From an uncultured Caryophanales bacterium (lineage in GTDB: Bacteria > Bacillota_I > Bacilli_A > RFN20 > CAG-449): 63,732 bases of DNA. Positions within the stretch are counted from its first letter, which is position 1; each line of letters opens with the position of its first letter. The position numbers and the translations under genes are program-made. Location of the stretch: positions 1 through 63,732 of the forward strand of contig CAMCEE010000011.1 of NCBI GenBank assembly GCA_945873815.1. The letters run 5' to 3'. The notes beneath the pieces were generated by a model. That model was not told the DNA's origin and did no database searches. It worked only from the letters and a program-made list of their open reading frames with translations. This document shows, one piece after another, positions 1 to 63,732 of this stretch.

Positions 1-53
1 TTAATCAAATTTAAATTTCAATAATATTCTTTTTAGTATGCAATTTTTTTTAC

Positions 54-76
54 TTCTCACACTTATTTTGTGAGAA
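54..76. other. Stem-loop downstream of the XRE gene
   Basis: TTCTCACA and TGTGAGAA are perfect 8-base inverted arms around a 7-base loop. On the minus strand an A/T-rich tract follows, so this could end transcription of the membrane XRE regulator at 146-781, but the T run is not clean. A second palindrome, TAGAGGAAATTTCCTCTA at 131-148, overlaps the end of that gene. Which one acts as the terminator is inference. Confidence 0.4.
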
Positions 77-145
77 ACTAATATATTTTTTCTAGACAAA
101 AATAAAAAGAGCTGATTTGAAATAGCTTCTTAGAGGAAATTTCCT

Positions 146-781
146 CTAGAAAATTATTTCTTTACAGCCCCCTTTTTTCTTTCTTCTTAAGCAATACCAT
201 AATACATTTAATACTTCAATCGCAGCACATATGATCCAAATTAACCATGCACCAGTGATATTAGGGAATATTATGATTTGACAATAAATCGCTAGTCCAG
301 TACCGAAGATGATACCAGAAACAATGAAAAATCTATACCATCTTTTACCCCAAATCTTTGCAAAGACCAATGCGATTATAAAGCTAATTGGAATTGGGTA
401 TATGAAGAATAACCATAGAAAATCCCAATCTGCGTTAATATTTGATTTTATCATTGAAAGGATACTGAATAAAACGACTGCAGTTAACCATGCTATACCA
501 ATTGAAAGCAACGTGATAATTAATTTGTTCTTTAACGTTGGAACCTTTTTTTTCTGTTTTTTCGATATTAGGTCATTGACAGTTACATGATATAATTCTG
601 CAAGTTGTTGAAGAATGAAAATATCTGGTAATCCATCTCCTCTCTCCCATTTAGATACTGCCTTATCAGAGTAATTTAAAATCTCAGCAAGCTTAGCTTG
701 AGTAAGATTGTTGTTTTTACGATAAGTGGAGAGATTCTCCGCGATAATTTGCTTTAATTCTTCTTCCTTTTGATTTTCCAT
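146..781 (-). CDS. XRE-family regulator with C-terminal membrane domain
   Basis: A 211-residue protein. Residues about 10-70 form an XRE/Cro helix-turn-helix (NLTQAKLAEILNYSDKAVSK, then WERG and LPD), typical of Bacillota regulators that recognise inverted repeats. Residues about 85-205 contain four hydrophobic segments separated by short loops, so the protein is probably membrane-anchored with a cytoplasmic DNA-binding domain. It ends in a basic KKKGG-rich tail. Targets are unknown. It lies downstream of and in the same direction as the GH94 operon but is separated by about 100 bases, so co-transcription is possible but unproved. A second gene of the same architecture occurs at 40521-41237. 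Confidence 0.8.
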   Translation of the reverse strand: MENQKEEELKQIIAENLSTYRKNNNLTQAKLAEILNYSDKAVSKWERGDGLPDIFILQQLAELYHVTVNDLISKKQKKKVPTLKNKLIITLLSIGIAWLTAVVLFSILSMIKSNINADWDFLWLFFIYPIPISFIIALVFAKIWGKRWYRFFIVSGIIFGTGLAIYCQIIIFPNITGAWLIWIICAAIEVLNVLWYCLRRKKKGGCKEIIF

Positions 782-886
782 AAATAAATATTAATCTATC
801 TAAAAATAATAAGTCAAGCATAAATAAAAGGCATTCTACTAATAGTAGAGATATATAAAATTTGAAAATGAAATGTTTTTTCGTTC

Positions 887-3769
887 CTAGTAATTGATAA
901 CGATGGTGTGATTGTTTCCATCAGGGTAAATTGGCCCAGTATGTGGTTTTCCATCAACAAAAATATCATAATCATTCTTTCCAACGCTATTTGGAGTTTT
1001 ATTAATAATAATACTAAATATAGAATTTAAATGTTTAATCTTTGCTTCGAAATGACTTTCTTCATATCTTAATGATGGATTGATTCTAAATCCATTATCG
1101 ATGAAGGAAATACCGATTATCTCATATAATGCAAGCGTTAACCACGTTGCAGTACCACTTAGCATAGGACCGATATTCTCTTCGGTAAGAGAGTTATTAT
1201 ATTGTGTACAAAAACGTGGATTACCTTTGTATTTTTGTATATCTTCGTATGTTCTAAATGGCATGACGATATCAAGCATATAGTAAGCGTTGTCTAAAAG
1301 TGATTTTTTTAATGAAGAATCTTTAACATTTCTTGCAGCTTGTAATAAGCCAACAACTAACATCATAGTAGCGTGTTTGAAAACTCCACCATTTTCTCTA
1401 TCTCCGATGAAATAGTGATCTGTTGCACTTGATTTTGCACCGCATAAAGACAAATCATGCTCGGAACATAATCTAAATCCACTAGGTGTTTTTAAGTATT
1501 TTTCAACTATTGGTAACATCTCTTTAATCTCTTCTTCAGAAGCAACGTTTGATAATAGACTCCATGAAAAAGAATTTAGATAATAAGCACCATCGCATTC
1601 TGGATTAATACTTAGTTTATCTCCTTTAGAACCAACGTAACTGATATTATTTGCATTTGGACGATTGATTAAAACTCGAGTATAGAATGAGTTAATATAA
1701 GCATATTTTTTTATAGAAGAGACGAGTCTATCTTTAATTTTTGCAATGTAATTAACTGAATCTTCATCATCTTTAAATAAAACAAGTGCGTTATCTAATG
1801 CAATGGAAAGTAAGAAAGCATTCATAACACTTTCGGAGTAATCGTTTTCCCATCTTGACCCATATGGTACTTTTCTAGCTTTGATTTGTTTTAAATAATT
1901 TGCTTCCTTTATTGGACCATCTAAATAATCAGGATCGATTTTTAAACAATCATTCCAGTCTGCAGAATCGAGTAGAGGAAGATTATGCTTACCGATTGAT
2001 ATTTCTCCTGAATATTGAATAATTGCAAGAATTGTATCTTTAAGTTTTCTTTTCTTAGTTGATCCTGCAACTAAGAATCGTTCATTTAGAATATCTGTAT
2101 CACCGGATAATTGTACGTAACGATAAACTGCAAGTATTAACCAAATTTGATCGTCACTACACATTCCAGGTTCTTTGCCTTTATAGAAGAAATTGTGATT
2201 TGCGTAACCCATCTTATAGACATTTTCAATCCATTGTGTAAGAAGGTTTTTTAATTCTACTTTTTTTCCTGAATTATATAGATAATACATAGAAGCATAG
2301 ATATCTTGAATTTCTCTAAATCCGATTTCACGATATCCCTTTTGCGTCATTGCAAAAGCACGAGAAACGAATGTTTGATATTTAACTTGGAAAGGAAGAT
2401 TATAATTAACGAAATTATCAAATGTAGGATTTGATGTTTTAACTTGTAAGAAATTACGATATTTATTAAAGTCGTTATCTTTCTCTTCAATTATTTTTAA
2501 TAATTTCTTATGATTAGGGATCCTTGTTAGTAATGCATTTAAACTCATATTCAATTCTTGAATATCATTTTTAGGGTCTTTTATCATAGTAACTCCAACA
2601 AAAGTATCAATTGAAGTTGATTTTTTAGGACCAATCTTTAATTCTTTACCTAGCGCAAAGAAGTTTGGACCTTTTATAGAAATGATATTTGAAAGAGTTA
2701 TTGCGTTTTCTGGATGAGATAAATCACCATTTCCAAAGAATTCTTCGTAGTTTGTGGAAAATGAGTCGATATAACCCTTATCATCTTTCATAATGACAAA
2801 GCGAGATGCATCACGCGAATATAATGGATAATAATTTGGCGCAAGAGCAATAGTATTCCCATTCTCATCTTTAATAATTGATGATTGAGTAATGACATTT
2901 GCATATAATATATCGGTTTTTTGATTGTCTGGTACAACAGTACCGAACATACCGGTACATACGATTTTAATTTCTCTTGTTTTCGATGTAAGATTGATGA
3001 TATCTATTGTTTGACATTCAACCGCTTCAGGAGCGTCTTTTAACTGAGGAAGAATAAAAATTGTTCTTCTTACTATTAGTTTTGCTTCTAATTCATATTC
3101 GATAATTGTTTTATTTGGATAATGATAACATGTTCCTTTTTTGATATTCTTATCGAGCCCTGCGGAATAGAATATTTGCTTTCCTTTTTCGAATAAATAG
3201 AATTGTCTATTGACAGGATTTCCATTTTCACTCATTAGTAATGTCCAAGAAGTTGCAAGAACTTGCAAATCCGCTTGACCTCTAAATGATCCTCTTCCTA
3301 AGTGATCGACAACACTTTTTGGAGTTGATTGAAGTGCATCTTTTGCATTTTTTCGATCACCAAGCAATAGATTAATTGCATAATGAGGACCAATTGGTTC
3401 AGAAAAAATATCATATATTAGTTCGCCATGTTCTCCTAATTTTCCTCCATATGTTTCTAGATATGAGATAGATTTTAATATTTCATTTTTGATTTCATCA
3501 TTTACTCTTGTTCCATTATCGTAAACTTCATCATCCATAATCTCTATTAGATGAGAATTCTTGTCATTAAAATAAACTGATAAAATTGAATTATTGATTA
3601 ATTTTAAACAGTATGGTTTACGACTTCCAATTCCGGTGAGGGCGAGAATATTCTTAAATGAACTATCAAGGAAAATTGCATCATCAAAAATTCTTTTCCC
3701 ATATTTTGACATTGCTAAATCGATTGGATTAAATTTATTATCTCTTGCAGTAATATTATTTAATTTCAT
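887..3769 (-). CDS. GH94-like glycoside phosphorylase (960 aa)
   Basis: This 960-residue protein resembles family GH94, enzymes that reversibly phosphorolyse beta-linked glucosides to alpha-glucose-1-phosphate. The (alpha/alpha)6 catalytic region contains LLDSADWNDCLKID; the Asp of the DWND motif is the family's general acid position. A C-terminal GTATWLTLALYEIIGI block matches the jelly-roll boundary seen in GH94. It is longer than cellobiose phosphorylase (about 810 residues), so a different linkage or chain length, for example beta-1,2- or beta-1,3-oligoglucans, is plausible but not shown. An AGGAGG site overlaps the galM stop codon and lies 5-6 bases from the ATG, implying translational coupling. 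No secretion signal is visible, so it acts in the cytoplasm on imported sugars. Confidence 0.78.
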   Translation of the reverse strand: MKLNNITARDNKFNPIDLAMSKYGKRIFDDAIFLDSSFKNILALTGIGSRKPYCLKLINNSILSVYFNDKNSHLIEIMDDEVYDNGTRVNDEIKNEILKSISYLETYGGKLGEHGELIYDIFSEPIGPHYAINLLLGDRKNAKDALQSTPKSVVDHLGRGSFRGQADLQVLATSWTLLMSENGNPVNRQFYLFEKGKQIFYSAGLDKNIKKGTCYHYPNKTIIEYELEAKLIVRRTIFILPQLKDAPEAVECQTIDIINLTSKTREIKIVCTGMFGTVVPDNQKTDILYANVITQSSIIKDENGNTIALAPNYYPLYSRDASRFVIMKDDKGYIDSFSTNYEEFFGNGDLSHPENAITLSNIISIKGPNFFALGKELKIGPKKSTSIDTFVGVTMIKDPKNDIQELNMSLNALLTRIPNHKKLLKIIEEKDNDFNKYRNFLQVKTSNPTFDNFVNYNLPFQVKYQTFVSRAFAMTQKGYREIGFREIQDIYASMYYLYNSGKKVELKNLLTQWIENVYKMGYANHNFFYKGKEPGMCSDDQIWLILAVYRYVQLSGDTDILNERFLVAGSTKKRKLKDTILAIIQYSGEISIGKHNLPLLDSADWNDCLKIDPDYLDGPIKEANYLKQIKARKVPYGSRWENDYSESVMNAFLLSIALDNALVLFKDDEDSVNYIAKIKDRLVSSIKKYAYINSFYTRVLINRPNANNISYVGSKGDKLSINPECDGAYYLNSFSWSLLSNVASEEEIKEMLPIVEKYLKTPSGFRLCSEHDLSLCGAKSSATDHYFIGDRENGGVFKHATMMLVVGLLQAARNVKDSSLKKSLLDNAYYMLDIVMPFRTYEDIQKYKGNPRFCTQYNNSLTEENIGPMLSGTATWLTLALYEIIGISFIDNGFRINPSLRYEESHFEAKIKHLNSIFSIIINKTPNSVGKNDYDIFVDGKPHTGPIYPDGNNHTIVINY

Positions 3770-3778
3770 GAAAACCTC

Positions 3779-4759
3779 CTAAAAAATTATCTTTAATGTT
3801 GTTTTTTCAATATGAAGTACATCTTTTTTGCATATATCTTTTTTATTAGAAATAAAAGAAGAATTGATTCCGTTTGGGAAATGTTGAAACTCTAGACATA
3901 CGGCATCATATCTATTTACGCTTCTATTATTATTCATAATAGTATTTGATGGGTAGTTGCATGTATAGAATTGCAATGTATCATATGTTGATTTAAACGC
4001 GATTTCAATTTTTGTATCCTCGTTTTTTAATATTGCATCGTATTCTTTTTGATGATTTAAAATATAAGGGTGATTATAACCTAGATTCTTTTGAACTTCT
4101 TCATCAAATAGATGATCTTTAATCTTATGCATCTTATTAAATGAGAATGTATCATCAACTTTTTCTAATGCTATTGGAACATTATCTTTATCTAATTTTC
4201 CATATAAATTTGAATCTATCATTAATTCATGATTTAAAATTGTATCGTTAACATTGTTCGATAGGTTGAAATATAGATGGGATGTTAGATTGCATAGCGT
4301 ATCTTTATTTGATTTGTATTTATGAATAATCTCGATTTCATTATCTTCATTTATCGTATATGTGATTTCAATGTCCAAATCTCCTGGATAACCGCTTTCC
4401 ATATCTTTTGAAAGGTAATGAAGAGTAATTGAATTATTAGATAGGGAAACCTCACTGAATTCCTTAAATGATATTCCATTTGTTCCTCCATGTAATACGT
4501 CATAAGGTAAATCGTTTTCTATATGATAAACAACGTTATTTAAAACAAAGGATGATCCGGTAATTCTTCCAGCAGTTCGTCCGCATGGTTTTCCAAAATA
4601 ATCTTTTGAAAAGAAAAAATCATCGACATTTTTTGGATGAAGGATGATTGATTGTTCTTTATTATTTCTATTTATTGTAATATCGAAAATACCTGCTCCT
4701 ACGTTTGATACATAGAGCTTAATACCTTTTTTATTTGAAAGTTCGTATATTCTTTTCAT
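3779..4759 (-). CDS. galM: Aldose 1-epimerase (mutarotase)
   Basis: A 326-residue protein of the galactose mutarotase-like fold, which interconverts alpha and beta anomers of free aldoses. Recognisable blocks include GKPCGRTAGRITGSSF, LHGGTNGISFKE, the SHLYFNLSN segment that carries a catalytic His, and CLEFQHFPNGIN near the C-terminus, which carries the likely catalytic Glu. The nearest Shine-Dalgarno (AAGGAG) is about 17 bases from the ATG, which is long. It sits between two GH94 phosphorylases, which release free glucose or oligosaccharide and glucose-1-phosphate, so supplying the right anomer fits its place in the operon. Confidence 0.85.
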   Translation of the reverse strand: MKRIYELSNKKGIKLYVSNVGAGIFDITINRNNKEQSIILHPKNVDDFFFSKDYFGKPCGRTAGRITGSSFVLNNVVYHIENDLPYDVLHGGTNGISFKEFSEVSLSNNSITLHYLSKDMESGYPGDLDIEITYTINEDNEIEIIHKYKSNKDTLCNLTSHLYFNLSNNVNDTILNHELMIDSNLYGKLDKDNVPIALEKVDDTFSFNKMHKIKDHLFDEEVQKNLGYNHPYILNHQKEYDAILKNEDTKIEIAFKSTYDTLQFYTCNYPSNTIMNNNRSVNRYDAVCLEFQHFPNGINSSFISNKKDICKKDVLHIEKTTLKIIF

Positions 4760-4800
4760 ATATAGTTTTTTTAATTCTCCTTAACGTTTTAGAAACTAAA

Positions 4801-4834
4801 TTAGGTGGCGAAAAGGGAGGAGAACGCCACCTAA
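4801..4834. other. Perfect 10-bp stem-loop inside the GH94 operon
   Basis: TTAGGTGGCG and CGCCACCTAA form a perfect stem with a 14-base loop in the gap between the cellobiose phosphorylase and galM. On the transcribed (minus) strand the loop is pyrimidine-rich and only a short U tract follows, so it could be a partial terminator or an mRNA-stabilising element that sets unequal expression of the operon. The role is inference. Confidence 0.6.
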
Positions 4835-4846
4835 CAAAGTAAGCTT

Positions 4847-7267
4847 TTAAAACTTTATTTCAACGTTGTATTCTTTCGAATCATCGAATGGAACTAAGTC
4901 TCCATCGACTTTTACACCGTTTACAATCATTTCTTTAGTATTTGTATTGCTATTTGAAATAGAAATATTGTATTTTTTGCCTCTATAGTATCTTGTAATT
5001 GAGACATCCTTAATTTCTTTTGGCAAGCAAGGTTTTAATAACAAACCATCATAATCAGGCTTAATACCTAAAATTGCTTGAGAAGCTGCGACGAATGTCC
5101 AAGAAGCAGTTCCTGTTAAGAAACTATTCTTAGCTTCACCATAATTTTGAGCATCACGACCGGCAATTGTTTGTGAATAAACATATGGTTCGGTACGATG
5201 AATTTCGGAAACATTCTCAAGATAAGCTGGGCAATTCTTCTTATATATCTTCCATGCAAATTCGTTTAATCCTTCTTCTGCACTCGCACATACTATCCAT
5301 GGATTGTTGTGACAGAATACAGAGCCATTTTCTTTATATCCAGGTGGATATGAGGAGATTTCACCTAATTCTAGGTGATATCTTGTATAGCAAGGGTGAA
5401 GAATTTCAACTCCATAGTCATTGACAAGATATTTATCTACTGATTCTAAAGCTCTTTTACCAAAACCTAATTCTTTACCGATTCCAGCCATTACACAGAA
5501 ACCTTGTGGTTCAATGAAAATTTGACCTTCTTCACATTCTTTAGAACCAATTTTATGCTCAAATGCATCATAAGCTCTTAAGAACCATTCTCCATCCCAA
5601 CCGAATTTGATTGTTGCTTCTTCAATCTTTTTTACTTCTTCTAGAATATAATCTGCTTCTTTCTTATCGCCATAGCGTTTGCATAATTCAGCGTATTCTT
5701 TTCCGTATTTTACAAACATACCTGCGATGAAAACCGATTCTGCAACTGGACCTTCAGATGGACCAAATGTTTGGAATGATTCACCTGGAACTTCAGAGAA
5801 GCAGTTGAGATTTAAACAATCGTTCCAGTCTGCACGACCAATAAGAGGTAATCCGTGAGGACCTTTATGAGTGATTGTATAATTAATAGAAGCTCTTAAA
5901 TGGTTCATAAGCGGTTCTTCTGAACCTTCTTCGTTATTATATTGTACTTGTTCATTTAGAATAGAAAAATCGCCAGTTTCTTTAATATATGCGACAGTAC
6001 AAGCAATAAGCCATAATGGATCATCGTTAAATCCAGAACCTACATCTGCATTTCCACGTTTTGTTAAAGGTTGATATTGGTGATAAGTTGAACCATCTTT
6101 AGATTGGATTGCTGCTATATCGAGAATTCTTTCTCTTGATCTTTCTGGAATTAAATGAACAAATCCAAGTAAATCTTGACAGGAATCTCTAAAACCCATA
6201 CCTCTTCCAGTACCACTTTCATAGTAACTTGCTGATCTACTCATATTAAATGTCACCATACATTGGTATTGGTTCCAAATATTTACCATTCTATCTAATT
6301 CTTTTGATGTTGAAGAAATGTGGAATTTACTTAATAGATTGACCCAATATTCTTTTAGTTTAATAAACTCTTCATCAAATGATTGGACGTTATCATATTT
6401 ATTTATTAATGCATAAGCTTTGTCTTTATTTATAACATTAGGGGCAATGAATTTCTTATCTTGTTCATTTTCAATATATCCTAATGTGAAAATGAAACTT
6501 TTTTCTTCTCCTGGCTTAAGATTAATCGTTAATTCATGACATGCGATAGGTGACCATCCGGATGCATGAGAATTTTTGCATTTACCGTTAAATACAGTAT
6601 CTGGCTTTTCCCATCCGTTATATGGACCGACAAATGTATCTAAATCTGTTTCGTAACCAGAAATATCGCTGTTGACATGATAGAAAGCATAATGATCTCT
6701 TCTTTCACGATATTCCGTCTTATGGTAAATCGTATTATTTTCAATTTCAACTTCTCCAATATTGTAGTTACGTTGGAAATTTGTTGAATCGTCTACCGCA
6801 TTCCATAAACACCATTCAATAACACTATATATTTTTAGTTCTTTTACTTCGGAACTATTATTTTTTATGGTTAATCTTGTTACTTCACAATTATCATTGA
6901 TAGGAACAAAAGTAATAAGTGAAACAGATACATTATTTTTGCTTGAATAAAATGTTGTATAACCTAAGCCGTGTCTACATTCATAAGAATCCAATTCAGT
7001 TTTTGTTGGCATATATCCTGGATTCCAAATTGTTTCTCCGTCTTTAATGTAAATGTATTTTCCTCCAAAATCTCTTGGAACATTGTTGTATCTGAATCTA
7101 GTGATTCTACGTAATTTTGCATCCTTATAGAAAGAATAACCTCCACATGTATTTGAAATAAGGGAGAAAAAGCCATTAGAACCTAAATAATTGATCCAAG
7201 GCAATGGTGTTTTAGGAGTAGTAATCACATACTCACTATTTATATCATCAAAATAACCGAATTTCAT
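4847..7267 (-). CDS. Cellobiose phosphorylase (GH94)
   Basis: An 806-residue cytoplasmic enzyme that converts cellobiose and phosphate to glucose-1-phosphate and glucose. The N-terminus MKFGYFDDINSEYVIT, then TPLPWINYLGSNGFFSLIS, and GGYSFYKDAKLRRITRFRYN match cellobiose phosphorylases closely. The catalytic region has GMGFRDSCQDLLGFVHLIPE, GRADWNDCLNLN (general-acid Asp) and the phosphate-site region near GTASWTF. An upstream in-frame ATG at 7342 exists, but AAGGAG lies 9 bases before the ATG at 7267 and family homology starts there, so I chose 7267. First gene of a three-gene minus operon (phosphorylase, galM, second GH94). A LacI-type operator lies between the promoter and this start. Confidence 0.93.
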   Translation of the reverse strand: MKFGYFDDINSEYVITTPKTPLPWINYLGSNGFFSLISNTCGGYSFYKDAKLRRITRFRYNNVPRDFGGKYIYIKDGETIWNPGYMPTKTELDSYECRHGLGYTTFYSSKNNVSVSLITFVPINDNCEVTRLTIKNNSSEVKELKIYSVIEWCLWNAVDDSTNFQRNYNIGEVEIENNTIYHKTEYRERRDHYAFYHVNSDISGYETDLDTFVGPYNGWEKPDTVFNGKCKNSHASGWSPIACHELTINLKPGEEKSFIFTLGYIENEQDKKFIAPNVINKDKAYALINKYDNVQSFDEEFIKLKEYWVNLLSKFHISSTSKELDRMVNIWNQYQCMVTFNMSRSASYYESGTGRGMGFRDSCQDLLGFVHLIPERSRERILDIAAIQSKDGSTYHQYQPLTKRGNADVGSGFNDDPLWLIACTVAYIKETGDFSILNEQVQYNNEEGSEEPLMNHLRASINYTITHKGPHGLPLIGRADWNDCLNLNCFSEVPGESFQTFGPSEGPVAESVFIAGMFVKYGKEYAELCKRYGDKKEADYILEEVKKIEEATIKFGWDGEWFLRAYDAFEHKIGSKECEEGQIFIEPQGFCVMAGIGKELGFGKRALESVDKYLVNDYGVEILHPCYTRYHLELGEISSYPPGYKENGSVFCHNNPWIVCASAEEGLNEFAWKIYKKNCPAYLENVSEIHRTEPYVYSQTIAGRDAQNYGEAKNSFLTGTASWTFVAASQAILGIKPDYDGLLLKPCLPKEIKDVSITRYYRGKKYNISISNSNTNTKEMIVNGVKVDGDLVPFDDSKEYNVEIKF

Positions 7268-7290
7268 AAGTTGTAACTCCTTAATTATTC

Positions 7291-7304
7291 CGAAATCGTT
7301 TTCG
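7291..7304. promoter_or_regulatory. LacI-type operator 1 (CGAAATCGTTTTCG)
   Basis: A palindrome centred on CG with six-base outer arms (CGAAA/TTTCG), the signature of LacI/GalR-family operators. It lies about 10 bases downstream of the predicted -10 of the phosphorylase operon, a classic repressing position. It shares the pattern CGAAAnCGTTTkCG with the site at 7568-7581, so both are likely bound by the LacI-type protein encoded at 12736-13746. Confidence 0.6.
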
Positions 7305-7313
7305 TATAATTCT

Positions 7314-7342
7314 ATATTAAAGGATGGAAAAAAGTTTTGCAA
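7314..7342 (-). promoter_or_regulatory. Predicted sigma-A promoter of the GH94 operon
   Basis: Reading the minus strand, TTGCAA (7342-7337) and TAATAT (7319-7314) are separated by 17 bases, each four of six matches to the sigma-A consensus. Transcription would start just before operator 1. Supported by position and spacing only. Confidence 0.45.
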
Positions 7343-7567
7343 GTAGAAAAGATAGTCTTTTGTTAAAAAAAGAAACCGGTTACATTTGAAAAAATGCTTC
7401 TAGAATGTAGATTGGAATAACAATATATTAATATTTTATATAATAAATAGTAATTATATGAAAGATTATTTCAGATTGAAAAGGTGAGAAAAAAATATTT
7501 TTTACGGCAAATTATTATCTTTTATTTTTATAAATAAAAATAATTATATATAAAAACATGTTGTTTT

Positions 7568-7581
7568 CGAAAACGTTTGCG
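7568..7581. promoter_or_regulatory. LacI-type operator 2 (CGAAAACGTTTGCG)
   Basis: A CG-centred palindrome that extends to 7564-7585 with one mismatch (TTTTCGAAAACG / CGTTTGCGAAAA). It has the same pattern as operator 1 and lies just upstream of a possible TTTACA (7600-7605) -17- TAACAT (7623-7628) promoter for the ABC transporter operon. Two matching operators about 277 bases apart in a divergent region suggest one repressor for both operons, possibly by looping. Confidence 0.6.
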
Positions 7582-7709
7582 AAAAAATCGATTTTGGTAT
7601 TTACAAACAAAAAAATGTTTGATAACATAAAAAATGTAAAGTGCAACAAACCTATTTGGTGAGTGAAAATAAGACTCAAATGTAGCTTAATTTGAATTTT
7701 ACAGTTATT

Positions 7710-7723
7710 TGTAAACGCTTACA
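7710..7723. promoter_or_regulatory. Catabolite-responsive element (cre)
   Basis: TGTAAACGCTTACA fits every position of the known CcpA cre consensus TGWAANCGNTNWCA. It lies about 165 bases upstream of the transporter binding-protein gene, in the probable 5' leader, where CcpA binding would block transcription when preferred sugars are present. It differs from operators 1 and 2 in its outer bases, so a different LacI-family protein (CcpA) is the likelier ligand. No CcpA gene is visible in this window. Confidence 0.6.
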
Positions 7724-7888
7724 AGCATAAATTGTAATAGGAAGTTGCGCCAAAATCCTATTTAATCAAAGTATTAATTAAGATTTCTATGGGTAAAAAG
7801 ACAATTCTGAAAAAAACACCCCCCTATGAAAACGATTAAGAAAAGAAAGATTAGGTAAAAAATAATTCTTAAGGAGGCAAATTAAATA

Positions 7889-9271
7889 ATGAAAAAAGGA
7901 TTATTAAGTGCTGTTGCTTTATTAGCAACTGTAGTAGGTGCTGCAACAATGACTAGCTGCGCACCAAAGAATGTAATTAACATTCGTGCATGGAACGATG
8001 AATTCAAAAGATTCTTTGAAAAATACGTTTCAGATGAAAAAATTGATTCAATGACAACAAATGAAGCTGGTGATACAGTTGAAAACCCAAATGCACCAAA
8101 AACTTACCATGTTGATGGAGTACCTGTAAAATGGTCTATTGTTCCTTCACAAGATGCACAATATCAAGACAAATTAGATATTGCTTTAGAAAAACAAGAA
8201 AAAGCTTCTGAAGGCGAAAAAGTTGACATGTTCTTAGCTGAAGCTGATTACATCTTAAAATATGCTGACTCAGCAACAACACAAAATATTCGTGAAATCG
8301 GAGTCACTGATATGTCAAAAACATATAATTATACAGTCCAAGCTGCTTCAGATAGAAATGGAGTTGTCAAAGGTGTTTCATTCCAATGCTGTCCATCTGC
8401 ATTAATCTATAATAAGGTTATTGCAGAAGATGTATTTGGAACATCAGATCCTGCAGTAATTCAAGAAAAACTAAGCGATTGGGATAAATTCAATGAAGCA
8501 GCAGCAGCAGTAAAAGCAAAAGGATATTTCATGACTGCTTCTGTTGAAGACTCATATCGTGTATTCTCAAATAATGCAACTACTCCATGGGTCGATGCTA
8601 ATGGTAATGTATCAATTCCTGAAGCAATTAATGGATGGAAAGCTCAATCAAAACTCTTTATAGAAAAAGAATACACTGTAAACGACGGAGTATGGGGCGA
8701 TGAAAAAAATAAGAATATCGTTAAAGATAAAGAAACAGGCTATAAAGGTAAAGCATTCTGCTGCTTCGGACCAGCTTGGTATTATAATTTCTGTATGGGT
8801 GGAGCAACAAAAGGCGATTGGAGAATTTGTAAAGGGCCACAAGCTCACTTCTGGGGTGGTACATGGTTAATGGCTGCAACAGGTTCAAATAACACAGATG
8901 CAGTTGCAAAAATCATGAATGCATTCATCAACGATGAAACTGTTTGTGAAAATTTGATTAAGAACGATGGACAATTCACAAATAACCAAACAGTAAATGC
9001 TAGAGTTGCAGCTGAATATACAGCATCAAATAAAGGTAACGAATTCTTAGGTGGCCAAAATGATACTGCTATATTCCTAGATTTGGCAAAGAATATTAAA
9101 TTTGAAAATGCAACAAATTATGATCAAATTTGTAATGAAAAATTCCAACAATTCTATCGTGAATATTTAGGTGGCTCTGTTACTGAAAGTAAAGCAATTG
9201 AAAACTTCTATAAAGATGTTAAGACAAAATACAGTCACTTAATTGTTCCAGTAGCAGAAGAAGCTAAATAA
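7889..9271 (+). CDS. ABC sugar transporter, substrate-binding lipoprotein
   Basis: A 460-residue family 1-type extracellular solute-binding protein. The N-terminal signal peptide ends in a lipobox-like GAATMTSC; Cys24 would be lipidated and anchored to the outer face of the membrane. The mature part shows carbohydrate-binding features such as GPAWYYNFCMGGAT and GPQAHFWGGTWLMAATG. An AAGGAGG site lies 11 bases before the ATG. It leads a four-gene transporter operon divergent from two GH94 phosphorylases, so the ligand is probably cello-oligosaccharide or another beta-glucan fragment. A stem-loop follows the gene, which would let it be expressed above the membrane components. Confidence 0.85.
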   Translation: MKKGLLSAVALLATVVGAATMTSCAPKNVINIRAWNDEFKRFFEKYVSDEKIDSMTTNEAGDTVENPNAPKTYHVDGVPVKWSIVPSQDAQYQDKLDIALEKQEKASEGEKVDMFLAEADYILKYADSATTQNIREIGVTDMSKTYNYTVQAASDRNGVVKGVSFQCCPSALIYNKVIAEDVFGTSDPAVIQEKLSDWDKFNEAAAAVKAKGYFMTASVEDSYRVFSNNATTPWVDANGNVSIPEAINGWKAQSKLFIEKEYTVNDGVWGDEKNKNIVKDKETGYKGKAFCCFGPAWYYNFCMGGATKGDWRICKGPQAHFWGGTWLMAATGSNNTDAVAKIMNAFINDETVCENLIKNDGQFTNNQTVNARVAAEYTASNKGNEFLGGQNDTAIFLDLAKNIKFENATNYDQICNEKFQQFYREYLGGSVTESKAIENFYKDVKTKYSHLIVPVAEEAK

Positions 9272-9291
9272 TCTTAAATAAAAGTGTATAT

Positions 9292-9338
9292 AAAGTTGTG
9301 TTGCATTTGAAAGAATGTCTTCACAACTTTATTCTTTT
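9292..9338 (+). terminator. Partial terminator or processing stem-loop after the binding-protein gene
   Basis: AAAGTTGTG (9292-9300) pairs with CACAACTTT (9322-9330), followed by a T-rich stretch. Because three more transporter genes follow in the same direction, read-through is expected; such hairpins usually raise the binding protein above the permeases. Confidence 0.55.
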
Positions 9339-9387
9339 AATAAAATGGTAATCTGACGTATTATTAAAGGAATGGAAAGGAAATATT

Positions 9388-10323
9388 ATGAAAGCAATTT
9401 CACTAGAAAGAAAAGAAAAGAAGAAAAAAGTTACATACGATAGATGGGGACTTTATTTTATAATTCCATTTTTTGTTGTCTATTTTTTGTTTACGCTAAT
9501 TCCCCAATTATTAACTATTTTCTATAGTTTTTTTGAGTATTATCGAAAAACTGTTGGTGTATATATAGGTCCAAATTTTATAGGTTTTCAAAACTATGTG
9601 AATCTATTTAAACCTATTGATTCCAGTGGTACTATAGATATTTTAAAGTATTTTGGAAATACAACTATTATGTGGATTGTTGGGGCACTCCCACAATTCC
9701 TTATCGCATTGATTTTAGCAGTAATGTTTACTAGTACAAGATTAAATGTGAAGGGACAAGGGTTCTTTAAAACGGTATTCTACCTACCAAATGTCATTAT
9801 GGCATCCGCATTCTCATTGCTTATTTTCCAAGTGTTTGGTAGAGTTGGACCGATTAATCAGATTATTGTAATGAATGGTGGAAATACTGTTGATTTCCTT
9901 CGCCAAAAAACATCTGTCAGAGCTTTGATTGCAATGACAAACTTTGTAATGTGGTTTGGTAATACTACAATTGTTCTTATGGCAGGTATTCAAGGAATTG
10001 ATGAGAGTTTATTTGAATCTGCAAGAATCGATGGTGCTTCCTCATTTAAAGTATTTAAAGACATTACGATGCCTTTATTAAAACCAATCTTCATTTATTG
10101 TTTTATTACATCGATGATTGGTGGATTACAAATGTTCGATGTTCCTCAGATTTTAACTGCTGGACAAGGAACTCCAGATTTCACGTCAAAAACTATTGTA
10201 ATGTTTATTAATGAAGTCTTAAGAGCAAAAGATTATGGTAAAAGTGGTGCAATATCTATGATATTGTTTATCATTACTGGAATTCTTAGCCTTATAGTCT
10301 ATAAGATTACAAATAAGGATTAG
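9388..10323 (+). CDS. ABC sugar transporter permease (MalF type)
   Basis: A 311-residue inner-membrane permease with about six hydrophobic helices starting near residue 22. The cytoplasmic EAA loop, which docks the ATPase, reads ESARIDGASSFKVFKDITMP (residues about 210-230). The basic N-terminal tail is typical of MalF/UgpA-type proteins. It pairs with the second permease that starts 15 bases after its stop. Confidence 0.9.
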   Translation: MKAISLERKEKKKKVTYDRWGLYFIIPFFVVYFLFTLIPQLLTIFYSFFEYYRKTVGVYIGPNFIGFQNYVNLFKPIDSSGTIDILKYFGNTTIMWIVGALPQFLIALILAVMFTSTRLNVKGQGFFKTVFYLPNVIMASAFSLLIFQVFGRVGPINQIIVMNGGNTVDFLRQKTSVRALIAMTNFVMWFGNTTIVLMAGIQGIDESLFESARIDGASSFKVFKDITMPLLKPIFIYCFITSMIGGLQMFDVPQILTAGQGTPDFTSKTIVMFINEVLRAKDYGKSGAISMILFIITGILSLIVYKITNKD

Positions 10324-10337
10324 GGGGGGAATGAAAT

Positions 10338-11234
10338 ATGACAAATGTATCAAAATCAGTAGTTGATAATAATAAAAACAGAAATGCAAAAATAAAATTG
10401 ATTATCGAAAGAATAATCTCATACTCTTTCTTAATTGTATTAACAGTTTTTTGTTTATCTTTCTTCTATGTTTTAGTAATCAATTCTACAAAAAGCAATG
10501 ATGAGTTAAATTCAGTTTTCTCTTTATTGCCTTCAAAATATTTCTTTGAAAACTTGATTGGAGCATTATTTCATCCAACTAGCCAATATGTAAATATTTT
10601 CTCGGGTTTTAAAAATAGTTTGATTGTTGCTTTATTATCTTCAGTGTTAACTTGTTATTTTTCATCTTTAACAGCGTATGGAGTATATGCATATAATTTT
10701 AAAGGAAAAAGGATTATTGCAGCTTTTATTCTCGCGATTATGATGATTCCTTCTCAATTAGCATCGGTTGGATTTTTGAAGATTGCCGTCGATTTAAGGA
10801 TTACTGATCAATTATGGGTACTTATTGTTCCATCAATTGCTGCTCCAGCAACATATTTCTATATGCATCAATATTTGAAGGCAACTCTTCCTCTTGAACT
10901 TATTGAAGCTTCAAGAATGGATGGATCTAATGAATTTATGACATTTAATAGAATTGTTCTTCCTATTATGAAACCAGCATTGGCTGTACAAATGATATTC
11001 TCATTCGTTGCATCATGGAATAACTATTATATGCCTGGCTTATTAATTGAAGATGATAACAAAACAACTTTACCAATTATGTTAGGATTACTAAGAAGTG
11101 ATGCTATTGGTAAAGTAGATAATGGACAAATTTGGATGGTTATTTTATTATCAATCTTACCGGTAGTAATCGTTTATTTAATCTTATCTAGATCAATTAT
11201 TAAAGGTGTAACATCCGGAAGCGTTAAAGGATAG
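10338..11234 (+). CDS. ABC sugar transporter permease (MalG type)
   Basis: A 298-residue permease with six predicted membrane helices and the EAA loop [20 protein letters not shown] at residues about 193-212. A GGGGGG-rich ribosome site precedes the ATG. It forms the heterodimeric membrane channel with the preceding gene and is followed 14 bases later by the ATPase gene, so the operon holds a complete importer. Confidence 0.9.
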
Positions 11235-11247
11235 AAAGGAAAAATTT

Positions 11248-12630
11248 ATGGCAGATGTAGTATTAAAGGATATTGTCAAGATATATCCATATTTAGAAAA
11301 AAAAGAAAAGAAATCAATATTTGGTAGAAAGAAAAATGAAGAACCAAAGAAAAAGACAAATCTTCAAATCACTGATAAGGGTGTAGTAGCAGTTCAACAA
11401 TTTAATCTTGATATTAAAGATGGTGAATTTATTGTTCTTGTTGGTCCTTCTGGATGTGGTAAATCTACAACACTAAGAATGATTGCTGGATTAGAAGATA
11501 TTACTGAAGGTGAATTGTTCATTGATGGTCAATTAGTAAATGCTGTTGAACCAAAGGATAGAGATATTGCGATGGTTTTCCAAAGCTATGCTTTATATCC
11601 TCATATGACTGTATTTGATAATATGGCTTATCCATTAAAGATTATGCCACAAGAAATCACATATGCTTTTGAAATAGAATGTATCAATGAAGATCTTAAG
11701 GAATTAGAACATGATAAGGCTGTGCTTGAACAAAAAGGTGTAGATTCTGCAAAGATTAGTAAGGTCGATGCAAAGATAAAGGAATTAGAATCAAGAAAAG
11801 CAGAATGCGAACAAATGATTGCTAAGGGTGAAATCAGTTATAGAGCAAAGATGACCAAAAAGATGATTAAGCATAAAGTGTTAAAAACTGCTGAAATGCT
11901 CAACATTACAGAATACTTACAAAGAAAACCAAAAGCATTGTCTGGTGGTCAACGTCAACGTGTTGCAATTGGTAGAGCAGTTGTTAGAAATCCAAAAGCA
12001 TTATTAATGGACGAACCTTTATCAAATCTTGATGCTAAATTACGTAATAAAATGCGTGCTGAAATCATCAAATTAAGATCAAAAATCAATACAACATTCA
12101 TTTATGTCACACACGATCAAATCGAAGCTATGACACTTGGTGATAGAATTGTGGTTATGAAAGATGGATTCATTCAACAAATAGGCGCACCACAAGATGT
12201 ATTTGATCATCCATTAAATAAATTTGTTTCTGGTTTTATTGGAACACCTCAAATGAATTATTTTGATGGAAAATTAGTGAAAACAGAAAGTGGATATAAA
12301 GTAGTGATTGGAACATATGAAGTTGAACTTTCAAAAGAAAAAGCAGAAAGATTAGAGAATAAAATGGTTGGCGATAAGGATGTAATCATCGGCGTTAGAC
12401 CAGATCATATGTCCATTTCTAAAACAGGTATTAAAGGCGTCGTTGAAGTTTCTGAATTAATGGGTACATCATCTCATCTTCATTGTAAGATTGATGGAAG
12501 AGATGTTATTGCAATCATCCCTTCACATGGTATAAGAGAAGAATATGTTGGTCGTTCATTACATTTAGGATTTACAGGAAATGTAGTTCACGTCTTTGAT
12601 AAAGAAACAGAAATGAATCTAGAATTTTAA
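11248..12630 (+). CDS. Sugar ABC transporter ATPase with a long helical insertion
   Basis: A 460-residue MalK/MsmX-like ATPase that would power the two preceding permeases. Walker A is GPSGCGKST (residue 66 on), the Q-loop is [12 protein letters not shown], the signature LSGGQRQR starts at residue 231, Walker B is [13 protein letters not shown], the H-loop is [12 protein letters not shown], and the C-terminus has the MalK-type TOBE-like domain with GVRPDHM. It is about 90 residues longer than usual. The extra material is a Lys-rich N-terminal stretch before the first ATPase strand and a charged, probably coiled-coil insertion at residues about 135-200, between the Q-loop and the signature. 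Everything needed for ATP hydrolysis is present. Confidence 0.92.
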
Positions 12631-12637
12631 TTGAATT

Positions 12638-12667
12638 AGGGCTTCATTTTCTTGAGGCCCTTTATTC
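12638..12667 (+). terminator. Rho-independent terminator of the transporter operon
   Basis: AGGGCTTCA pairs with TTGAGGCCCT through nine pairs including one G-T, with a six-base loop, followed by TTATTCT. It separates the transporter operon from the downstream LacI-type regulator. Confidence 0.75.
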
Positions 12668-12735
12668 TATTTGTCTAAAATTATTGAATTGCACTTTTAT
12701 AAAGTGTAATTTATTAGAGAAGGAGGCAATTGAAA

Positions 12736-13746
12736 ATGGTTAAAATTAAAGATATTGCGAAAAAATGTGGTGTTTCTATTGCTTCTGTTAGTAAAGCATT
12801 AAGTGGTAATTCTGATTTAAATGCTGAAACTGAAGAAAGAATTAAAAAAATAGCAAAAGAAATGGGTTATGTTCCAAATGCTAATGCTAGAAGTTTAAAA
12901 ACAAATAAATCAAATAATATTGGTATTTTGTTTGTAGATAAAACTAATTCAGGATTGCAACACGAATATTTTTCTTTAATTCTTAATAGTCTAAAGGAAG
13001 AAGCAGAAAAAAATGGCTTTGATGTTACTTTTATTTCTAATTCATTGAAAGGTGGGATGTCTTTCTATCAACATGCAAAATATAGAAATTGCGATGGTGT
13101 GATTATTGCTTCAGTTGATTTTAAGAATCCTGAGGTCATTGAATTAGTTGAAAGTGATATTCCTACAGTTACGATTGACTATATTTTTAACAACGCAAGT
13201 GCAGTTGTTTCTGATAACGTTAAGGGTTTAGCAGAAATTGTTAGATATGCATATAATAAAGGACATAGAAAGATTGCATTTATTCATGGTGAAGATACGA
13301 ATGTTACTAGACAAAGAATTGCAAGCTTCTATAAGACGATGGAAGAATATGGAATTCAAGTTCCTGATGAATATGTGAAAAAAGCAACATATCACTTGCC
13401 TAGAGAAAGTGGACATGCAACAAGAGAATTATTAGCCTTAAAAGATCGTCCTACATGTATTATTTATCCAGATGATTATTCATTATTAGGTGGTTTAACT
13501 GAAATTGAAAGTAATGGATTAAAAGTTCCTGATGATATAAGTGTTATAGGATATGATGGAATTAATATATCTCGTTTATTAAGACCTATGATAACTACAT
13601 ATGTACAAAATAGCGAAGGAATAGGATTATTAGCAGCTCAAAAATTAGTCGAGATTATTAATCATCCTAAGACTAGTATTCCTGAAACAATTCAAGTCTC
13701 AGGCTTTATGCAAGAGGGTGAAACTGTTGCAGATATAAATGAATGA
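12736..13746 (+). CDS. LacI/GalR-family transcriptional repressor
   Basis: A 336-residue regulator. The N-terminal helix-turn-helix VKIKDIAKKCGVSIASVSKA and the hinge-region NANARSLKTNKSNNIGI are canonical, and residues 60-335 form the periplasmic-binding-protein-like sugar sensor (DGVIIASVDF, CIIYPDDYSLLGG, VIGYDGINISRLLRP). A TTG six bases upstream could also start, but AAGGAGG is 9 bases from this ATG. It probably controls the adjacent phosphorylase and transporter operons through the CGAAAnCGTTTkCG sites. The inducer is unknown. Confidence 0.9.
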   Translation: MVKIKDIAKKCGVSIASVSKALSGNSDLNAETEERIKKIAKEMGYVPNANARSLKTNKSNNIGILFVDKTNSGLQHEYFSLILNSLKEEAEKNGFDVTFISNSLKGGMSFYQHAKYRNCDGVIIASVDFKNPEVIELVESDIPTVTIDYIFNNASAVVSDNVKGLAEIVRYAYNKGHRKIAFIHGEDTNVTRQRIASFYKTMEEYGIQVPDEYVKKATYHLPRESGHATRELLALKDRPTCIIYPDDYSLLGGLTEIESNGLKVPDDISVIGYDGINISRLLRPMITTYVQNSEGIGLLAAQKLVEIINHPKTSIPETIQVSGFMQEGETVADINE

Positions 13747-13779
13747 TAGTATAGATAATTTTTTTAATTTCTTGTTTAA

Positions 13780-13808
13780 TTCAAAAAAATATTGTGCTAT
13801 TATATAAA
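13780..13808 (+). promoter_or_regulatory. Possible promoter of the tRNA cluster
   Basis: TTCAAA and TATAAA separated by 17 bases, with the -10 ending 6 bases before the first tRNA. The -35 is a weak match. Confidence 0.4.
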
Positions 13809-13814
13809 GGCGAT

Positions 13815-13889
13815 GCGCCCGTAGCTCAGTGATAGAGCAAAACTTTCCGAAGGTTTAGGTCGCACGTTCAAATCGTGTCGGGCGCTCCA
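13815..13889 (+). tRNA. tRNA-Arg (anticodon CCG)
   Basis: The acceptor arms GCGCCCG and CGGGCGC pair perfectly, the D arm is GCTC...GAGC, the anticodon stem is AAACT/GGTTT around the loop TTCCGAA (anticodon CCG, reading CGG), and the T arm is GCACG TTCAAAT CGTGT. The 3' CCA is encoded. First of three closely spaced tRNAs. Confidence 0.95.
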
Positions 13890-13907
13890 TAGTGTTTGAC
13901 ATATATT

Positions 13908-13991
13908 GCGGCATTGGCGGAACTGGCAGACGCGCTAGACTTAGAATCTAGTGGGAATACCGTGCAGGTTCAAGTCCTGTATGCCGCACCA
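13908..13991 (+). tRNA. tRNA-Leu (anticodon TAG)
   Basis: Acceptor arms GCGGCAT/ATGCCGC, anticodon stem CTAGA/TCTAG around the loop CTTAGAA (anticodon TAG, reading CUA), a long class II variable arm (TGGGAATACCGT) and an encoded CCA. The long variable arm supports Leu. Confidence 0.95.
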
Positions 13992-13993
13992 GT

Positions 13994-14078
13994 GCCCGCG
14001 TGGTGAAATTGGTAGACGCAAAGGACTCAAAATCCTTCGGTGTGAGCCATGTCGGTTCGAGTCCGACCGCGGGCACCA
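13994..14078 (+). tRNA. tRNA-Leu (anticodon CAA)
   Basis: Acceptor arms GCCCGCG/CGCGGGC, anticodon stem AAGGA/TCCTT around the loop CTCAAAA (anticodon CAA, reading UUG), a class II variable arm and an encoded CCA. It begins two bases after the previous tRNA, so the genes are co-transcribed. Confidence 0.95.
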
Positions 14079-14091
14079 TTAGAAAGATACT

Positions 14092-14123
14092 CGCTAGAAT
14101 TGTAATGATTCTAGCGTTTTTTT
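14092..14123 (+). terminator. Rho-independent terminator of the tRNA cluster
   Basis: CGCTAGAAT and ATTCTAGCG form a perfect 9-bp stem with a 7-base loop followed by seven T residues. Confidence 0.9.
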
Positions 14124-14132
14124 ATGGCTCTT

Positions 14133-14414
14133 TGGAATCTAATGGGGTTTTATGGGGTCGGCAAAAATGAGAAGACGTGGAATCTAAGAGGGCGACTACA
14201 GTTAATCTAGTCGTCCTTTTCTATTGGAAGACATATATAGAATACGCTTTCTGAATCTTGGAAAATTAGTATATCCAAATACAATGTTGATGAGCTTTTA
14301 AATATAATTATCATTACTTTCTGCGATTATAAGCGAGGATTTTTTATTTTTAAAAGATGTGGAATTGTATGGGGTGACATTTCTTATGATTTGTCAAAAC
14401 CCCATTAGATTCCA
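14133..14414. mobile_element. MITE-like 282-bp element with 19-bp terminal inverted repeats
   Basis: TGGAATCTAATGGGGTTTT at 14133-14151 recurs as an exact inverted copy at 14396-14414. Two degenerate internal copies of the motif (GTGGAATCTAA near 14179 and GTGGAATTGTATGGGGT near 14359) also lie inside. No convincing gene lies within. It begins about 55 bases after the last tRNA, a favoured integration position. A non-autonomous transposable element or the arms of an old integration site are both possible; the identity is inference. Confidence 0.5.
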
Positions 14415-14492
14415 CAAAGCCTTTTTTAGTATTTATACGCATTTTTATTACTTTTTATGTATACGTAAAAAAACACCCTATAAAAATAGAAT

Positions 14493-14527
14493 AAATCGCT
14501 ATCCTAGAAATAGGAGACGATTTTTTT
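14493..14527 (+). terminator. Terminator-like hairpin
   Basis: AAATCG pairs with CGATTT around an inner CCTA-GAAA-TAGG stem, followed by a T run. No confident gene lies immediately upstream. The stretch 14079-14837 otherwise holds the tRNA terminator, the MITE-like element and no convincing gene. Confidence 0.55.
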
Positions 14528-14837
14528 ATATGAATATGAAAAAGAAGATTTTATATATAAGAAAAATACAAGAGGTGTAGAAAATGTAAACTTCTCGAAT
14601 ACCAGTTTTTCTTATTCAAAGAAGAACGAAATAAAAAGAGAAATGTTAAGAGATTGGATGAATGCTTATAATAAATAAGTTGAACGATATTTTAAGTATG
14701 TCTTAGAAATTATCCATTGTGAAAGTATTGATTCATTACTTTCGTATTCGAATTCAAAACATTTGTGATCTTTCTTTTTATTAATAACTTTTGTATCCTT
14801 GTTTTGTGATTGAAAATATATAGTTAACGGAACTTTT

Positions 14838-15362
14838 TTGATAATTTTGTTAAAAAAGTTCTTTTATTTATGCAAATATTTATCGGTATTAGAAAATGCA
14901 AAAATCACTTCTAAATGTTCTAGATTTGATCTTAAAAGTAAAAAGTCTATAAATGGTGAGGAAAAGTATTATTTAACGGACTTAAGTTTTTATTTTGCTA
15001 CTAATACAGATAATAGAATTAATTATGGTCCAGTATTAGAAAATATTATTTATAATTATGCTGTATTGAATGGTTATTCAGTATCTATTGGTAAAATAGG
15101 AAAATTAGAAGTTGATTTTATCGTTAGAGATATAATTAATAATGATTATGCTTATATCCAAGTAGCTAAAACAATTGATAATGGAATCGTTAATGAAAAA
15201 GGAATACCTGTTACTGAAGAAAGAGAATTTCGACCTTTAGAAAGTATTAAAGATAATTATCCTAAATATGTATTAACGTTAGATTACTTATTACAACAAA
15301 GAAATGGTATTAAGCATGAGAATATAATTAAGTTTGTTAGCAATAACAAAAACTTTATATAA
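14838..15362 (+). pseudogene. C-terminal fragment of an AAA ATPase with DUF4143
   Basis: This 174-residue reading frame matches only the C-terminal half of the common AAA-plus-DUF4143 proteins: YLSVLENAKITSKCSRFDL, then KYYLTDLSFYFA, GPVLENIIYNYAVLNGYSV and the PD-D/ExK nuclease-like ending LEVDFIV...YIQVAKTI. The Walker A/B ATPase half (about 200 residues) is missing and the upstream 250 bases contain no matching frame. It is therefore a decayed remnant. The two N-terminal fragments of the same family lie about 17 kb away at 32185 and 32759. DUF4143 ATPases have no firmly known function. Confidence 0.75.
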
Positions 15363-15403
15363 TTTTATGCAAAAAGGAAATTCAAGTTCCAATTTGCATA
15401 AAA
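15363..15403. repeat. 11-bp perfect inverted repeat
   Basis: TTTTATGCAAA and TTTGCATAAAA surround an inner GGAA/TTCC stem immediately after the ATPase fragment. It may terminate transcription in either direction, although the T run is poor. Confidence 0.5.
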
Positions 15404-15471
15404 ATTGTCCTTTCAGTTTGGTGAAAAATAAGTATTATATCAAAATCATAGTGTAAATACGAAAGTGATGA

Positions 15472-15654
15472 ATGGCGCAATTGCGATTAATAATAAATGA
15501 GGAATATAAAAATATGTTCAAACAAGTTGCGATAGTTTGCTATAGTCCTAATGATGAAGAAAATAAATACATTATCTCTAAATGTAATAAATATACATTA
15601 ACGTTGAAATCAATTGTTCAAGATGGTACGTGGAAATTAGATGAAGATAAATGA
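15472..15654 (+). CDS. Small hypothetical protein (60 aa)
   Basis: A 60-residue frame with no family I recognise and only a weak ribosome site (AAAGTGATGA) before the ATG. It contains IVCYSPNDEENKYIISKC and ends in KLDEDK. It sits in a decayed accessory stretch and may be a remnant or non-coding. Confidence 0.3.
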   Translation: MAQLRLIINEEYKNMFKQVAIVCYSPNDEENKYIISKCNKYTLTLKSIVQDGTWKLDEDK

Positions 15655-15716
15655 TATATTTAACTTAGACTTAAACGATAATATTAGAATATATAGGTTA
15701 ATTTGAGGTGACATAA

Positions 15717-16040
15717 ATGATTGGTAATAAGGTAAAAGTTATAATAGATAGGCCATTAGGAACATATCATCCAAAGCATAAGGATATTTTTTATACGGTC
15801 AATTATGGATATGTTGAAGGTGTTATTGCACCTGACGGTGAAGAACAAGATGCGTATATACTAGGAGTAGATAAACCATTAAAAGAATTTGAAGGAGTAA
15901 TATTAGCCATAATTCATAGAATCAATGATATTGAAGATAAATGGATAGTTGTACCGGAAGGCATCGTATTTACTCGAGAGGAAATAATAAAACAGGTAGA
16001 ATTTCAAGAAAAATTTTTTAATTTTGAAATTGTAATGTAA
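15717..16040 (+). CDS. Short inorganic pyrophosphatase-like protein
   Basis: A 107-residue protein resembling the soluble family I inorganic pyrophosphatase fold: VKVIIDRPLGTYHPKHKD, then FYTVNYGYVEGVIAPDGEEQDAYILG, with the acidic PDGEEQD segment in place of the classical DxDPxD metal-binding motif. Classical enzymes are about 170 residues, so this belongs to a shortened subgroup seen in Bacillota genomes. Because the acidic motif departs from the consensus, pyrophosphatase activity is not certain. An AGGTGA site precedes the ATG. Confidence 0.7.
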   Translation: MIGNKVKVIIDRPLGTYHPKHKDIFYTVNYGYVEGVIAPDGEEQDAYILGVDKPLKEFEGVILAIIHRINDIEDKWIVVPEGIVFTREEIIKQVEFQEKFFNFEIVM

Positions 16041-16274
16041 TATATGAATTTCAATTTAGTTAGATAATTCGGATGATGATCATGTACTAAGAATAATTAA
16101 TTCTAGAGGTAAAACACTATTGAAAATGAGACAATAGAATCAACTCGATACTTATTAGTCGTAAGGATTATGAATATTTTTATTGTTTATTGGTTGTAGG
16201 AATCTCTAGAATCCTTCTTATAGAAAAAAAGAGTATAAGTGTTTAAGAATGTAGAATAAATGGAGGTGTCAATA

Positions 16275-16859
16275 ATGAATGTTAGAATTGATATATCAAA
16301 TGTCGTATTAAAAACAAATAGATTAATATTAAGACCATGGACTATCGAAGATTTAGATGATTTTTATGAATATGCAAAAGTTGATGGCGTAGGTCAAATG
16401 GCTGGCTGGTATCCTCATAAAAATAAAGAAGAAACATTAATGATTCTTAATATGTTTATAGACGAGAAGAAAACTTTTGCTATTGTATATGGTGATAAGG
16501 TTATTGGATCTTTAGGTATTGAAGAATACGATGAAAAAGAATTACCTGAATATCAAAATAAAAAAGGTAGAGAAATAGGATATGTGTTATCTAAAGAATA
16601 TTGGGGATTAGGATTAATGCCAGAAGCAGTGAAGGAAGTTATCAGATACTGTTTTGAAGAATTAGAATTAGATTTCTTAGCATGTGGTCATTTCACCGAT
16701 AACAATCAATCAAAAAGAGTTCAAGAAAAATGTGGATTCCATCATCATAAACTTGTTAAATTGGAAACAAGATATGGAATAGTCAAAGAAACTTGGATAT
16801 CGATTTTAGAAAACCCTATTAGCAATGACAAAGATACAACATACTCAATTTGTTCATAA
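16275..16859 (+). CDS. GNAT N-acetyltransferase (RimJ/RimL type)
   Basis: A 194-residue acetyl-CoA-dependent acetyltransferase. TNRLILRPWTIEDLDDFYEY is the standard RimJ/RimL N-terminus, GREIGYVLSKEYWGLGLMPE is the acetyl-CoA binding region, and NNQSKRVQEKCGFHH is the C-terminal motif. An in-frame ATG at 16260 lies inside the GGAGGTG ribosome site, so the ATG at 16275 is the real start. The substrate is unknown. Confidence 0.88.
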   Translation: MNVRIDISNVVLKTNRLILRPWTIEDLDDFYEYAKVDGVGQMAGWYPHKNKEETLMILNMFIDEKKTFAIVYGDKVIGSLGIEEYDEKELPEYQNKKGREIGYVLSKEYWGLGLMPEAVKEVIRYCFEELELDFLACGHFTDNNQSKRVQEKCGFHHHKLVKLETRYGIVKETWISILENPISNDKDTTYSICS

Positions 16860-16900
16860 ATATCTGATTTGGATAACTTCAAGGGAATGGAGGACTAATT

Positions 16901-17452
16901 ATGGAATTAGAAGTATACATAAAAAATTGTCTAAAAAATCCTGAATTTAAAAAGTATTGGTTAGAGGATGACTTACCGCTTATTGAATCAGACACACAAA
17001 CATTTATAGACACTTATAAAGAGTTATTAGATTTATTTGAATCAGAAGAAGAGTATAAAAATAAATTAGATTCTTTGTTAGCTAATAAAGGTATAAAATC
17101 TAATAGTGTAAAAATGTCAATTGAATTTTACGAAAAAGATAATGTTTGTCCTGTTGTAGATTTTTTAGACAGTATTCAAGATTTAAAGCTAAAAGAGAAA
17201 ACAGTTAAAAATATTTATAATTTAAGTGAACTCGGGCTAGACATAAATAAAACTAAAAACTCAAGTTATGTAGACGATGGTATTTATGAGTTAAGAACAA
17301 TTCATAGTAATAATATAGATAGAATATTTTATTTCTTTATTGTCGGCAATAAAATTATTCTAACAAATGGTTATATAAAGAAAACTGAAAAGCTAGACAG
17401 AGCTGAATTTAAAAAGGCAAAACAATATAGAGATGAATATTCTAGGAGATAA
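16901..17452 (+). CDS. HigB/Gp49-like (DUF891) toxin-family protein with extra N-terminus
   Basis: A 183-residue protein. Residues about 70-183 match the phage-derived Gp49/HigB (RelE superfamily) fold: IEFYEKDNVCPVVDFLDSI, then DDGIYELRTIHSNNIDRIFY and a C-terminal NGYIKKTEKLDRAEFKKAK. Such proteins cleave mRNA on ribosomes when active. The first 65 residues (MELEVYIKNCLKNPEFKKYW) resemble the opening of XRE antitoxins rather than the toxin. No separate antitoxin gene follows within the next 120 bases. GGAGG precedes the ATG at a normal distance. Activity without an antitoxin is doubtful. Confidence 0.75.
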   Translation: MELEVYIKNCLKNPEFKKYWLEDDLPLIESDTQTFIDTYKELLDLFESEEEYKNKLDSLLANKGIKSNSVKMSIEFYEKDNVCPVVDFLDSIQDLKLKEKTVKNIYNLSELGLDINKTKNSSYVDDGIYELRTIHSNNIDRIFYFFIVGNKIILTNGYIKKTEKLDRAEFKKAKQYRDEYSRR

Positions 17453-17621
17453 TTATGAGGCTGATGAATGAGCTCAAGATATTTGCTCTAGTGGAAGGCG
17501 ATTCTTAATTATTTGTAAACGAAGATGGGAAGAGGTATATTAAAATAATGAGTGATATGTCCTATATAAAATGGTTTTTCATTTGTTAATATTTCAATAT
17601 AATGAAATGGAGAGAAAATAT

Positions 17622-17804
17622 ATGAGTAATATAGATGAAAAAATTAAAGAATTATTTTCAAAAGATATTAAGACTAAAACAATGATAGTATCTTTAGAAG
17701 AATTAGAGAAAGTTAAGAAAGAGTATGAAGAGAAAGGATGGAAAATGATTAGTTCTAGTCCAATTAATGGGAGATATAAAGTCACTTTCCAAATAGTAAA
17801 ATAA
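17622..17804 (+). CDS. Small hypothetical protein (60 aa)
   Basis: A 60-residue, Lys- and Glu-rich protein with a GGAGAG ribosome site seven bases before the ATG. An upstream in-frame extension to 17571 has no ribosome site. The C-terminus KGWKMISSSPINGRYKVTFQ looks like a compact beta-hairpin domain. Its stop codon overlaps the ATG of the next gene (TAATG), so the two are translationally coupled. No family recognised. Confidence 0.6.
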   Translation: MSNIDEKIKELFSKDIKTKTMIVSLEELEKVKKEYEEKGWKMISSSPINGRYKVTFQIVK

Positions 17805-18082
17805 TGAAACATTGTATATTAGTAAAATTTATCAAAAGTTTTGACTGGCAAAGCGAATTAAGCAAAATCGCCACTATTTTTGATTCCATAAATATCAATG
17901 GAGTACATAAAACAGAATACCTAGTTAATTGTATCGATAGGGAGAATAGATATGATTTGCTTATTCGAATTGATATGGAAAAAGAAGCATTAGAAAAATA
18001 CGATATGAGCGAAAATCATCATATTTGGAAAGAAACGTATTCGAAATACATAGAGAAGAAAGCAATATTTGATTATGAATAG
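17804..18082 (+). CDS. Small hypothetical protein (92 aa), coupled to the preceding gene
   Basis: A 92-residue protein beginning MKHCILVKFIKSFDWQSELS. Its ATG overlaps the stop of the preceding small gene. The pattern of an N-terminal beta strand, helix and second strand (YLVNCIDRENRYDLLIRIDM) suggests a ferredoxin-like fold of the Dabb or antibiotic-monooxygenase kind, but I see no diagnostic motif. Function unknown. Confidence 0.6.
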   Translation: MKHCILVKFIKSFDWQSELSKIATIFDSININGVHKTEYLVNCIDRENRYDLLIRIDMEKEALEKYDMSENHHIWKETYSKYIEKKAIFDYE

Positions 18083-18094
18083 AATAATTTTTTT

Positions 18095-18733
18095 CTATTT
18101 GTAATAATCTTCTGTCGCTGAGTAAAAGCATTTATCTTCTTCAATTAACTTGGCAACTCCATTTTTCACTTCGATGATGTTGAACGAACAATTATAAGGG
18201 ACGTGAGTTTGCCAAAAATTATCTTTGTTTTTGTAGAACATGTTAAGCATAGAACGCATTGCAATACCATGAGTTCCAACAAGGTAAGTTTTATCGTCAT
18301 TTCTATCAATTAATTCTTTAATGAATTCTTGCGTTCTCGAGATTACATCATAAATACTTTCTCCATTCTTGCATTTTGTAACGCTGAATGGATTATGAAA
18401 GAATGAATTTATAGTTTCGTAATCTTCTAAATCTTTATTATCTAATTCTTTTAATGTCCAATCACCAAGATCAATCTCAATCAATCTATTATCAATATGA
18501 ATAGGAACATCATAATTATTACTTTCTTCTAATATGCATTTTACAGTTTCAATGGAACGAGATAATGGGGAAGAAAAAGCTTCGTCAAAGTGAATGCCTT
18601 TAAGATTTTGACCTGATATCTTTGCTAAAAATATTCCTTTTTCATTAAGTTTTTCATCGTATTGCCCTTGAAGAACTCTTTTTTTGTTTAAATCTGTATC
18701 TCCGTGTCTAACAATATATATTCTCATAATCAC
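18095..18733 (-). CDS. Histidine phosphatase family protein (phosphoglycerate mutase-like)
   Basis: A 212-residue branch-1 histidine phosphatase. The catalytic RHG motif occurs in MRIYIVRHGDTDLNKK, the second arginine/glutamate region is AFSSPLSRSIETVKC, and the second catalytic His lies in YLVGTHGIAMRSML. Family members dephosphorylate sugar phosphates, nucleotides or cofactors; the substrate is not evident. The GTG at 18733 is seven bases from AAGGA; an ATG at 18727 is an equally good family start. Confidence 0.88.
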   Translation of the reverse strand: MIMRIYIVRHGDTDLNKKRVLQGQYDEKLNEKGIFLAKISGQNLKGIHFDEAFSSPLSRSIETVKCILEESNNYDVPIHIDNRLIEIDLGDWTLKELDNKDLEDYETINSFFHNPFSVTKCKNGESIYDVISRTQEFIKELIDRNDDKTYLVGTHGIAMRSMLNMFYKNKDNFWQTHVPYNCSFNIIEVKNGVAKLIEEDKCFYSATEDYYK

Positions 18734-18848
18734 TCTAATTTCCTTATCGTAGATAGTATAGCAAAATGCATTATAGAATTCACCGATTCAAAATAGAATT
18801 TATTATAAAAACATCAAGAAAAGTAGTTTACAACCTTGAGTAATTCGC

Positions 18849-18877
18849 TTTACTTTTACCGATTATAAATTTATAAT
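18849..18877 (+). promoter_or_regulatory. Predicted sigma-A promoter of the IscU-like/GGGtGRT operon
   Basis: TTTACT and a perfect TATAAT separated by 17 bases, 36 bases upstream of the scaffold gene start. Confidence 0.65.
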
Positions 18878-18913
18878 TAATTCAGACATAATTTAGAAGG
18901 AGACGTTATAGTT

Positions 18914-19606
18914 ATGCAATATACTAAAGATGTGCAAAATATGTGCAAAGTTAACTGCGGCGCTTCTCATGGATGTGCACCAATTCCTGAAGAAGGTAAA
19001 TGGGTATATTCAAGAGAAATTAAGGATATCAGTGGTTTCACACATGGTATTGGTTGGTGCGCCCCACAACAAGGTGCTTGTAAGATTACATTAAATGTAA
19101 AACAAGGTATCATTGAAGAAGCTTTAATCGAAACAATCGGTTGTTCAGGTATGACACATTCAGCTGCAATGGCATCCGAAGCTATCGTTGGAAAAACGGT
19201 TTTAGAAGCTGTTAATACAGACTTAGTTTGTGATGCAATTAATACAGCAATGAGAGAATTATTCTTACAAATTATTTATGGTAGAACACAATCTGCATTC
19301 TCAGAAAATGGTTTAGCAGTTGGTGCAGGACTTGAAGACTTAGGAAAAGGATTACGTTCACAAGTTGGAACAATTTACTCAACAAAAGAAAAAGGTCCTC
19401 GTTACTTAGAATTAACTGAAGGATACATCACTTCATTAGCTCTTGATGAAAATAACGAAATCATTGGTTACCAATATTTATCACTTGGAAAATTTACAGA
19501 TTTCTTGAAAAAGGGCGATTCTGCTGAAGCAGCTCTTGAAAAAGCAAAAGGACAATACGGCAGATATAACGATGGTGTCAAATATATTGACCCACGTGTT
19601 GAATAA
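18914..19606 (+). CDS. Iron-sulfur cluster assembly scaffold-like protein (IscU/NifU N-domain)
   Basis: A 230-residue protein. Residues about 40-130 resemble the IscU/NifU scaffold domain: GACKITLNVKQGIIEEALIE, then TIGCSGMTHSAAMASEAIVG and KTVLEA. A Cys-rich N-terminus (MCKVNCGASHGCAP) and GIGWCAPQQGAC add possible cluster ligands. The C-terminal 90 residues are not part of standard IscU. It is followed 15 bases later by the GGGtGRT gene, a conserved pairing in Bacillota. Whether it builds clusters or holds one for a partner is unknown. Confidence 0.8.
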   Translation: MQYTKDVQNMCKVNCGASHGCAPIPEEGKWVYSREIKDISGFTHGIGWCAPQQGACKITLNVKQGIIEEALIETIGCSGMTHSAAMASEAIVGKTVLEAVNTDLVCDAINTAMRELFLQIIYGRTQSAFSENGLAVGAGLEDLGKGLRSQVGTIYSTKEKGPRYLELTEGYITSLALDENNEIIGYQYLSLGKFTDFLKKGDSAEAALEKAKGQYGRYNDGVKYIDPRVE

Positions 19607-19621
19607 TAGGAGGATTCGAAA

Positions 19622-20626
19622 ATGGCTTTATTTGAAGGTTATGAAAGAAGAATCGAACAAATCAATAAATGTTTAAACGAAAATGGTATTGCATCAATCG
19701 AAGAAGCAGAAAAGATTTGTAAAGATAAAGGATTAGACGTTTACACAATGGTAAAGGAAATCCAAACTATTTGCTTTGAAAATGCTTGCTGGGCATATAC
19801 AGTAGGTGCAGCACTTGCAATTAAACACAATGCAAAAGACGCTGCAGAAGCTGCAAAATGGATTGGAGTAGGTTTACAATCATTCTGTATTCCTGGTTCA
19901 GTTGCAGATGATCGTAAAGTTGGATTAGGACATGGTAATTTAGGTGCTATGCTTCTTACAGAAGAAACAAAATGTTTTGCTTTCTTAGCAGGTCATGAAT
20001 CATTCGCTGCTGCAGAAGGTGCAATCGGTATTGCTAAAAAAGCAAACAAAGTTCGTAAAGAACCTTTAAGAGTTATCCTCAATGGTTTAGGAAAAGATGC
20101 TGCGAAAATCATTTCAAGAATTAATGGATTTACTCATGTTGAAACAGAATTTGATTATTTCACAGGAAAAGTAAAAGTTGTTAAAGAAACAAAATACGGA
20201 AACAATCCTGATAGATTAGCAGTTCGTTGCTATGGTGCTGATGATGTTCGTGAAGGTGTTGCAATTATGCATTTAGAAGGTGTTGATGTATCTATTACTG
20301 GTAACTCAACAAACCCTACTCGTTTCCAACATCCAGTTGCTGGAACATATAAGAAAGAATGCGTAGAACAAGGCAAGAAATATTTCTCAGTTGCTTCAGG
20401 TGGTGGTACAGGACGTACACTTCACCCAGATAACATGGCTGCAGGACCTGCTTCATATGGTATGACAGATACAATGGGTCGTATGCATTCAGATGCTCAA
20501 TTTGCTGGTTCTTCATCAGTTCCTGCACACGTAGAAATGATGGGATTAATTGGAATGGGTAACAACCCAATGGTTGGTGCAACAGTCGCAGTTGCAGTTT
20601 CAGTTGCTCAAGCTTTAGCAAAATAA
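19622..20626 (+). CDS. GGGtGRT family protein
   Basis: A 334-residue protein of the family named for its motif, here SVASGGGTGRTLHP with the motif at residues 260-266. Other conserved blocks are GNLGAMLLTEETKCFAFLAG, ITGNSTNPTRFQHPVAGTYK, and MGRMHSDAQFAGSSSVPAH near the C-terminus. It is encoded directly after the IscU-like scaffold, and the shared promoter and terminator define a two-gene operon. The biochemical role of the family is, as far as I know, not established; the pairing suggests iron-sulfur chemistry. Confidence 0.9.
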   Translation: MALFEGYERRIEQINKCLNENGIASIEEAEKICKDKGLDVYTMVKEIQTICFENACWAYTVGAALAIKHNAKDAAEAAKWIGVGLQSFCIPGSVADDRKVGLGHGNLGAMLLTEETKCFAFLAGHESFAAAEGAIGIAKKANKVRKEPLRVILNGLGKDAAKIISRINGFTHVETEFDYFTGKVKVVKETKYGNNPDRLAVRCYGADDVREGVAIMHLEGVDVSITGNSTNPTRFQHPVAGTYKKECVEQGKKYFSVASGGGTGRTLHPDNMAAGPASYGMTDTMGRMHSDAQFAGSSSVPAHVEMMGLIGMGNNPMVGATVAVAVSVAQALAK

Positions 20627-20635
20627 TTTAATATT

Positions 20636-20670
20636 AAGGTGATCAGAAATCTTTCTGGTCATCTTTTTTT
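20636..20670 (+). terminator. Rho-independent terminator of the GGGtGRT operon
   Basis: AAGGTGATCAGAAA pairs with TTTCTGGTCATCTT around a three-base loop, followed by a T run. Two G-T pairs are tolerated. Confidence 0.85.
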
Positions 20671-20718
20671 ATAGTATGATTAACTTATCTAATATTAATG
20701 TGAGACAAAATATTTTTG

Positions 20719-20731
20719 ATTCATATTTGAA
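20719..20731 (+). repeat. Left 13-bp direct repeat flanking the cassette
   Basis: ATTCATATTTGAA occurs here and again at 22993-23005, each time exactly one base outside a 22-bp terminal inverted repeat. The simplest reading is a target-site duplication made when the cassette inserted. Confidence 0.6.
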
Positions 20732-20732
20732 C

Positions 20733-20793
20733 CTCAAGTGACAAAGTAAATTCATTTTCTCACCCATTAACTGAAATTATTTTGTCACTTGAG
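20733..20793 (+). repeat. Left 61-bp quasi-palindromic end repeat
   Basis: Two 22-base arms (20733-20754 and 20772-20793) match at 20 of 22 positions around a 17-base loop beginning TTTTCT. By hand comparison it matches the right copy at 22931-22991 at about 50 of 61 positions in the same orientation. Confidence 0.8.
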
Positions 20794-20817
20794 ATTCGAA
20801 ATAATTCGAATCCTTTT
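20793..20817 (+). terminator. Rho-independent terminator just inside the left cassette end
   Basis: GATTCGAA and TTCGAATC form a perfect 8-bp stem with the loop ATAA, followed by CTTTTT. It would block read-through from the upstream operon into the cassette gene. Confidence 0.8.
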
Positions 20818-20897
20818 TAGCATCTATTTTATAGTAAAAAATCTCTTTTTTGATATAATAAAATAGAAATATTAGTTTTTAGGAGGCGCTTAATTAT

Positions 20898-22922
20898 ATG
20901 TATGACTTTTCATATGTAAAAGGAATTAATCCATCTTTATATGATGACTTATGCGATTACATTGATGCATGTAAATATAATTTAAAGACACCTATTTTGT
21001 TATTAGCAACAACGATTTTTGAAAAAGGAATTAAATTGTTTCTTTCCAATGAAGATAAAATAAGCAAATTTTTTGATTATGATCCTAATTTAACAATGAT
21101 GTGCTTAAGCAAAAATAAAAAGTATGAGTCTTCAAAAAACTATGTTAGAAGTAATATTAAGCTTAACTATGATGTAATAGTTTATTGTCGAGATAATTCT
21201 AATAATAAAAAACATGATTTAGCAAAAATCGAGAATGATGATTTATTTGATAAGCATGAAATTACAAAAGAAGTTTTTAAGTTACTTGTCTTTTTAAATA
21301 ATAGATATTGTACTAATAGTGTTCAAACGCCCAATTTTGAAATGATAAATGAATTATTTATAGATGATGACAACTCACAAAATAATAAAGAAAAAAATAA
21401 CGAACTAGAGAATCTTAAAAAAGAAATATCAAATATAAAAGACGTTTTAAATTTGGGTAAATTTAACCCAGAAAATATTGAATCATCTGTAGAAAAAGAT
21501 AGTCATAAATCAACTGAAGTAGATGATGCTGTTTTAAATTTAACCAGTGAAGAAACCCAAGATGAATTAGATAATTTTTGTGAACTAGAAACTGAAAATC
21601 GTATTAGAGAAGAAGAAATGACCAATAAAGATAAAATTTTTGAGTCTGTTTTAGAAGAAACTAGCATATCTAAACTAGAAAATGATGAAGAAATTATTTT
21701 AGATAAAGAAGACAATACCAAAGACCAAATTGTTTTATCTGAATCTAATAGCGAAGTAGAAAATACGATTAAAAATTATGATGATAATATTTTTGAAGAA
21801 GAAGTTAATAACTGTAATGAACTTTATACCGTACAAGAAGAGATGCATGATAATCCTCAAAGTGATAATGCTCTGATAGTGCTTTGCAAAAAATCAATAT
21901 TTGACATTCTTATTAATAATTCTATATCTTCTTCAGATAGTCTCTCTCATAAGTGCGCAGATGAAATAGAACAATCATTGAATAAAATTCTTCCTAAGGG
22001 ATTAAAAATAAAAAATACTTCTAATACTCATTGTTCCATTTCAAGCGAAGATTTAAAAATATCTGTATGTTCTAGTAAAAGAAAAAAATATAAAAATAAC
22101 AAAATATTAGCTTTTAGAGAATTTCTATTACGTATAATTCCAAAGGATTCTTGGCCTAAATATATGGCAATGAGATTACCAAGCGAAGAACTATATGAAT
22201 TTAATACAAACAACGATTTAATTTGGAAATGCCAAAAATCAATTTATGATGTTTTTGTGAAATATAATTTAAATGGTAATGTACTTCTTTCATATGAAGT
22301 TTGTGAAGATATTGAAAAATCATTGAAAGAAATTCTTCCACATGGCTTAATTGTTAAAATAAAGAATGGACATTGTTCAATTTCTAGCGAAGACTTAAAC
22401 ATAACTAAAAATTCTGCCTCTGGAATTAAAAATAATTACTTAACTGCATTTAGGTCTTTTGTAGTGCAACTTTTACCGATTAAAACTATCTCAAGTCAAA
22501 AACAAAAAAAACTATCCGCTGTTTCTTTTCCAAAAGTAGAAAACAAAGTGATTGGTAGTGAATATTTAGATGTTTGCAAAATTATGGCAAACGAAATTGT
22601 AAAAAAATATGGCGACGATTACTTCTTTTACTATAAATACGGAAAGCCATGTTTGAAAAAAAATAGAGCTCCTCATATAAATGATTTTAAAAATTTGGTT
22701 TATAGGCTAAATAAAATGCTAAAACTTGCCAATAAGATTTCAATTAATTTTGTTATTGATGTGAATTTTTCATACATAGAGATAAAGAAAATGAACTTTA
22801 TTATGTATTCGAATAAGTATACACATGGAGCTACAAAGAAAAAAAACTTTGGAATATCTCATTTAATTTGGTTGTTTTATTGTCAGATAATTAAAACTAG
22901 TGGTTATCTTCCAAAGAAATAA
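20898..22922 (+). CDS. Cassette protein of unknown function (674 aa) with internal duplication
   Basis: I do not recognise this protein. The N-terminal 140 residues (TPILLLATTIFEKGIKLFLS, then KKHDLAKIENDD and FKLLVFLNNRYC) are helical and loosely recall DUF4145/HEPN-type domains, though a canonical RxxxxH motif is not present (the spacing is R-x7-H). Residues about 150-320 are very acidic and probably disordered or coiled. Residues about 323-417 and 440-535 are two copies of one domain: both have a CxKSIxD start, an E-x(2,3)-SL-x-(K/E)-ILP-x-GL segment, HCSISSEDL and an AFR(E/S)F ending. A C-terminal 125-residue domain with FSYIEIKKMNFIMYS follows. AGGAGG precedes the ATG. It is the sole gene of the cassette, so it may be the mobility protein or its cargo. 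Confidence 0.75.
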   Translation: MYDFSYVKGINPSLYDDLCDYIDACKYNLKTPILLLATTIFEKGIKLFLSNEDKISKFFDYDPNLTMMCLSKNKKYESSKNYVRSNIKLNYDVIVYCRDNSNNKKHDLAKIENDDLFDKHEITKEVFKLLVFLNNRYCTNSVQTPNFEMINELFIDDDNSQNNKEKNNELENLKKEISNIKDVLNLGKFNPENIESSVEKDSHKSTEVDDAVLNLTSEETQDELDNFCELETENRIREEEMTNKDKIFESVLEETSISKLENDEEIILDKEDNTKDQIVLSESNSEVENTIKNYDDNIFEEEVNNCNELYTVQEEMHDNPQSDNALIVLCKKSIFDILINNSISSSDSLSHKCADEIEQSLNKILPKGLKIKNTSNTHCSISSEDLKISVCSSKRKKYKNNKILAFREFLLRIIPKDSWPKYMAMRLPSEELYEFNTNNDLIWKCQKSIYDVFVKYNLNGNVLLSYEVCEDIEKSLKEILPHGLIVKIKNGHCSISSEDLNITKNSASGIKNNYLTAFRSFVVQLLPIKTISSQKQKKLSAVSFPKVENKVIGSEYLDVCKIMANEIVKKYGDDYFFYYKYGKPCLKKNRAPHINDFKNLVYRLNKMLKLANKISINFVIDVNFSYIEIKKMNFIMYSNKYTHGATKKKNFGISHLIWLFYCQIIKTSGYLPKK

Positions 22923-22930
22923 AAATGAGT

Positions 22931-22991
22931 CTCAATTGATAGACTAAATTCATTTTCTTTCTTAATAACTGAATTTACTTTGTCACTTGAG
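22931..22991 (+). repeat. Right 61-bp quasi-palindromic end repeat
   Basis: Second copy of the end element, starting eight bases after the gene's stop codon. Its outer arm (22970-22991) is the exact reverse complement of the left outer arm, whereas its inner arm has diverged at several positions. This asymmetry suggests selection on the outer arms. Confidence 0.8.
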
Positions 22992-22992
22992 A

Positions 22993-23005
22993 ATTCATAT
23001 TTGAA
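22993..23005 (+). repeat. Right 13-bp direct repeat flanking the cassette
   Basis: ATTCATATTTGAA, identical to 20719-20731 and also one base from the terminal inverted repeat. Confidence 0.6.
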
Positions 23006-23104
23006 TGCTCATTCATTATTATATACCGTTGATAATGAATAAAATATATTATAAAATTAACAAAGAAATGAAAGGCTGAAATAAGATTTTCAAGAATAAT
23101 CAAA

Positions 23105-23890
23105 GTGGAAAATAATAAATACATTACAATCATCTCAAATCGAAAAAAAATGAATATAGAAATCAAATCAATTCTTTATATTCTTATGAAAAGGAAAATA
23201 TCTGAAATACATATTTTAGGTGGGAAAATCATTGAATCTAGAGTAACATTTTCAGATCTTATTTCCATGCTCGATGAGGATATGATTATTGTTTGTAGAG
23301 GATGTGCTGTTTCAGCTTTAGCAATACATAAGATTTCAAAAAAAATAGAATTATGTAATGGGGAAGAACTTGATTATACTATTAGAAAAAAGAAACAACT
23401 CATTCAAGAATTGCAAAATAAAAAACAAAGAATATTAAATAGTCTTTTTAAAGATAGTCGCGATTTACCAAATGGAGAATATCCTAATTACTATTCTAGT
23501 TTTGATAAAATGCCGTTTGCTTTTGCTGATATTGAATTAGTATTTAATGAAGAAAAAAAGGCAATTGACTGGATATTTCGATATGGGAATAAAGCACTTT
23601 CTAAAATAGAAAGAACGCCTTTAGATGTTTTAATCGGAAACTCATTTAGTAATGTATTTCCTAATATGGATTCGAAGTGGCTACTATGTTATGAAAGAGT
23701 AGTATTATATGGAGAAACCTTAGAATTAATGGATTATAGTCCAGAGATTGATACATATTTAAAGATTATATGTTTCCCTACATTCAAAGGACATTGTGGC
23801 TGTATTCTTTTTGATCTTCAAGATATACGATTGACTCAATATAGTGAAAATTCTAAGAAGATAGTAAAAACATATTTTGATAAGATATAA
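23105..23890 (+). CDS. LytTR-PAS regulator
   Basis: A 261-residue protein. Residues about 5-95 resemble the LytTR DNA-binding domain: KYITIISNRKKMNIEIKSIL, then VTFSDLISMLDEDMIIVCRG and CAVSALAIHKI. Residues about 130-250 look like a PAS sensor: AFADIELVFNEEKKAIDWIF, then YGNKALSKIERTPLDVLIGN and a C-terminal CFPTFKGHCGCILFDLQDI. LytTR domains bind DNA as regulators, usually at the C-terminus of response regulators, so the N-terminal position with a PAS behind it is unusual. The start is a GTG without a clear ribosome site; an ATG at 23150 would cut into the domain. It lies just upstream of the giant LRR gene. Confidence 0.7.
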   Translation: MENNKYITIISNRKKMNIEIKSILYILMKRKISEIHILGGKIIESRVTFSDLISMLDEDMIIVCRGCAVSALAIHKISKKIELCNGEELDYTIRKKKQLIQELQNKKQRILNSLFKDSRDLPNGEYPNYYSSFDKMPFAFADIELVFNEEKKAIDWIFRYGNKALSKIERTPLDVLIGNSFSNVFPNMDSKWLLCYERVVLYGETLELMDYSPEIDTYLKIICFPTFKGHCGCILFDLQDIRLTQYSENSKKIVKTYFDKI

Positions 23891-23933
23891 TAGTTCATTC
23901 TTATTTACATTATTATAGTATTGTAAATGAAAT

Positions 23934-23954
23934 AACGCTCATAGGGCGTTTTTT
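23934..23954 (+). terminator. Rho-independent terminator after the LytTR-PAS gene
   Basis: AACGCTC and GGGCGTT pair (one G-T) around a three-base loop, followed by a T run. Confidence 0.75.
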
Positions 23955-24095
23955 GTCGTTTCGTACCGTTTTAAACGTTGTTTTGTACCATCTAAAATAT
24001 TTTTTTTTGGATTGCTTGTCTCCTTTATTTAATATCAATATAATATTGAAAGTTGAAATGAATAGATATTTGTTTTGATTATATGGAGGATTACA

Positions 24096-27000
24096 ATGAA
24101 GATAAAGATATTATTGGCCATACTGGCTGCTATTGCATGCTGTACAATTACTGTTCTCTCAATTGTTTTAAGTTTAAAACCCCATGAACATACATATGAG
24201 AAAGAAGTAACTGCACCTACTTGTTTGAATCAAGGCTACACTGTGTATACTTGTACCGAATGTAAGTATTCTTATACAAGTGATTATGTGGAAGCTCTTG
24301 GTCACGATTATACTAATTACACTTCCGATAATAATGCAACATGTACTAAAGATGGTACAAAGACTGCTCCTTGTAATCGCGAAGGGTGTAATGAACATAA
24401 TACTATTGCTGATGAAGGAAGTAAGTTAGGGCACCTTTTTACTAACTATGTTTCTGATAATAACGCAACATGTACTAAAGATGGTACAAAGACTGCTCCT
24501 TGTAATCACGAAGGATGTAATGAACATAGTACGATCGCAGATGAAGGAACAAAACTTGAACATGAGTTAACTCACGTTGGAGCAAAAGAATCTACATGTA
24601 CTGAAATTGGATGGGATGAACATGATGAATGTATTCATTGTGATTTTTCAACTGCTAATTATGTGCCTGCAAAAGGACATACATATACAGATTGGATAAT
24701 CGACTCTGAAGCTACATGTACAACTGATGGAATGAAACATAGAGATTGTACTATTTGTCATGAAACTGTCGAAACTAGAGTGATAAATAAATATGATCAT
24801 AATTTGATTCATCATGATGGTAAGGAACCAACTTGTACAGAAATTGGATGGGAAGCATACGATGAATGTTCACGTGGTGATTATACTTCCTATGTTGAAC
24901 TCTCTGCAAAAGGACACACAAGCAGTGATTGGATTGTTGGAAAAGAAACAACTTGTGAAGAAAGCGGATATAGATATAAGGAATGCACTGCTTGTCATGC
25001 AATTCTTGAAAGAGAAGATTTTGAACCTTTAGGTCACAATTTGACTCATTATGAAGGTAAAGAAGCAACTTGTACAGAGATTGGATGGGAAGCATATGAT
25101 GCATGTTCTCGTTGTGAACATACAACATACAAAGAACTACCTGCAAAAGGTCATTCTCCTTCTACTCCAGTAAGTGAAAATCTAGTTGAAGCAACATGTT
25201 TAGAAGGTGGACATTACGATAGTGTAGTTTATTGTTCATCTTGTCATGAAGAACTGAGTAGAGAATATAAAACAATTGACCCACTTGGTCATAGTTTTAC
25301 ACACTATATATCAAATAACGATGCAACAGTTACAAGTGATGGAACTAAAACTGCAACTTGTGACCGAGATGGATGTGATGTAACTGATACAGTAACTGAT
25401 TATGGTACGATGATTGGTCACGTTTTTGGTGAACCAACATGGGTATGGACAGATTATGGAAATGTAAAAGCAAATTTCACTTGTACTATATGCGAAGAAG
25501 AACATATAGAAAGTTATGCTGCAACAATTTCTAGTGAAATCACATTATCTCCTACTTGTGAAAAAAGTGGAGAAAGAACATATACTGCAAAGATAGTATT
25601 GGCTGGCGTTGAATATTCCGATACAAGAAAAGAGAACGTTGATTCTCTTGGTCATGAATATAAAGTTGTATGGGTATGGACAGGATACGAAAGTGCTAAA
25701 GCTACATTTACTTGTATTCACGATAATAATCATATTGAAGAAAGAGTAGCACCTATTGATAACATTACAAACGAAATTACTACACCAGCAACATGTTTAG
25801 AAGAAGGAGAAAGAACATATACTGCAACAGTTACTCTTAATGAAACTGAATATACAAATACAAAGACAAAGACAATTGATGCAACAGGTCATACGTTACA
25901 TGATAATACATGTACTTCCTGTGGATATGATGCGGGTGGAAGTAAAGGCCTAAATATGGTTTTAAACGTAGAAACTAATAAATATACTCTTAAAGGAATC
26001 GGTACTTGTACAGATGTAGATATTGTCATTCCTTCATATTATGATGGATATCCAGTAGACACAATTGGAGAATATGCGTTTGAAGGTTGTGATGTAATTA
26101 ATAGTATCACTATCCCTGATGAAGTAAAAGCGATTAAAGAAGGTGCATTTAAAGGATGTTCAAGTCTTACTAGTATTACACTTAGTAGTAATATTACTTC
26201 ACTTGAGAGATATCTCTTTCAATATTGTAATAAACTAAAAAATATAGTCATCCCTGAAGGGGTAACTATGATTAAAGATCATGCATTTGATGGTTGTAAA
26301 TCATTAGAATCCATTTCTTTTCCAACGTCTTTAATAGAAATAGGAGAATATGCATTCAGTAATGCTAAATCTTTAAAGAATGTTATTATACCTAATGGGG
26401 TAAAAACAATTAAAACTAATGCATTCAGAGAATGTAGTGACTTAATAAGCGTAGAATTGCCAGATTCTATTACTGAACTAGGCACTTATACTTTCTATTC
26501 ATGTTTCAAACTTGAAAGTGTAAATATTCCTAATTGCTTAAAAGAAATACCTGTTGGTGCATTTACTCATTGTTCCAAGTTGAAAGAAGTAAAAATGGGA
26601 GAAAACGTCGAAGTAATTAATCATTCTGCATTCTTTAATTGTTCTTCTCTTGAGAATATAGAATTCTCAGATAAATTAACCAAAATTGATTTTCAAGCAT
26701 TCTTGAATTGTACCTCATTATTGACTATTACTTTCCCGGAGAGTTTAAAAGAATTAGGTGGAGTAGTATTTGAAAATTGTACCGGACTTACAAGTGTTAT
26801 TATTAATAAAAACCTAAGTAAAATGGGCGATTCTGTTTTCCAAGGTTGTACAAATATTAAAAAAGTAGTTGTAAACGGATCAGTAATTGGTAACTCTGCT
26901 TTTTCGGGATGTAGTTTTCTTGATGATTTAACTTTAGCAGAAGGGTTGATTTCAATTGGTAATACAGCATTTAAAGATTGTTCATCTATTGTTACAATTG

Positions 27001-30000
27001 TTCTTCCAGAAAGCATTAAAACAATAGGAGATAATGCGTTTGAGGGTTGTAATGCAATCGAATATACAATTCATAATAATGCACAATATATGACGATGGG
27101 TTCTAATACTCTTGCAATCTTAATAAAAACATTAGATAAGAGTATTACATCGTTCAATATTTTGCCAAATACAAAAATTATTTCTGATTATGCATTTGCT
27201 GATTGTGAATCACTAACATCTATTACTATTCCGGATAATATATATTCAATTGGTAAATATGTATTCTCTAATTGTTCATCTCTTTCAACTATTTCAATTG
27301 GAAAAGGAGTTAATATAATAGGAGATTATGCATTTAATAATTGTAGATTTTCAAGTATTGTAATTCCTGATAATGTTACTATAATTGGTGAAGGAATGTT
27401 TAGTAATTGTATTAATCTAACAGATGTAACTTTTGGAGATAGTGTAACTTCTATTGGACCTAAAGTATTTGCATCATGTACTGCACTTGAGACTATTACT
27501 TTACCAGATAATATTACTGAAATAGCGGAAGGAACATTTAAAGATTGCGTATCATTAAAAACTATTAACGTACACAATAGAATTACAAAAATTGGTATGC
27601 AAGCATTTATGAATTGCTCTTCGCTTACTAATGTTACAATTGGAAACGGTGTTTCAATAATTGATAATGAAGCTTTCCGTGGATGTTCTGCACTTACAAA
27701 TATTACACTTCAAGATAGTATTTTCACAATTAATGAGGGTGTATTTAGAGATTGTTCATCATTATTGAATATTGATTTACCTGCAAGTTTATCAGTAATT
27801 GAGAAAAATGCATTCTCGTCTTGTACCTCTTTAGAAAGTATAGAACTACCAGAAACATTAACTACTATTAACGATAGTGCATTCTCTAATTGTTCATCTC
27901 TATCAAATCTTGTTTTACCAGATAGTTTGAGTTTTTTAGGTGATAAAGCCTTTATGAGTTGTACTTCATTAAGAAGTATTGATATAAATACGACTGGGAC
28001 TTATTCATTCTCAAAATGTTACGCTTTAACAGATATAACGTTTAGAGAAAATCTTACTAATATCTCATCGGGTGCTTTTAGTAGCTGTACTTCATTAACA
28101 AAACTAATTATTCCTAGTAATGTAAAAGAGATTTCATCTTTCGCATTTGAATATTGTAATTCTTTAAATAGTGTAACGATTGGTACAGGAGTGGAAAAGA
28201 TTAATAATAATGCTTTCTATGATTGTCATAATTTACTTGAAGTCATTAACTTATCTTCTTTAGAAATAAAAGCAGGAGATACTAATAATGGAAAAGTTGG
28301 TTACTATGCTAGTGAGATTATTACTTCTTTAGATACTCCATCAAGAACTACAACAGATGCTAATGGATATGTTTTCTATAAGGCACAAGATGGAACAAAC
28401 TATTTGATTAATTATATCGGTAATGATAAAAATCTTATTCTACCTACATTAGGCGGAGGAGAAACATATAAAATTAGAGAATATGCATTCTTTGATAGAA
28501 ATGATATTGAAAGCGTAGTAATACCTAATTGCGTTACATCTATTGAAAACAATTCTTTCAAAGCATGTAAGAATCTTTATTCAATAACAATTCATGAAAG
28601 TTTAACAGAAATACAATCGTATGCTTTCTATGATTGTCATCGATTAGTTGAAGTCAATAACTATTCGACATTGAATATTGATGGATCTAATAAGTATGGA
28701 TTACTCGGATTAAATGCATTATATATCAATACATCAAAAGATGTAGGAACGAAAATCACAAAAGATGAAAACGGATTTGTTTTCTTTGAAAACGAAGGAA
28801 AGATTTACTTAATTGATTATAGAGGAAATAAGAATAATATCATTTTACCTACATTAAGTGATGGAAAGAAATATGAAATCAATAAATATGCATTCCTTAA
28901 CTATTCTCATTTGCAAACTGTAGAAATTCCTTCCTGTGTTACTTCAATTGGAGTACAATCATTTGACAGTTGTACATCTTTAATAAGAATAACAATTCCA
29001 GAAAGTGTAACTAGTATTGGAGAAAAAGCATTCTATTATTGTGGTGCTCTTGAAGAAGTAACAATAAACGGTGGGGAAATAGGTGAGTATGCATTCGCAA
29101 GATGCACATCAATGAAACGTATCATTATTAATGGAGGAACAATTGGTGACTATGCATTTAGCGATGATTCTACGTCTGCGAAAAATTATAATCTCAAAAC
29201 ATTAATTATTAATGAAGGAGTTACATCAATAGGTGAATTTGCGTTTAGTAATTGCGCATCTCTTACGGAACTTATTTTACCTTCAACTTTAACTTCAATT
29301 GGGACTTCTGCATTTAAGGGATGCACGAATATTTCTCGTTTGGTTATTAAATCAGGAACAATAGGAACTTATGCTTTTAGTGATTCTTCTTATTCTAACA
29401 TATGTAGTTCAATTACAGATTTAACATTAGGGAATGGAGTCACATCAATAGGTGATTATGCGTTTAGTAATTGCTCTAATATTAGCAACTTTACAATTCC
29501 AGATAGTGTAACTTCAATAGGTGATAGTGCATTCTATGGATGCAGTTCAATAACGAATCTCATCATTCCAAACAGTGTCGAATCTATTGGAAAGGATGCT
29601 TTCAGAAGTTGTAATGCTATTGAAACGTTACAATGTAGTGCGAACACAATAGGCAAAAATGCGTTCTCTAGTTGTAATGAACTATTAAATGTAACAATCA
29701 ATCGTGGAACAATTGGAGAAGGTGCTTTCTTATACTGTAGTAAACTAGCTAATGTAACAATCGGAGAAAATGTTACTGCTATCGGTAATATTGCTTTCAA
29801 GGGATGTTCTTCTCTTGAAAGAGCAGTTATTCAAGGAGGTACAATAGGAGAATATGCTTTCAGTTATGATAAATACACAAATAATAATACTGATTATTGC
29901 ATTTCTCTAAAAGAAGTGATCCTAGGGAATAATGTCACATCGATTGGACACCATGCTTTCTATAACTGTTTTTCTCTTGAAGTAATAGAACTTCCAAGTA

Positions 30001-31838
30001 GTATTGAGGCAATTAGTGATTATACATTTAGTGGATGTACTTCATTAAGAAATATTACAATTCCGTCTAGCGTTACTTCTATTGGTGAAGAAGTCTTCTT
30101 GGATTGCAAAATGTTAGAAAGTGTTTCTATTCCAGATAGTGTTATTTCGATTGGGAATAGAGCTTTCTATAATTGTACTAATCTTAAGAATATTATTCTT
30201 TCAAATAATATTAATACAATTGGATCTGAAGCATTCAGAAATTGTTCTTCTCTTAGAGAAATAATAATTCCAGATTCAGTAACATCTCTTGGTAATACTG
30301 TTTTCTATGGATGTTATTCATTAAAATCTGTTCATATTGGCAGTGGCTTAAATAATATTCCAAATTATACATTTGCATATTGTAAATCATTACCAAGCAT
30401 AGTGATTCCAAGTAATATTACAAACATTTATGGCTATGCATTTGATGGATGTATAAATCTTCTTGAAGTTTATAATTATTCTACGGCATTCACAATCAAA
30501 AAAGGCTTAGAAAATCTCGGGAATGTTGGAAAATATGCACTCGATGTATATAATAGGCCTGAAACTACTCCACCAAGTAAATATACGACTGATGCAAATG
30601 GTTTTATCTTCTATATAAGTGATGACAAAATATATCTAACTGGCTATACTGGTGATGCAACTGAACTAGAATTACCAGTTCTTGCAGATAATAAGACGTA
30701 TGAAATTATAGATTATGCATTTAATAAATGTGAAAACATTATAAGGGTTGTGATTCCTAATTGTGTAACAGCAATTAAGTCTTATGCATTTAATGATTGT
30801 ACATCTCTTGAAACTATAGAAATGAATAATAGTGTTACTTATATCGGTTTAGGTGCATTTGTAAACTGCATTTCATTAAAAAATGTCACTCTTTCAGAAG
30901 GAATTACTTCAATTCCTGATCTAATATTCTCTAATTGTAGCTCTTTAGAAAATCTTACAATTCCTAATGGAGTAACATCAATAGGAGTTAAGGCATTCCA
31001 TGAATGTAGTAGCCTTAAAAATATAACTCTTCCAGAAGGAGTTACAGAGATTAAAGACTGTATGTTTTATGGATGTAGTAGCCTAACAAAAGTAGAATTT
31101 AAGGGTGAAATTACATCAATTGGTTATCAAGCGTTCTACAAATGCCATAGTTTAGCAAATATAATGATCCCAGAAAGTGTTAATCTTATTAAAAAAGAGG
31201 CATTCTATGAGTGTAAACAAATTACAAGTATAGTAATACCTAGTGGGGTTACAACGATCAGTGAAAAATTGTTCTATAATTGTTCTTCATTAAGTAGTAT
31301 AACATTACCAGAAGGTATTACTTCTATCGAGGGTTATGCGTTTGCATACTGTACTTCATTAGAAAGTATTGTATTGCCAAATGGAATAACATCCATGTTA
31401 TCAGGTGCATTCTTTGGTTGTACTTCACTAAAAGAAATTAATCTTCCAGAAGGAATTAGTTCAATCAATTATTCATTATTCAAAAATTGTAGTTCATTAA
31501 CGAAGATTATTATTCCTAGTGGAGTAACAAAAATTGAAGACTATGTATTTGAAGGATGCTCTGGCCTTACATATGTTGTATTCCCAAATAGTGTGGAAAA
31601 AGTAGGTAGTTATTGTTTCAATGGTAATAATAATCTAAAAATAGTATATTATACAGGCACAAGTGAGGAATGGGGAAAAATTAGTTTTGGAAGTAGTAAT
31701 TATTCTATTACCACAAGCAATTCGACGAAATACTATTATTCTGAAACTGAACCTTCATTAAACGAAGAAGGTACAGCATATAATGGTAATTATTGGCATT
31801 ATGTCAATGATGAAATCGTTGTTTGGGAGAAAGAATAA
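24096..31838 (+). CDS. Giant BspA-like leucine-rich-repeat surface protein (2,580 aa)
   Basis: The N-terminus has a hydrophobic export segment (KIKILLAILAAIACCTITVL). Residues about 30-600 contain repeated Cys-rich modules of the form ATCTxxGxxxxxCxxC...LGH, resembling small metal- or disulfide-stabilised repeats. From about residue 620 to 2,520 there are several dozen BspA-type LRR_5 units (LTSITIPDSVTSIGDSAF and variants). Three spacer modules interrupt them near residues 1395-1455, 1535-1590 and 2135-2198, each with an NG(Y/F)(V/I)F segment and a GN/GD-LxLP strand. The C-terminus YYTGTSEEWGKISFG is typical. No LPXTG or other anchor is visible, so N-terminal membrane attachment is likely. 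GGAGG lies before the ATG; a TTG further upstream has no site. BspA-like proteins mediate adhesion in other bacteria. Confidence 0.9.
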   Translation: MKIKILLAILAAIACCTITVLSIVLSLKPHEHTYEKEVTAPTCLNQGYTVYTCTECKYSYTSDYVEALGHDYTNYTSDNNATCTKDGTKTAPCNREGCNEHNTIADEGSKLGHLFTNYVSDNNATCTKDGTKTAPCNHEGCNEHSTIADEGTKLEHELTHVGAKESTCTEIGWDEHDECIHCDFSTANYVPAKGHTYTDWIIDSEATCTTDGMKHRDCTICHETVETRVINKYDHNLIHHDGKEPTCTEIGWEAYDECSRGDYTSYVELSAKGHTSSDWIVGKETTCEESGYRYKECTACHAILEREDFEPLGHNLTHYEGKEATCTEIGWEAYDACSRCEHTTYKELPAKGHSPSTPVSENLVEATCLEGGHYDSVVYCSSCHEELSREYKTIDPLGHSFTHYISNNDATVTSDGTKTATCDRDGCDVTDTVTDYGTMIGHVFGEPTWVWTDYGNVKANFTCTICEEEHIESYAATISSEITLSPTCEKSGERTYTAKIVLAGVEYSDTRKENVDSLGHEYKVVWVWTGYESAKATFTCIHDNNHIEERVAPIDNITNEITTPATCLEEGERTYTATVTLNETEYTNTKTKTIDATGHTLHDNTCTSCGYDAGGSKGLNMVLNVETNKYTLKGIGTCTDVDIVIPSYYDGYPVDTIGEYAFEGCDVINSITIPDEVKAIKEGAFKGCSSLTSITLSSNITSLERYLFQYCNKLKNIVIPEGVTMIKDHAFDGCKSLESISFPTSLIEIGEYAFSNAKSLKNVIIPNGVKTIKTNAFRECSDLISVELPDSITELGTYTFYSCFKLESVNIPNCLKEIPVGAFTHCSKLKEVKMGENVEVINHSAFFNCSSLENIEFSDKLTKIDFQAFLNCTSLLTITFPESLKELGGVVFENCTGLTSVIINKNLSKMGDSVFQGCTNIKKVVVNGSVIGNSAFSGCSFLDDLTLAEGLISIGNTAFKDCSSIVTIVLPESIKTIGDNAFEGCNAIEYTIHNNAQYMTMGSNTLAILIKTLDKSITSFNILPNTKIISDYAFADCESLTSITIPDNIYSIGKYVFSNCSSLSTISIGKGVNIIGDYAFNNCRFSSIVIPDNVTIIGEGMFSNCINLTDVTFGDSVTSIGPKVFASCTALETITLPDNITEIAEGTFKDCVSLKTINVHNRITKIGMQAFMNCSSLTNVTIGNGVSIIDNEAFRGCSALTNITLQDSIFTINEGVFRDCSSLLNIDLPASLSVIEKNAFSSCTSLESIELPETLTTINDSAFSNCSSLSNLVLPDSLSFLGDKAFMSCTSLRSIDINTTGTYSFSKCYALTDITFRENLTNISSGAFSSCTSLTKLIIPSNVKEISSFAFEYCNSLNSVTIGTGVEKINNNAFYDCHNLLEVINLSSLEIKAGDTNNGKVGYYASEIITSLDTPSRTTTDANGYVFYKAQDGTNYLINYIGNDKNLILPTLGGGETYKIREYAFFDRNDIESVVIPNCVTSIENNSFKACKNLYSITIHESLTEIQSYAFYDCHRLVEVNNYSTLNIDGSNKYGLLGLNALYINTSKDVGTKITKDENGFVFFENEGKIYLIDYRGNKNNIILPTLSDGKKYEINKYAFLNYSHLQTVEIPSCVTSIGVQSFDSCTSLIRITIPESVTSIGEKAFYYCGALEEVTINGGEIGEYAFARCTSMKRIIINGGTIGDYAFSDDSTSAKNYNLKTLIINEGVTSIGEFAFSNCASLTELILPSTLTSIGTSAFKGCTNISRLVIKSGTIGTYAFSDSSYSNICSSITDLTLGNGVTSIGDYAFSNCSNISNFTIPDSVTSIGDSAFYGCSSITNLIIPNSVESIGKDAFRSCNAIETLQCSANTIGKNAFSSCNELLNVTINRGTIGEGAFLYCSKLANVTIGENVTAIGNIAFKGCSSLERAVIQGGTIGEYAFSYDKYTNNNTDYCISLKEVILGNNVTSIGHHAFYNCFSLEVIELPSSIEAISDYTFSGCTSLRNITIPSSVTSIGEEVFLDCKMLESVSIPDSVISIGNRAFYNCTNLKNIILSNNINTIGSEAFRNCSSLREIIIPDSVTSLGNTVFYGCYSLKSVHIGSGLNNIPNYTFAYCKSLPSIVIPSNITNIYGYAFDGCINLLEVYNYSTAFTIKKGLENLGNVGKYALDVYNRPETTPPSKYTTDANGFIFYISDDKIYLTGYTGDATELELPVLADNKTYEIIDYAFNKCENIIRVVIPNCVTAIKSYAFNDCTSLETIEMNNSVTYIGLGAFVNCISLKNVTLSEGITSIPDLIFSNCSSLENLTIPNGVTSIGVKAFHECSSLKNITLPEGVTEIKDCMFYGCSSLTKVEFKGEITSIGYQAFYKCHSLANIMIPESVNLIKKEAFYECKQITSIVIPSGVTTISEKLFYNCSSLSSITLPEGITSIEGYAFAYCTSLESIVLPNGITSMLSGAFFGCTSLKEINLPEGISSINYSLFKNCSSLTKIIIPSGVTKIEDYVFEGCSGLTYVVFPNSVEKVGSYCFNGNNNLKIVYYTGTSEEWGKISFGSSNYSITTSNSTKYYYSETEPSLNEEGTAYNGNYWHYVNDEIVVWEKE

Positions 31839-31846
31839 TTCATAAA

Positions 31847-31886
31847 AAGATTGTTGAAAGATTAATAGTCGGACAACAGTCTTTTT
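31847..31886 (+). terminator. Terminator of the LRR gene
   Basis: AAGATTGTTG and CAACAGTCTT pair (one G-T), followed by TTT. A second hairpin follows at 31903-31920. Confidence 0.65.
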
Positions 31887-31902
31887 CGATGAGGAAAAAA
31901 TG

Positions 31903-31926
31903 TCTATTAATATTAATAGATTTTTT
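31903..31926 (+). terminator. Palindrome plus T run
   Basis: TCTATTAATATTAATAGA is a perfect 18-base palindrome followed by six T residues. It may be a back-up terminator. Between it and 32185 lie a strong ribosome site (GGGGGGAG) with only a 12-codon frame at 31993-32031, and the periodic repeats. Confidence 0.5.
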
Positions 31927-32110
31927 CTTACCTAACTTGTTTATATATTTCTCAAACCTTATTTCAAAACAAAATATAGGGGGGAGAATCAAATGACAGC
32001 ACTAGTATACATGCTAAAAAATAAGACATAACTTCAAGACAATAATTCTAGATGCTATGTCATTAAGATTAATATAATATTAGATTTTATTCGTAGTCCA
32101 ATTCATCATT

Positions 32111-32189
32111 TTGCAATTACGCACTATATTTATAGGCAAAAAATTGCAATTACGCAAGTTTATTTTGTTGGTAAAATTGCGATTATGCA
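32111..32189 (+). repeat. Three TTGCAATTACGCA repeats at an exact 33-bp period
   Basis: TTGCAATTACGCA occurs at 32111-32123 and 32144-32156, and TTGCGATTATGCA at 32177-32189. The spacing is 33 bases each time, close to three helical turns, so a protein bound to each would sit on one face of the DNA. The last copy overlaps the start of the broken ATPase gene. An operator array or remnant of one is inferred. Confidence 0.65.
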
Positions 32190-32597
32190 TAATACATTAA
32201 ATAGAAAAAATACGTCCTTTTATGCTTTAGATATTATTAAAGTGTTAGTAGGTTCTAGAAGAGCAGGCAAATCAAAAGTGCTAGAGTTAATTATTAATGA
32301 ACTTAAAGAAAAAGAAGTCGACGAACAAAATATGCTCTACATAAACTTCGAAAATCTGGATTTCGAAGAAATATCTGATTATAAGAAACTAAATGCATAT
32401 GTAAAAGAACATAAGGGGAAAATAAGCAATATCTTTTTTTTGATGAAATTCAACATGTATCAGGATTTGAAAAAACTATAAATTCTTTTAGAGTATCTTT
32501 TGATTGCTCTATATTTATTACTGGTTCAAATTCCAAAATTTTGTCATCTGAAATATCTACATTACTTACGGGAAAGATAATTGAACACGTTTGTTAG
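32185..32597 (+). pseudogene. Frameshifted and truncated AAA/DUF4143 ATPase, N-terminal part
   Basis: The first 85 codons give the N-terminus of a DUF4143-type ATPase with Walker A VLVGSRRAGKSKVL. At an eight-T run (about 32431-32438) the frame is lost; adding one T restores FFFDEIQHVSGFEKTINSFR, which contains Walker B and continues through FITGSNSKILSSEIS to LTGKIIEHVC and a stop at 32597. The remaining domain is absent. The gene is broken at least twice: by a homopolymer indel and by truncation. Confidence 0.8.
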
Positions 32598-32758
32598 ACC
32601 ATCCACGATTATTTATAGGCTGGTGCAGTATTAGCCTTGTAGCTTTCATTCATAATAACGTAATTTCACATTGCTACTATTTGCAAATTATCAAAGATAT
32701 GATATAGCATAATCGAAAAAAACTCCAATATTGGAGAAAATTACGAAAGTATTATTAT

Positions 32759-33085
32759 ATGATTACTCGTGACAGATATTTAAATCAATTGATAGAACGT
32801 ATTGGGACATCAAAAATTAAAATTGTTACTGGATTGAGGAGATCTGGTAAATCTTATTTGTTGAACACAATATTCACAAATTATCTATTAAGTAAAGGAG
32901 TTGATAAATCTCATATCATTTTTATAGAATTAGATGATGAAAAAAATGAATATTTGTTAGAAAAAGGAAAGTTGCGAGAATATATTGAAAATATAGCATC
33001 AGATGATAATGCTCAATATTATATTATATTATCGTATCTTTTATTTTTTTCAAATAACCATATTTTCCATAAATTTACACCGTGA
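32759..33085 (+). pseudogene. Second truncated AAA/DUF4143 ATPase, N-terminal fragment
   Basis: The 108-residue frame starts MITRDRYLNQLIERIGTSKI with Walker A VTGLRRSGKSYLL and then HIIFIELDDEKNEYLLEKGK, as in intact DUF4143 ATPases of about 400 residues. Homology stops at QYYIIL, just where Walker B (LDEVQ) should begin; the rest is unrelated sequence and a stop. It is a separate family member from the fragment at 32185. The 336 bases that follow (33086-33421) show no gene or clear structure. Confidence 0.78.
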
Positions 33086-33421
33086 ATCTATTATTGTCTT
33101 TTCTTTGTCAATGACACCTTTTATTGTAACGTTTTAAACTCGTATCATCTTAATTACATTATATAAGTTTAAAATATTCTTTTGAGTAGGTTTGAGAATC
33201 TTTATTTCATATAAACTTTGAACACTATTGGATTATCGATGATAAGGGAAAGAGAAGGCCACTTCTTTATAATCCGATGATTCACCTTCTATCGATATTT
33301 TATGATAAAGCGAGATTTCTACAAGTCTTGATAAATATAAAATTGAAAAGATTTATGCGTCTTTCGAAACATCAAATTAACCCTTTTTCATACTTGAATA
33401 TGGTTTATTGAAAATATTTTA

Positions 33422-34918
33422 TTATTTTTGTGAAGAGACAGATACAATAATATTTTTAATTGCTTTTTTTATCATTGAAGCAGTATCGCTTGATGTCATA
33501 GAAATATCGGAGTATTCTTCCATTGCAAGTTCTCCAGCATAACCATTTATATATGATGCTAAAGATGTTGCGAGAAATTCGTCATCAATATATCCAAGCA
33601 TTCCAACAAGAATGCCTGTTAGGACATCTCCAGATCCTGCTGTTGCCATTCCGCTACAACCTCGATTTACAAAATAGATGTTATTTCCTTTTGCAATGAG
33701 AGAAGTAGGACCTTTCAATAATAGAGTAACATTATATTTTCTTGTGAATTCTAATACGACATCAATCGTGTTTTCAACTATATAATCGATGCTATAACCC
33801 GTTAATCTAGAAAATTCTTTTAAGTGGGGAGTTAATACTATTTTACAACTTGCTTTATTTAGTAATCCTAAATCCATTTTTGATAGGACATTTATTCCGT
33901 CAGCATCAATTACTAGGAAATTCGAATAGTTTAATAATAAATATTCGATAATTTTTTTGTAATCATCGTTAATTGACCAACCGATTCCTACTCCAAGTGA
34001 TTTAAGTCCACTTATGGCTTTATTCAGTGCTTCTATATCAAATAACATTGTGTCCTCATTTGATGGTATTTTAAAAACAGTTGCTTCTAGAACATTATTA
34101 AAGATTAGAGAGTAAATGCATTCTGGAACAATTATTCTAGAAACGCCACAACCTGAATACAATGCGACTTGACCAAGATGAGCTAACCTTATAGCTCCTG
34201 GATAATTGCTTGATCCTCCAAGGAGTCCAACGTATCCATAATTTCCTTTGTTTGAGAAATTTGGTCTTGATTTAAAGACTTCTTTAAAATCAGTATCTTC
34301 AATTAGTTTATAAATATTATTTGTTGCTTGTATTCCAATATCGACATTCTTAATTTCAGTAATATAATCTTTGGCCATATTTAAAAATAATCCAGGCTTT
34401 AAATATCCTATGGAAACGGTCAAATCGCTTTTAACTGCATTTGTTGCAATCCCATTATCACCATTTAATCCGGAATTTATATCGATGGATACAATGTATT
34501 TATTTTTATTAATAGTATTAATTGCTTTATTATATTCCTCTTTTAACTCTCCATGAAATCCAGTGCCCAGTAAAGCATCTACTGCAATATCATAATTGAT
34601 TAAGTTATCGTTTATATCTATTATATTGATTCCTTTTTTTACACACAAATCATAATAATATTTCCCATCTTTACTATAATTTGAATTAATTTGAATGATA
34701 TCACATTTGTACGAATGATCATATAGAATCGAGGCAAGAGCATATCCATCTCCTGCATTGTTACCACTTCCACAAAATATTCCGATTTTTCCATGCCAAT
34801 CAACATTATTAAATACGCCAAGAGCTGCTTTATACATCAATTCTAAAGAATCCTTATTCATATTTATATGAATGCTTTCACTTTCACGCATATTGCTTAC
34901 AGTTATAATGTTTTTCAT
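33422..34918 (-). CDS. nnr: Bifunctional NAD(P)H-hydrate epimerase/dehydratase
   Basis: A 498-residue metabolite-repair enzyme for damaged NADH and NADPH (NADHX/NADPHX). Residues 1-205 are the epimerase (GIFCGSGNNAGDGYALASIL, then VDALLGTGFHGE and VSIDINSGLNGD). Residues about 215-498 are the ADP-dependent dehydratase (LLGGSSNYPGAIRLAH, then FLVIDADGIN, CKIVLTPHLKEFSRLTGYSI and the nucleotide-site motif GCSGMATAGSGDVLTGI). It diverges from an SDR-NAD kinase-NfnAB gene set, which fits a pyridine-nucleotide theme. The start is the ATG before KNIITVSNMRESE. Confidence 0.93.
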   Translation of the reverse strand: MKNIITVSNMRESESIHINMNKDSLELMYKAALGVFNNVDWHGKIGIFCGSGNNAGDGYALASILYDHSYKCDIIQINSNYSKDGKYYYDLCVKKGINIIDINDNLINYDIAVDALLGTGFHGELKEEYNKAINTINKNKYIVSIDINSGLNGDNGIATNAVKSDLTVSIGYLKPGLFLNMAKDYITEIKNVDIGIQATNNIYKLIEDTDFKEVFKSRPNFSNKGNYGYVGLLGGSSNYPGAIRLAHLGQVALYSGCGVSRIIVPECIYSLIFNNVLEATVFKIPSNEDTMLFDIEALNKAISGLKSLGVGIGWSINDDYKKIIEYLLLNYSNFLVIDADGINVLSKMDLGLLNKASCKIVLTPHLKEFSRLTGYSIDYIVENTIDVVLEFTRKYNVTLLLKGPTSLIAKGNNIYFVNRGCSGMATAGSGDVLTGILVGMLGYIDDEFLATSLASYINGYAGELAMEEYSDISMTSSDTASMIKKAIKNIIVSVSSQK

Positions 34919-35175
34919 AGAACCACCTTTATGCTAGTTATATTGGAAAAATATTAAGATAATAGATTTTACAATATAAATCTAGAATGGATACAATAAA
35001 TGAGTACCTAAATATTAATATATCATTTCCTATAGCATATTATAAGAGATATATTCGAGTGTTTGAAAAATAAGAAAATGAAATACAAGGATAAAAAAGA
35101 AAAAATGCTTTTTTACGATTGATAATAATCTATAGAATCTTGATATAAATTATATTATTGAATACTTCTAGTTCA

Positions 35176-35204
35176 TTGACTTGAAAAAATATTTAGAATA
35201 AAAT
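35176..35204 (+). promoter_or_regulatory. Predicted sigma-A promoter of the SDR/NAD kinase/Nfn cluster
   Basis: TTGACT and TAAAAT with a 17-base spacer, 29 bases upstream of the first SDR start. It is one of the clearest promoters in the window; the rest of the 314-base gap back to nnr shows nothing else. Confidence 0.7.
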
Positions 35205-35232
35205 ATTTATAGCGAACATGGGAGGTAATTAT

Positions 35233-35997
35233 ATGAGATTGAACGATAAAGTAGTTGTAATCACAGGTGGAAATTCTGGAGTTGGTGAAGCTACTGCAAA
35301 ATTGTTTGCAAAAGAAGGAGCAACTGTTGTTATTAGTGCAAGAAGAGTAGAAGCATTAGAAAAAGTTGCAAAAGAAATCGAAGCATTAGGAGGTACAGTA
35401 CTAAGTGTTCCAACTGATATTTCAAAAGTTGAAGATTGTGAAAGATTAATCGATTTAACAGTTGAAAAATTTGGCCGTATTGATGTACTTGTAAATAATG
35501 CTGGAGTCTTAGATACAGGATTGAAAGCAATAGATAAATTCTTAGATTCAGATTTAGATAAGGTTATTGATATTAATCAAAAAGGCACAATGTACTGCAT
35601 GCGTGCTGCATTAAAACATATGTTAGCAGCAAAGAATGGCTCAATTGTAAATGTTGCTTCAGTAGCAGGATATAATGGTGGAGGCGGTGCTTCTTATGTT
35701 TCAAGTAAAGCAGCAATTATCGGCGTTACAAAACATGCTGCAATGCGCTCAGCTACAAGTGGTGTAAGATGTAATGTTATTTGCCCAGGTAGTATTATTA
35801 CTCCAATGACTGCAGGTATGGATTATACAAATATGGACATGGAAATGTTTGGTGCTATGTCAGCTCATTCTGATATTAAAGGATGCAAACCATGTTCTGC
35901 AGACGATGTTGCAAACGTATTATTATTCTTCGCAAGCGATGAATCAAAACCATTAACTGGTCAAACAATTGTCTGCGATTATGGTTCTAATTTATAA
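35233..35997 (+). CDS. Short-chain dehydrogenase/reductase 1
   Basis: A 254-residue classical SDR. The cofactor motif is VVVITGGNSGVGEA, the stretch after strand 2 is VISARRVEAL (paired Arg residues favour NADP(H)), NNAG occurs at VLVNNAGVLDT, and the catalytic Ser-Tyr-Lys set is in VASVAGYN...ASYVSSKAA. An in-frame ATG at 35218 lies within the ribosome site, so the start at 35233 (GGAGG eight bases before) is preferred. The substrate cannot be read from the sequence; 3-oxoacyl or hydroxysteroid-type activities are both possible. Confidence 0.9.
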   Translation: MRLNDKVVVITGGNSGVGEATAKLFAKEGATVVISARRVEALEKVAKEIEALGGTVLSVPTDISKVEDCERLIDLTVEKFGRIDVLVNNAGVLDTGLKAIDKFLDSDLDKVIDINQKGTMYCMRAALKHMLAAKNGSIVNVASVAGYNGGGGASYVSSKAAIIGVTKHAAMRSATSGVRCNVICPGSIITPMTAGMDYTNMDMEMFGAMSAHSDIKGCKPCSADDVANVLLFFASDESKPLTGQTIVCDYGSNL

Positions 35998-36028
35998 TAT
36001 TCATTTATTGATTTATAGGAGGTAAAAA

Positions 36029-36829
36029 ATGGATAGATTAAAAGGTAAAGTTGCTATTGTAACTGGATCAACAAGTGGTATCGGTATTGGTATCGCAAAA
36101 CTATTTGCTAAAGAAGGCGCAAAAGTTGTTATCTGCGGCAGACGTCAAGAAAAAGGACAAGCTGTAGTTGACGAAATTGTTAAAGATGGTGGAGAAGCAG
36201 TATACCATTTTATGGATATCACTGCTATTGATAGTATTGAACAATTATTCGCAGATACTGCAAAACAATTTGGAAAAATCGATATCTTAGTTAATAATGC
36301 TGCAAACGTCGCATTAAAAGATGGAAGAGTTGATGAACTAACTCTTGAAATGTGGGATAATATTTTCCAAAGTGATATGCGTGGTACTTTCTATGCAACA
36401 AAAACTGTATTACCTTATTTAGAAAAGAATGGTGGAGGATCAATCATTAACATTGGTTCTATGGCATCATGTAGTGGTGATTTAGGTTCAACTGCATATG
36501 CTTGCGCAAAAGCTGGCGTTGATAAATTAACAGAATACACTGCATTACAATATGGTAAGAAAAATATTCGCTGTAACTGCGTTCGTCCAGGATTAATCGT
36601 TACTCCTCAAAATGAAGCATATGTTCCTCAAGCATTAAAAGATATTTTCTTAGATAATATTATGGTAAATCGTTATGGTTGCCCAGAAGATATCGGTCAT
36701 TTATGTGTATATTTAGCATCAGATGAAAGTGCTTATGTTACAGGTCAAATTATGAATGTAGATGGTGGATTAAATTCACATGTTTCTACTGTTGCTCAAT
36801 TCAAAGCAATGAAATCACGTACTTGGTAA
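36029..36829 (+). CDS. Short-chain dehydrogenase/reductase 2
   Basis: A 266-residue classical SDR, related to but distinct from the one 30 bases upstream. Motifs: VAIVTGSTSGIGIGIAK, VVICGRRQEKG (again paired Arg, suggesting NADP(H)), ILVNNAANVAL, NIGSMASCSGDLGSTAYACA followed by the catalytic Lys, and the C-terminal YVTGQIMNVDGGLNSH. AGGAGG precedes the ATG. Two adjacent NADP-type SDRs beside NAD kinase suggest consecutive redox steps on one substrate, but that is inference. Confidence 0.9.
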   Translation: MDRLKGKVAIVTGSTSGIGIGIAKLFAKEGAKVVICGRRQEKGQAVVDEIVKDGGEAVYHFMDITAIDSIEQLFADTAKQFGKIDILVNNAANVALKDGRVDELTLEMWDNIFQSDMRGTFYATKTVLPYLEKNGGGSIINIGSMASCSGDLGSTAYACAKAGVDKLTEYTALQYGKKNIRCNCVRPGLIVTPQNEAYVPQALKDIFLDNIMVNRYGCPEDIGHLCVYLASDESAYVTGQIMNVDGGLNSHVSTVAQFKAMKSRTW

Positions 36830-36888
36830 TAAGTAGTATAATCTAAATAAAGAATAATAAATTAATCAATAATGAAACGGGAAAACAA

Positions 36889-37743
36889 ATGAAAAAAGTA
36901 TTATATGCATGCAATCCAATTAAAGATATTGATTTCTTTATTTCTAAGCAAATTGTTGAATTTTTAAAACAAAAAAATGTTCTAGTTTACGTAGAAGAAA
37001 AAGAATTGGCTTCTTTATGTAATGTTGATTTAATTACATTGGAGACAGTAAAAGAAATCGATTTAGCTATTGTTCTTGGTGGAGACGGTACCTTATTAAA
37101 ATATTTCAGAAATCATGGAGATTATGAAATACCTACAATTGGGATTAATCAAGGAAGAGTGGGAGCACTTACTACTGTTAATATAAGTGAATACCAAGAA
37201 TCTTTAAATAAATATTTCGAAGGTAAATTCTATTTGGAAAAGCAATTTACTTTAAAAGGAAGAATAATTTATAAAGGTGGAAATGAAAAGACATTCAATA
37301 TTTATAACGAAGTTAATATTTATCGTTCTCCTTCACTTAAATTATTACCTATTAATGTTTCAATCAATGATTGTATAAGTGATAAGATTTATGCAGATGG
37401 AATGATTGTTGCAACTCCAATAGGATCTTCAGCATATAACCTTAGTGCTGGAGGACCATTATTGACGAAAAATAGTGAATGCTATGTAATTACTCCAATA
37501 TGTCCACAAATCAAGAATTTCTCGTCATTAATTGTTTCTAAAAATGATAAAGCAAAACTTTATTTATCTAGTGATAGTGACGAAGTAATTGTCAGTGTTG
37601 ATGGATGTGAGAAATATCAAATTGGTGTAGGAGATGTATTAGAAATCAGCGTTTCTAAAAATATGATTAATTTAGTTAAATTTTCTAATGATGAATCGGG
37701 ATATCATTTAATATATAAAATCCTTGATTCAATTAAAAAATAA
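36889..37743 (+). CDS. nadK: NAD kinase
   Basis: A 284-residue ATP- or polyphosphate-dependent NAD kinase that makes NADP. The signature GGDGTLL occurs in LAIVLGGDGTLLKYFRNHGD, followed by PTIGINQGRVGALTTV, FNIYNEVNIYRSPS, and DGMIVATPIGSSAYNLSAGG, the second conserved block. Its place between two NADP-type SDRs and NfnAB groups NADP supply and NADP reduction in one transcriptional direction. Confidence 0.93.
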   Translation: MKKVLYACNPIKDIDFFISKQIVEFLKQKNVLVYVEEKELASLCNVDLITLETVKEIDLAIVLGGDGTLLKYFRNHGDYEIPTIGINQGRVGALTTVNISEYQESLNKYFEGKFYLEKQFTLKGRIIYKGGNEKTFNIYNEVNIYRSPSLKLLPINVSINDCISDKIYADGMIVATPIGSSAYNLSAGGPLLTKNSECYVITPICPQIKNFSSLIVSKNDKAKLYLSSDSDEVIVSVDGCEKYQIGVGDVLEISVSKNMINLVKFSNDESGYHLIYKILDSIKK

Positions 37744-37757
37744 AGGAGAGAAAGAGA

Positions 37758-38600
37758 ATGTATAAAATAGTAAGAAAAAAATGTTTAAATCCTACTGTTA
37801 CACTCATGGAAGTTGAAGCTCCATTTGTTGCAAAAAAGGCAGAACCTGGTCAATTCATCATTCTTCGTGTTGATGAAAATGGAGAAAGAATTCCACTAAC
37901 AGTTGCAGACTATGATAGAGAAAAAGGAACTGTAACAATTATTTTCCAAATTGTTGGAGGTTCTACAATTCATTTAAATAGTTTGGAAGAAGGCGACTCA
38001 ATTCATGATTTTGTTGGCCCTTTAGGTGTACCTACTCATACTGCAGGATTAAAGAAAGTTGCAGTTGTTGGAGGTGGAGTAGGTTGTGCTATTGCATATC
38101 CTATTGCAAAGAAATTACATAATCTAGGTTGTGAAGTTCATTCAATCATCGGCTTTAGAAATAAAGACTTAGTTATTCTTGAAGATGAGTTTTCAAAAGT
38201 ATCTGATAAATTATTCGTTATGACAGATGATGGAAGCCATGGAAATAAGGGTGTTGTTACTGCTCCATTAAAAGAATTAATTGAAGGTGGAGAACAATAC
38301 GATGAAGTTATTACGATTGGACCATTAATCATGATGAAATTCGTTGTTGCGACAACAAAACCTTTCAATGTAAAAACAGTTGTTTCTATGAACCCTATTA
38401 TGATTGATGGAACTGGTATGTGTGGTGGTTGCCGATTAACAGTAGGTGGTAAAACAAAATTTGCATGTGTAGATGGACCTGATTTCGACGGTTTCGAAGT
38501 TGATTTCGATGAAGCAATTTCTCGTAGCCGTAGCTATTTGGATTTTGAAGCTCACGCACGTGAAGAATCATGTAATCTTTATAAAAAGGAGGTTAAATAA
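37758..38600 (+). CDS. nfnA: NfnA-like subunit (FAD/[2Fe-2S] electron-transfer protein)
   Basis: A 280-residue protein of the ferredoxin-NADP reductase superfamily, as in dihydroorotate dehydrogenase PyrK and NfnA. The N-terminal FAD domain includes AEPGQFIILRVDENGERIPL, the NAD domain has VAVVGGGVGCAIAYPIAKKL, and a C-terminal [2Fe-2S] site is seen in MCGGCRLTVGGKTKFACVDG. With the next gene, two bases downstream, it would form NfnAB, the electron-bifurcating NADH-dependent ferredoxin:NADP oxidoreductase. It could alternatively serve as a GltA-like partner, but no large glutamate synthase subunit is nearby. Confidence 0.85.
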   Translation: MYKIVRKKCLNPTVTLMEVEAPFVAKKAEPGQFIILRVDENGERIPLTVADYDREKGTVTIIFQIVGGSTIHLNSLEEGDSIHDFVGPLGVPTHTAGLKKVAVVGGGVGCAIAYPIAKKLHNLGCEVHSIIGFRNKDLVILEDEFSKVSDKLFVMTDDGSHGNKGVVTAPLKELIEGGEQYDEVITIGPLIMMKFVVATTKPFNVKTVVSMNPIMIDGTGMCGGCRLTVGGKTKFACVDGPDFDGFEVDFDEAISRSRSYLDFEAHAREESCNLYKKEVK

Positions 38601-38602
38601 TT

Positions 38603-40000
38603 ATGGCATTTAATATGAATCCAAAGAAAAATCCAATGCCTTCTCAAGATCCAAATGTTCGTAATAAGAATTTCTTAGAAGTTGCAACAGGATATACAGA
38701 AGAAATCGCAATCGATGAAGCAAAACGTTGCTTACAATGTAAGAATCCAAGATGTATGGGTGGATGTCCAGTTCATATTCATATTCCTGAATTCATTTCT
38801 CTTGTCGCAGAAGGTAAATTCGAAGAAGCATATCAAGTTATTGCAAAATCTTCTTCATTACCTGCGGTTTGTGGTCGTGTTTGCCCACAAGAATCGCAAT
38901 GTGAGGGTCAATGTATTAGAGGAGTAAAAGGAGAACCAGTTGGAATCGGACGTCTTGAAAGATTCGTTGCGGATTGGCATAATGCACATTGTACAGAACT
39001 TCCAAATAAGCCTGTTAGCAATGGTCATAAAGTTGCAGTAGTTGGCTCAGGACCTTCTGGATTAACTTGTGCAGGTGATTTAGCAAAATTAGGATATGAA
39101 GTAACTGTATTTGAAGCTCTTCATTTAGCAGGTGGAGTTTTAGTATATGGTATTCCTGAATTCCGTTTACCTAAATCAATTGTTCAAAAAGAAATTGATG
39201 GCCTTATTGCTTTAGGTGTAAAAGTCGAAACAAATATGGTTATCGGAAGAACAATTTCAATCAATGAATTGATGACTGAATATGGTTTTGAAGCAGTATT
39301 CGTCGGAAGTGGTGCAGGTCTTCCTAAATTTATGAATATCCCTGGTGAAAACTTAAAAGGAGTATTCTCTGCAAATGAATTCCTCACTCGTGTCAATTTA
39401 ATGAAAGCATATAAAGAAGGTTGTGCAACTCCAATTAAACAAAATAAAAATGTTGCAGTAGTTGGAGGCGGAAACGTTGCAATGGATGCTGCAAGATCAG
39501 CATTGAGATTAGGTGCAGAAAAAGTCTACATCATCTATAGACGTGGATTGGAAGAGTTACCTGCTAGACGTGAAGAAGTTGAACATGCAATGGAAGAAGG
39601 AATTATCTTCAAAGTATTAACTAATCCAATCGAAATTATTGGTGATGAGACCGGAACTTGTTCAAAGATTAAATGCGTCGAAATGGAACTAGGTGAACCA
39701 GATGCTTCAGGAAGAAGAAGACCAGTTGTTAAACCTAATTCAGAATTTGAAATTGATGCAGATTGTGTAATTATGTCATTAGGTACAAATCCTAATCCTT
39801 TAATCAAATCTACAACTGAGGGTTTAGATACACAAACTTGGGGTGGTATCATCGTTAATGAAGAAGGTGCAACTTCAGTTAAAGGTGTTTATGCTGGTGG
39901 AGATGCAGTTACTGGTGCTGCTACAGTTATTCTTGCAATGGGAGCAGGAAAGACTGCTGCACAAGGAATTGATGAATATATCAAATCAAAAAATAAATAA
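38603..40000 (+). CDS. nfnB: NfnB-like subunit (glutamate synthase small-subunit family)
   Basis: A 465-residue flavoprotein annotated in many genomes as NADPH-dependent glutamate synthase small subunit. The N-terminus has two [4Fe-4S]-type Cys sets (CLQCKNPRCMGGCPVHIHIP and CGRVCPQESQCEGQC). Two dinucleotide-binding motifs follow: KVAVVGSGPSGLTCAGDLA and NVAVVGGGNVAMDAARSA, and the C-terminal YAGGDAVTGAATVILAMGAG is the FAD motif. Pairing with NfnA argues for ferredoxin-linked NADP reduction rather than glutamate synthesis. Confidence 0.88.
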   Translation: MAFNMNPKKNPMPSQDPNVRNKNFLEVATGYTEEIAIDEAKRCLQCKNPRCMGGCPVHIHIPEFISLVAEGKFEEAYQVIAKSSSLPAVCGRVCPQESQCEGQCIRGVKGEPVGIGRLERFVADWHNAHCTELPNKPVSNGHKVAVVGSGPSGLTCAGDLAKLGYEVTVFEALHLAGGVLVYGIPEFRLPKSIVQKEIDGLIALGVKVETNMVIGRTISINELMTEYGFEAVFVGSGAGLPKFMNIPGENLKGVFSANEFLTRVNLMKAYKEGCATPIKQNKNVAVVGGGNVAMDAARSALRLGAEKVYIIYRRGLEELPARREEVEHAMEEGIIFKVLTNPIEIIGDETGTCSKIKCVEMELGEPDASGRRRPVVKPNSEFEIDADCVIMSLGTNPNPLIKSTTEGLDTQTWGGIIVNEEGATSVKGVYAGGDAVTGAATVILAMGAGKTAAQGIDEYIKSKNK

Positions 40001-40028
40001 TTCGATTGATATAAACTAAAAGAAAATT

Positions 40029-40066
40029 AAGACCTCTTGAAATAGTATTCTGAGAGGTCTTTTTTC
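40029..40066 (+). terminator. Rho-independent terminator after nfnB
   Basis: AAGACCTCT and AGAGGTCTT form a 9-bp stem with a 15-base loop, followed by a T run. Confidence 0.85.
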
Positions 40067-40107
40067 ATGATTAATGAATTTATTATTGTTCTTCATGATT
40101 ATAATCG

Positions 40108-40151
40108 AAAAAAACTCTTTACCATAATATTCTATATTACGATAAAGAGTT
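40108..40151 (-). terminator. Rho-independent terminator of the XRE/membrane gene pair
   Basis: On the minus strand AACTCTTTA pairs with TAAAGAGTT outside an inner TAATAT/ATATTA stem, and a run of T residues follows. It starts five bases after the 122-residue gene. Confidence 0.85.
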
Positions 40152-40155
40152 ATGA

Positions 40156-40524
40156 TTATTTTACTATTAAGAAAATTAGAGCTGCAACTGCAAAGACTAT
40201 TAATGCGATTAATAATGGAAGACCAGCTTTTAAGTTGTTTAAAACTCTATTGAATTTGACTGTATATCCGTTTTCTGTTTTTATATCAGGAGAAGCGTAT
40301 TTATTTCCGATTATGACTATAACTTTTGTTTCACCTAAGTCGACGATATTGATTTTATCGTTTACCACTTTATTTTGTCCATTCCAAGTAATTATCGTTC
40401 CTTCTTCTATAGTCGGATAGACTTTTCCTTTATAGAGGATACTGATTTCATCTTTATGATTCATTACATAAAAATCCTCTTTATCATTTGTTTGCTTATT
40501 TATTAAAGTAAATTTTGTTTTCAT
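40156..40524 (-). CDS. Hypothetical protein with one C-terminal membrane helix (122 aa)
   Basis: Residues 1-90 are soluble and rich in short beta strands (DFYVMNHKDEISILYKGKVY, then GTIITWNGQNKVV). Residues about 97-121 form a hydrophobic helix (AGLPLLIALIVFAVAALIFL). Its start codon overlaps the stop of the upstream XRE gene by four bases, so the two are coupled and may act together at the membrane. No family recognised. Confidence 0.7.
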   Translation of the reverse strand: MKTKFTLINKQTNDKEDFYVMNHKDEISILYKGKVYPTIEEGTIITWNGQNKVVNDKINIVDLGETKVIVIIGNKYASPDIKTENGYTVKFNRVLNNLKAGLPLLIALIVFAVAALIFLIVK

Positions 40525-41237
40525 TCTTCGATTGACCTCCTTGCATTTTGATAGAAAACGTTACTAATGCATAAGACTGTTCCATTTAGGAAAGCATCTA
40601 TGCAAAATAATATATATAAAGGGATAAGCGAGCTTATTTCTGAAGTTGACGAATCCATGATTACAATAAATACGATAATCCATAAACCGACAAGTAGGTC
40701 TATGGTTGCAAATGCGGGAAGTGCTTTAAGATATTTGTTGCTTATATATTTTCTTTTGATATCAACTAATGTGCGAATAAAACATATTATGCAAATGAAA
40801 TTGATAATGATTACACCTAGAAGAATAAATGAAGTTGCTATATCAAATGGAACTGGTGCAAATCCAAGTGGTAATAATAGAACGATGATAAGAGCGATTA
40901 TATAGCTTTTGTATATTTTTAGAGACTTTGTTTCAGTATCATATTGGCCTGGTAATAATCTTACTTGATATCTTTCTTTTGGACTCTCTACTATTTGTTC
41001 ATCTGTATCTTTTTCTCTTAAATCAGTAGATAGTATTTCGTCTGTACTAACATTAAATAGTTTTGCAATCTCGACCATGGTATTGATTTCAGGAAGCGAT
41101 TTTCCACTTTCCCATTTTGATACTGCTTGATTTGTTACGTGTAAAGCTTCCGCAACATCAGATTGCTTTAAACCGTTTTTTTCACGAATGTACTTGATAT
41201 TCGAACTGAATATTTCATCTGCTCTTTTTTCCGACAT
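40521..41237 (-). CDS. XRE-family regulator with C-terminal membrane domain
   Basis: A 238-residue protein. The N-terminal helix-turn-helix reads KYIREKNGLKQSDVAEALHV, then TNQAVSKWESGKSLPEINTM. Residues about 110-230 have four hydrophobic helices, making it a membrane-tethered regulator like the protein at 146-781. GTG (41246) and ATG (41243) lie too near the GAGG site, so the ATG at 41237 is preferred. A long inverted repeat lies 50-80 bases upstream and may be its own operator. Confidence 0.82.
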   Translation of the reverse strand: MSEKRADEIFSSNIKYIREKNGLKQSDVAEALHVTNQAVSKWESGKSLPEINTMVEIAKLFNVSTDEILSTDLREKDTDEQIVESPKERYQVRLLPGQYDTETKSLKIYKSYIIALIIVLLLPLGFAPVPFDIATSFILLGVIIINFICIICFIRTLVDIKRKYISNKYLKALPAFATIDLLVGLWIIVFIVIMDSSTSEISSLIPLYILFCIDAFLNGTVLCISNVFYQNARRSIEE

Positions 41238-41285
41238 TGTCATCACCTCAAAATCATATTAAAACATTGGGGTAGTAAAATCAAA

Positions 41286-41320
41286 CAACTGATGGTTGAA
41301 TTATATTCAACCAGTAGTTG
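41286..41320. promoter_or_regulatory. 15-bp inverted repeat upstream of the XRE/membrane operon
   Basis: CAACTGATGGTTGAA and TTCAACCAGTAGTTG match at 13 of 15 positions around a 5-base spacer. The location and length fit an XRE-type operator. The rest of the 41247-41572 gap shows only A/T-rich sequence with a TATAAT at 41532-41537 that may serve the radical SAM gene. Confidence 0.5.
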
Positions 41321-41572
41321 ATTGTAAAATATAACCACGATTTGATGAGCTAAACTAAGTATTTTGAAAAGAAAATATATTTGTTATAGCTATTATATTG
41401 AAGTTTTATTTTTTGCCAAAAACTTCATCGTTTTTTTCTTTCTATATTAGGTGAAAATAAAAGGAGCGATAAAGAAATAATTCTAGTTAAAACAAAAGAT
41501 GATAAAAAGACAAAAAAGTATTCTTTTTTGCTATAATGGTATAAACAAAAAATCGGGTTAAAGGAATTATGT

Positions 41573-42442
41573 ATGCATTATAAAGAATATAAAACAATAT
41601 TATCACCTTCTAATGGAATGAATATTTATCGAGGGTGTACGCATGGATGCATCTATTGTGATTCTAGGAGTAAGTGTTACAATATGCAACATGAATTCAC
41701 GGATATAGAAATAAAAAAAGACGCAGCTAAAATACTAGAATTAGAACTTATAAAAAGAGGAAAGCCAGTTCAAATTGGTACTGGCTCAATGACAGATCCT
41801 TATATCCATCTTGAAGAAAAACTTCAATATACAAGAGAATGTTTGAAAGTTATTTCAAAATATCATTGTGGTGTTTCAATACAAACAAAATCAAATCGGA
41901 TTTTAAGAGATATGGATTTACTAGATGAAATAAATAAAAAAGCAAAAGTTGTGGTCGAAGTGACTCTTACAACTGCAGATGATGAATTATGTAAGATTAT
42001 AGAACCTAATGTTTCTCCAACTAGTGAACGAGTGATGATTCTAAAAAAGTGTAAAGAGTTAGGCATAAAAACCGTTGTTTGGCTATGTCCGTTTTTACCT
42101 TTTATAAATGATACAAAAGAGAATATTAAGCGTTTATTAGATATATGCAGTGAGAATGATGTATATGGTGTATTATGCTTTGGAATTGGATTGACGCTAA
42201 GAGAAGGAAATAGAGAATATTTTTATTCGAAACTTGATGAACATTTTCCAGGGTTAAAAGAGAAATACATAAAGACATACGGGAATTCGTATGAAGTTAC
42301 TTCTCTTCATGCTAAAGAATTAAATCGTTATCTAATAGATGAATGTAATAGAAGAAATATTGTTTGCGATAATAATAAAGTATTCGAGTTTTTGCGTACG
42401 TATCCAAAAAAATATGAACAATTATCTATCTTTGATATATAA
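41573..42442 (+). CDS. Radical SAM protein, SPL/SplB-like
   Basis: A 289-residue radical SAM protein of the spore photoproduct lyase-like group (COG1533 type). The cluster-binding CxxxCxxC is at Cys22, Cys26 and Cys29 in YRGCTHGCIYCDSRSKCYNM, followed by PVQIGTGSMTDPYIHLEE. The protein is shorter than true spore photoproduct lyase, and there are no sporulation genes nearby, so DNA photoproduct repair is not implied. Substrate unknown. Confidence 0.85.
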   Translation: MHYKEYKTILSPSNGMNIYRGCTHGCIYCDSRSKCYNMQHEFTDIEIKKDAAKILELELIKRGKPVQIGTGSMTDPYIHLEEKLQYTRECLKVISKYHCGVSIQTKSNRILRDMDLLDEINKKAKVVVEVTLTTADDELCKIIEPNVSPTSERVMILKKCKELGIKTVVWLCPFLPFINDTKENIKRLLDICSENDVYGVLCFGIGLTLREGNREYFYSKLDEHFPGLKEKYIKTYGNSYEVTSLHAKELNRYLIDECNRRNIVCDNNKVFEFLRTYPKKYEQLSIFDI

Positions 42443-42481
42443 TTTACAAAATGAAAAGGTTTTGATTGATAAGGAGGTAAA

Positions 42482-42934
42482 ATGGGTTGGTTTAACTATT
42501 ATGGTCTAATAATTCTTTTTATTATTTTGATTCCTAATATCGTTTTTTCCATTAAACATCCGGAATCATTTAGGAATTTTTATTCTAATAGAATTGTGAT
42601 AATCCTAGAGCAGATTGGAAGATTTGGATCATTTATTTTTATGATAATAAACGTTCCTTATACATATTTTAATTTTTGGTTTGATGATGCATTGATGGTG
42701 TATTTTATTATAAACACTATTCTACTTATCATTTATTTAGTGGGATGGATTATCTGTTGGAATAAAAGAATAATCTTAAGAAGTTATTTACTTTCGATTA
42801 CTCCTTCATTATTATTTTTTTCTAGTGGTATATTACTTTTAAATGTCCCGTTAATTGTTTTTTCATTAGTATTTGCGTATTGCCATATTAGAATATCTAT
42901 TTATAACGCGAAAATGATGAATAAGGAAGGATAA
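42482..42934 (+). CDS. Hypothetical membrane protein (150 aa)
   Basis: Four hydrophobic segments are visible (about residues 5-24, 43-62, 70-93 and 103-137), with short charged ends. AAGGAGG precedes the ATG. It overlaps nothing and ends four bases before the lipase-like gene, so the two are probably co-transcribed. No family recognised. Confidence 0.65.
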   Translation: MGWFNYYGLIILFIILIPNIVFSIKHPESFRNFYSNRIVIILEQIGRFGSFIFMIINVPYTYFNFWFDDALMVYFIINTILLIIYLVGWIICWNKRIILRSYLLSITPSLLFFSSGILLLNVPLIVFSLVFAYCHIRISIYNAKMMNKEG

Positions 42935-42938
42935 AAAA

Positions 42939-43720
42939 ATGAAAACAAAATATCCAATTATTCTAGTTCATGGAATTGCAATAAAAAATATATTTTTCAT
43001 CAAATCATTTGGTAGAATTGATAGCATTCTACAAAATGAGGGTTTTACTGTTTATAAAAGTAAAGTTGATAGTTTTGGTACTATTGAAAATAATGCAGAT
43101 TTTCTAAAGAAGGAAATAATGGAAATCTTAGAAAAAGAAAAAGTTACTAAAGTAAATGTTATTGCTCATTCAAAAGGTGGATTAGATACAAAATATATGA
43201 TTGAGAAATTAGATATGGCAAAATATATTGCTTCGTTTACCACTTTATGCACTTTGCATAATGGAAGTCCTATTGCAACAAATATATTACGTTTACCAAA
43301 ATGGATATTAAAATTCATCGCTTTCTGGATCAATTTTTTGTATAGATTGTTTGGAGATAAAAATCCTGACTCATTAAAAGTGTGCGAACAACTTTCAGAG
43401 ATTAATAGTATAGTAGAAGAAACATTTTTATCGATTCTATGATATATTGCCAAAGTTATTCGACTACATTAAAAAGATCAAGAGATGATTTCATTATGGG
43501 AATTCCATTAATGTTCTCACATTATTTTGACAAAAAGAATGAAAGCGATGGATTAGTTTCTCCTTCTTCAACTAGATTTGGTGAATATAAAGGAAATGCT
43601 ATATCTGAATCGATATCACATTCTGAAATTATTGATTTTATGGTAAGGAGAAAAAAGAAAGAGAAAATTTATGCTTTTTATTCCTCAATATGTAACGATT
43701 TGAAAAATAGAGGATTTTAA
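42939..43720 (+). pseudogene. Lipase/alpha-beta hydrolase interrupted by a frameshift
   Basis: The first frame (42939-43442, 167 codons) begins YPIILVHGIAIKNIFFIKSF and has the nucleophile motif IAHSKGGLDTKYM, as in triacylglycerol-lipase-like enzymes. The second frame, from about 43430 to 43720, supplies the expected C-terminus with YCQSYSTTLKRS, then SDGLVSPSSTRFGEYKGN, carrying the Asp region. The frames join by a -1 shift at a five-T run in ACATTTTTATCG near 43422-43432. A mutation, sequencing error or slippage are all possible; as read, the protein lacks its catalytic Asp/His part. Confidence 0.75.
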
Positions 43721-43749
43721 AATATATAATTATATAAAAGGAAGTAAGT

Positions 43750-44820
43750 ATGGGAAAAGAATACAATGAATTAAATAAGAGATTTCAAACATTAATCTCT
43801 AAAAAAGAATCTTTTGAAGAAGGAAAAGAGATTTTATTAGAACTTAGAAAGAATATGTATGATATGTTAATGCTTGTAAAAAAAGGATTTAACCCAACGG
43901 GGTTCAGCTTAATGCCTTTTAAAAATTCTAATGGATATGAATCAAAAACGATGGCTTATTCGATTTATCATATAATACGCATTGAAGATATTGTTTGTCA
44001 TACATTAATCAAGAATGATGAACAAGTATTCGAAAAGAATGATTATCAAAAACGTTTAGGAATTGATATAAAATCTACTGGAAATGAATTAAATAAAGAA
44101 GAAGTAGGTCTTTTCTCAAAGAAGATTAATTTATCTGAATTATATAATTATTTAAATGATGTATATTCAGAATCAAATAAGATGATAAAAGAATTAAAAT
44201 TTGATGATTTAAAGAAAAAAATATCTCCTATGAAAAAAGATTATCTATTAAATTCTAGTTATGTCTCTAATAATGAATCTGCGGTATGGTTAATTGATTA
44301 TTGGTGTAATAAAAATGTTTTAGGCTTACTAAAAATGCCATTTTCAAGACATTGGATAATGCATGTTGATGCATTTCTAAAGATTAAGAACAAGTTAATA
44401 CAAAATGCAAAGAAAGAAACAAAGAATAAAATCTCCGTTTGTGGATTCTCATGTAATCATTGTTTCTTATCTATGTGGTGTGGTTCTTGTCGAAGTGAAT
44501 ATAATTGCTGCTCGTACGGGACATTATTCGAGAGTAATGTTTGTCCGAATGTGAAATGTGCAAAAGAAAAAGGGTATGAAGGATGTTATGATTGTCCTAA
44601 TCTTGATTCTTGTGAAGTAGGTTTTTATAAAAAAGATAATGAAGATGGAATTTCAGCTAAAACTAATGCGATGTTTATTCGACAATATGGGAAGAAGAAT
44701 TTGGTTTTAGCATTAGATGAAATGCATAAGCATTTTGATTATAAAAAGATGCAAGAGATGGTCGCACAAAATAAATTAGAGATACTAGTAAAATATATGA
44801 AAGAAGCAAATAAAGAATGA
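43750..44820 (+). CDS. DinB-like domain fused to a Cys-rich DUF3795 domain
   Basis: A 356-residue protein. Residues 1-215 look like a DinB/YfiT-type four-helix bundle (AYSIYHIIRIEDIVCHTLI and SRHWIMHVDAFLKIKNKLI carry possible metal-binding His residues). Residues about 226-290 match DUF3795: CGFSCNHCFLSMWCGSCRSE, then CPNVKCAKEKGYEGCYDCPN, with more than ten Cys residues that could bind zinc or a cluster. DinB-fold enzymes often use thiol cofactors such as bacillithiol. The fusion is unusual; function unknown. Confidence 0.7.
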   Translation: MGKEYNELNKRFQTLISKKESFEEGKEILLELRKNMYDMLMLVKKGFNPTGFSLMPFKNSNGYESKTMAYSIYHIIRIEDIVCHTLIKNDEQVFEKNDYQKRLGIDIKSTGNELNKEEVGLFSKKINLSELYNYLNDVYSESNKMIKELKFDDLKKKISPMKKDYLLNSSYVSNNESAVWLIDYWCNKNVLGLLKMPFSRHWIMHVDAFLKIKNKLIQNAKKETKNKISVCGFSCNHCFLSMWCGSCRSEYNCCSYGTLFESNVCPNVKCAKEKGYEGCYDCPNLDSCEVGFYKKDNEDGISAKTNAMFIRQYGKKNLVLALDEMHKHFDYKKMQEMVAQNKLEILVKYMKEANKE

Positions 44821-44834
44821 AAGGGATTTATGTT

Positions 44835-45365
44835 ATGGAAAACGTTAGATTGATTAAATTATCGAAAGAATATAAAGATGAATTAATAGAAATGATTGAA
44901 GAATGGAAAAAAGATCAAATCGAAAATAATACAAATCAATCTCCTTGGAGTATATTTAAAAATGATTGTTCAGATTTCGATTATTATTTAGAAAATTTAG
45001 AACTTAAAAATCCAAGAGATGGATTAGTTCCTGATTCAACATTCTTTCTTCTTGATGAAAAAAGAAATAGATTATTAGGTGCAGTGAATATTAGGCATTA
45101 TCTTAATGAAAGTCTATTGCGTACGGGTGGACATATTGGTGATGGAATTAGACCAAGTGAAAGAAGAAAAGGTTATGCAACAGAAATGATTCGATTGGCT
45201 TTACTTGAATGCAAAAAACTAAACATTGATAAAGTTCTTATCACGTGTGATAAAACAAATATTGGTTCCAAAAAATCCATTATTAATAATGGAGGCATAT
45301 TTGAAAGTGAAGTCCAAACTGAAGAAGGAAACATTATTGAAAGATATTGGATTGATAATAAATAG
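44835..45365 (+). CDS. GNAT N-acetyltransferase
   Basis: A 176-residue acetyltransferase: VPDSTFFLLDEKRNRLLGAV, RHYLNESLLRTGGHIGDGI, and the acetyl-CoA loop RPSERRKGYATEMIRLALLE are typical. An in-frame ATG at 44817 overlaps the preceding stop, but AAAGGGA lies nine bases from the ATG at 44835, so I use the latter. Substrate unknown. Confidence 0.85.
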   Translation: MENVRLIKLSKEYKDELIEMIEEWKKDQIENNTNQSPWSIFKNDCSDFDYYLENLELKNPRDGLVPDSTFFLLDEKRNRLLGAVNIRHYLNESLLRTGGHIGDGIRPSERRKGYATEMIRLALLECKKLNIDKVLITCDKTNIGSKKSIINNGGIFESEVQTEEGNIIERYWIDNK

Positions 45366-45410
45366 AGATTAATATAAAGATAAAAGATTAGATTGATTGA
45401 GGTTAAGAAA

Positions 45411-46820
45411 ATGAAGAAAAGAATTAAGATTGCTTATATTGGTGGTGGATCAAAACAATGGGCTAGAGTTTTTATGAACGATTTAGCTCTTCAAGGAGAA
45501 ATCGATGGAGAGATTGCTCTATACGATATTGATGTTGAAGCTGCAGAAAGAAATAAAAAAATTGGTGAAGTAATCAATGAACATCCTAATACAGTTTCAT
45601 TATGGGACTATAAAGTTTATACGAATGTGGAAGAAGCATTAAAGAATGCCACTTTTGTTGTTATGTCGATATTACCAGGAACATTTGAAGAAATGAGAAG
45701 TGACGTACATGCACCAGAAGAATATGGAATTTATCAATCTGTTGGAGATACGGCAGGACCTGGAGGAGTGTTGCGTGCAATGAGAACGGTTCCCATCTAT
45801 CAAGAATATGCAAAATTGATTGAGAAGTGTTGTCCGAATGCTTGGGTAATAAATTTTACTAATCCAATGTCAATTTGCGTTAAGGCGCTTTATGATACTT
45901 TTCCTAGTATTAAGGCTTTTGGATGTTGTCATGAAGTTTTTCATGCCCAAGATTTTCTTTGCGCTGTCTTAAAAGAAGAATTAGGAATAGAAAAACCAGA
46001 TAGACACGAGATTTATACTGATGCTTCTGGAGTCAATCATTTTACTTGGATAACTGAAGCGAAATATAAGGACGTTGATATTCTAAAACTTCTTCCTTCT
46101 TTTGAAAAGAAGTATTTTGAAAGAGGATATTGTGCTGCAGAAGGAAAAAAATGGGATGCATTTAAAGAAGATTTATTTGAATGCGGAAATAAAGTCAAAT
46201 GTGATTTATTTAATCGTTATGGGGCTCTTGCAGGTGCTGGCGATCGTCATTTAGCAGAATTTGTAAATGGAAAGTGGTATTTAAAAGATCCTCAAACTGT
46301 AGAAAAATGGTTATTTAAACTTACTCCGGTTGATTATCGAATTGATAATATGAATAAAGAAATTGAAAAATCGATTAAGCTGGCTTCAAAAGAAGAACCT
46401 GTTGAAGTGAAAAAATCCCAGGAAGAAGCCGTAGATTTAATGAAGGCGATTCTTGGATTTGGAGTAAGAGTTTCAAATGTTAATATGCCAAATATGGGGC
46501 AGATGAGTCAAATGCCACTTGGCTCAATTGTTGAAACAAATTGCGTGTTTACAAATGATTGTGTTAAGCCGGTGGTTTCTAATCCTTTACCTAAGGAAGT
46601 TATGAATTTGGTGTATCGATGTGCGACAAACATCGATTGCTGTTACGAGGGAATCAAAGAAAGAAATCTTGAAAAGATATTTGCTTCATTTATGAACCAA
46701 GCTTTATGCTCGAATCTTTCACTTAACGATGGAAAAGACTTGTTCAAAAAGATGATAAGGAATACGAGAAAATATCTTGATCCATATTATCCAAACATTG
46801 ATGAGTTTTTAAATAATTAA
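45411..46820 (+). CDS. GH4 family glycosidase with CHEV motif (putative alpha-galacturonidase)
   Basis: A 469-residue NAD- and metal-dependent GH4 enzyme. The dinucleotide-binding N-terminus is KIAYIGGGSKQWARVFMNDL, the conserved DTAGPGGVLRAMRT and VINFTNPMSICV blocks follow, and the metal-binding motif is Cys173-His174-Glu175-Val176, with a second metal His in SGVNHFTWI. In GH4 the residues around this Cys track substrate: CHEV was reported for alpha-galacturonidases of the LplD type, distinct from the motifs of alpha-glucosidases and alpha-galactosidases. No phosphate-binding pattern of the 6-phospho enzymes is obvious. GAGGT precedes the ATG; an upstream ATT start is not needed. Confidence 0.85.
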   Translation: MKKRIKIAYIGGGSKQWARVFMNDLALQGEIDGEIALYDIDVEAAERNKKIGEVINEHPNTVSLWDYKVYTNVEEALKNATFVVMSILPGTFEEMRSDVHAPEEYGIYQSVGDTAGPGGVLRAMRTVPIYQEYAKLIEKCCPNAWVINFTNPMSICVKALYDTFPSIKAFGCCHEVFHAQDFLCAVLKEELGIEKPDRHEIYTDASGVNHFTWITEAKYKDVDILKLLPSFEKKYFERGYCAAEGKKWDAFKEDLFECGNKVKCDLFNRYGALAGAGDRHLAEFVNGKWYLKDPQTVEKWLFKLTPVDYRIDNMNKEIEKSIKLASKEEPVEVKKSQEEAVDLMKAILGFGVRVSNVNMPNMGQMSQMPLGSIVETNCVFTNDCVKPVVSNPLPKEVMNLVYRCATNIDCCYEGIKERNLEKIFASFMNQALCSNLSLNDGKDLFKKMIRNTRKYLDPYYPNIDEFLNN

Positions 46821-46870
46821 TCTTTCTTTTTACAATTTGTTGTTTTTGTATAAAAATGGATTTCATTAAA

Positions 46871-46899
46871 TTGAGTTTGCAAAACAAATATTATATAAT
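46871..46899 (+). promoter_or_regulatory. Predicted sigma-A promoter of the alpha/beta hydrolase gene
   Basis: TTGAGT and a perfect TATAAT separated by 17 bases, 30 bases before the hydrolase start. Confidence 0.65.
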
Positions 46900-46929
46900 T
46901 CCCTCGTAAAGAATGAAATAGGTGACTTT

Positions 46930-47856
46930 ATGGAGTGGTATTATATTGTTTTAATTTGTTTAGGAGCATTGATTGTTTTATATTTTATTACGACTTTTTA
47001 TGCATATATTACAACATTTACGAATCCTAAGGATAGAAAAATGCAAAATGTTGAAAATTCACCATATAAATCATATAAAGAGTATTTTGCAAGAAGAAAA
47101 GAGATATTTGATTCGTATAAAAAAGAGGAAATATCAATTCAAAGTAGAGATAATCTAACTTTGAGAGGAATATATGTTGAAAATATAATCAAAGATAAAA
47201 TCGTCATTATTTTTCATGGCTTTAAATCAAAGGGTGATAGCGATATTTTATTAAGTTATGATTTTTATAAATTAGGATATTCGATGATTATCGTTGACCA
47301 AAGAGCACATGGAAAATCGGATGGTAAATATATTGGAATGGGAATTTTAGAAAGATTTGATGTATTAGAATGGATTAGATATGCCATTAATCGTTTTGGC
47401 GAGAATATAAAGATTTTATTAGGTGGTACATCAATGGGAAGTGCAACTATTATGATGGCAAGCGAATTGATTAAAGATGAGCAAGTTAAAGGGATTGTTG
47501 CAGATTGTGGCTTCTCATCATGTTATGATGAAGTTAGATTTTGTCTAAGCAAATTGCCTTCATTCCCAATAATGCAAACAATCAATCTATATAGTCGTTT
47601 ATTTGCAAAATACGATATGAGAAAAGTAACTTCTAAGGATTCTTTGTCTAAAAGTGATATTCCTATTTTTATTTCTCATGGAAAGAACGATACATTTGTT
47701 CCTTGCATAAATGCTGAAATATGTTATAACGCTAGTAGATCAAAGATTAAAGATATGGTTTGTTTTGATAATTCGATTCATGCTTCAAGCTATGCTGATC
47801 ATAGTGAAGAATATGATAAGAAAGTAAGAGAGTTCTTAGGAAAAATTGATTTTTGA
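46930..47856 (+). CDS. Membrane-anchored alpha/beta hydrolase
   Basis: A 308-residue protein with an N-terminal membrane helix (residues about 4-28, VLICLGALIVLYFITTFYAY) and an alpha/beta hydrolase domain. The oxyanion region is IIFHGFKSKGDSD, a conserved MIIVDQRAHGKSDGK follows, the nucleophile elbow is LGGTSMGSATI, and the catalytic His/Asp lie in FISHGKNDTFVP and NSIHASSYADH. Such proteins are peptidase S9-like or esterase-like; the substrate is unknown. It stands alone between its own promoter and that of the next gene. Confidence 0.85.
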   Translation: MEWYYIVLICLGALIVLYFITTFYAYITTFTNPKDRKMQNVENSPYKSYKEYFARRKEIFDSYKKEEISIQSRDNLTLRGIYVENIIKDKIVIIFHGFKSKGDSDILLSYDFYKLGYSMIIVDQRAHGKSDGKYIGMGILERFDVLEWIRYAINRFGENIKILLGGTSMGSATIMMASELIKDEQVKGIVADCGFSSCYDEVRFCLSKLPSFPIMQTINLYSRLFAKYDMRKVTSKDSLSKSDIPIFISHGKNDTFVPCINAEICYNASRSKIKDMVCFDNSIHASSYADHSEEYDKKVREFLGKIDF

Positions 47857-47872
47857 TAGATAGGTTTTTGTA

Positions 47873-47901
47873 TTGACATAAAATCATTATTCTTTTACAA
47901 T
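47873..47901 (+). promoter_or_regulatory. Strong sigma-A promoter of the Pr6Pr gene
   Basis: A perfect TTGACA and TACAAT separated by 17 bases. The -10 lies inside the left arm of a 12-bp perfect inverted repeat (47889-47923). Confidence 0.8.
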
Positions 47902-47923
47902 TTATTTTATGTTGTAAAAGAAT
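47889..47923. promoter_or_regulatory. 12-bp perfect inverted repeat over the -10 region
   Basis: ATTCTTTTACAA (47889-47900) and TTGTAAAAGAAT (47912-47923) are exact inverted copies with an 11-base spacer. They cover the -10 and transcription start, so a dimeric repressor bound here would block the promoter. The binding protein is unknown. Confidence 0.65.
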
Positions 47924-47937
47924 AAGGAGGATTCTTT

Positions 47938-48621
47938 ATGATTAAGAATAGATTGATACAACTAATATATCGCAGCGTTTTCTTAACAATCTCTATGTTT
48001 GGAATTATTGAAAGTTTTGGTTTGTTTTATAATCAAACTCCAAGTTTGAATTGCTTTATTTATTATACTAGTTTATCTAATTTCCTTTGTTTTGGCGTAA
48101 TGCTTACAGTATGTATTTCTACTTATAAACATATTATGAATGGAAATAATATTGGTAATAATACTTGTATCACAAAACTTAAATTCTATTCCACGATTAT
48201 CATCTTAGTCACATTCATTGTTTATAATTTCATTCTTGCAGATTTAATGTTTGAACCAGGATGGAATTCTTTAGGAAATCTAACTAAGCATATAATCTGT
48301 CCTTTATTATTTGTTCTTGATTTCTTTTTATTTGATAAGCATCATTCTTTAAAATGGTATGATCCATTATTATGCCCAGTTTTACCATTATTATACGTTA
48401 TTTTTATTTTGATTAGAGGAGCAGTTCTTCCTAGTGATTATAAAGGAACGATTTACCCTTATTTCTTTTTAGATGTTAATAAACTTGGATATGGTGGAGT
48501 ATTCTTATGGGTTGGAATATTAGTTGTTGCTTTTATTGCGATTGCTTATTTATTATTCCTATATGATAAGATTTACATTAAAGATAAGAAGATTTATTTT
48601 TCACTTAAGGAGATTAAATAA
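47938..48621 (+). CDS. Pr6Pr-family membrane protein
   Basis: A 227-residue protein with six hydrophobic helices. It matches the Pr6Pr family: IYYTSLSNFLCFGVML in helix 2, LTKHIICPLLFVLDFFLFDK, then WYDPLLCPVLPLLYVIFILI and YPYFFLDVNKLGYGGVFLW. The role of the family in bacteria is not known. AAGGAGG precedes the ATG and a regulated-looking promoter lies directly upstream. Confidence 0.82.
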   Translation: MIKNRLIQLIYRSVFLTISMFGIIESFGLFYNQTPSLNCFIYYTSLSNFLCFGVMLTVCISTYKHIMNGNNIGNNTCITKLKFYSTIIILVTFIVYNFILADLMFEPGWNSLGNLTKHIICPLLFVLDFFLFDKHHSLKWYDPLLCPVLPLLYVIFILIRGAVLPSDYKGTIYPYFFLDVNKLGYGGVFLWVGILVVAFIAIAYLLFLYDKIYIKDKKIYFSLKEIK

Positions 48622-48638
48622 TTATTTGGGAGTAATAA

Positions 48639-48677
48639 AAATGCCTTACCTTTGAATATTTCTTAGGTGAGGCATTT
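48639..48677. terminator. Bidirectional terminator between the Pr6Pr gene and pyrG
   Basis: AAATGCCTTACCT and AGGTGAGGCATTT are perfect 13-bp arms with a 13-base loop between two convergent genes. T-rich tracts flank both sides. Confidence 0.85.
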
Positions 48678-48702
48678 CTTTATGTAATAAAACTTTATGT
48701 AA

Positions 48703-50292
48703 TTATTTATTTCCTTCAATCGCTTTTTTTATAAATTGATGAAATAGGGGATGAACCTTATTTGGACGACTTTTAAATTCAGGATGAAATTGTACTCCGA
48801 TGAAAAATGGATGATTTCTAATCTCAATTGTTTCAACGATTTTATTATCTGGTGATGTACCGGAAATTACTAGTCCATATTTTTCTAACTCATCGCGATA
48901 TTTATTATTGAATTCATATCTATGTCGATGTCGTTCATATATTAAACTACTATTATATGCTTCTTTCATAATAGTATTATCTTTAATACTACAAGGGTAT
49001 GCGCCTAATCTCATCGTTCCACCAATTTTAGCTCCTATTTGATCTTCCATGATATCGATGACTTTATTCCCATTTTCGATAAATTCACCACTATTAGCAT
49101 TTGAGATATGAGCAACATTTCTTGCATATTCTATGACTGCAATTTGCATACCTAAACATATTCCAAAATAAGGAATCTTATTTGTTCTTGCATATTCACA
49201 AGCTAAAATCATTCCTTCGATTCCTCGATTTCCAAATCCTCCTGGAACAATTATTCCTTGTACATTTTTTAAGGATTCATTAACATTTTCCTTTGTAATT
49301 TTTTCACTATCAATCCATTCAATTTCTACATATTTATGATTTGAATATGAAGCGTGGTTGAGAGATTCTACAATCGATAGATAGGAATCCTTTAATGAAA
49401 CGTATTTTCCTACTAATCCAATAACGACTTTTCCTTTTCTTGAATGAATGTTTTTTATCATCTCTTTCCATGAAGATAAATCACATTTGTTTTTGATATG
49501 GAATTTCTTGCAAACTACTTTATCCAATCCGTTTTTATGTAACATTATAGGAACTTCATATAAACTACGCGCAGTAGAATTTTGAATAACACAATCGTTA
49601 TCAACATTACAGAATGCTGCGATTTTATTGCGGATATTTTCTCCACAATCATCGTGAGAACGGGTGATGATAATATCTGGATTGATGCCATTTGATTGCA
49701 TTTCTTTTACTGAATGTTGTGTAGGTTTTGATTTATACTCATCTGAACCGGAGATGAAAGGAACTAGACATACATGAATAAACAAGCAATTCTTTCTACC
49801 AACTTCTAAAGCAAATTGACGGATTGCTTCAAGAAATGGTTGACTTTCAATATCTCCAACTGTTCCACCAATTTCTGTAATAACAATATCTGCTTTTGTA
49901 TATTCGGCATTTTTTCGGATAAATCGCTTAATCTCATTTGTTACGTGAGGAATAATTTGTACAGTTTGCCCATTATATTCGCCATTTCTTTCTTTGTTTA
50001 ATACTCTCCAATATACTTTTCCACTAGTTAAATTGGAGTACTTATTTAGGTTTTCATCGATGAATCTTTCGTAATGGCCAAGATCTAAATCAGTTTCCGC
50101 GCCATCTTCTGTGACAAATACTTCTCCATGTTGAATTGGGTTCATGGTTCCAGGATCAATATTCATATATGGATCAAATTTTTGTGATGCAATTTTTAAG
50201 CCTCTTTGCTTTAATAATCTTCCTAATGAAGCGGCGACTATTCCTTTTCCTAATCCTGAAACTACTCCACCTGTAACAAATATGTATTTCAT
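48703..50292 (-). CDS. pyrG: CTP synthase
   Basis: A 529-residue enzyme that aminates UTP to CTP using glutamine. The amidoligase N-terminus is [20 protein letters not shown], with [20 protein letters not shown] following, and the C-terminal glutamine amidotransferase has [17 protein letters not shown] (catalytic Cys) and [12 protein letters not shown] (catalytic His and Glu). An upstream in-frame ATG exists at 50340 but overlaps a leader terminator; GGGAGG lies just before the ATG at 50292. The length is normal for the family. Confidence 0.97.
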
Positions 50293-50315
50293 AAATCCTC
50301 CCGTTCTATTAAACG

Positions 50316-50365
50316 TAAAAAAAGCGTTTTTTTTTAGCAAACGGATATTTGCTAAAAGAAACGCT
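50316..50365 (-). terminator. Leader terminator (attenuator) upstream of pyrG
   Basis: On the minus strand AGCGTTT, then TTTTAGCAAA, pairs with TTTGCTAAAA, then AAACGCT, and seven T residues follow. It lies between the promoter (50444-50416) and the pyrG start, so transcription must read through it. This arrangement fits attenuation of pyrG, which in other Bacillota responds to CTP. The B. subtilis-type GGG start is not apparent here, so the sensing mechanism may differ. Confidence 0.75.
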
Positions 50366-50415
50366 CAAATTACTTTTTATTATTTTGGAAATCATCATTA
50401 CCAAAAAACATTGTT

Positions 50416-50444
50416 ATTTTATCATTAATATTCTTACATTTCAA
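50416..50444 (-). promoter_or_regulatory. Predicted sigma-A promoter of pyrG
   Basis: On the minus strand TTGAAA (50444-50439) and TAAAAT (50421-50416) have a 17-base spacer. The leader would be about 115 bases long and includes the terminator at 50316-50365. Confidence 0.65.
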
Positions 50445-50527
50445 TAAAGAATGAGTAAAGACAAAAAAGAAATACAAACATGGCATTTTATGTGATATAT
50501 TGTACTATGAATGAGGGAGTGAAAAGT

Positions 50528-51427
50528 ATGAAAGTAGTTAGCGTAAAAGAACGACCTGAATTATTAGAAGAGATAACTTTATATTTTATTAATCATTGGG
50601 CTAATGAAGAATCGAAAATGGTTTATGTTGATTGCATAAAGAATGCCTTATATTCCCAAAATAAAATGTCTAACTGGTATGTTTTATTAGATGATAATAG
50701 GATTATTGGCTCAGCAGGAATGATTAGTAACGACTTTGTATCAAGAATGGACTTATATCCTTATTTATGCGCCTTATATATTGAAAAAGATTATCGAGGT
50801 CATAATTATGGGAAATTGCTGATAGATAGGATTAAAAAAGATACTATTTCTCTTGGATTTGATTTTCTATATTTAATAACTGATCATATCGGATATTATG
50901 AACATTTTGATTTCGAAAAAATCGGGACTGGTTATCATCCTTGGGGTGAAACTAGTTCGATTTATCGATGCAATTTAAAAAAAGATCGAAGACATATCAT
51001 TAGTGAGATAGAATCATTAATTGATCATTCAATTCCATTTTATAGTAATTTAGCAAACATTTCTTGCATTTTAAAAGATGCATTTCCTAATACTTTATGG
51101 GCTGGTTTTTATCTTTCAAATAAAGAAAATGAATTGGTATTAGGTCCATATCAAGGACCATTAGCTTGCACAAAAATTCCATATAATAGAGGGGTATGTG
51201 GTATCTCTGCTTATAAAAAGGAAACATTGATTGTTCCAAATGTTCATGAATTTACTAATCATATCGCTTGTTCTTCTTTATCAAATAGTGAAATTGTTGT
51301 TCCTATTATAAAAGATAATATTGTAGTAGGAGTAATTGATCTTGATAGCATTGAATTTGATAATTTTAGTAAAGAAGATGCACTTGTTTTAGAAGAGGTT
51401 GCGTCTCTTATTAGTAGAATTCTATAA
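50528..51427 (+). CDS. GNAT acetyltransferase fused to free methionine-(R)-sulfoxide reductase (GAF type)
   Basis: A 299-residue fusion. Residues 1-155 are a GNAT domain with the acetyl-CoA loop EKDYRGHNYGKLLIDRIKKD. Residues about 160-299 are a GAF domain of the fRMsr (MsrC/YebR) family: LWAGFYLSNKENELVLGPYQ, then ACTKIPYNRGVCGISAYKKE and HIACSSLSNSEIVVPIIKDN. The three catalytic/resolving Cys residues are present at 214, 224 and 248, with the same 10 and 24 residue spacing as the E. coli enzyme's Cys84, Cys94 and Cys118. fRMsr reduces free Met-R-sulfoxide with thioredoxin. The ATG at 50528 follows a GAGGGAG site. Confidence 0.88.
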   Translation: MKVVSVKERPELLEEITLYFINHWANEESKMVYVDCIKNALYSQNKMSNWYVLLDDNRIIGSAGMISNDFVSRMDLYPYLCALYIEKDYRGHNYGKLLIDRIKKDTISLGFDFLYLITDHIGYYEHFDFEKIGTGYHPWGETSSIYRCNLKKDRRHIISEIESLIDHSIPFYSNLANISCILKDAFPNTLWAGFYLSNKENELVLGPYQGPLACTKIPYNRGVCGISAYKKETLIVPNVHEFTNHIACSSLSNSEIVVPIIKDNIVVGVIDLDSIEFDNFSKEDALVLEEVASLISRIL

Positions 51428-51438
51428 AGGACTTGGTG

Positions 51439-52272
51439 ATGATTATGAATGAATTTGTGAAAAATAAAGTATTTGCTTTTGATCTTGATGGAACTTTAGT
51501 AAATTCCGATAAAATCATTTTAGATTCGACAAAAAGAGCAATAAAAGAATTAATAGATAATGGCGCACATATAGTGTTAGCTTCTGGAAGAATATATGAA
51601 GGTATATATCATCTTGCTGAGGAATTGGAACTTGATAAATATGGTGGATATATTTGTTCATATAATGGTGGATTAGTCACTAATATTCTTTCGGGTGAAA
51701 ATGTTTTTGATCGAAAGTTATCAAAAGAGAAGACTCTTGAAATTCATAAATATTTAAAAGAGAATGGACTTACGCACATCATGTATTATGATGGAATCAT
51801 TCTAACTACTGATGAGATTAATGAATACATTAGAAATGAAGAAAAGTGCAATAACATTCCTTCAAAGAAGGTTGATTCATTTGAGCCATATATTCAATAT
51901 GGAGTAAATAAACTTCTAGGCACTGATGATCCTAAGAAAATAAAGGAAATGGAAGAAAAAGTAAAAAAGCATTTTGATGATATAGAAGTATATACAAGTG
52001 CACCATATTTTCTAGAATTGTTACCAAAAGGAATCTATAAAAGCGAATCATTGAAAATGATATTAAAATCGCTTAATCTAGATACAAGAGATCTCATTTC
52101 TTTTGGGGATGGAAATAATGATATTGCTATGTTAGATGCCTCTAATATTGCAATAGTAATGGATAATGCAAGCGAAAATGTAAAAAAACATGCTTCATAT
52201 ATTACTCATTCCTGCGATGAAGATGGAATTAGTTATGCGATAAAAAAGATTATGAGTGGAGAATGGAATTAG
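51439..52272 (+). CDS. Cof-type HAD-IIB phosphatase
   Basis: A 277-residue haloacid dehalogenase-like phosphatase. Motif I is VFAFDLDGTLVNSD, motif II is IVLASGRIYEGI, and motif IV is ISFGDGNNDIAMLDASNIAI. The cap region between residues about 85 and 190 is of the Cof (C2) type. Such enzymes hydrolyse sugar phosphates, flavin mononucleotide or pyridoxal phosphate. AAAGGA is eight bases from this ATG; TTG and GTG codons upstream are too close to it, and the next ATG (51445) is too far. Confidence 0.88.
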   Translation: MIMNEFVKNKVFAFDLDGTLVNSDKIILDSTKRAIKELIDNGAHIVLASGRIYEGIYHLAEELELDKYGGYICSYNGGLVTNILSGENVFDRKLSKEKTLEIHKYLKENGLTHIMYYDGIILTTDEINEYIRNEEKCNNIPSKKVDSFEPYIQYGVNKLLGTDDPKKIKEMEEKVKKHFDDIEVYTSAPYFLELLPKGIYKSESLKMILKSLNLDTRDLISFGDGNNDIAMLDASNIAIVMDNASENVKKHASYITHSCDEDGISYAIKKIMSGEWN

Positions 52273-52328
52273 GTTATTTAAGCATTTGAAAAAATCTTAA
52301 TTTAGAAAGTTATTGGCATGGTGATAGT

Positions 52329-53525
52329 ATGATAAATGAAAAGATGTTTGGCCTAGGAAACGAAGCCTCAATAATTAGAGAATTATCTGAATATGGAAAT
52401 AAGAGGAAAGAAATTGTTGGAGAAGACAATGTCTATGATTTTAGTATTGGTAATCCTAGCATTCCAGCACCTTTAGAAGTAAATGAAACGCTTATTGATT
52501 TATTAAAAAACATGGATTCAGTTAGTCTTCATGGATATACAAGTGCACCTGGAGATAAACATGTAAGAGATATGATTGCTTCAAATTTAAACGAACGTTT
52601 TAATTGTAAGGCAAAAGGAGAACTTATTTATCTTACTCAAGGAGCTTCTGCTTCTCTTTCTATTTCCTTAAGAGCGTTAATTAATGAAGGTGATGAAGTT
52701 ATTGTATTTGCACCATTTTTTCCTGAATATCGTACTTTTGTAAATAATGCAGGAGGAAAAATGGTTGAAGTTCAACCTGATTTATCTTCCTTTTATCCGG
52801 ATTTTGAAGATTTTTCTAGAAAGATATCTTATAAAACTAAGGCGGTCATTATCAATTCACCAAATAATCCTACTGGAGTAATATATCCACATGATGTAAT
52901 TAATAAAATTGCTTCGATATTAAAAAGTAAGCAAATCGAATATGGACATGAGATATATTTATGTTCAGATGAACCATATAGAGAATTGGTTTATAAAGAG
53001 ATTGAATATCCATTTATTACGAATTATTACGATAACTCATTAGTCTTCTATTCATTTAGTAAATCGATATCACTTCCTGGTGAAAGAATTGGATATATTT
53101 TAGTATCAAGTAAGTGTAAGGATAGTGAAAGAGTATATAAGGCTATTTGTGGTGCGGGTAGAAGTTTAGGTTTTATTTGCGCATCTAGTTTGTTTCAATT
53201 CGCTTTGCCAAAAATTGTTAATTCATTATCGGATTTGTCAAAATATAAAGAAAATCGTGATATACTATCAAAAGGATTATCAGATTTAGGATATGAGTTT
53301 ATTCAATCTGAAGGAGCTTTCTATCTATTTGTTAAAGCATTGGAAGATGATGCGGTAGCTTTTTGTAAAAAAGCTCTTAAATACGACTTAATACTTGTTC
53401 CAAGTGATTCTTTTGGAATCAAGGGATATGTAAGAATTGCATATTGCGTAAATAAGAAAAGAATAATAGATTCTTTACCTGCATTTAGGAAATTAAAGGA
53501 ATTATACCTTGAAGAAAGGAAATGA
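52329..53525 (+). CDS. PLP-dependent class I aminotransferase (probable aromatic aminotransferase)
   Basis: A 398-residue fold-type I aminotransferase. VIINSPNNPTGVIYP contains the conserved substrate/cofactor Asn, CSDEPYRELVYKE has the Asp and Tyr that hold pyridoxal phosphate, and the Schiff-base Lys is in YSFSKSISLPGERIGYILV. It is directly followed by pheA and a DAHP synthase, so transamination of phenylpyruvate to phenylalanine is the likely job; the family alone does not define specificity. Confidence 0.88.
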   Translation: MINEKMFGLGNEASIIRELSEYGNKRKEIVGEDNVYDFSIGNPSIPAPLEVNETLIDLLKNMDSVSLHGYTSAPGDKHVRDMIASNLNERFNCKAKGELIYLTQGASASLSISLRALINEGDEVIVFAPFFPEYRTFVNNAGGKMVEVQPDLSSFYPDFEDFSRKISYKTKAVIINSPNNPTGVIYPHDVINKIASILKSKQIEYGHEIYLCSDEPYRELVYKEIEYPFITNYYDNSLVFYSFSKSISLPGERIGYILVSSKCKDSERVYKAICGAGRSLGFICASSLFQFALPKIVNSLSDLSKYKENRDILSKGLSDLGYEFIQSEGAFYLFVKALEDDAVAFCKKALKYDLILVPSDSFGIKGYVRIAYCVNKKRIIDSLPAFRKLKELYLEERK

Positions 53526-53530
53526 ATAAG

Positions 53531-54622
53531 ATGAATAATTTAGATGAAGAAAGAATATTGATCAATTCAATTGATGATGAAATGTTAATGCTTTTTATAA
53601 AAAGAATGGAAGTAGCAAAAAGAATAGGACAATATAAATTTGAAAATAACCTACCTATTTTAGATAAGAAAAGAGAAGAGGAAATCATTGCTTCAAGAGT
53701 GAAAGACATTGAAGATGAAGAAATGAAAGAATATATAATTCAATTTTTAAAAGAATTAATGAATATTTCTAAAAGAGTACAAGAGAATGTTATTGTAGGT
53801 AAAAAGGTTGCTTATTGTGGGGTTGAAGGTGCTTTTGCACAAATTGCTTCTAAAAGAGTATTTGATAAAGCGGAATTAATAGGATATCCTGATTTTTCTT
53901 CGGCATATCAAGCAGTTGAAAATGGAGAATGCGATAGAGCGTGTTTACCAATTGAAAATTCAAATGTCGGAGATGTTGGAAGCGTAATGGATTTAGTATT
54001 TCAAGGCTCTCTTTATATCAATAAGATTTATGAACTAGAAATCGATCAATGTTTGTTAGGAGTAAAAGGAACGACAATTGATTCCATTAAAACTATTATT
54101 TCTCATCCTCAAGCGTTATCTCAATGTAAAAAGTTTATTGATAGTCATTCATATAATACGATGGAATATGGGAATACCGCTTTAGCAGCAAAGGAAGTTG
54201 TTAAACTTAATGATCCTTCTATTGCTGTGATTGCAAGTGCAGAAACTGCAACGCTTTATGGATTAGATATCATTAAAGAAAAAGTCAATACAAGTAGAGA
54301 TAACACTACAAGATTCGCAATGTTTTCAAATAAAATAACTTTGCCAAATAAAGAAAGTAAAGTCGGAGAAAATTTTATTATTGTTTTTACTTGTAAAAAT
54401 GAAGCAGGATCTTTAGCAAAAACATTAAATATTATTGGCGCGCATTCCTTTAATATGAGAAACTTAAGAAGTAGACCATTAAAAGGATTGATGTGGAATT
54501 ATTATTTCTTTGTTGAATTGGAAGGTAACGTTAATTCTCAAGATGGACAAGATATGATGCAAGAACTAAAACCATTCTGTGATTTATTACGATTAGTTGG
54601 AACGTATAATTCCAATAAATAA
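53531..54622 (+). CDS. pheA: Bifunctional chorismate mutase/prephenate dehydratase (P-protein)
   Basis: A 363-residue enzyme that turns chorismate into phenylpyruvate. Residues 1-85 are an AroQ-type chorismate mutase (LINSIDDEMLMLFIKRMEVA, then KRIGQYK). Residues about 90-265 are prephenate dehydratase (VAYCGVEGAFAQIASKRVF, then LPIENSNVGDVGSVMDLV and the catalytic NTTRFAMFSNK). Residues 275-363 form an ACT regulatory domain (GSLAKTLNIIGAHSFNMRNL), so feedback inhibition by phenylalanine is expected. The ATG at 53522 is only one base from AAGGA; the ATG at 53531 has normal spacing. Confidence 0.95.
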   Translation: MNNLDEERILINSIDDEMLMLFIKRMEVAKRIGQYKFENNLPILDKKREEEIIASRVKDIEDEEMKEYIIQFLKELMNISKRVQENVIVGKKVAYCGVEGAFAQIASKRVFDKAELIGYPDFSSAYQAVENGECDRACLPIENSNVGDVGSVMDLVFQGSLYINKIYELEIDQCLLGVKGTTIDSIKTIISHPQALSQCKKFIDSHSYNTMEYGNTALAAKEVVKLNDPSIAVIASAETATLYGLDIIKEKVNTSRDNTTRFAMFSNKITLPNKESKVGENFIIVFTCKNEAGSLAKTLNIIGAHSFNMRNLRSRPLKGLMWNYYFFVELEGNVNSQDGQDMMQELKPFCDLLRLVGTYNSNK

Positions 54623-54637
54623 TAGGAGGTAGAAACT

Positions 54638-55681
54638 ATGAATATGGATTTTAAAAGGAAACTTCCAATTCCAAAAGAAATAAAGGAAATGTACCCTTTA
54701 GATGAAAAAAGCAAAGAGATTAAAAGAAAAAATGACGAGGAGATTAAAGCAATCTTTGAAGGGAAAAGCGATAAATTACTTCTTGTTATTGGACCTTGTA
54801 GTGCAGATAGGGAAGATGCGGTAATCGATTATATTTCTCGTTTAAGAAAGGTTCAAGAAGAAGTAAAAGATGTAATATGCATTGTCCCACGTATTTACAC
54901 AAATAAACCAAGAACTAATGGTACGGGATATAAAGGAATGTTACATCAACCTGATCCTAATTCAAATCCAGATATGTTAAAGGGATTGATCGCGATTAGA
55001 AAACTTCATTTAAGAGCAATTAAGGAAACAGGTTTTAGTTGTGCAGATGAAATGCTTTATCCTGAAAACCATCGTTATCTTTCAGATTTATTATCTTATG
55101 TTGCAGTAGGAGCAAGATCTGTTGAAAATCAACAACATAGATTAACCGCGAGTGGAATTGATCTTCCTGTTGGTATGAAGAATCCTACAAGTGGAGATAT
55201 TTCTGTTATGTTAAATGCAATTCATGCGAGCCAACATGCCCATACTTTCATCTATCGTGGATGGGAAGTTACATCAACTGGTAATCCATTGAGTCATGCT
55301 ATTTTAAGAGGATATGTTGATCAAGATGGTAAATCATATCCAAATTATCATTATGAGGATTTATTGTCTTTAGCAAAAATGTATGATTCTGAGCATTTTG
55401 AAAATCCAGCTGTTATTGTTGATTGTAACCATTCAAATTCGGGAAAGAAATATCTTGAGCAAATTAGAATTGCAAAAGAAGTATTACATTCTGCAAATCA
55501 TAATGAATTAATTTATAAGATGGTAAAGGGATTAATGATTGAATCGTATATCGAAGATGGTTCACAAAAAATTGAGGAAGGAGTGTATGGTAAATCAATT
55601 ACAGATCCTTGCCTTGGATGGGATAAAACGGAAGCATTAATTCTTGAATTAGCAGCGATTAGAAGAGCAAATATGAAGTAG
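54638..55681 (+). CDS. aroF: 3-deoxy-7-phosphoheptulonate (DAHP) synthase
   Basis: A 347-residue type I DAHP synthase, the first enzyme of aromatic amino-acid biosynthesis, condensing phosphoenolpyruvate with erythrose-4-phosphate. Conserved blocks: LLVIGPCSADREDAVIDYIS, RIYTNKPRTNGTGYKGMLHQ, GARSVENQQHRLTASGIDLP, VGMKNPTSGD, and VIVDCNHSNSGKKYLEQI with metal ligands. AGGAGG precedes the ATG 15 bases after pheA stops. As a phenylalanine-type operon gene it is probably feedback-regulated, which the sequence alone does not show. The symbol denotes the enzyme type, not a proven isozyme. Confidence 0.93.
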   Translation: MNMDFKRKLPIPKEIKEMYPLDEKSKEIKRKNDEEIKAIFEGKSDKLLLVIGPCSADREDAVIDYISRLRKVQEEVKDVICIVPRIYTNKPRTNGTGYKGMLHQPDPNSNPDMLKGLIAIRKLHLRAIKETGFSCADEMLYPENHRYLSDLLSYVAVGARSVENQQHRLTASGIDLPVGMKNPTSGDISVMLNAIHASQHAHTFIYRGWEVTSTGNPLSHAILRGYVDQDGKSYPNYHYEDLLSLAKMYDSEHFENPAVIVDCNHSNSGKKYLEQIRIAKEVLHSANHNELIYKMVKGLMIESYIEDGSQKIEEGVYGKSITDPCLGWDKTEALILELAAIRRANMK

Positions 55682-55688
55682 TGGAGAT

Positions 55689-55717
55689 TGGGCTTAACTC
55701 TTATAGGGTGAAGCCCA
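55689..55717 (+). terminator. Terminator-like stem-loop after the aromatic operon
   Basis: TTGGGCTT and AAGCCCAA form an 8-bp stem; a T run comes only some 12 bases later, so termination efficiency is uncertain. The rest of the 280-base gap holds an inverted repeat (AATGAGT/ACTCATT at 55848-55867) and no gene. Confidence 0.55.
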
Positions 55718-55960
55718 AAAACCGCTATTTTTTTATCGATATTTTTATCGAAAATACATATAATATAAACAAATAAATAAGTAAAAAAGTATCGATTTTC
55801 CCTAAAAATCGGCTATTTTGCATTAAATAGCTTGTGCGTTAAGTACAAATGAGTGCCACAACTCATTCTGAAAGTGTTTTCATGAGTATTTCTCTTTATT
55901 TGATAGCATAGCTATGTTAAAATAAATTGCTCGGTGAAAGCCGGTAGATTGGAGGAATCT

Positions 55961-56701
55961 GTGAAAGGAAAAATTCATTCTTATTTCGCTGGTGGAACAG
56001 TTGATGGACCTGGAATTCGTTATGTAATTTTTGTAAAAGGATGTCCACTTAGATGCAAATATTGTCATAACCCTGATACTTGGACTCAGGAAGGTGCCTT
56101 GGAAGAAGATGTTATATCCATTGCCTCTAAAGCTCTTAAATATAAAAACTATTTTGGAACCAAAGGTGGAATAACTGTTACTGGTGGAGAACCACTTGTA
56201 CAAATTGATTTCCTTATTGAACTATTTAAAGAACTAAAGAAAGAGAATATCCATTGTGCAATTGATACTTCGGGAATTATCTTTGATCGTTCTAACAAGA
56301 TGATTATGGATAAAATGGATGAATTGATGAAATATACTGATCTTGTTCTTCTTGATATCAAACATATCGATGATGAAGAACATATAAAACTCACAGGAAA
56401 ATCAAATAAGAACGTACTTGATTTTGCAAGATATCTTGACGAAAAAAAGATTAAAGTATGGATAAGACATGTACTTATCCCTTCCATCACATTGAATGAT
56501 GAGTATCTATGTAAAACAAAAGCGTTCATTGATACGTTGTCTAATGTTGAAAAGGTCGAAATTCTTCCTTATCACACAATGGGAAAAACAAAGTATGAAC
56601 AACTTGGAATTAAATATCCTTTAGAAGGAATTGAACCTCCAACAAAAGAAGAAGTTATTCATGCTAAAAAGATGTTAGGAGTTATTAAAGATGTTACTTA
56701 A
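55961..56701 (+). CDS. pflA: Pyruvate formate-lyase activating enzyme
   Basis: A 246-residue radical SAM enzyme that installs the glycyl radical on pyruvate formate-lyase. The CxxxCxxC cluster motif is in IFVKGCPLRCKYCHNPDTW, followed by GGITVTGGEPLVQIDFLI and the C-terminal YHTMGKTKYEQLGIKYPL. The start is a GTG with GGAGG five bases before it; another GTG at 55934 lacks a ribosome site. Its stop overlaps the next gene by 11 bases. Confidence 0.93.
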   Translation: MKGKIHSYFAGGTVDGPGIRYVIFVKGCPLRCKYCHNPDTWTQEGALEEDVISIASKALKYKNYFGTKGGITVTGGEPLVQIDFLIELFKELKKENIHCAIDTSGIIFDRSNKMIMDKMDELMKYTDLVLLDIKHIDDEEHIKLTGKSNKNVLDFARYLDEKKIKVWIRHVLIPSITLNDEYLCKTKAFIDTLSNVEKVEILPYHTMGKTKYEQLGIKYPLEGIEPPTKEEVIHAKKMLGVIKDVT

Positions 56702-56993
56702 TGACAAAAACTACAAAGAAAATCTCAAAGGAACTTGTGTTGTTGAAGTTTCAGGTGAGTCGTGTGCTAACTGCTTATCGCTTATGCCTGTATTAAATGA
56801 TCTAGTTTCAAAAAGAGATGATGTCGTATTACACCATGTGGAAGTAGATGATTACTCCATGGGATTCGTTCAAGAATATGAGATTTATAGCGTACCGACA
56901 ATATTGATTCTTAAAGATGGGAAGGAAGTTTCTAGATGTAGAGGCTTTCAACCAGAAGAAATCTTAGAAGTATGGTTAAATGCAAAAATATAG
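56691..56993 (+). CDS. Thioredoxin-like protein inside the PFL operon
   Basis: A 100-residue thioredoxin-fold protein. The redox motif is CANC in [20 protein letters not shown] (thioredoxin usually has CGPC), and the conserved cis-Pro is in [20 protein letters not shown]. It lacks an export signal, so it is cytoplasmic. It overlaps pflA by 11 bases, has its own AGGAG site nine bases upstream, and ends 20 bases before the PFL core gene. Placement suggests a redox role for PFL or its activating enzyme, for example keeping active-site Cys residues reduced. Confidence 0.85.
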
Positions 56994-57013
56994 AAAAAGA
57001 GGAGATTATAAGA

Positions 57014-59047
57014 ATGATGTACAAAGGATGGGAAGGCTTCAATTTAGGTAAATGGAGCAATGATGAAGTTAATGTTCGTGACTTTATTCAAAGAAACTAC
57101 ACACCATATGATGGAGATGATTCTTTCTTGGAAGGACCAACAGAAGCAACTAAAAAATTATGGGATATTATCTTAGACTTATCTAAGAAAGAAAGAGAAG
57201 CAGGCGGAGTATTAAAAGCTGATACTGAAATCGTTTCAACAATTACTTCACATGCACCTGGTTACTTAGATAAAGATTTAGAAAAGATTGTTGGTTTACA
57301 AACAGATGAACCATTCAAGAGATCTTTACAACCATTTGGTGGTATTAAAATGGCTACTCAAGCAGCAGAAATGTATGGTTATCAAGTAAGTGATGAAGTA
57401 AAGACAATCTTTACAAAATATAGAAAAACACATAATGACGGTGTATTTGATGCTTATACTCCAGAGATGAGATTAGCAAGAACTGCACATATCTTAACTG
57501 GTTTACCTGATACATATGGTAGAGGCCGTATTGTTGGAGATTATCGTAGATTAGCATTATATGGTGTTGATTACTTAATTAGACATAAAGAATTAGATAA
57601 ATCTTTAATCGATGGGGAAATGTTCCCAGATAAAGTAAGAGATAGAGAAGAAATTGCAGAACAAATCAAAGCATTAAAAGCTTTAAAAGAAATGGCTGCA
57701 AGCTATGGATTTGATATTTCTGAACCAGCAAAAACTGCTCAAGAAGCAATTCAAGCATTGTACTTTGGTTACTTGGCTGCAGTTAAGGATCAAAATGGTG
57801 CAGCGATGTCAATCGGTAGAAACTCAACATTCTTAGATATCTACATTGAAAGAGATTTAAGAAAAGGCTTGATCACTGAAAAAGAAGCTCAAGAATTAAT
57901 TGACCACTTCATCATGAAATTAAGAATTGTTAAATTCATGAGAATTCAATCATACAACGAATTATTCTCAGGTGATCCTACATGGGTAACAGAAACAATT
58001 GGTGGTATGGGAGTTGATGGAAGATCATTAGTTACTAAAAACTCATTCCGTGTATTGCATACTCTTGTAAACTTAGGACCAGCACCAGAACCAAATTTAA
58101 CAGTTTTATGGAGTAAAAATCTTCCAGAAAACTTCAAAAAATTCTGTGCAAGAATCTCAATTGAGACATCTTCAATTCAATATGAATCAGACGACTTAAT
58201 GAGACCAGATATGGGTGATGATTATTGTATCGCTTGCTGCGTTTCTTCCATGAGACAAGGTAAAGATATGCAATTCTTCGGCGCAAGAGCAAACTTGGCA
58301 AAATGTTTATTATACGCAATAAATGGTGGTGCAGATATCGTTACAATGGATAAGAAGACAGGAAAACCTCTTCAAGTATCACCTAAATTTGCTCCAATTA
58401 CTTCAAATGAACCATTAAATTATGACGAAGTAATCGAGAAATATACAACAATGATGGAATGGCTCGCAGGTTTATATGTAAATACATTAAATCTAATTCA
58501 TTATATGCATGATAAATATGCTTATGAAGCAATTGAAATGGCATTACATGATTCAAAGGTAACAAGATATTTTGCAACAGGTATTGCTGGATTATCTTGT
58601 GCAGTTGATAGTTTATCTGCAATTAAATATGCAAAAGTTACTCCAATCCGTAATGAATTCGGATTAGTAGTTGATTATAAAACGGAAGGCGATTTCCCAA
58701 AATATGGTAACAACGATGATAGAGTTGATGAAATCGCAGTATGGTTGGTTAAAACCTTCATGAATATGATAAAGAAACATTATACATATCGTGAATCAAT
58801 TCCAACTATGTCAATCTTAACTATCACATCTAACGTTGTCTATGGTAAAAAGACAGGTAATACACCAGATGGAAGAAGAGCTGGCGAACCATTAGCTCCA
58901 GGTGCAAACCCAATGCATGGTCGTGATACAAATGGTGCATTAGCATCACTTGAATCAGTCGCAAAATTACCATTTGATTATTCAAGAGATGGTATTTCAA
59001 ATACTTTCTCAATCACACCTGAATCTCTAGGAAAAGATGAGGATTAG
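57014..59047 (+). CDS. pflB: Pyruvate formate-lyase core subunit (split enzyme, lacks the glycyl-radical domain)
   Basis: A 677-residue protein matching PFL from its N-terminus ([20 protein letters not shown]) through the active-site Cys pair Cys408-Cys409 in [17 protein letters not shown] and up to the [12 protein letters not shown] linker, where it stops. PFL (about 750-760 residues) normally continues into the RVSGYAV glycyl-radical loop; here that part is a separate gene 18 bases downstream. Together the two total 754 residues, the length of a complete enzyme. An earlier in-frame codon at 56972 lies inside the thioredoxin gene; GAGGAG precedes the ATG at 57014. The reaction is pyruvate plus CoA to acetyl-CoA and formate. 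Confidence 0.95.
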
Positions 59048-59065
59048 TTTTAGGAGGTAGAATTT

Positions 59066-59299
59066 ATGTCACAAAGAGTAGATAATTTAGTAAACATGCT
59101 CGATACTTACGTTGCTGATGGTGGATATCACCTAAATGTTAATGTTTTCAATAGAGAAACATTATTAGATGCACAAAAACATCCAGAAAAATATCCACAA
59201 TTAACAATTCGTGTTTCAGGATATGCAGTTAACTTCATCAAATTATCAAAAGAACAACAAGATGATGTTATTTCAAGAACAATTCACGAATCAATGTAA
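59066..59299 (+). CDS. Pyruvate formate-lyase glycyl-radical subunit
   Basis: A 77-residue protein equal to the C-terminal domain of PFL and to GrcA/YfiD. It contains [20 protein letters not shown], then [20 protein letters not shown], with the radical-bearing Gly52, and ends SRTIHESM. It has its own AGGAGG nine bases before the ATG. In enterobacteria GrcA is a spare part that repairs cleaved PFL; here no full-length PFL is visible in the window, so this protein would have to complement the core subunit for any activity. Confidence 0.95.
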
Positions 59300-59315
59300 T
59301 TAGAGATAATTAATA

Positions 59316-59355
59316 AAAGATGGAGGGAGTTTAGTCGTTTCCTTCATCTTTTTTT
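59316..59355 (+). terminator. Rho-independent terminator of the PFL operon
   Basis: AAAGATGGAGGGA pairs with TTCCTTCATCTTT (G-T pairs allowed), followed by a T run. Confidence 0.85.
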
Positions 59356-59430
59356 ATGTTTTATGTCGATATTAAATTATTCACATTGAAATTGATCATG
59401 CAATATATAATATAAATCTATTCATATTGC

Positions 59431-60729
59431 TTAAATCGTAATTAGTAAAGTAGATAATGCGATTAATAGGGTTGGAATAGAGATTATTGTTCCATATTTT
59501 ATGAAGTCTATAAATGAGTATTTGACATTATATTTTGATAATAAATTCGTAAACATTATTCCTGCAAGCGCGCCAAGAGGAGTTAAAAAAGCACCAATAT
59601 TAGAACCGATTATAGAGGCATAAATAGCTTTAAGATTTTCTAATTGACTCATTTGAGGAAGAGTTGAAAATAATACGCTCATTGGAATATTATTCATGAT
59701 ATTTGAGAATATGAAACTAGAGAAACCGTATTTGTATATAATTAATTCATTTCCTAAAATAGATGCTAAATATGAACTAATTCCTTGCTCATTTAATGCT
59801 GAAACGATAACAAACATAGATAAAACAAATGGTATAAGATTATACGGTAATCTTTTAGTAGTTTTAATAATATTAGAGAAGTTTTTATGTTGTATGATAT
59901 TAGAAATAGTAATTGCTAAAACTAAACTAATGGATGAACATAAAGCTACTAACCACATAGGAATATTCAAATAAGATGATATTACAAGAAGTACTAAGCA
60001 TATTGAAAGATGAGATATTCCAATAATAAAATTTGGAATATTGTCAATTTTTGTTTCTTTTGCTTCGTATGATATAGATTTCTGTAATCTTTTTCTAAAT
60101 AAGATAAAGATAAGGAATAATTCGAATAATCCACTTAATAAAGTTGGAAGGAACATCACTTTGATATATCCAATGAAATCAATTCCTAATGATGAAGCAA
60201 GATAGATATTAGTAGGATTTCCAATTATTAACATCATACTCCAAGTGTTAGCTGCGGCGAATTCACCAATTAAATAGGGAATAGGATCTATTTTTGCATT
60301 TTTTGCAAAAAAGCAAATGAAAGGAGTAAAAGTTAGAATAACGATGTCGTTTGACGTGAAAATAGTTAATAAAGATACGAATGCATATAAAATAAGAAAA
60401 AGTGAAACTTGATTATTTTTAGCAAGCTTACTTGCTTTAGAAGCAAGATATGAAAAGAAATTCAATTCATCTAAATAAATTGATAGAAATGTCATTGAAA
60501 AGAATAAAATTAATATTTTAATTGGATTAATCGCGTTGTCTGATAATAAGGTGTCTTTTATTGTTGTAAAAGATACGCATTGAAATATTATCATTAATAA
60601 TGCACTTATTAAGCAAATAATCCAAAACGTATTTATCCTGAAGTTTTTGATCTGAATCTTAGGAAATAATAGAATGGATAGAATCAACAATGCACATGTG
60701 ACTATAAATAAAACTAGTGTTAAAATCAT
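59431..60729 (-). CDS. ArsB/CitM-type ion transporter
   Basis: A 432-residue membrane protein with about 11-12 hydrophobic helices, of the ion-transporter superfamily that includes ArsB, CitMHS and NhaD. The two pseudo-symmetric signature loops are LLTIFTSNDIVILTFTPFIC and SNIMNNIPMSVLFSTLPQ. The ligand could be arsenite, a dicarboxylate or another anion or metal; the divergent CzrA-like repressor and CadA-like ATPase hint at metal or metalloid stress. AAAGG precedes the ATG, right after a 10-bp stem-loop at 60741-60764. Confidence 0.8.
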   Translation of the reverse strand: MILTLVLFIVTCALLILSILLFPKIQIKNFRINTFWIICLISALLMIIFQCVSFTTIKDTLLSDNAINPIKILILFFSMTFLSIYLDELNFFSYLASKASKLAKNNQVSLFLILYAFVSLLTIFTSNDIVILTFTPFICFFAKNAKIDPIPYLIGEFAAANTWSMMLIIGNPTNIYLASSLGIDFIGYIKVMFLPTLLSGLFELFLIFILFRKRLQKSISYEAKETKIDNIPNFIIGISHLSICLVLLVISSYLNIPMWLVALCSSISLVLAITISNIIQHKNFSNIIKTTKRLPYNLIPFVLSMFVIVSALNEQGISSYLASILGNELIIYKYGFSSFIFSNIMNNIPMSVLFSTLPQMSQLENLKAIYASIIGSNIGAFLTPLGALAGIMFTNLLSKYNVKYSFIDFIKYGTIISIPTLLIALSTLLITI

Positions 60730-60740
60730 AATAAAACCTT

Positions 60741-60764
60741 TACCTAACTAATAATAGTTAGGTA
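60741..60764. promoter_or_regulatory. Perfect 10-bp inverted repeat before the transporter start
   Basis: TACCTAACTA-ATAA-TAGTTAGGTA lies 12 bases upstream of the transporter ATG and directly before its AAAGG ribosome site. It could be an operator or an RNA hairpin that controls translation. It is different from the ArsR-type sites nearby. Confidence 0.55.
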
Positions 60765-60806
60765 TAAAATAAGATGCAATAAAAAAATAAAAAAAAATAA
60801 AAAAAT

Positions 60807-60826
60807 AGTTGAATAATCGTTCAACT
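60807..60826. promoter_or_regulatory. ArsR/SmtB-type operator 1
   Basis: AGTTGAATAATCGTTCAACT is an inverted repeat with 7-base arms and a 6-base spacer, matching the TTGAA-N6-TTCAA style of ArsR-family operators. It lies about 30 bases upstream of the repressor gene. Confidence 0.65.
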
Positions 60827-60857
60827 GTTCATATAATATATTTGTACAGGAGGAAAA

Positions 60858-61172
60858 ATGATGGATATAGAGACAATTAAAGCGAAACTTCCAAACGATG
60901 AAGAGATTTATGACTTATCGGAATTATTTAAAGTACTAGGAGATCAAACTAGAACTAAAATCCTAACAGTACTTGAAATCCATGAATTATGTGTCAATGA
61001 TATTGCAAGCGCGTTAAATATGACAAAATCTGCAGTATCTCATCAACTTCGTATTTTGCGTCAATCCAGGCTCATTAAATCAAGAAGAGATGGGAAAGAA
61101 ATCATTTATTCTCTTGACGACAATCATGTTTCACAACTATTTGAATGTGCATTAATACATATTAAGGAATAA
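60858..61172 (+). CDS. ArsR/SmtB-family zinc/cadmium-sensing repressor (CzrA-like)
   Basis: A 104-residue winged-helix repressor. The DNA-recognition region is ASALNMTKSAVSHQLRILRQ. The last helix carries Asp88-x-His90-x10-His101-x2-Glu104, exactly the alpha-5 zinc site of SmtB/CzrA. The other ArsR-family site is not intact (ELCVND instead of ELCVCD), so the sensor is probably for zinc or cobalt by the alpha-5 route rather than cadmium or lead by the alpha-3N route. AGGAGG precedes the ATG. Confidence 0.93.
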   Translation: MMDIETIKAKLPNDEEIYDLSELFKVLGDQTRTKILTVLEIHELCVNDIASALNMTKSAVSHQLRILRQSRLIKSRRDGKEIIYSLDDNHVSQLFECALIHIKE

Positions 61173-61204
61173 AATGGCTACGGCCAATTTATTTTAAGAC
61201 AATA

Positions 61205-61222
61205 GTTGAAAAATTGTTCAAT
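61205..61222. promoter_or_regulatory. ArsR/SmtB-type operator 2
   Basis: GTTGAAAAATTGTTCAAT repeats the TTGAA-N6-TTCAA pattern of operator 1, in the gap before the HMA gene. The same repressor likely controls the export genes separately from its own gene. Confidence 0.65.
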
Positions 61223-61246
61223 TAATCAAAAGAAAGGATAGATTAT

Positions 61247-61459
61247 ATGAGAAAGGTATTTAAGATTGAAGTTGATTGTGCAGTATGTGCGCAAAAATGC
61301 GAGGATGCAATTAAGAAAGTTAATGGAGTATTAGAATGTCAAATTAATTTTATAACGCAAAAGATGACCATTGATATTGATGGTGATTTGGATAAGGTTA
61401 TGAAGGAAGTGGAAAAAGTAGCTAAAAGGATTGAACCTGATTTTGAAATTGAAAGATAG
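61247..61459 (+). CDS. HMA-domain metallochaperone (70 aa)
   Basis: A free-standing heavy-metal-associated domain. The binding motif is DCAVCAQKCE, closer to the DCAxC motif of Zn/Cd ATPase domains than to the MxCxxC of copper chaperones. It lies nine bases before the P-ATPase gene, whose product has no N-terminal HMA domain, so the domain usually fused to CadA/ZntA is encoded separately here. Confidence 0.88.
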   Translation: MRKVFKIEVDCAVCAQKCEDAIKKVNGVLECQINFITQKMTIDIDGDLDKVMKEVEKVAKRIEPDFEIER

Positions 61460-61468
61460 GGTGGTATT

Positions 61469-63403
61469 ATGACTAAAAAGCAAAAGAGAAATTTAAAAAG
61501 AATTATCATTGCTACTTGTTGTTTCCTAGTTATATTTATTACTGATTTAGTTCTTAAAAAGGCATTTGGTGATAGGTTTATTAATGGTATCGGATCTCTT
61601 ATTCCAGGAGATTATGGTTGGCTTTTATCATTAGGGCTATATTTACTTTTATATATCTATATTGGACATGATGTCTTAAAAAAGGCATTTCTAAATATTG
61701 GACATGGACAATTACTCGATGAAAATTTCTTGATGGTTCTTGCTACTTTAGGTGCATTTAGTCTTGGAATATATCGAGCATTAACAAATCAAGAAATAGA
61801 AGGTTTTGATGAAGGATGTGCTGTTTTAATCTTTTATCAAGTTGGAGAATGGTTTCAAAATTATGCGCTTGGTAAATCTAGAAAATCTATATCATCTCTA
61901 ATGGATATAAGACCTGATTTTGCTTCTTTAGTAAAAGAAGATGGAAGTATTGAAGTAGTAGATCCAAGTATAGTTAAGGTTAATGATATTATTATCGTTA
62001 AACCAGGAGAGAAGATTCCTCTTGATGGAGTGATTATTAAAGGTTCTACTTCATTAGATACTAAGGCATTAACTGGTGAATCATTACCAAAAGAAGTAGG
62101 AGAGAATTCGTCGGTAATTAGTGGAACAATTAATTTAACAAACACAATTCAAATAAGGGTAGAAAAGGAATTCTACGATTCAACAGTTTCTAAGATTCTT
62201 GATTTGGTTGAGAACGCATCAAATCATAAATCTAAACAAGAGAATTTTATTACAAAGTTTTCGAAAGTATATACGCCTATTGTTGTTTTTGCTTCATTAA
62301 TAGTAGGAATAGTAGTTGGATTAGTAACAAAAATGTGGGATGAAGGATTATATAGGGCTTTGACGTTTTTAGTAGTATCTTGTCCATGCGCTTTAGTTAT
62401 TTCTATACCATTATCTTTCTTCGCAGGAATAGGAGGAGCAAGTAGTAACGGAGTATTGATTAAAGGTTCTTGTTATTTAGATTTACTAAATAAAGCAAAT
62501 ATATTTGTATTTGATAAAACAGGAACTTTAACAAAAGGTAACTTTGTAGTATCTAGTGTTTCACCAATTGAAAAAAAAGAAGAGATACTTTCCCTTGCTT
62601 CTATTGCAGAAAAAAATTCAAATCATCCTATTGCTAATTCAATTAAAAAAGCATACGGAAAAGAAGATACAAACGATTATTCTTTAGAAGATATTTCTGG
62701 AAAAGGAATTAAGGCAACTTTTGAAGATGATGTGATATTATGCGGAAATGAAAAATTGATGAAGGATAATAATATTGATTATGTGCCATCAAATGAAATT
62801 GGAACGATAATTCATGTTGCGAAGAATAATGTATATGTTGGCAGTATTGCTATTTCAGATGAGATAAAAGAGAATGCCAAAGAAACGATTGAAACTTTAA
62901 ATAATATGAATGCTAAAACGATAATGCTAACTGGGGATAATGAAAATATTGCAAGTAAGGTTGCATCAAAGATTGGATTGTCAGATTATCGCTCATCTTT
63001 ATTACCTCAAAATAAAGTAGAAGAAGTTGAAAAGATAATCTTAAATAAGAGTAATAAAGATATTGTTTGTTTTGTAGGAGATGGAATTAATGATGCACCA
63101 GTTCTTATGAGAGCGGATTTAGGAATATCTATGGGTGGAGTAGGATCTGATGCAGCGATTGAAGCAAGTGATATTGTATTAATGTATGATGACTTAAACG
63201 CAATTGTGAAAGCAAAACAACTGGCAAAAAAAGTGATGAGAATTGTATATGAAAATATATATTTTGCAATTGGAGTAAAGATACTTATTCTCATCATATC
63301 TGCATTTGGATTATTTGGTTCACTTGCAATGTGGATTGCAGTATTTGGAGATGTGGGAGTATCAGTAATTGCAATACTTAATTCAATGAGGGCAATGAGA
63401 TAA
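61469..63403 (+). CDS. Heavy-metal P1B-type ATPase (CadA/ZntA-like)
   Basis: A 644-residue zinc/cadmium/lead exporter. The membrane metal site CPC is at residues 305-307 (VVSCPCALVISIPLSFFAGI), the phosphorylation motif DKTGTLT starts at residue 349, the nucleotide domain contains NSNHPIANSIKKA (the HP motif), and the hinge GDGINDAPVLM starts at residue 537. The actuator TGE motif is in ALTGESLPKEVG. It lacks the N-terminal HMA domain, present as the preceding gene. The C-terminal membrane helices end in SMRAMR. A terminator follows. Confidence 0.95.
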   Translation: MTKKQKRNLKRIIIATCCFLVIFITDLVLKKAFGDRFINGIGSLIPGDYGWLLSLGLYLLLYIYIGHDVLKKAFLNIGHGQLLDENFLMVLATLGAFSLGIYRALTNQEIEGFDEGCAVLIFYQVGEWFQNYALGKSRKSISSLMDIRPDFASLVKEDGSIEVVDPSIVKVNDIIIVKPGEKIPLDGVIIKGSTSLDTKALTGESLPKEVGENSSVISGTINLTNTIQIRVEKEFYDSTVSKILDLVENASNHKSKQENFITKFSKVYTPIVVFASLIVGIVVGLVTKMWDEGLYRALTFLVVSCPCALVISIPLSFFAGIGGASSNGVLIKGSCYLDLLNKANIFVFDKTGTLTKGNFVVSSVSPIEKKEEILSLASIAEKNSNHPIANSIKKAYGKEDTNDYSLEDISGKGIKATFEDDVILCGNEKLMKDNNIDYVPSNEIGTIIHVAKNNVYVGSIAISDEIKENAKETIETLNNMNAKTIMLTGDNENIASKVASKIGLSDYRSSLLPQNKVEEVEKIILNKSNKDIVCFVGDGINDAPVLMRADLGISMGGVGSDAAIEASDIVLMYDDLNAIVKAKQLAKKVMRIVYENIYFAIGVKILILIISAFGLFGSLAMWIAVFGDVGVSVIAILNSMRAMR

Positions 63404-63488
63404 ATGTGTTATTTGAAAAACTAAATGAAACAACAAATGGTATTTATTGATTTTGTTTAACAAAAAAATTGGATGTTATTTAGTTAAT

Positions 63489-63528
63489 GATTGAGTCGGG
63501 TTTATATTCTTGGGCTCAATCTTTTTTT
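63489..63528 (+). terminator. Rho-independent terminator of the metal-resistance operon
   Basis: GATTGAG and CTCAATC form a 7-bp outer stem with an inner partly paired region, followed by seven T residues. The remaining 200 bases to the window end show no gene. Confidence 0.8.
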
Positions 63529-63732
63529 ATCCTAATAGTATTTAAAAATTATTTTTCTAGAACCATTTCACAAAATCATATGTTGTAATACCATTTAATT
63601 CTAGATGATAGTTGAATTGGTGCATTTGATTTTTCAACTAATAACTAACAGTTACTTTTAAAATTTAGAAATATGATACCTGTCTTTGGGGTCAACCTCT
63701 AAAATGGGTAGTTAAATCTCAAAATTCATGAT

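Follow-up and report, generated by a model that had tools for sequence, protein, structure and literature searches.

An orphan gene between IS30-type ends: a probable mobile insertion cassette in an uncultured Caryophanales bacterium

A 2,259-bp segment in a contig of 63,732 nucleotides from an uncultured Caryophanales bacterium (CAMCEE010000011.1; this whole stretch is called the window) is, with a probability of about 0.8, a non-autonomous mobile insertion cassette with ends taken from an IS30-type element and moved by the transposase of that element in trans. The segment has the IS-related terminal repeats and the target-site duplication of a mobile insertion cassette and no transposase gene inside. 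Its ends are of the IS30 type, its duplication has a length in keeping with that group, and a relative carries another gene packaged alike. The gene inside sits between two IS30-family ends, and can therefore probably be moved by an IS30 enzyme. A first-pass annotation of this DNA had proposed either a new class of mobile element or a captive cassette moved in trans; the second proposal agrees best with IS30-type ends that enclose no transposase, while the first gives way, as the ends belong to an IS30-family insertion sequence.

Structure of the cassette

The features of the cassette are listed in Table 1. The first-pass annotation had described exact inverted termini of 22 bases, a direct repeat lying one base outside each end and quasi-palindromic ends of 61 bp, and all three were borne out at the stated positions. 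The termini are the sole exact inverted 22-mer pair spaced 100-5000 bp apart in the whole window, and a flanking direct repeat of at least 13 bp arose in 1 of 20,000 random window placements with the same freedom of offset (5e-5). Both 61-bp ends fold much better than shuffled sequences (z -7.6 and -4.6). The two ends also match as direct repeats (81% over 67 bp), since the left unit, compared with the right one, is reversed around its loop. The cassette, of which a single copy was found, has a G+C content of 25% as against 30% for the window and contains one sizeable plus-strand gene. The hairpin directly inside the left end would, as judged from its sequence, screen this passenger gene from transcription entering from outside.

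Table 1. Features of the cassette, in positions of the window
Feature	Position	Strand	Remark
Left copy of target-site duplication, ATTCATATTTGAA	20719..20731	+	exact direct repeat of 22993-23005
Single extra base C at junction of duplication and left inverted repeat	20732	.	
Left 61-bp end: outer arm 20733-20754 (terminal inverted repeat), loop, inner arm	20733..20793	+	
Terminator-like hairpin directly inside left end: 8-bp stem, then CTTTTT	20793..20812	+	consensus match only
TATAAT, possible -10 box of an internal promoter	20854..20859	+	by inspection; not returned by promoter search; weak
AGGAGG ribosome-binding site for passenger gene	20881..20886	+	read directly from sequence
Passenger gene, 674 aa, intact orphan	20898..22922	+	
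Right 61-bp end: outer arm 22970-22991 (terminal inverted repeat)	22931..22991	-	
Single extra base A at junction of right inverted repeat and duplication	22992	.	
Right copy of target-site duplication, ATTCATATTTGAA	22993..23005	+	exact

Origin of the ends

Read from the outside in, the right end is identical at 58 of 61 positions to the left end of an IS30-type element on contig CAMELE010000057 (L144) of a Bacilli/Mollicutes MAG. The frame directly behind that end is a broken IS30-type transposase gene, and so the right end of the cassette, by sequence, is the left (promoter-side) end of an IS30-type element. Remnants of such an element are also present in the window's own genome (G000), on contigs C38 and C34. 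Contig C38 carries an end with the GGGTGAG loop that is found in the window's left end and, about 40 bp further on, a transposase frame with an HTH_38 domain, which contains an internal stop and continues on C34 through a shared overlap of 55 bp. The part on C34 matches the IS30 model NF033563 (6e-7) and is 33% identical over 151 residues to the complete 429-aa IS30 transposase of a related genome, G015. Two points speak against the main reading: the transposase genes that immediately follow ends of near identity (C38/C34 and L144) are both broken, and the intact IS30 transposase of the window's genome, on C20, has terminal repeats (GTTGAAAAACTAAATGC) that differ from those of the cassette.

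The terminal repeat GACAAAGTAAATTC / GAAAAAGTAAATTC is common to the cassette ends and the local IS30 group. Moreover, the left end of the IS30-type element, upstream of the transposase gene, has the same outer arm (GACAAAGTAAATTC) and inner inverted arm (GACAGACTAAATTC) as the cassette, so that the quasi-palindrome is a property of that end and is not peculiar to the cassette. The two arms are plausibly two transposase-binding sites. The loop of the window's left end is flipped in orientation relative to IS30-type left ends; this end matches the IS left end when read from the inside out, and its outer arm is identical to that of the right end over 22 bp. If a palindrome offers the transposase a site on both of its sides, it could function whichever way round it lies, and the exact 22-bp match would be accounted for if one end had been converted by the other; sequence conversion has been reported for insertions beside the ends of IS30 (PMC9333248). 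The cassette's gene is unrelated to the IS30-type DDE transposase, and the cassette is therefore filed as a derivative of IS30 ends and not as an IS30 element.

The first-pass annotation had regarded a 13-bp duplication as longer than most. A complete IS30 element in G015 (L123 852-2551), with related terminal repeats (...GAAAAAGTAAATTCC / CGTGAATTGAAAAAGTAAATTCC) and a 429-aa transposase above the NF033563 cut-off, is flanked by a 13-bp duplication, and seven further IS30 copies with terminal inverted repeats in the order have duplications of 13 bp (G012), 14 bp (G000 C20, G118, G170 and G100) and 16 bp (G038 and G016), some borders being uncertain by 1-2 bases because ends and flanks share letters. 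The IS30-type element IS1630 of Mycoplasma fermentans makes duplications of 16-26 bp (PMC3317919). With eight complete relatives in the order at 13-16 bp, and IS1630 at 16 bp or more, the repeat at the cassette is ordinary for its group.

The most likely mechanism is one in which the left end of an insertion sequence of the IS30 family gave rise to both 61-bp ends, and an IS30-type DDE transposase comes in trans from an autonomous element located elsewhere in the cell. This enzyme would recognise the outer repeats, with the inner arms probably bound as well, and would join the outer repeats to form a circular intermediate, the insertion of which at a new site would give rise to the 13-bp duplication. 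We infer movement in trans, the circular intermediate and a cognate transposase that is active in the lineage now or was so recently.

Related cassettes and dispersed ends

A second cassette with the same ends is present in the same genus, on contig C38 of G003 (L075 2124-3914). It carries an unrelated 429-aa AAA_14/DUF4143 ATPase gene (Pfam DUF4143 3e-30, AAA_14 4e-14; PADLOC candidate PDC-S01 4e-63) and is flanked by a different duplication, 11 bp long, with 1 extra base on one side and 3 on the other. The search for other copies with different flanks that the first-pass annotation had suggested therefore succeeded for the ends, around another gene, while the passenger gene itself was found nowhere else in the genomes and collections scanned. 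In the window's own genome, a 144-bp deletion-type miniature element (MITE) with such ends lies at 38869-39012 of contig C3, between copies of a 10-bp duplication with offsets of 2 and 2 bases.

The cassette may have originated from two independently mobile 61-bp palindromic MITEs that came to bracket a gene, a version of the main reading to which we would give somewhat under even odds. Since a transposase site faces outward on both sides of each palindrome, any gene between two of them would be movable as a unit. The 61-bp unit is found alone, 61/61 identical, in three species (G000 C3 56957-57017, G003 C53 5831-5891 and G005 C65 7854-7914) and in near-identical form in L134, at unrelated loci and with similarity stopping at the unit borders. 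In addition, the two units of the window are in direct orientation (+) the left one being reversed, which would be expected if orientation is irrelevant, and TIMEs, which derive from Tn3, build mosaic elements of this kind (PMC4133298). However, no target-site duplication was found at any of the four solo units, which could be remnants of larger elements or of one-ended events, and of the two ends of the G003 cassette one is simple, while the other is longer and different. A bolder proposal, which we consider rather improbable, is that the 61-bp palindromic IS30 end is the smallest mobile unit, spreads alone between species, and captures a gene wherever two units, in any orientation, enclose one. 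If this were true, these Bacilli would possess a gene-capture system, dependent on a transposase, by which orphan and defence-like genes are collected, with the orphan described here and the DUF4143/AAA ATPase (PADLOC candidate PDC-S01) of the relative as captured examples.

The distribution of the ends was assessed by scanning for GACAAAGTAAATTCNGTT with at most 1 mismatch and with the reversed motif as a control. There are 10 occurrences in the window's genome, compared with 0 for the control, and the motif is present in 8 of 18 genomes of the family, with counts of 18 in G010, 10 in G014 and 8 in G005 and at most 1 match to the control in any genome. Viral contigs gave no match to the motif. 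Matches in Anaerostipes, Flavobacterium, Chlorobiota and similar taxa look like chance and were set aside, the rest of the end being absent from them. Five contigs of the window's genome (C6, C9, C14, C33 and C21) end within a multi-copy element with related GACAAAGTAAATTCCG ends and an unassembled interior; assemblies break at multi-copy repeats, which is why several contigs of this genome stop inside the end motif. The right end of C6 and the left end of C21 (L014 and L011) share GTAAACTAACTTT outside the related ends, and, when joined from these contig ends, appear as if one multi-copy element had inserted in a hairpin, AAAGTTAGT-gtaa-ACTAACTTT, with a 13-bp duplication. Schlafen/AlbA_2 genes directly adjoin IS30-type ends in two genera (L020 1029-2366 in G000 C3 and L079 240-1580 in G010 C1), either by chance or as a further passenger.

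The passenger gene and its locus

The 674-aa protein has no family match in Pfam, NCBIfam, PADLOC or PHROGs (best E 0.03-0.4). As the first-pass annotation had noted for the only gene inside the cassette, no transposase or recombinase motif was found, in this case by comparison with Pfam, NCBIfam, PADLOC, PHROGs and PDB sequences. Homologues were absent from 57 sampled relatives and 278 other genomes of the order, and none were returned by a GTDB-wide pattern scan or from IMG/VR, phages, plasmids and PDB sequences. The C-terminal half contains two similar stretches that are 345 bp (~115 aa) apart, and AlphaFold prediction without an alignment gave no usable model (pLDDT 33). From the company that such cassettes keep, a defence or other accessory role might be guessed.

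The possibility that this orphan, for which no fold could be obtained, is itself a new kind of transposase and the element self-mobile is very unlikely. The ends are dispersed, yet the scans found the gene in no other place, and the same ends also border an IS30-type transposase in other elements and the unrelated ATPase in G003, which argues that the ends are independent of the 674-aa protein.

The neighbouring GGGtGRT locus, upstream of the cassette, was found in six of the seven other genomes of the genus, and both the cassette and the 674-aa gene are missing from all six. The DNA beyond the GGGtGRT gene in these relatives is too diverged to align, and for this reason no base-exact empty site can be given; the uninterrupted site would be expected to read ...TTTTTG-ATTCATATTTGAA-TGCTCATTC... 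On the right of the cassette there is a 261-aa open frame (23105-23890) with no Pfam family above the cut-off, and further downstream (24075-31838) a gene for a 2,587-aa protein of leucine-rich (BspA-like) repeats.

The same data bear on whether the gene is a fixed chromosomal one between two hairpin transcription terminators, an explanation that now appears highly improbable even though the ends fold strongly. The first-pass annotation had reserved this reading for the case of the same gene lying at the same locus in all relatives, and the gene is missing from 7 of 7 other genomes of its genus, including the six that have the GGGtGRT locus. Furthermore, exact 13-bp direct repeats lie just outside the ends, copies of the end motif are scattered and associated with IS30 transposases, and the same ends surround another gene in the G003 cassette.

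Least probable of all is movement of the cassette by a transposase of the IS1634 family, which is known for long, variable duplications. A 583-aa transposase of this family (NF033559, E 8e-103) does lie beside a matching end in G005 C30, with a 91% identical intact copy in G000 C1, but these elements have their own terminal repeats (CCTGAGTTTTACAGTTGTTATGCTACA), unlike the GACAAAGTAAATTC of the cassette, and their duplications are of 136 and 69 bp; IS1634 was accordingly rejected as a partner, the 136-bp duplication in G005 merely including an IS30-type end, which was duplicated because the IS1634 element inserted next to it. The elements measure 1,944 bp in G005 (L076 1459-3402) and 1,945 bp in G000 (L096 1699-3643), with flanking exact direct repeats of 136 bp and 69 bp, respectively.

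Comparison with known systems

IS30 of E. coli makes 2-bp duplications, as compared with the 13 bp at the cassette. IS30 minicircles that lack an intact transposase gene are able to insert if the enzyme is supplied in trans (PMC9333248), which is the mode proposed here for the cassette. IS1630, from the work of Calcutt et al. 1999, resembles the present system in the linkage of an IS30-type transposase to the ends, in its long duplications (16-26 bp, compared with 13-16 bp for the relatives of the cassette) and in its AT-rich, small-genome Firmicutes/Mollicutes hosts, and differs in encoding a transposase, whereas the cassette is without one and carries an unrelated gene (PMC3317919). IS1630 has also been reported to target inverted repeats (PMC3317919). 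Across 12 reconstructed sites in the present genomes there was little or no such preference (combined p 0.04 relative to window segments and 0.13 relative to shuffles), and the idea was dropped, the C6/C21 site being one striking case.

In structure the segment resembles mobile insertion cassettes such as MIC231 and mic-qnrD, in which a passenger replaces the transposase between IS inverted repeats flanked by a target duplication (PMC3913671). MIC231 is moved by IS231A, and its movement in trans has been demonstrated; its ends are those of IS231 (IS4 family; PMC3913671), whereas those of the cassette are IS30-type and palindromic. TIMEs are likewise miniature elements made from IS or transposon ends that can bracket and move other genes, with Tn3-type ends of 38 bp and duplications of 5-6 bp in place of the IS30-type 61-bp ends and 13-bp duplication of the cassette (PMC4133298).

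Significance

Cassettes of the MIC type are already known for IS231/IS4-type ends, and a limited literature search found no description of one with IS30-type palindromic ends and a long duplication. A lone gene without a known relative in one species was here probably brought in between transposon ends. The presence of two different passengers between the same ends in one genus suggests a recurrent route of single-gene movement that would be missed by transposase-based annotation.
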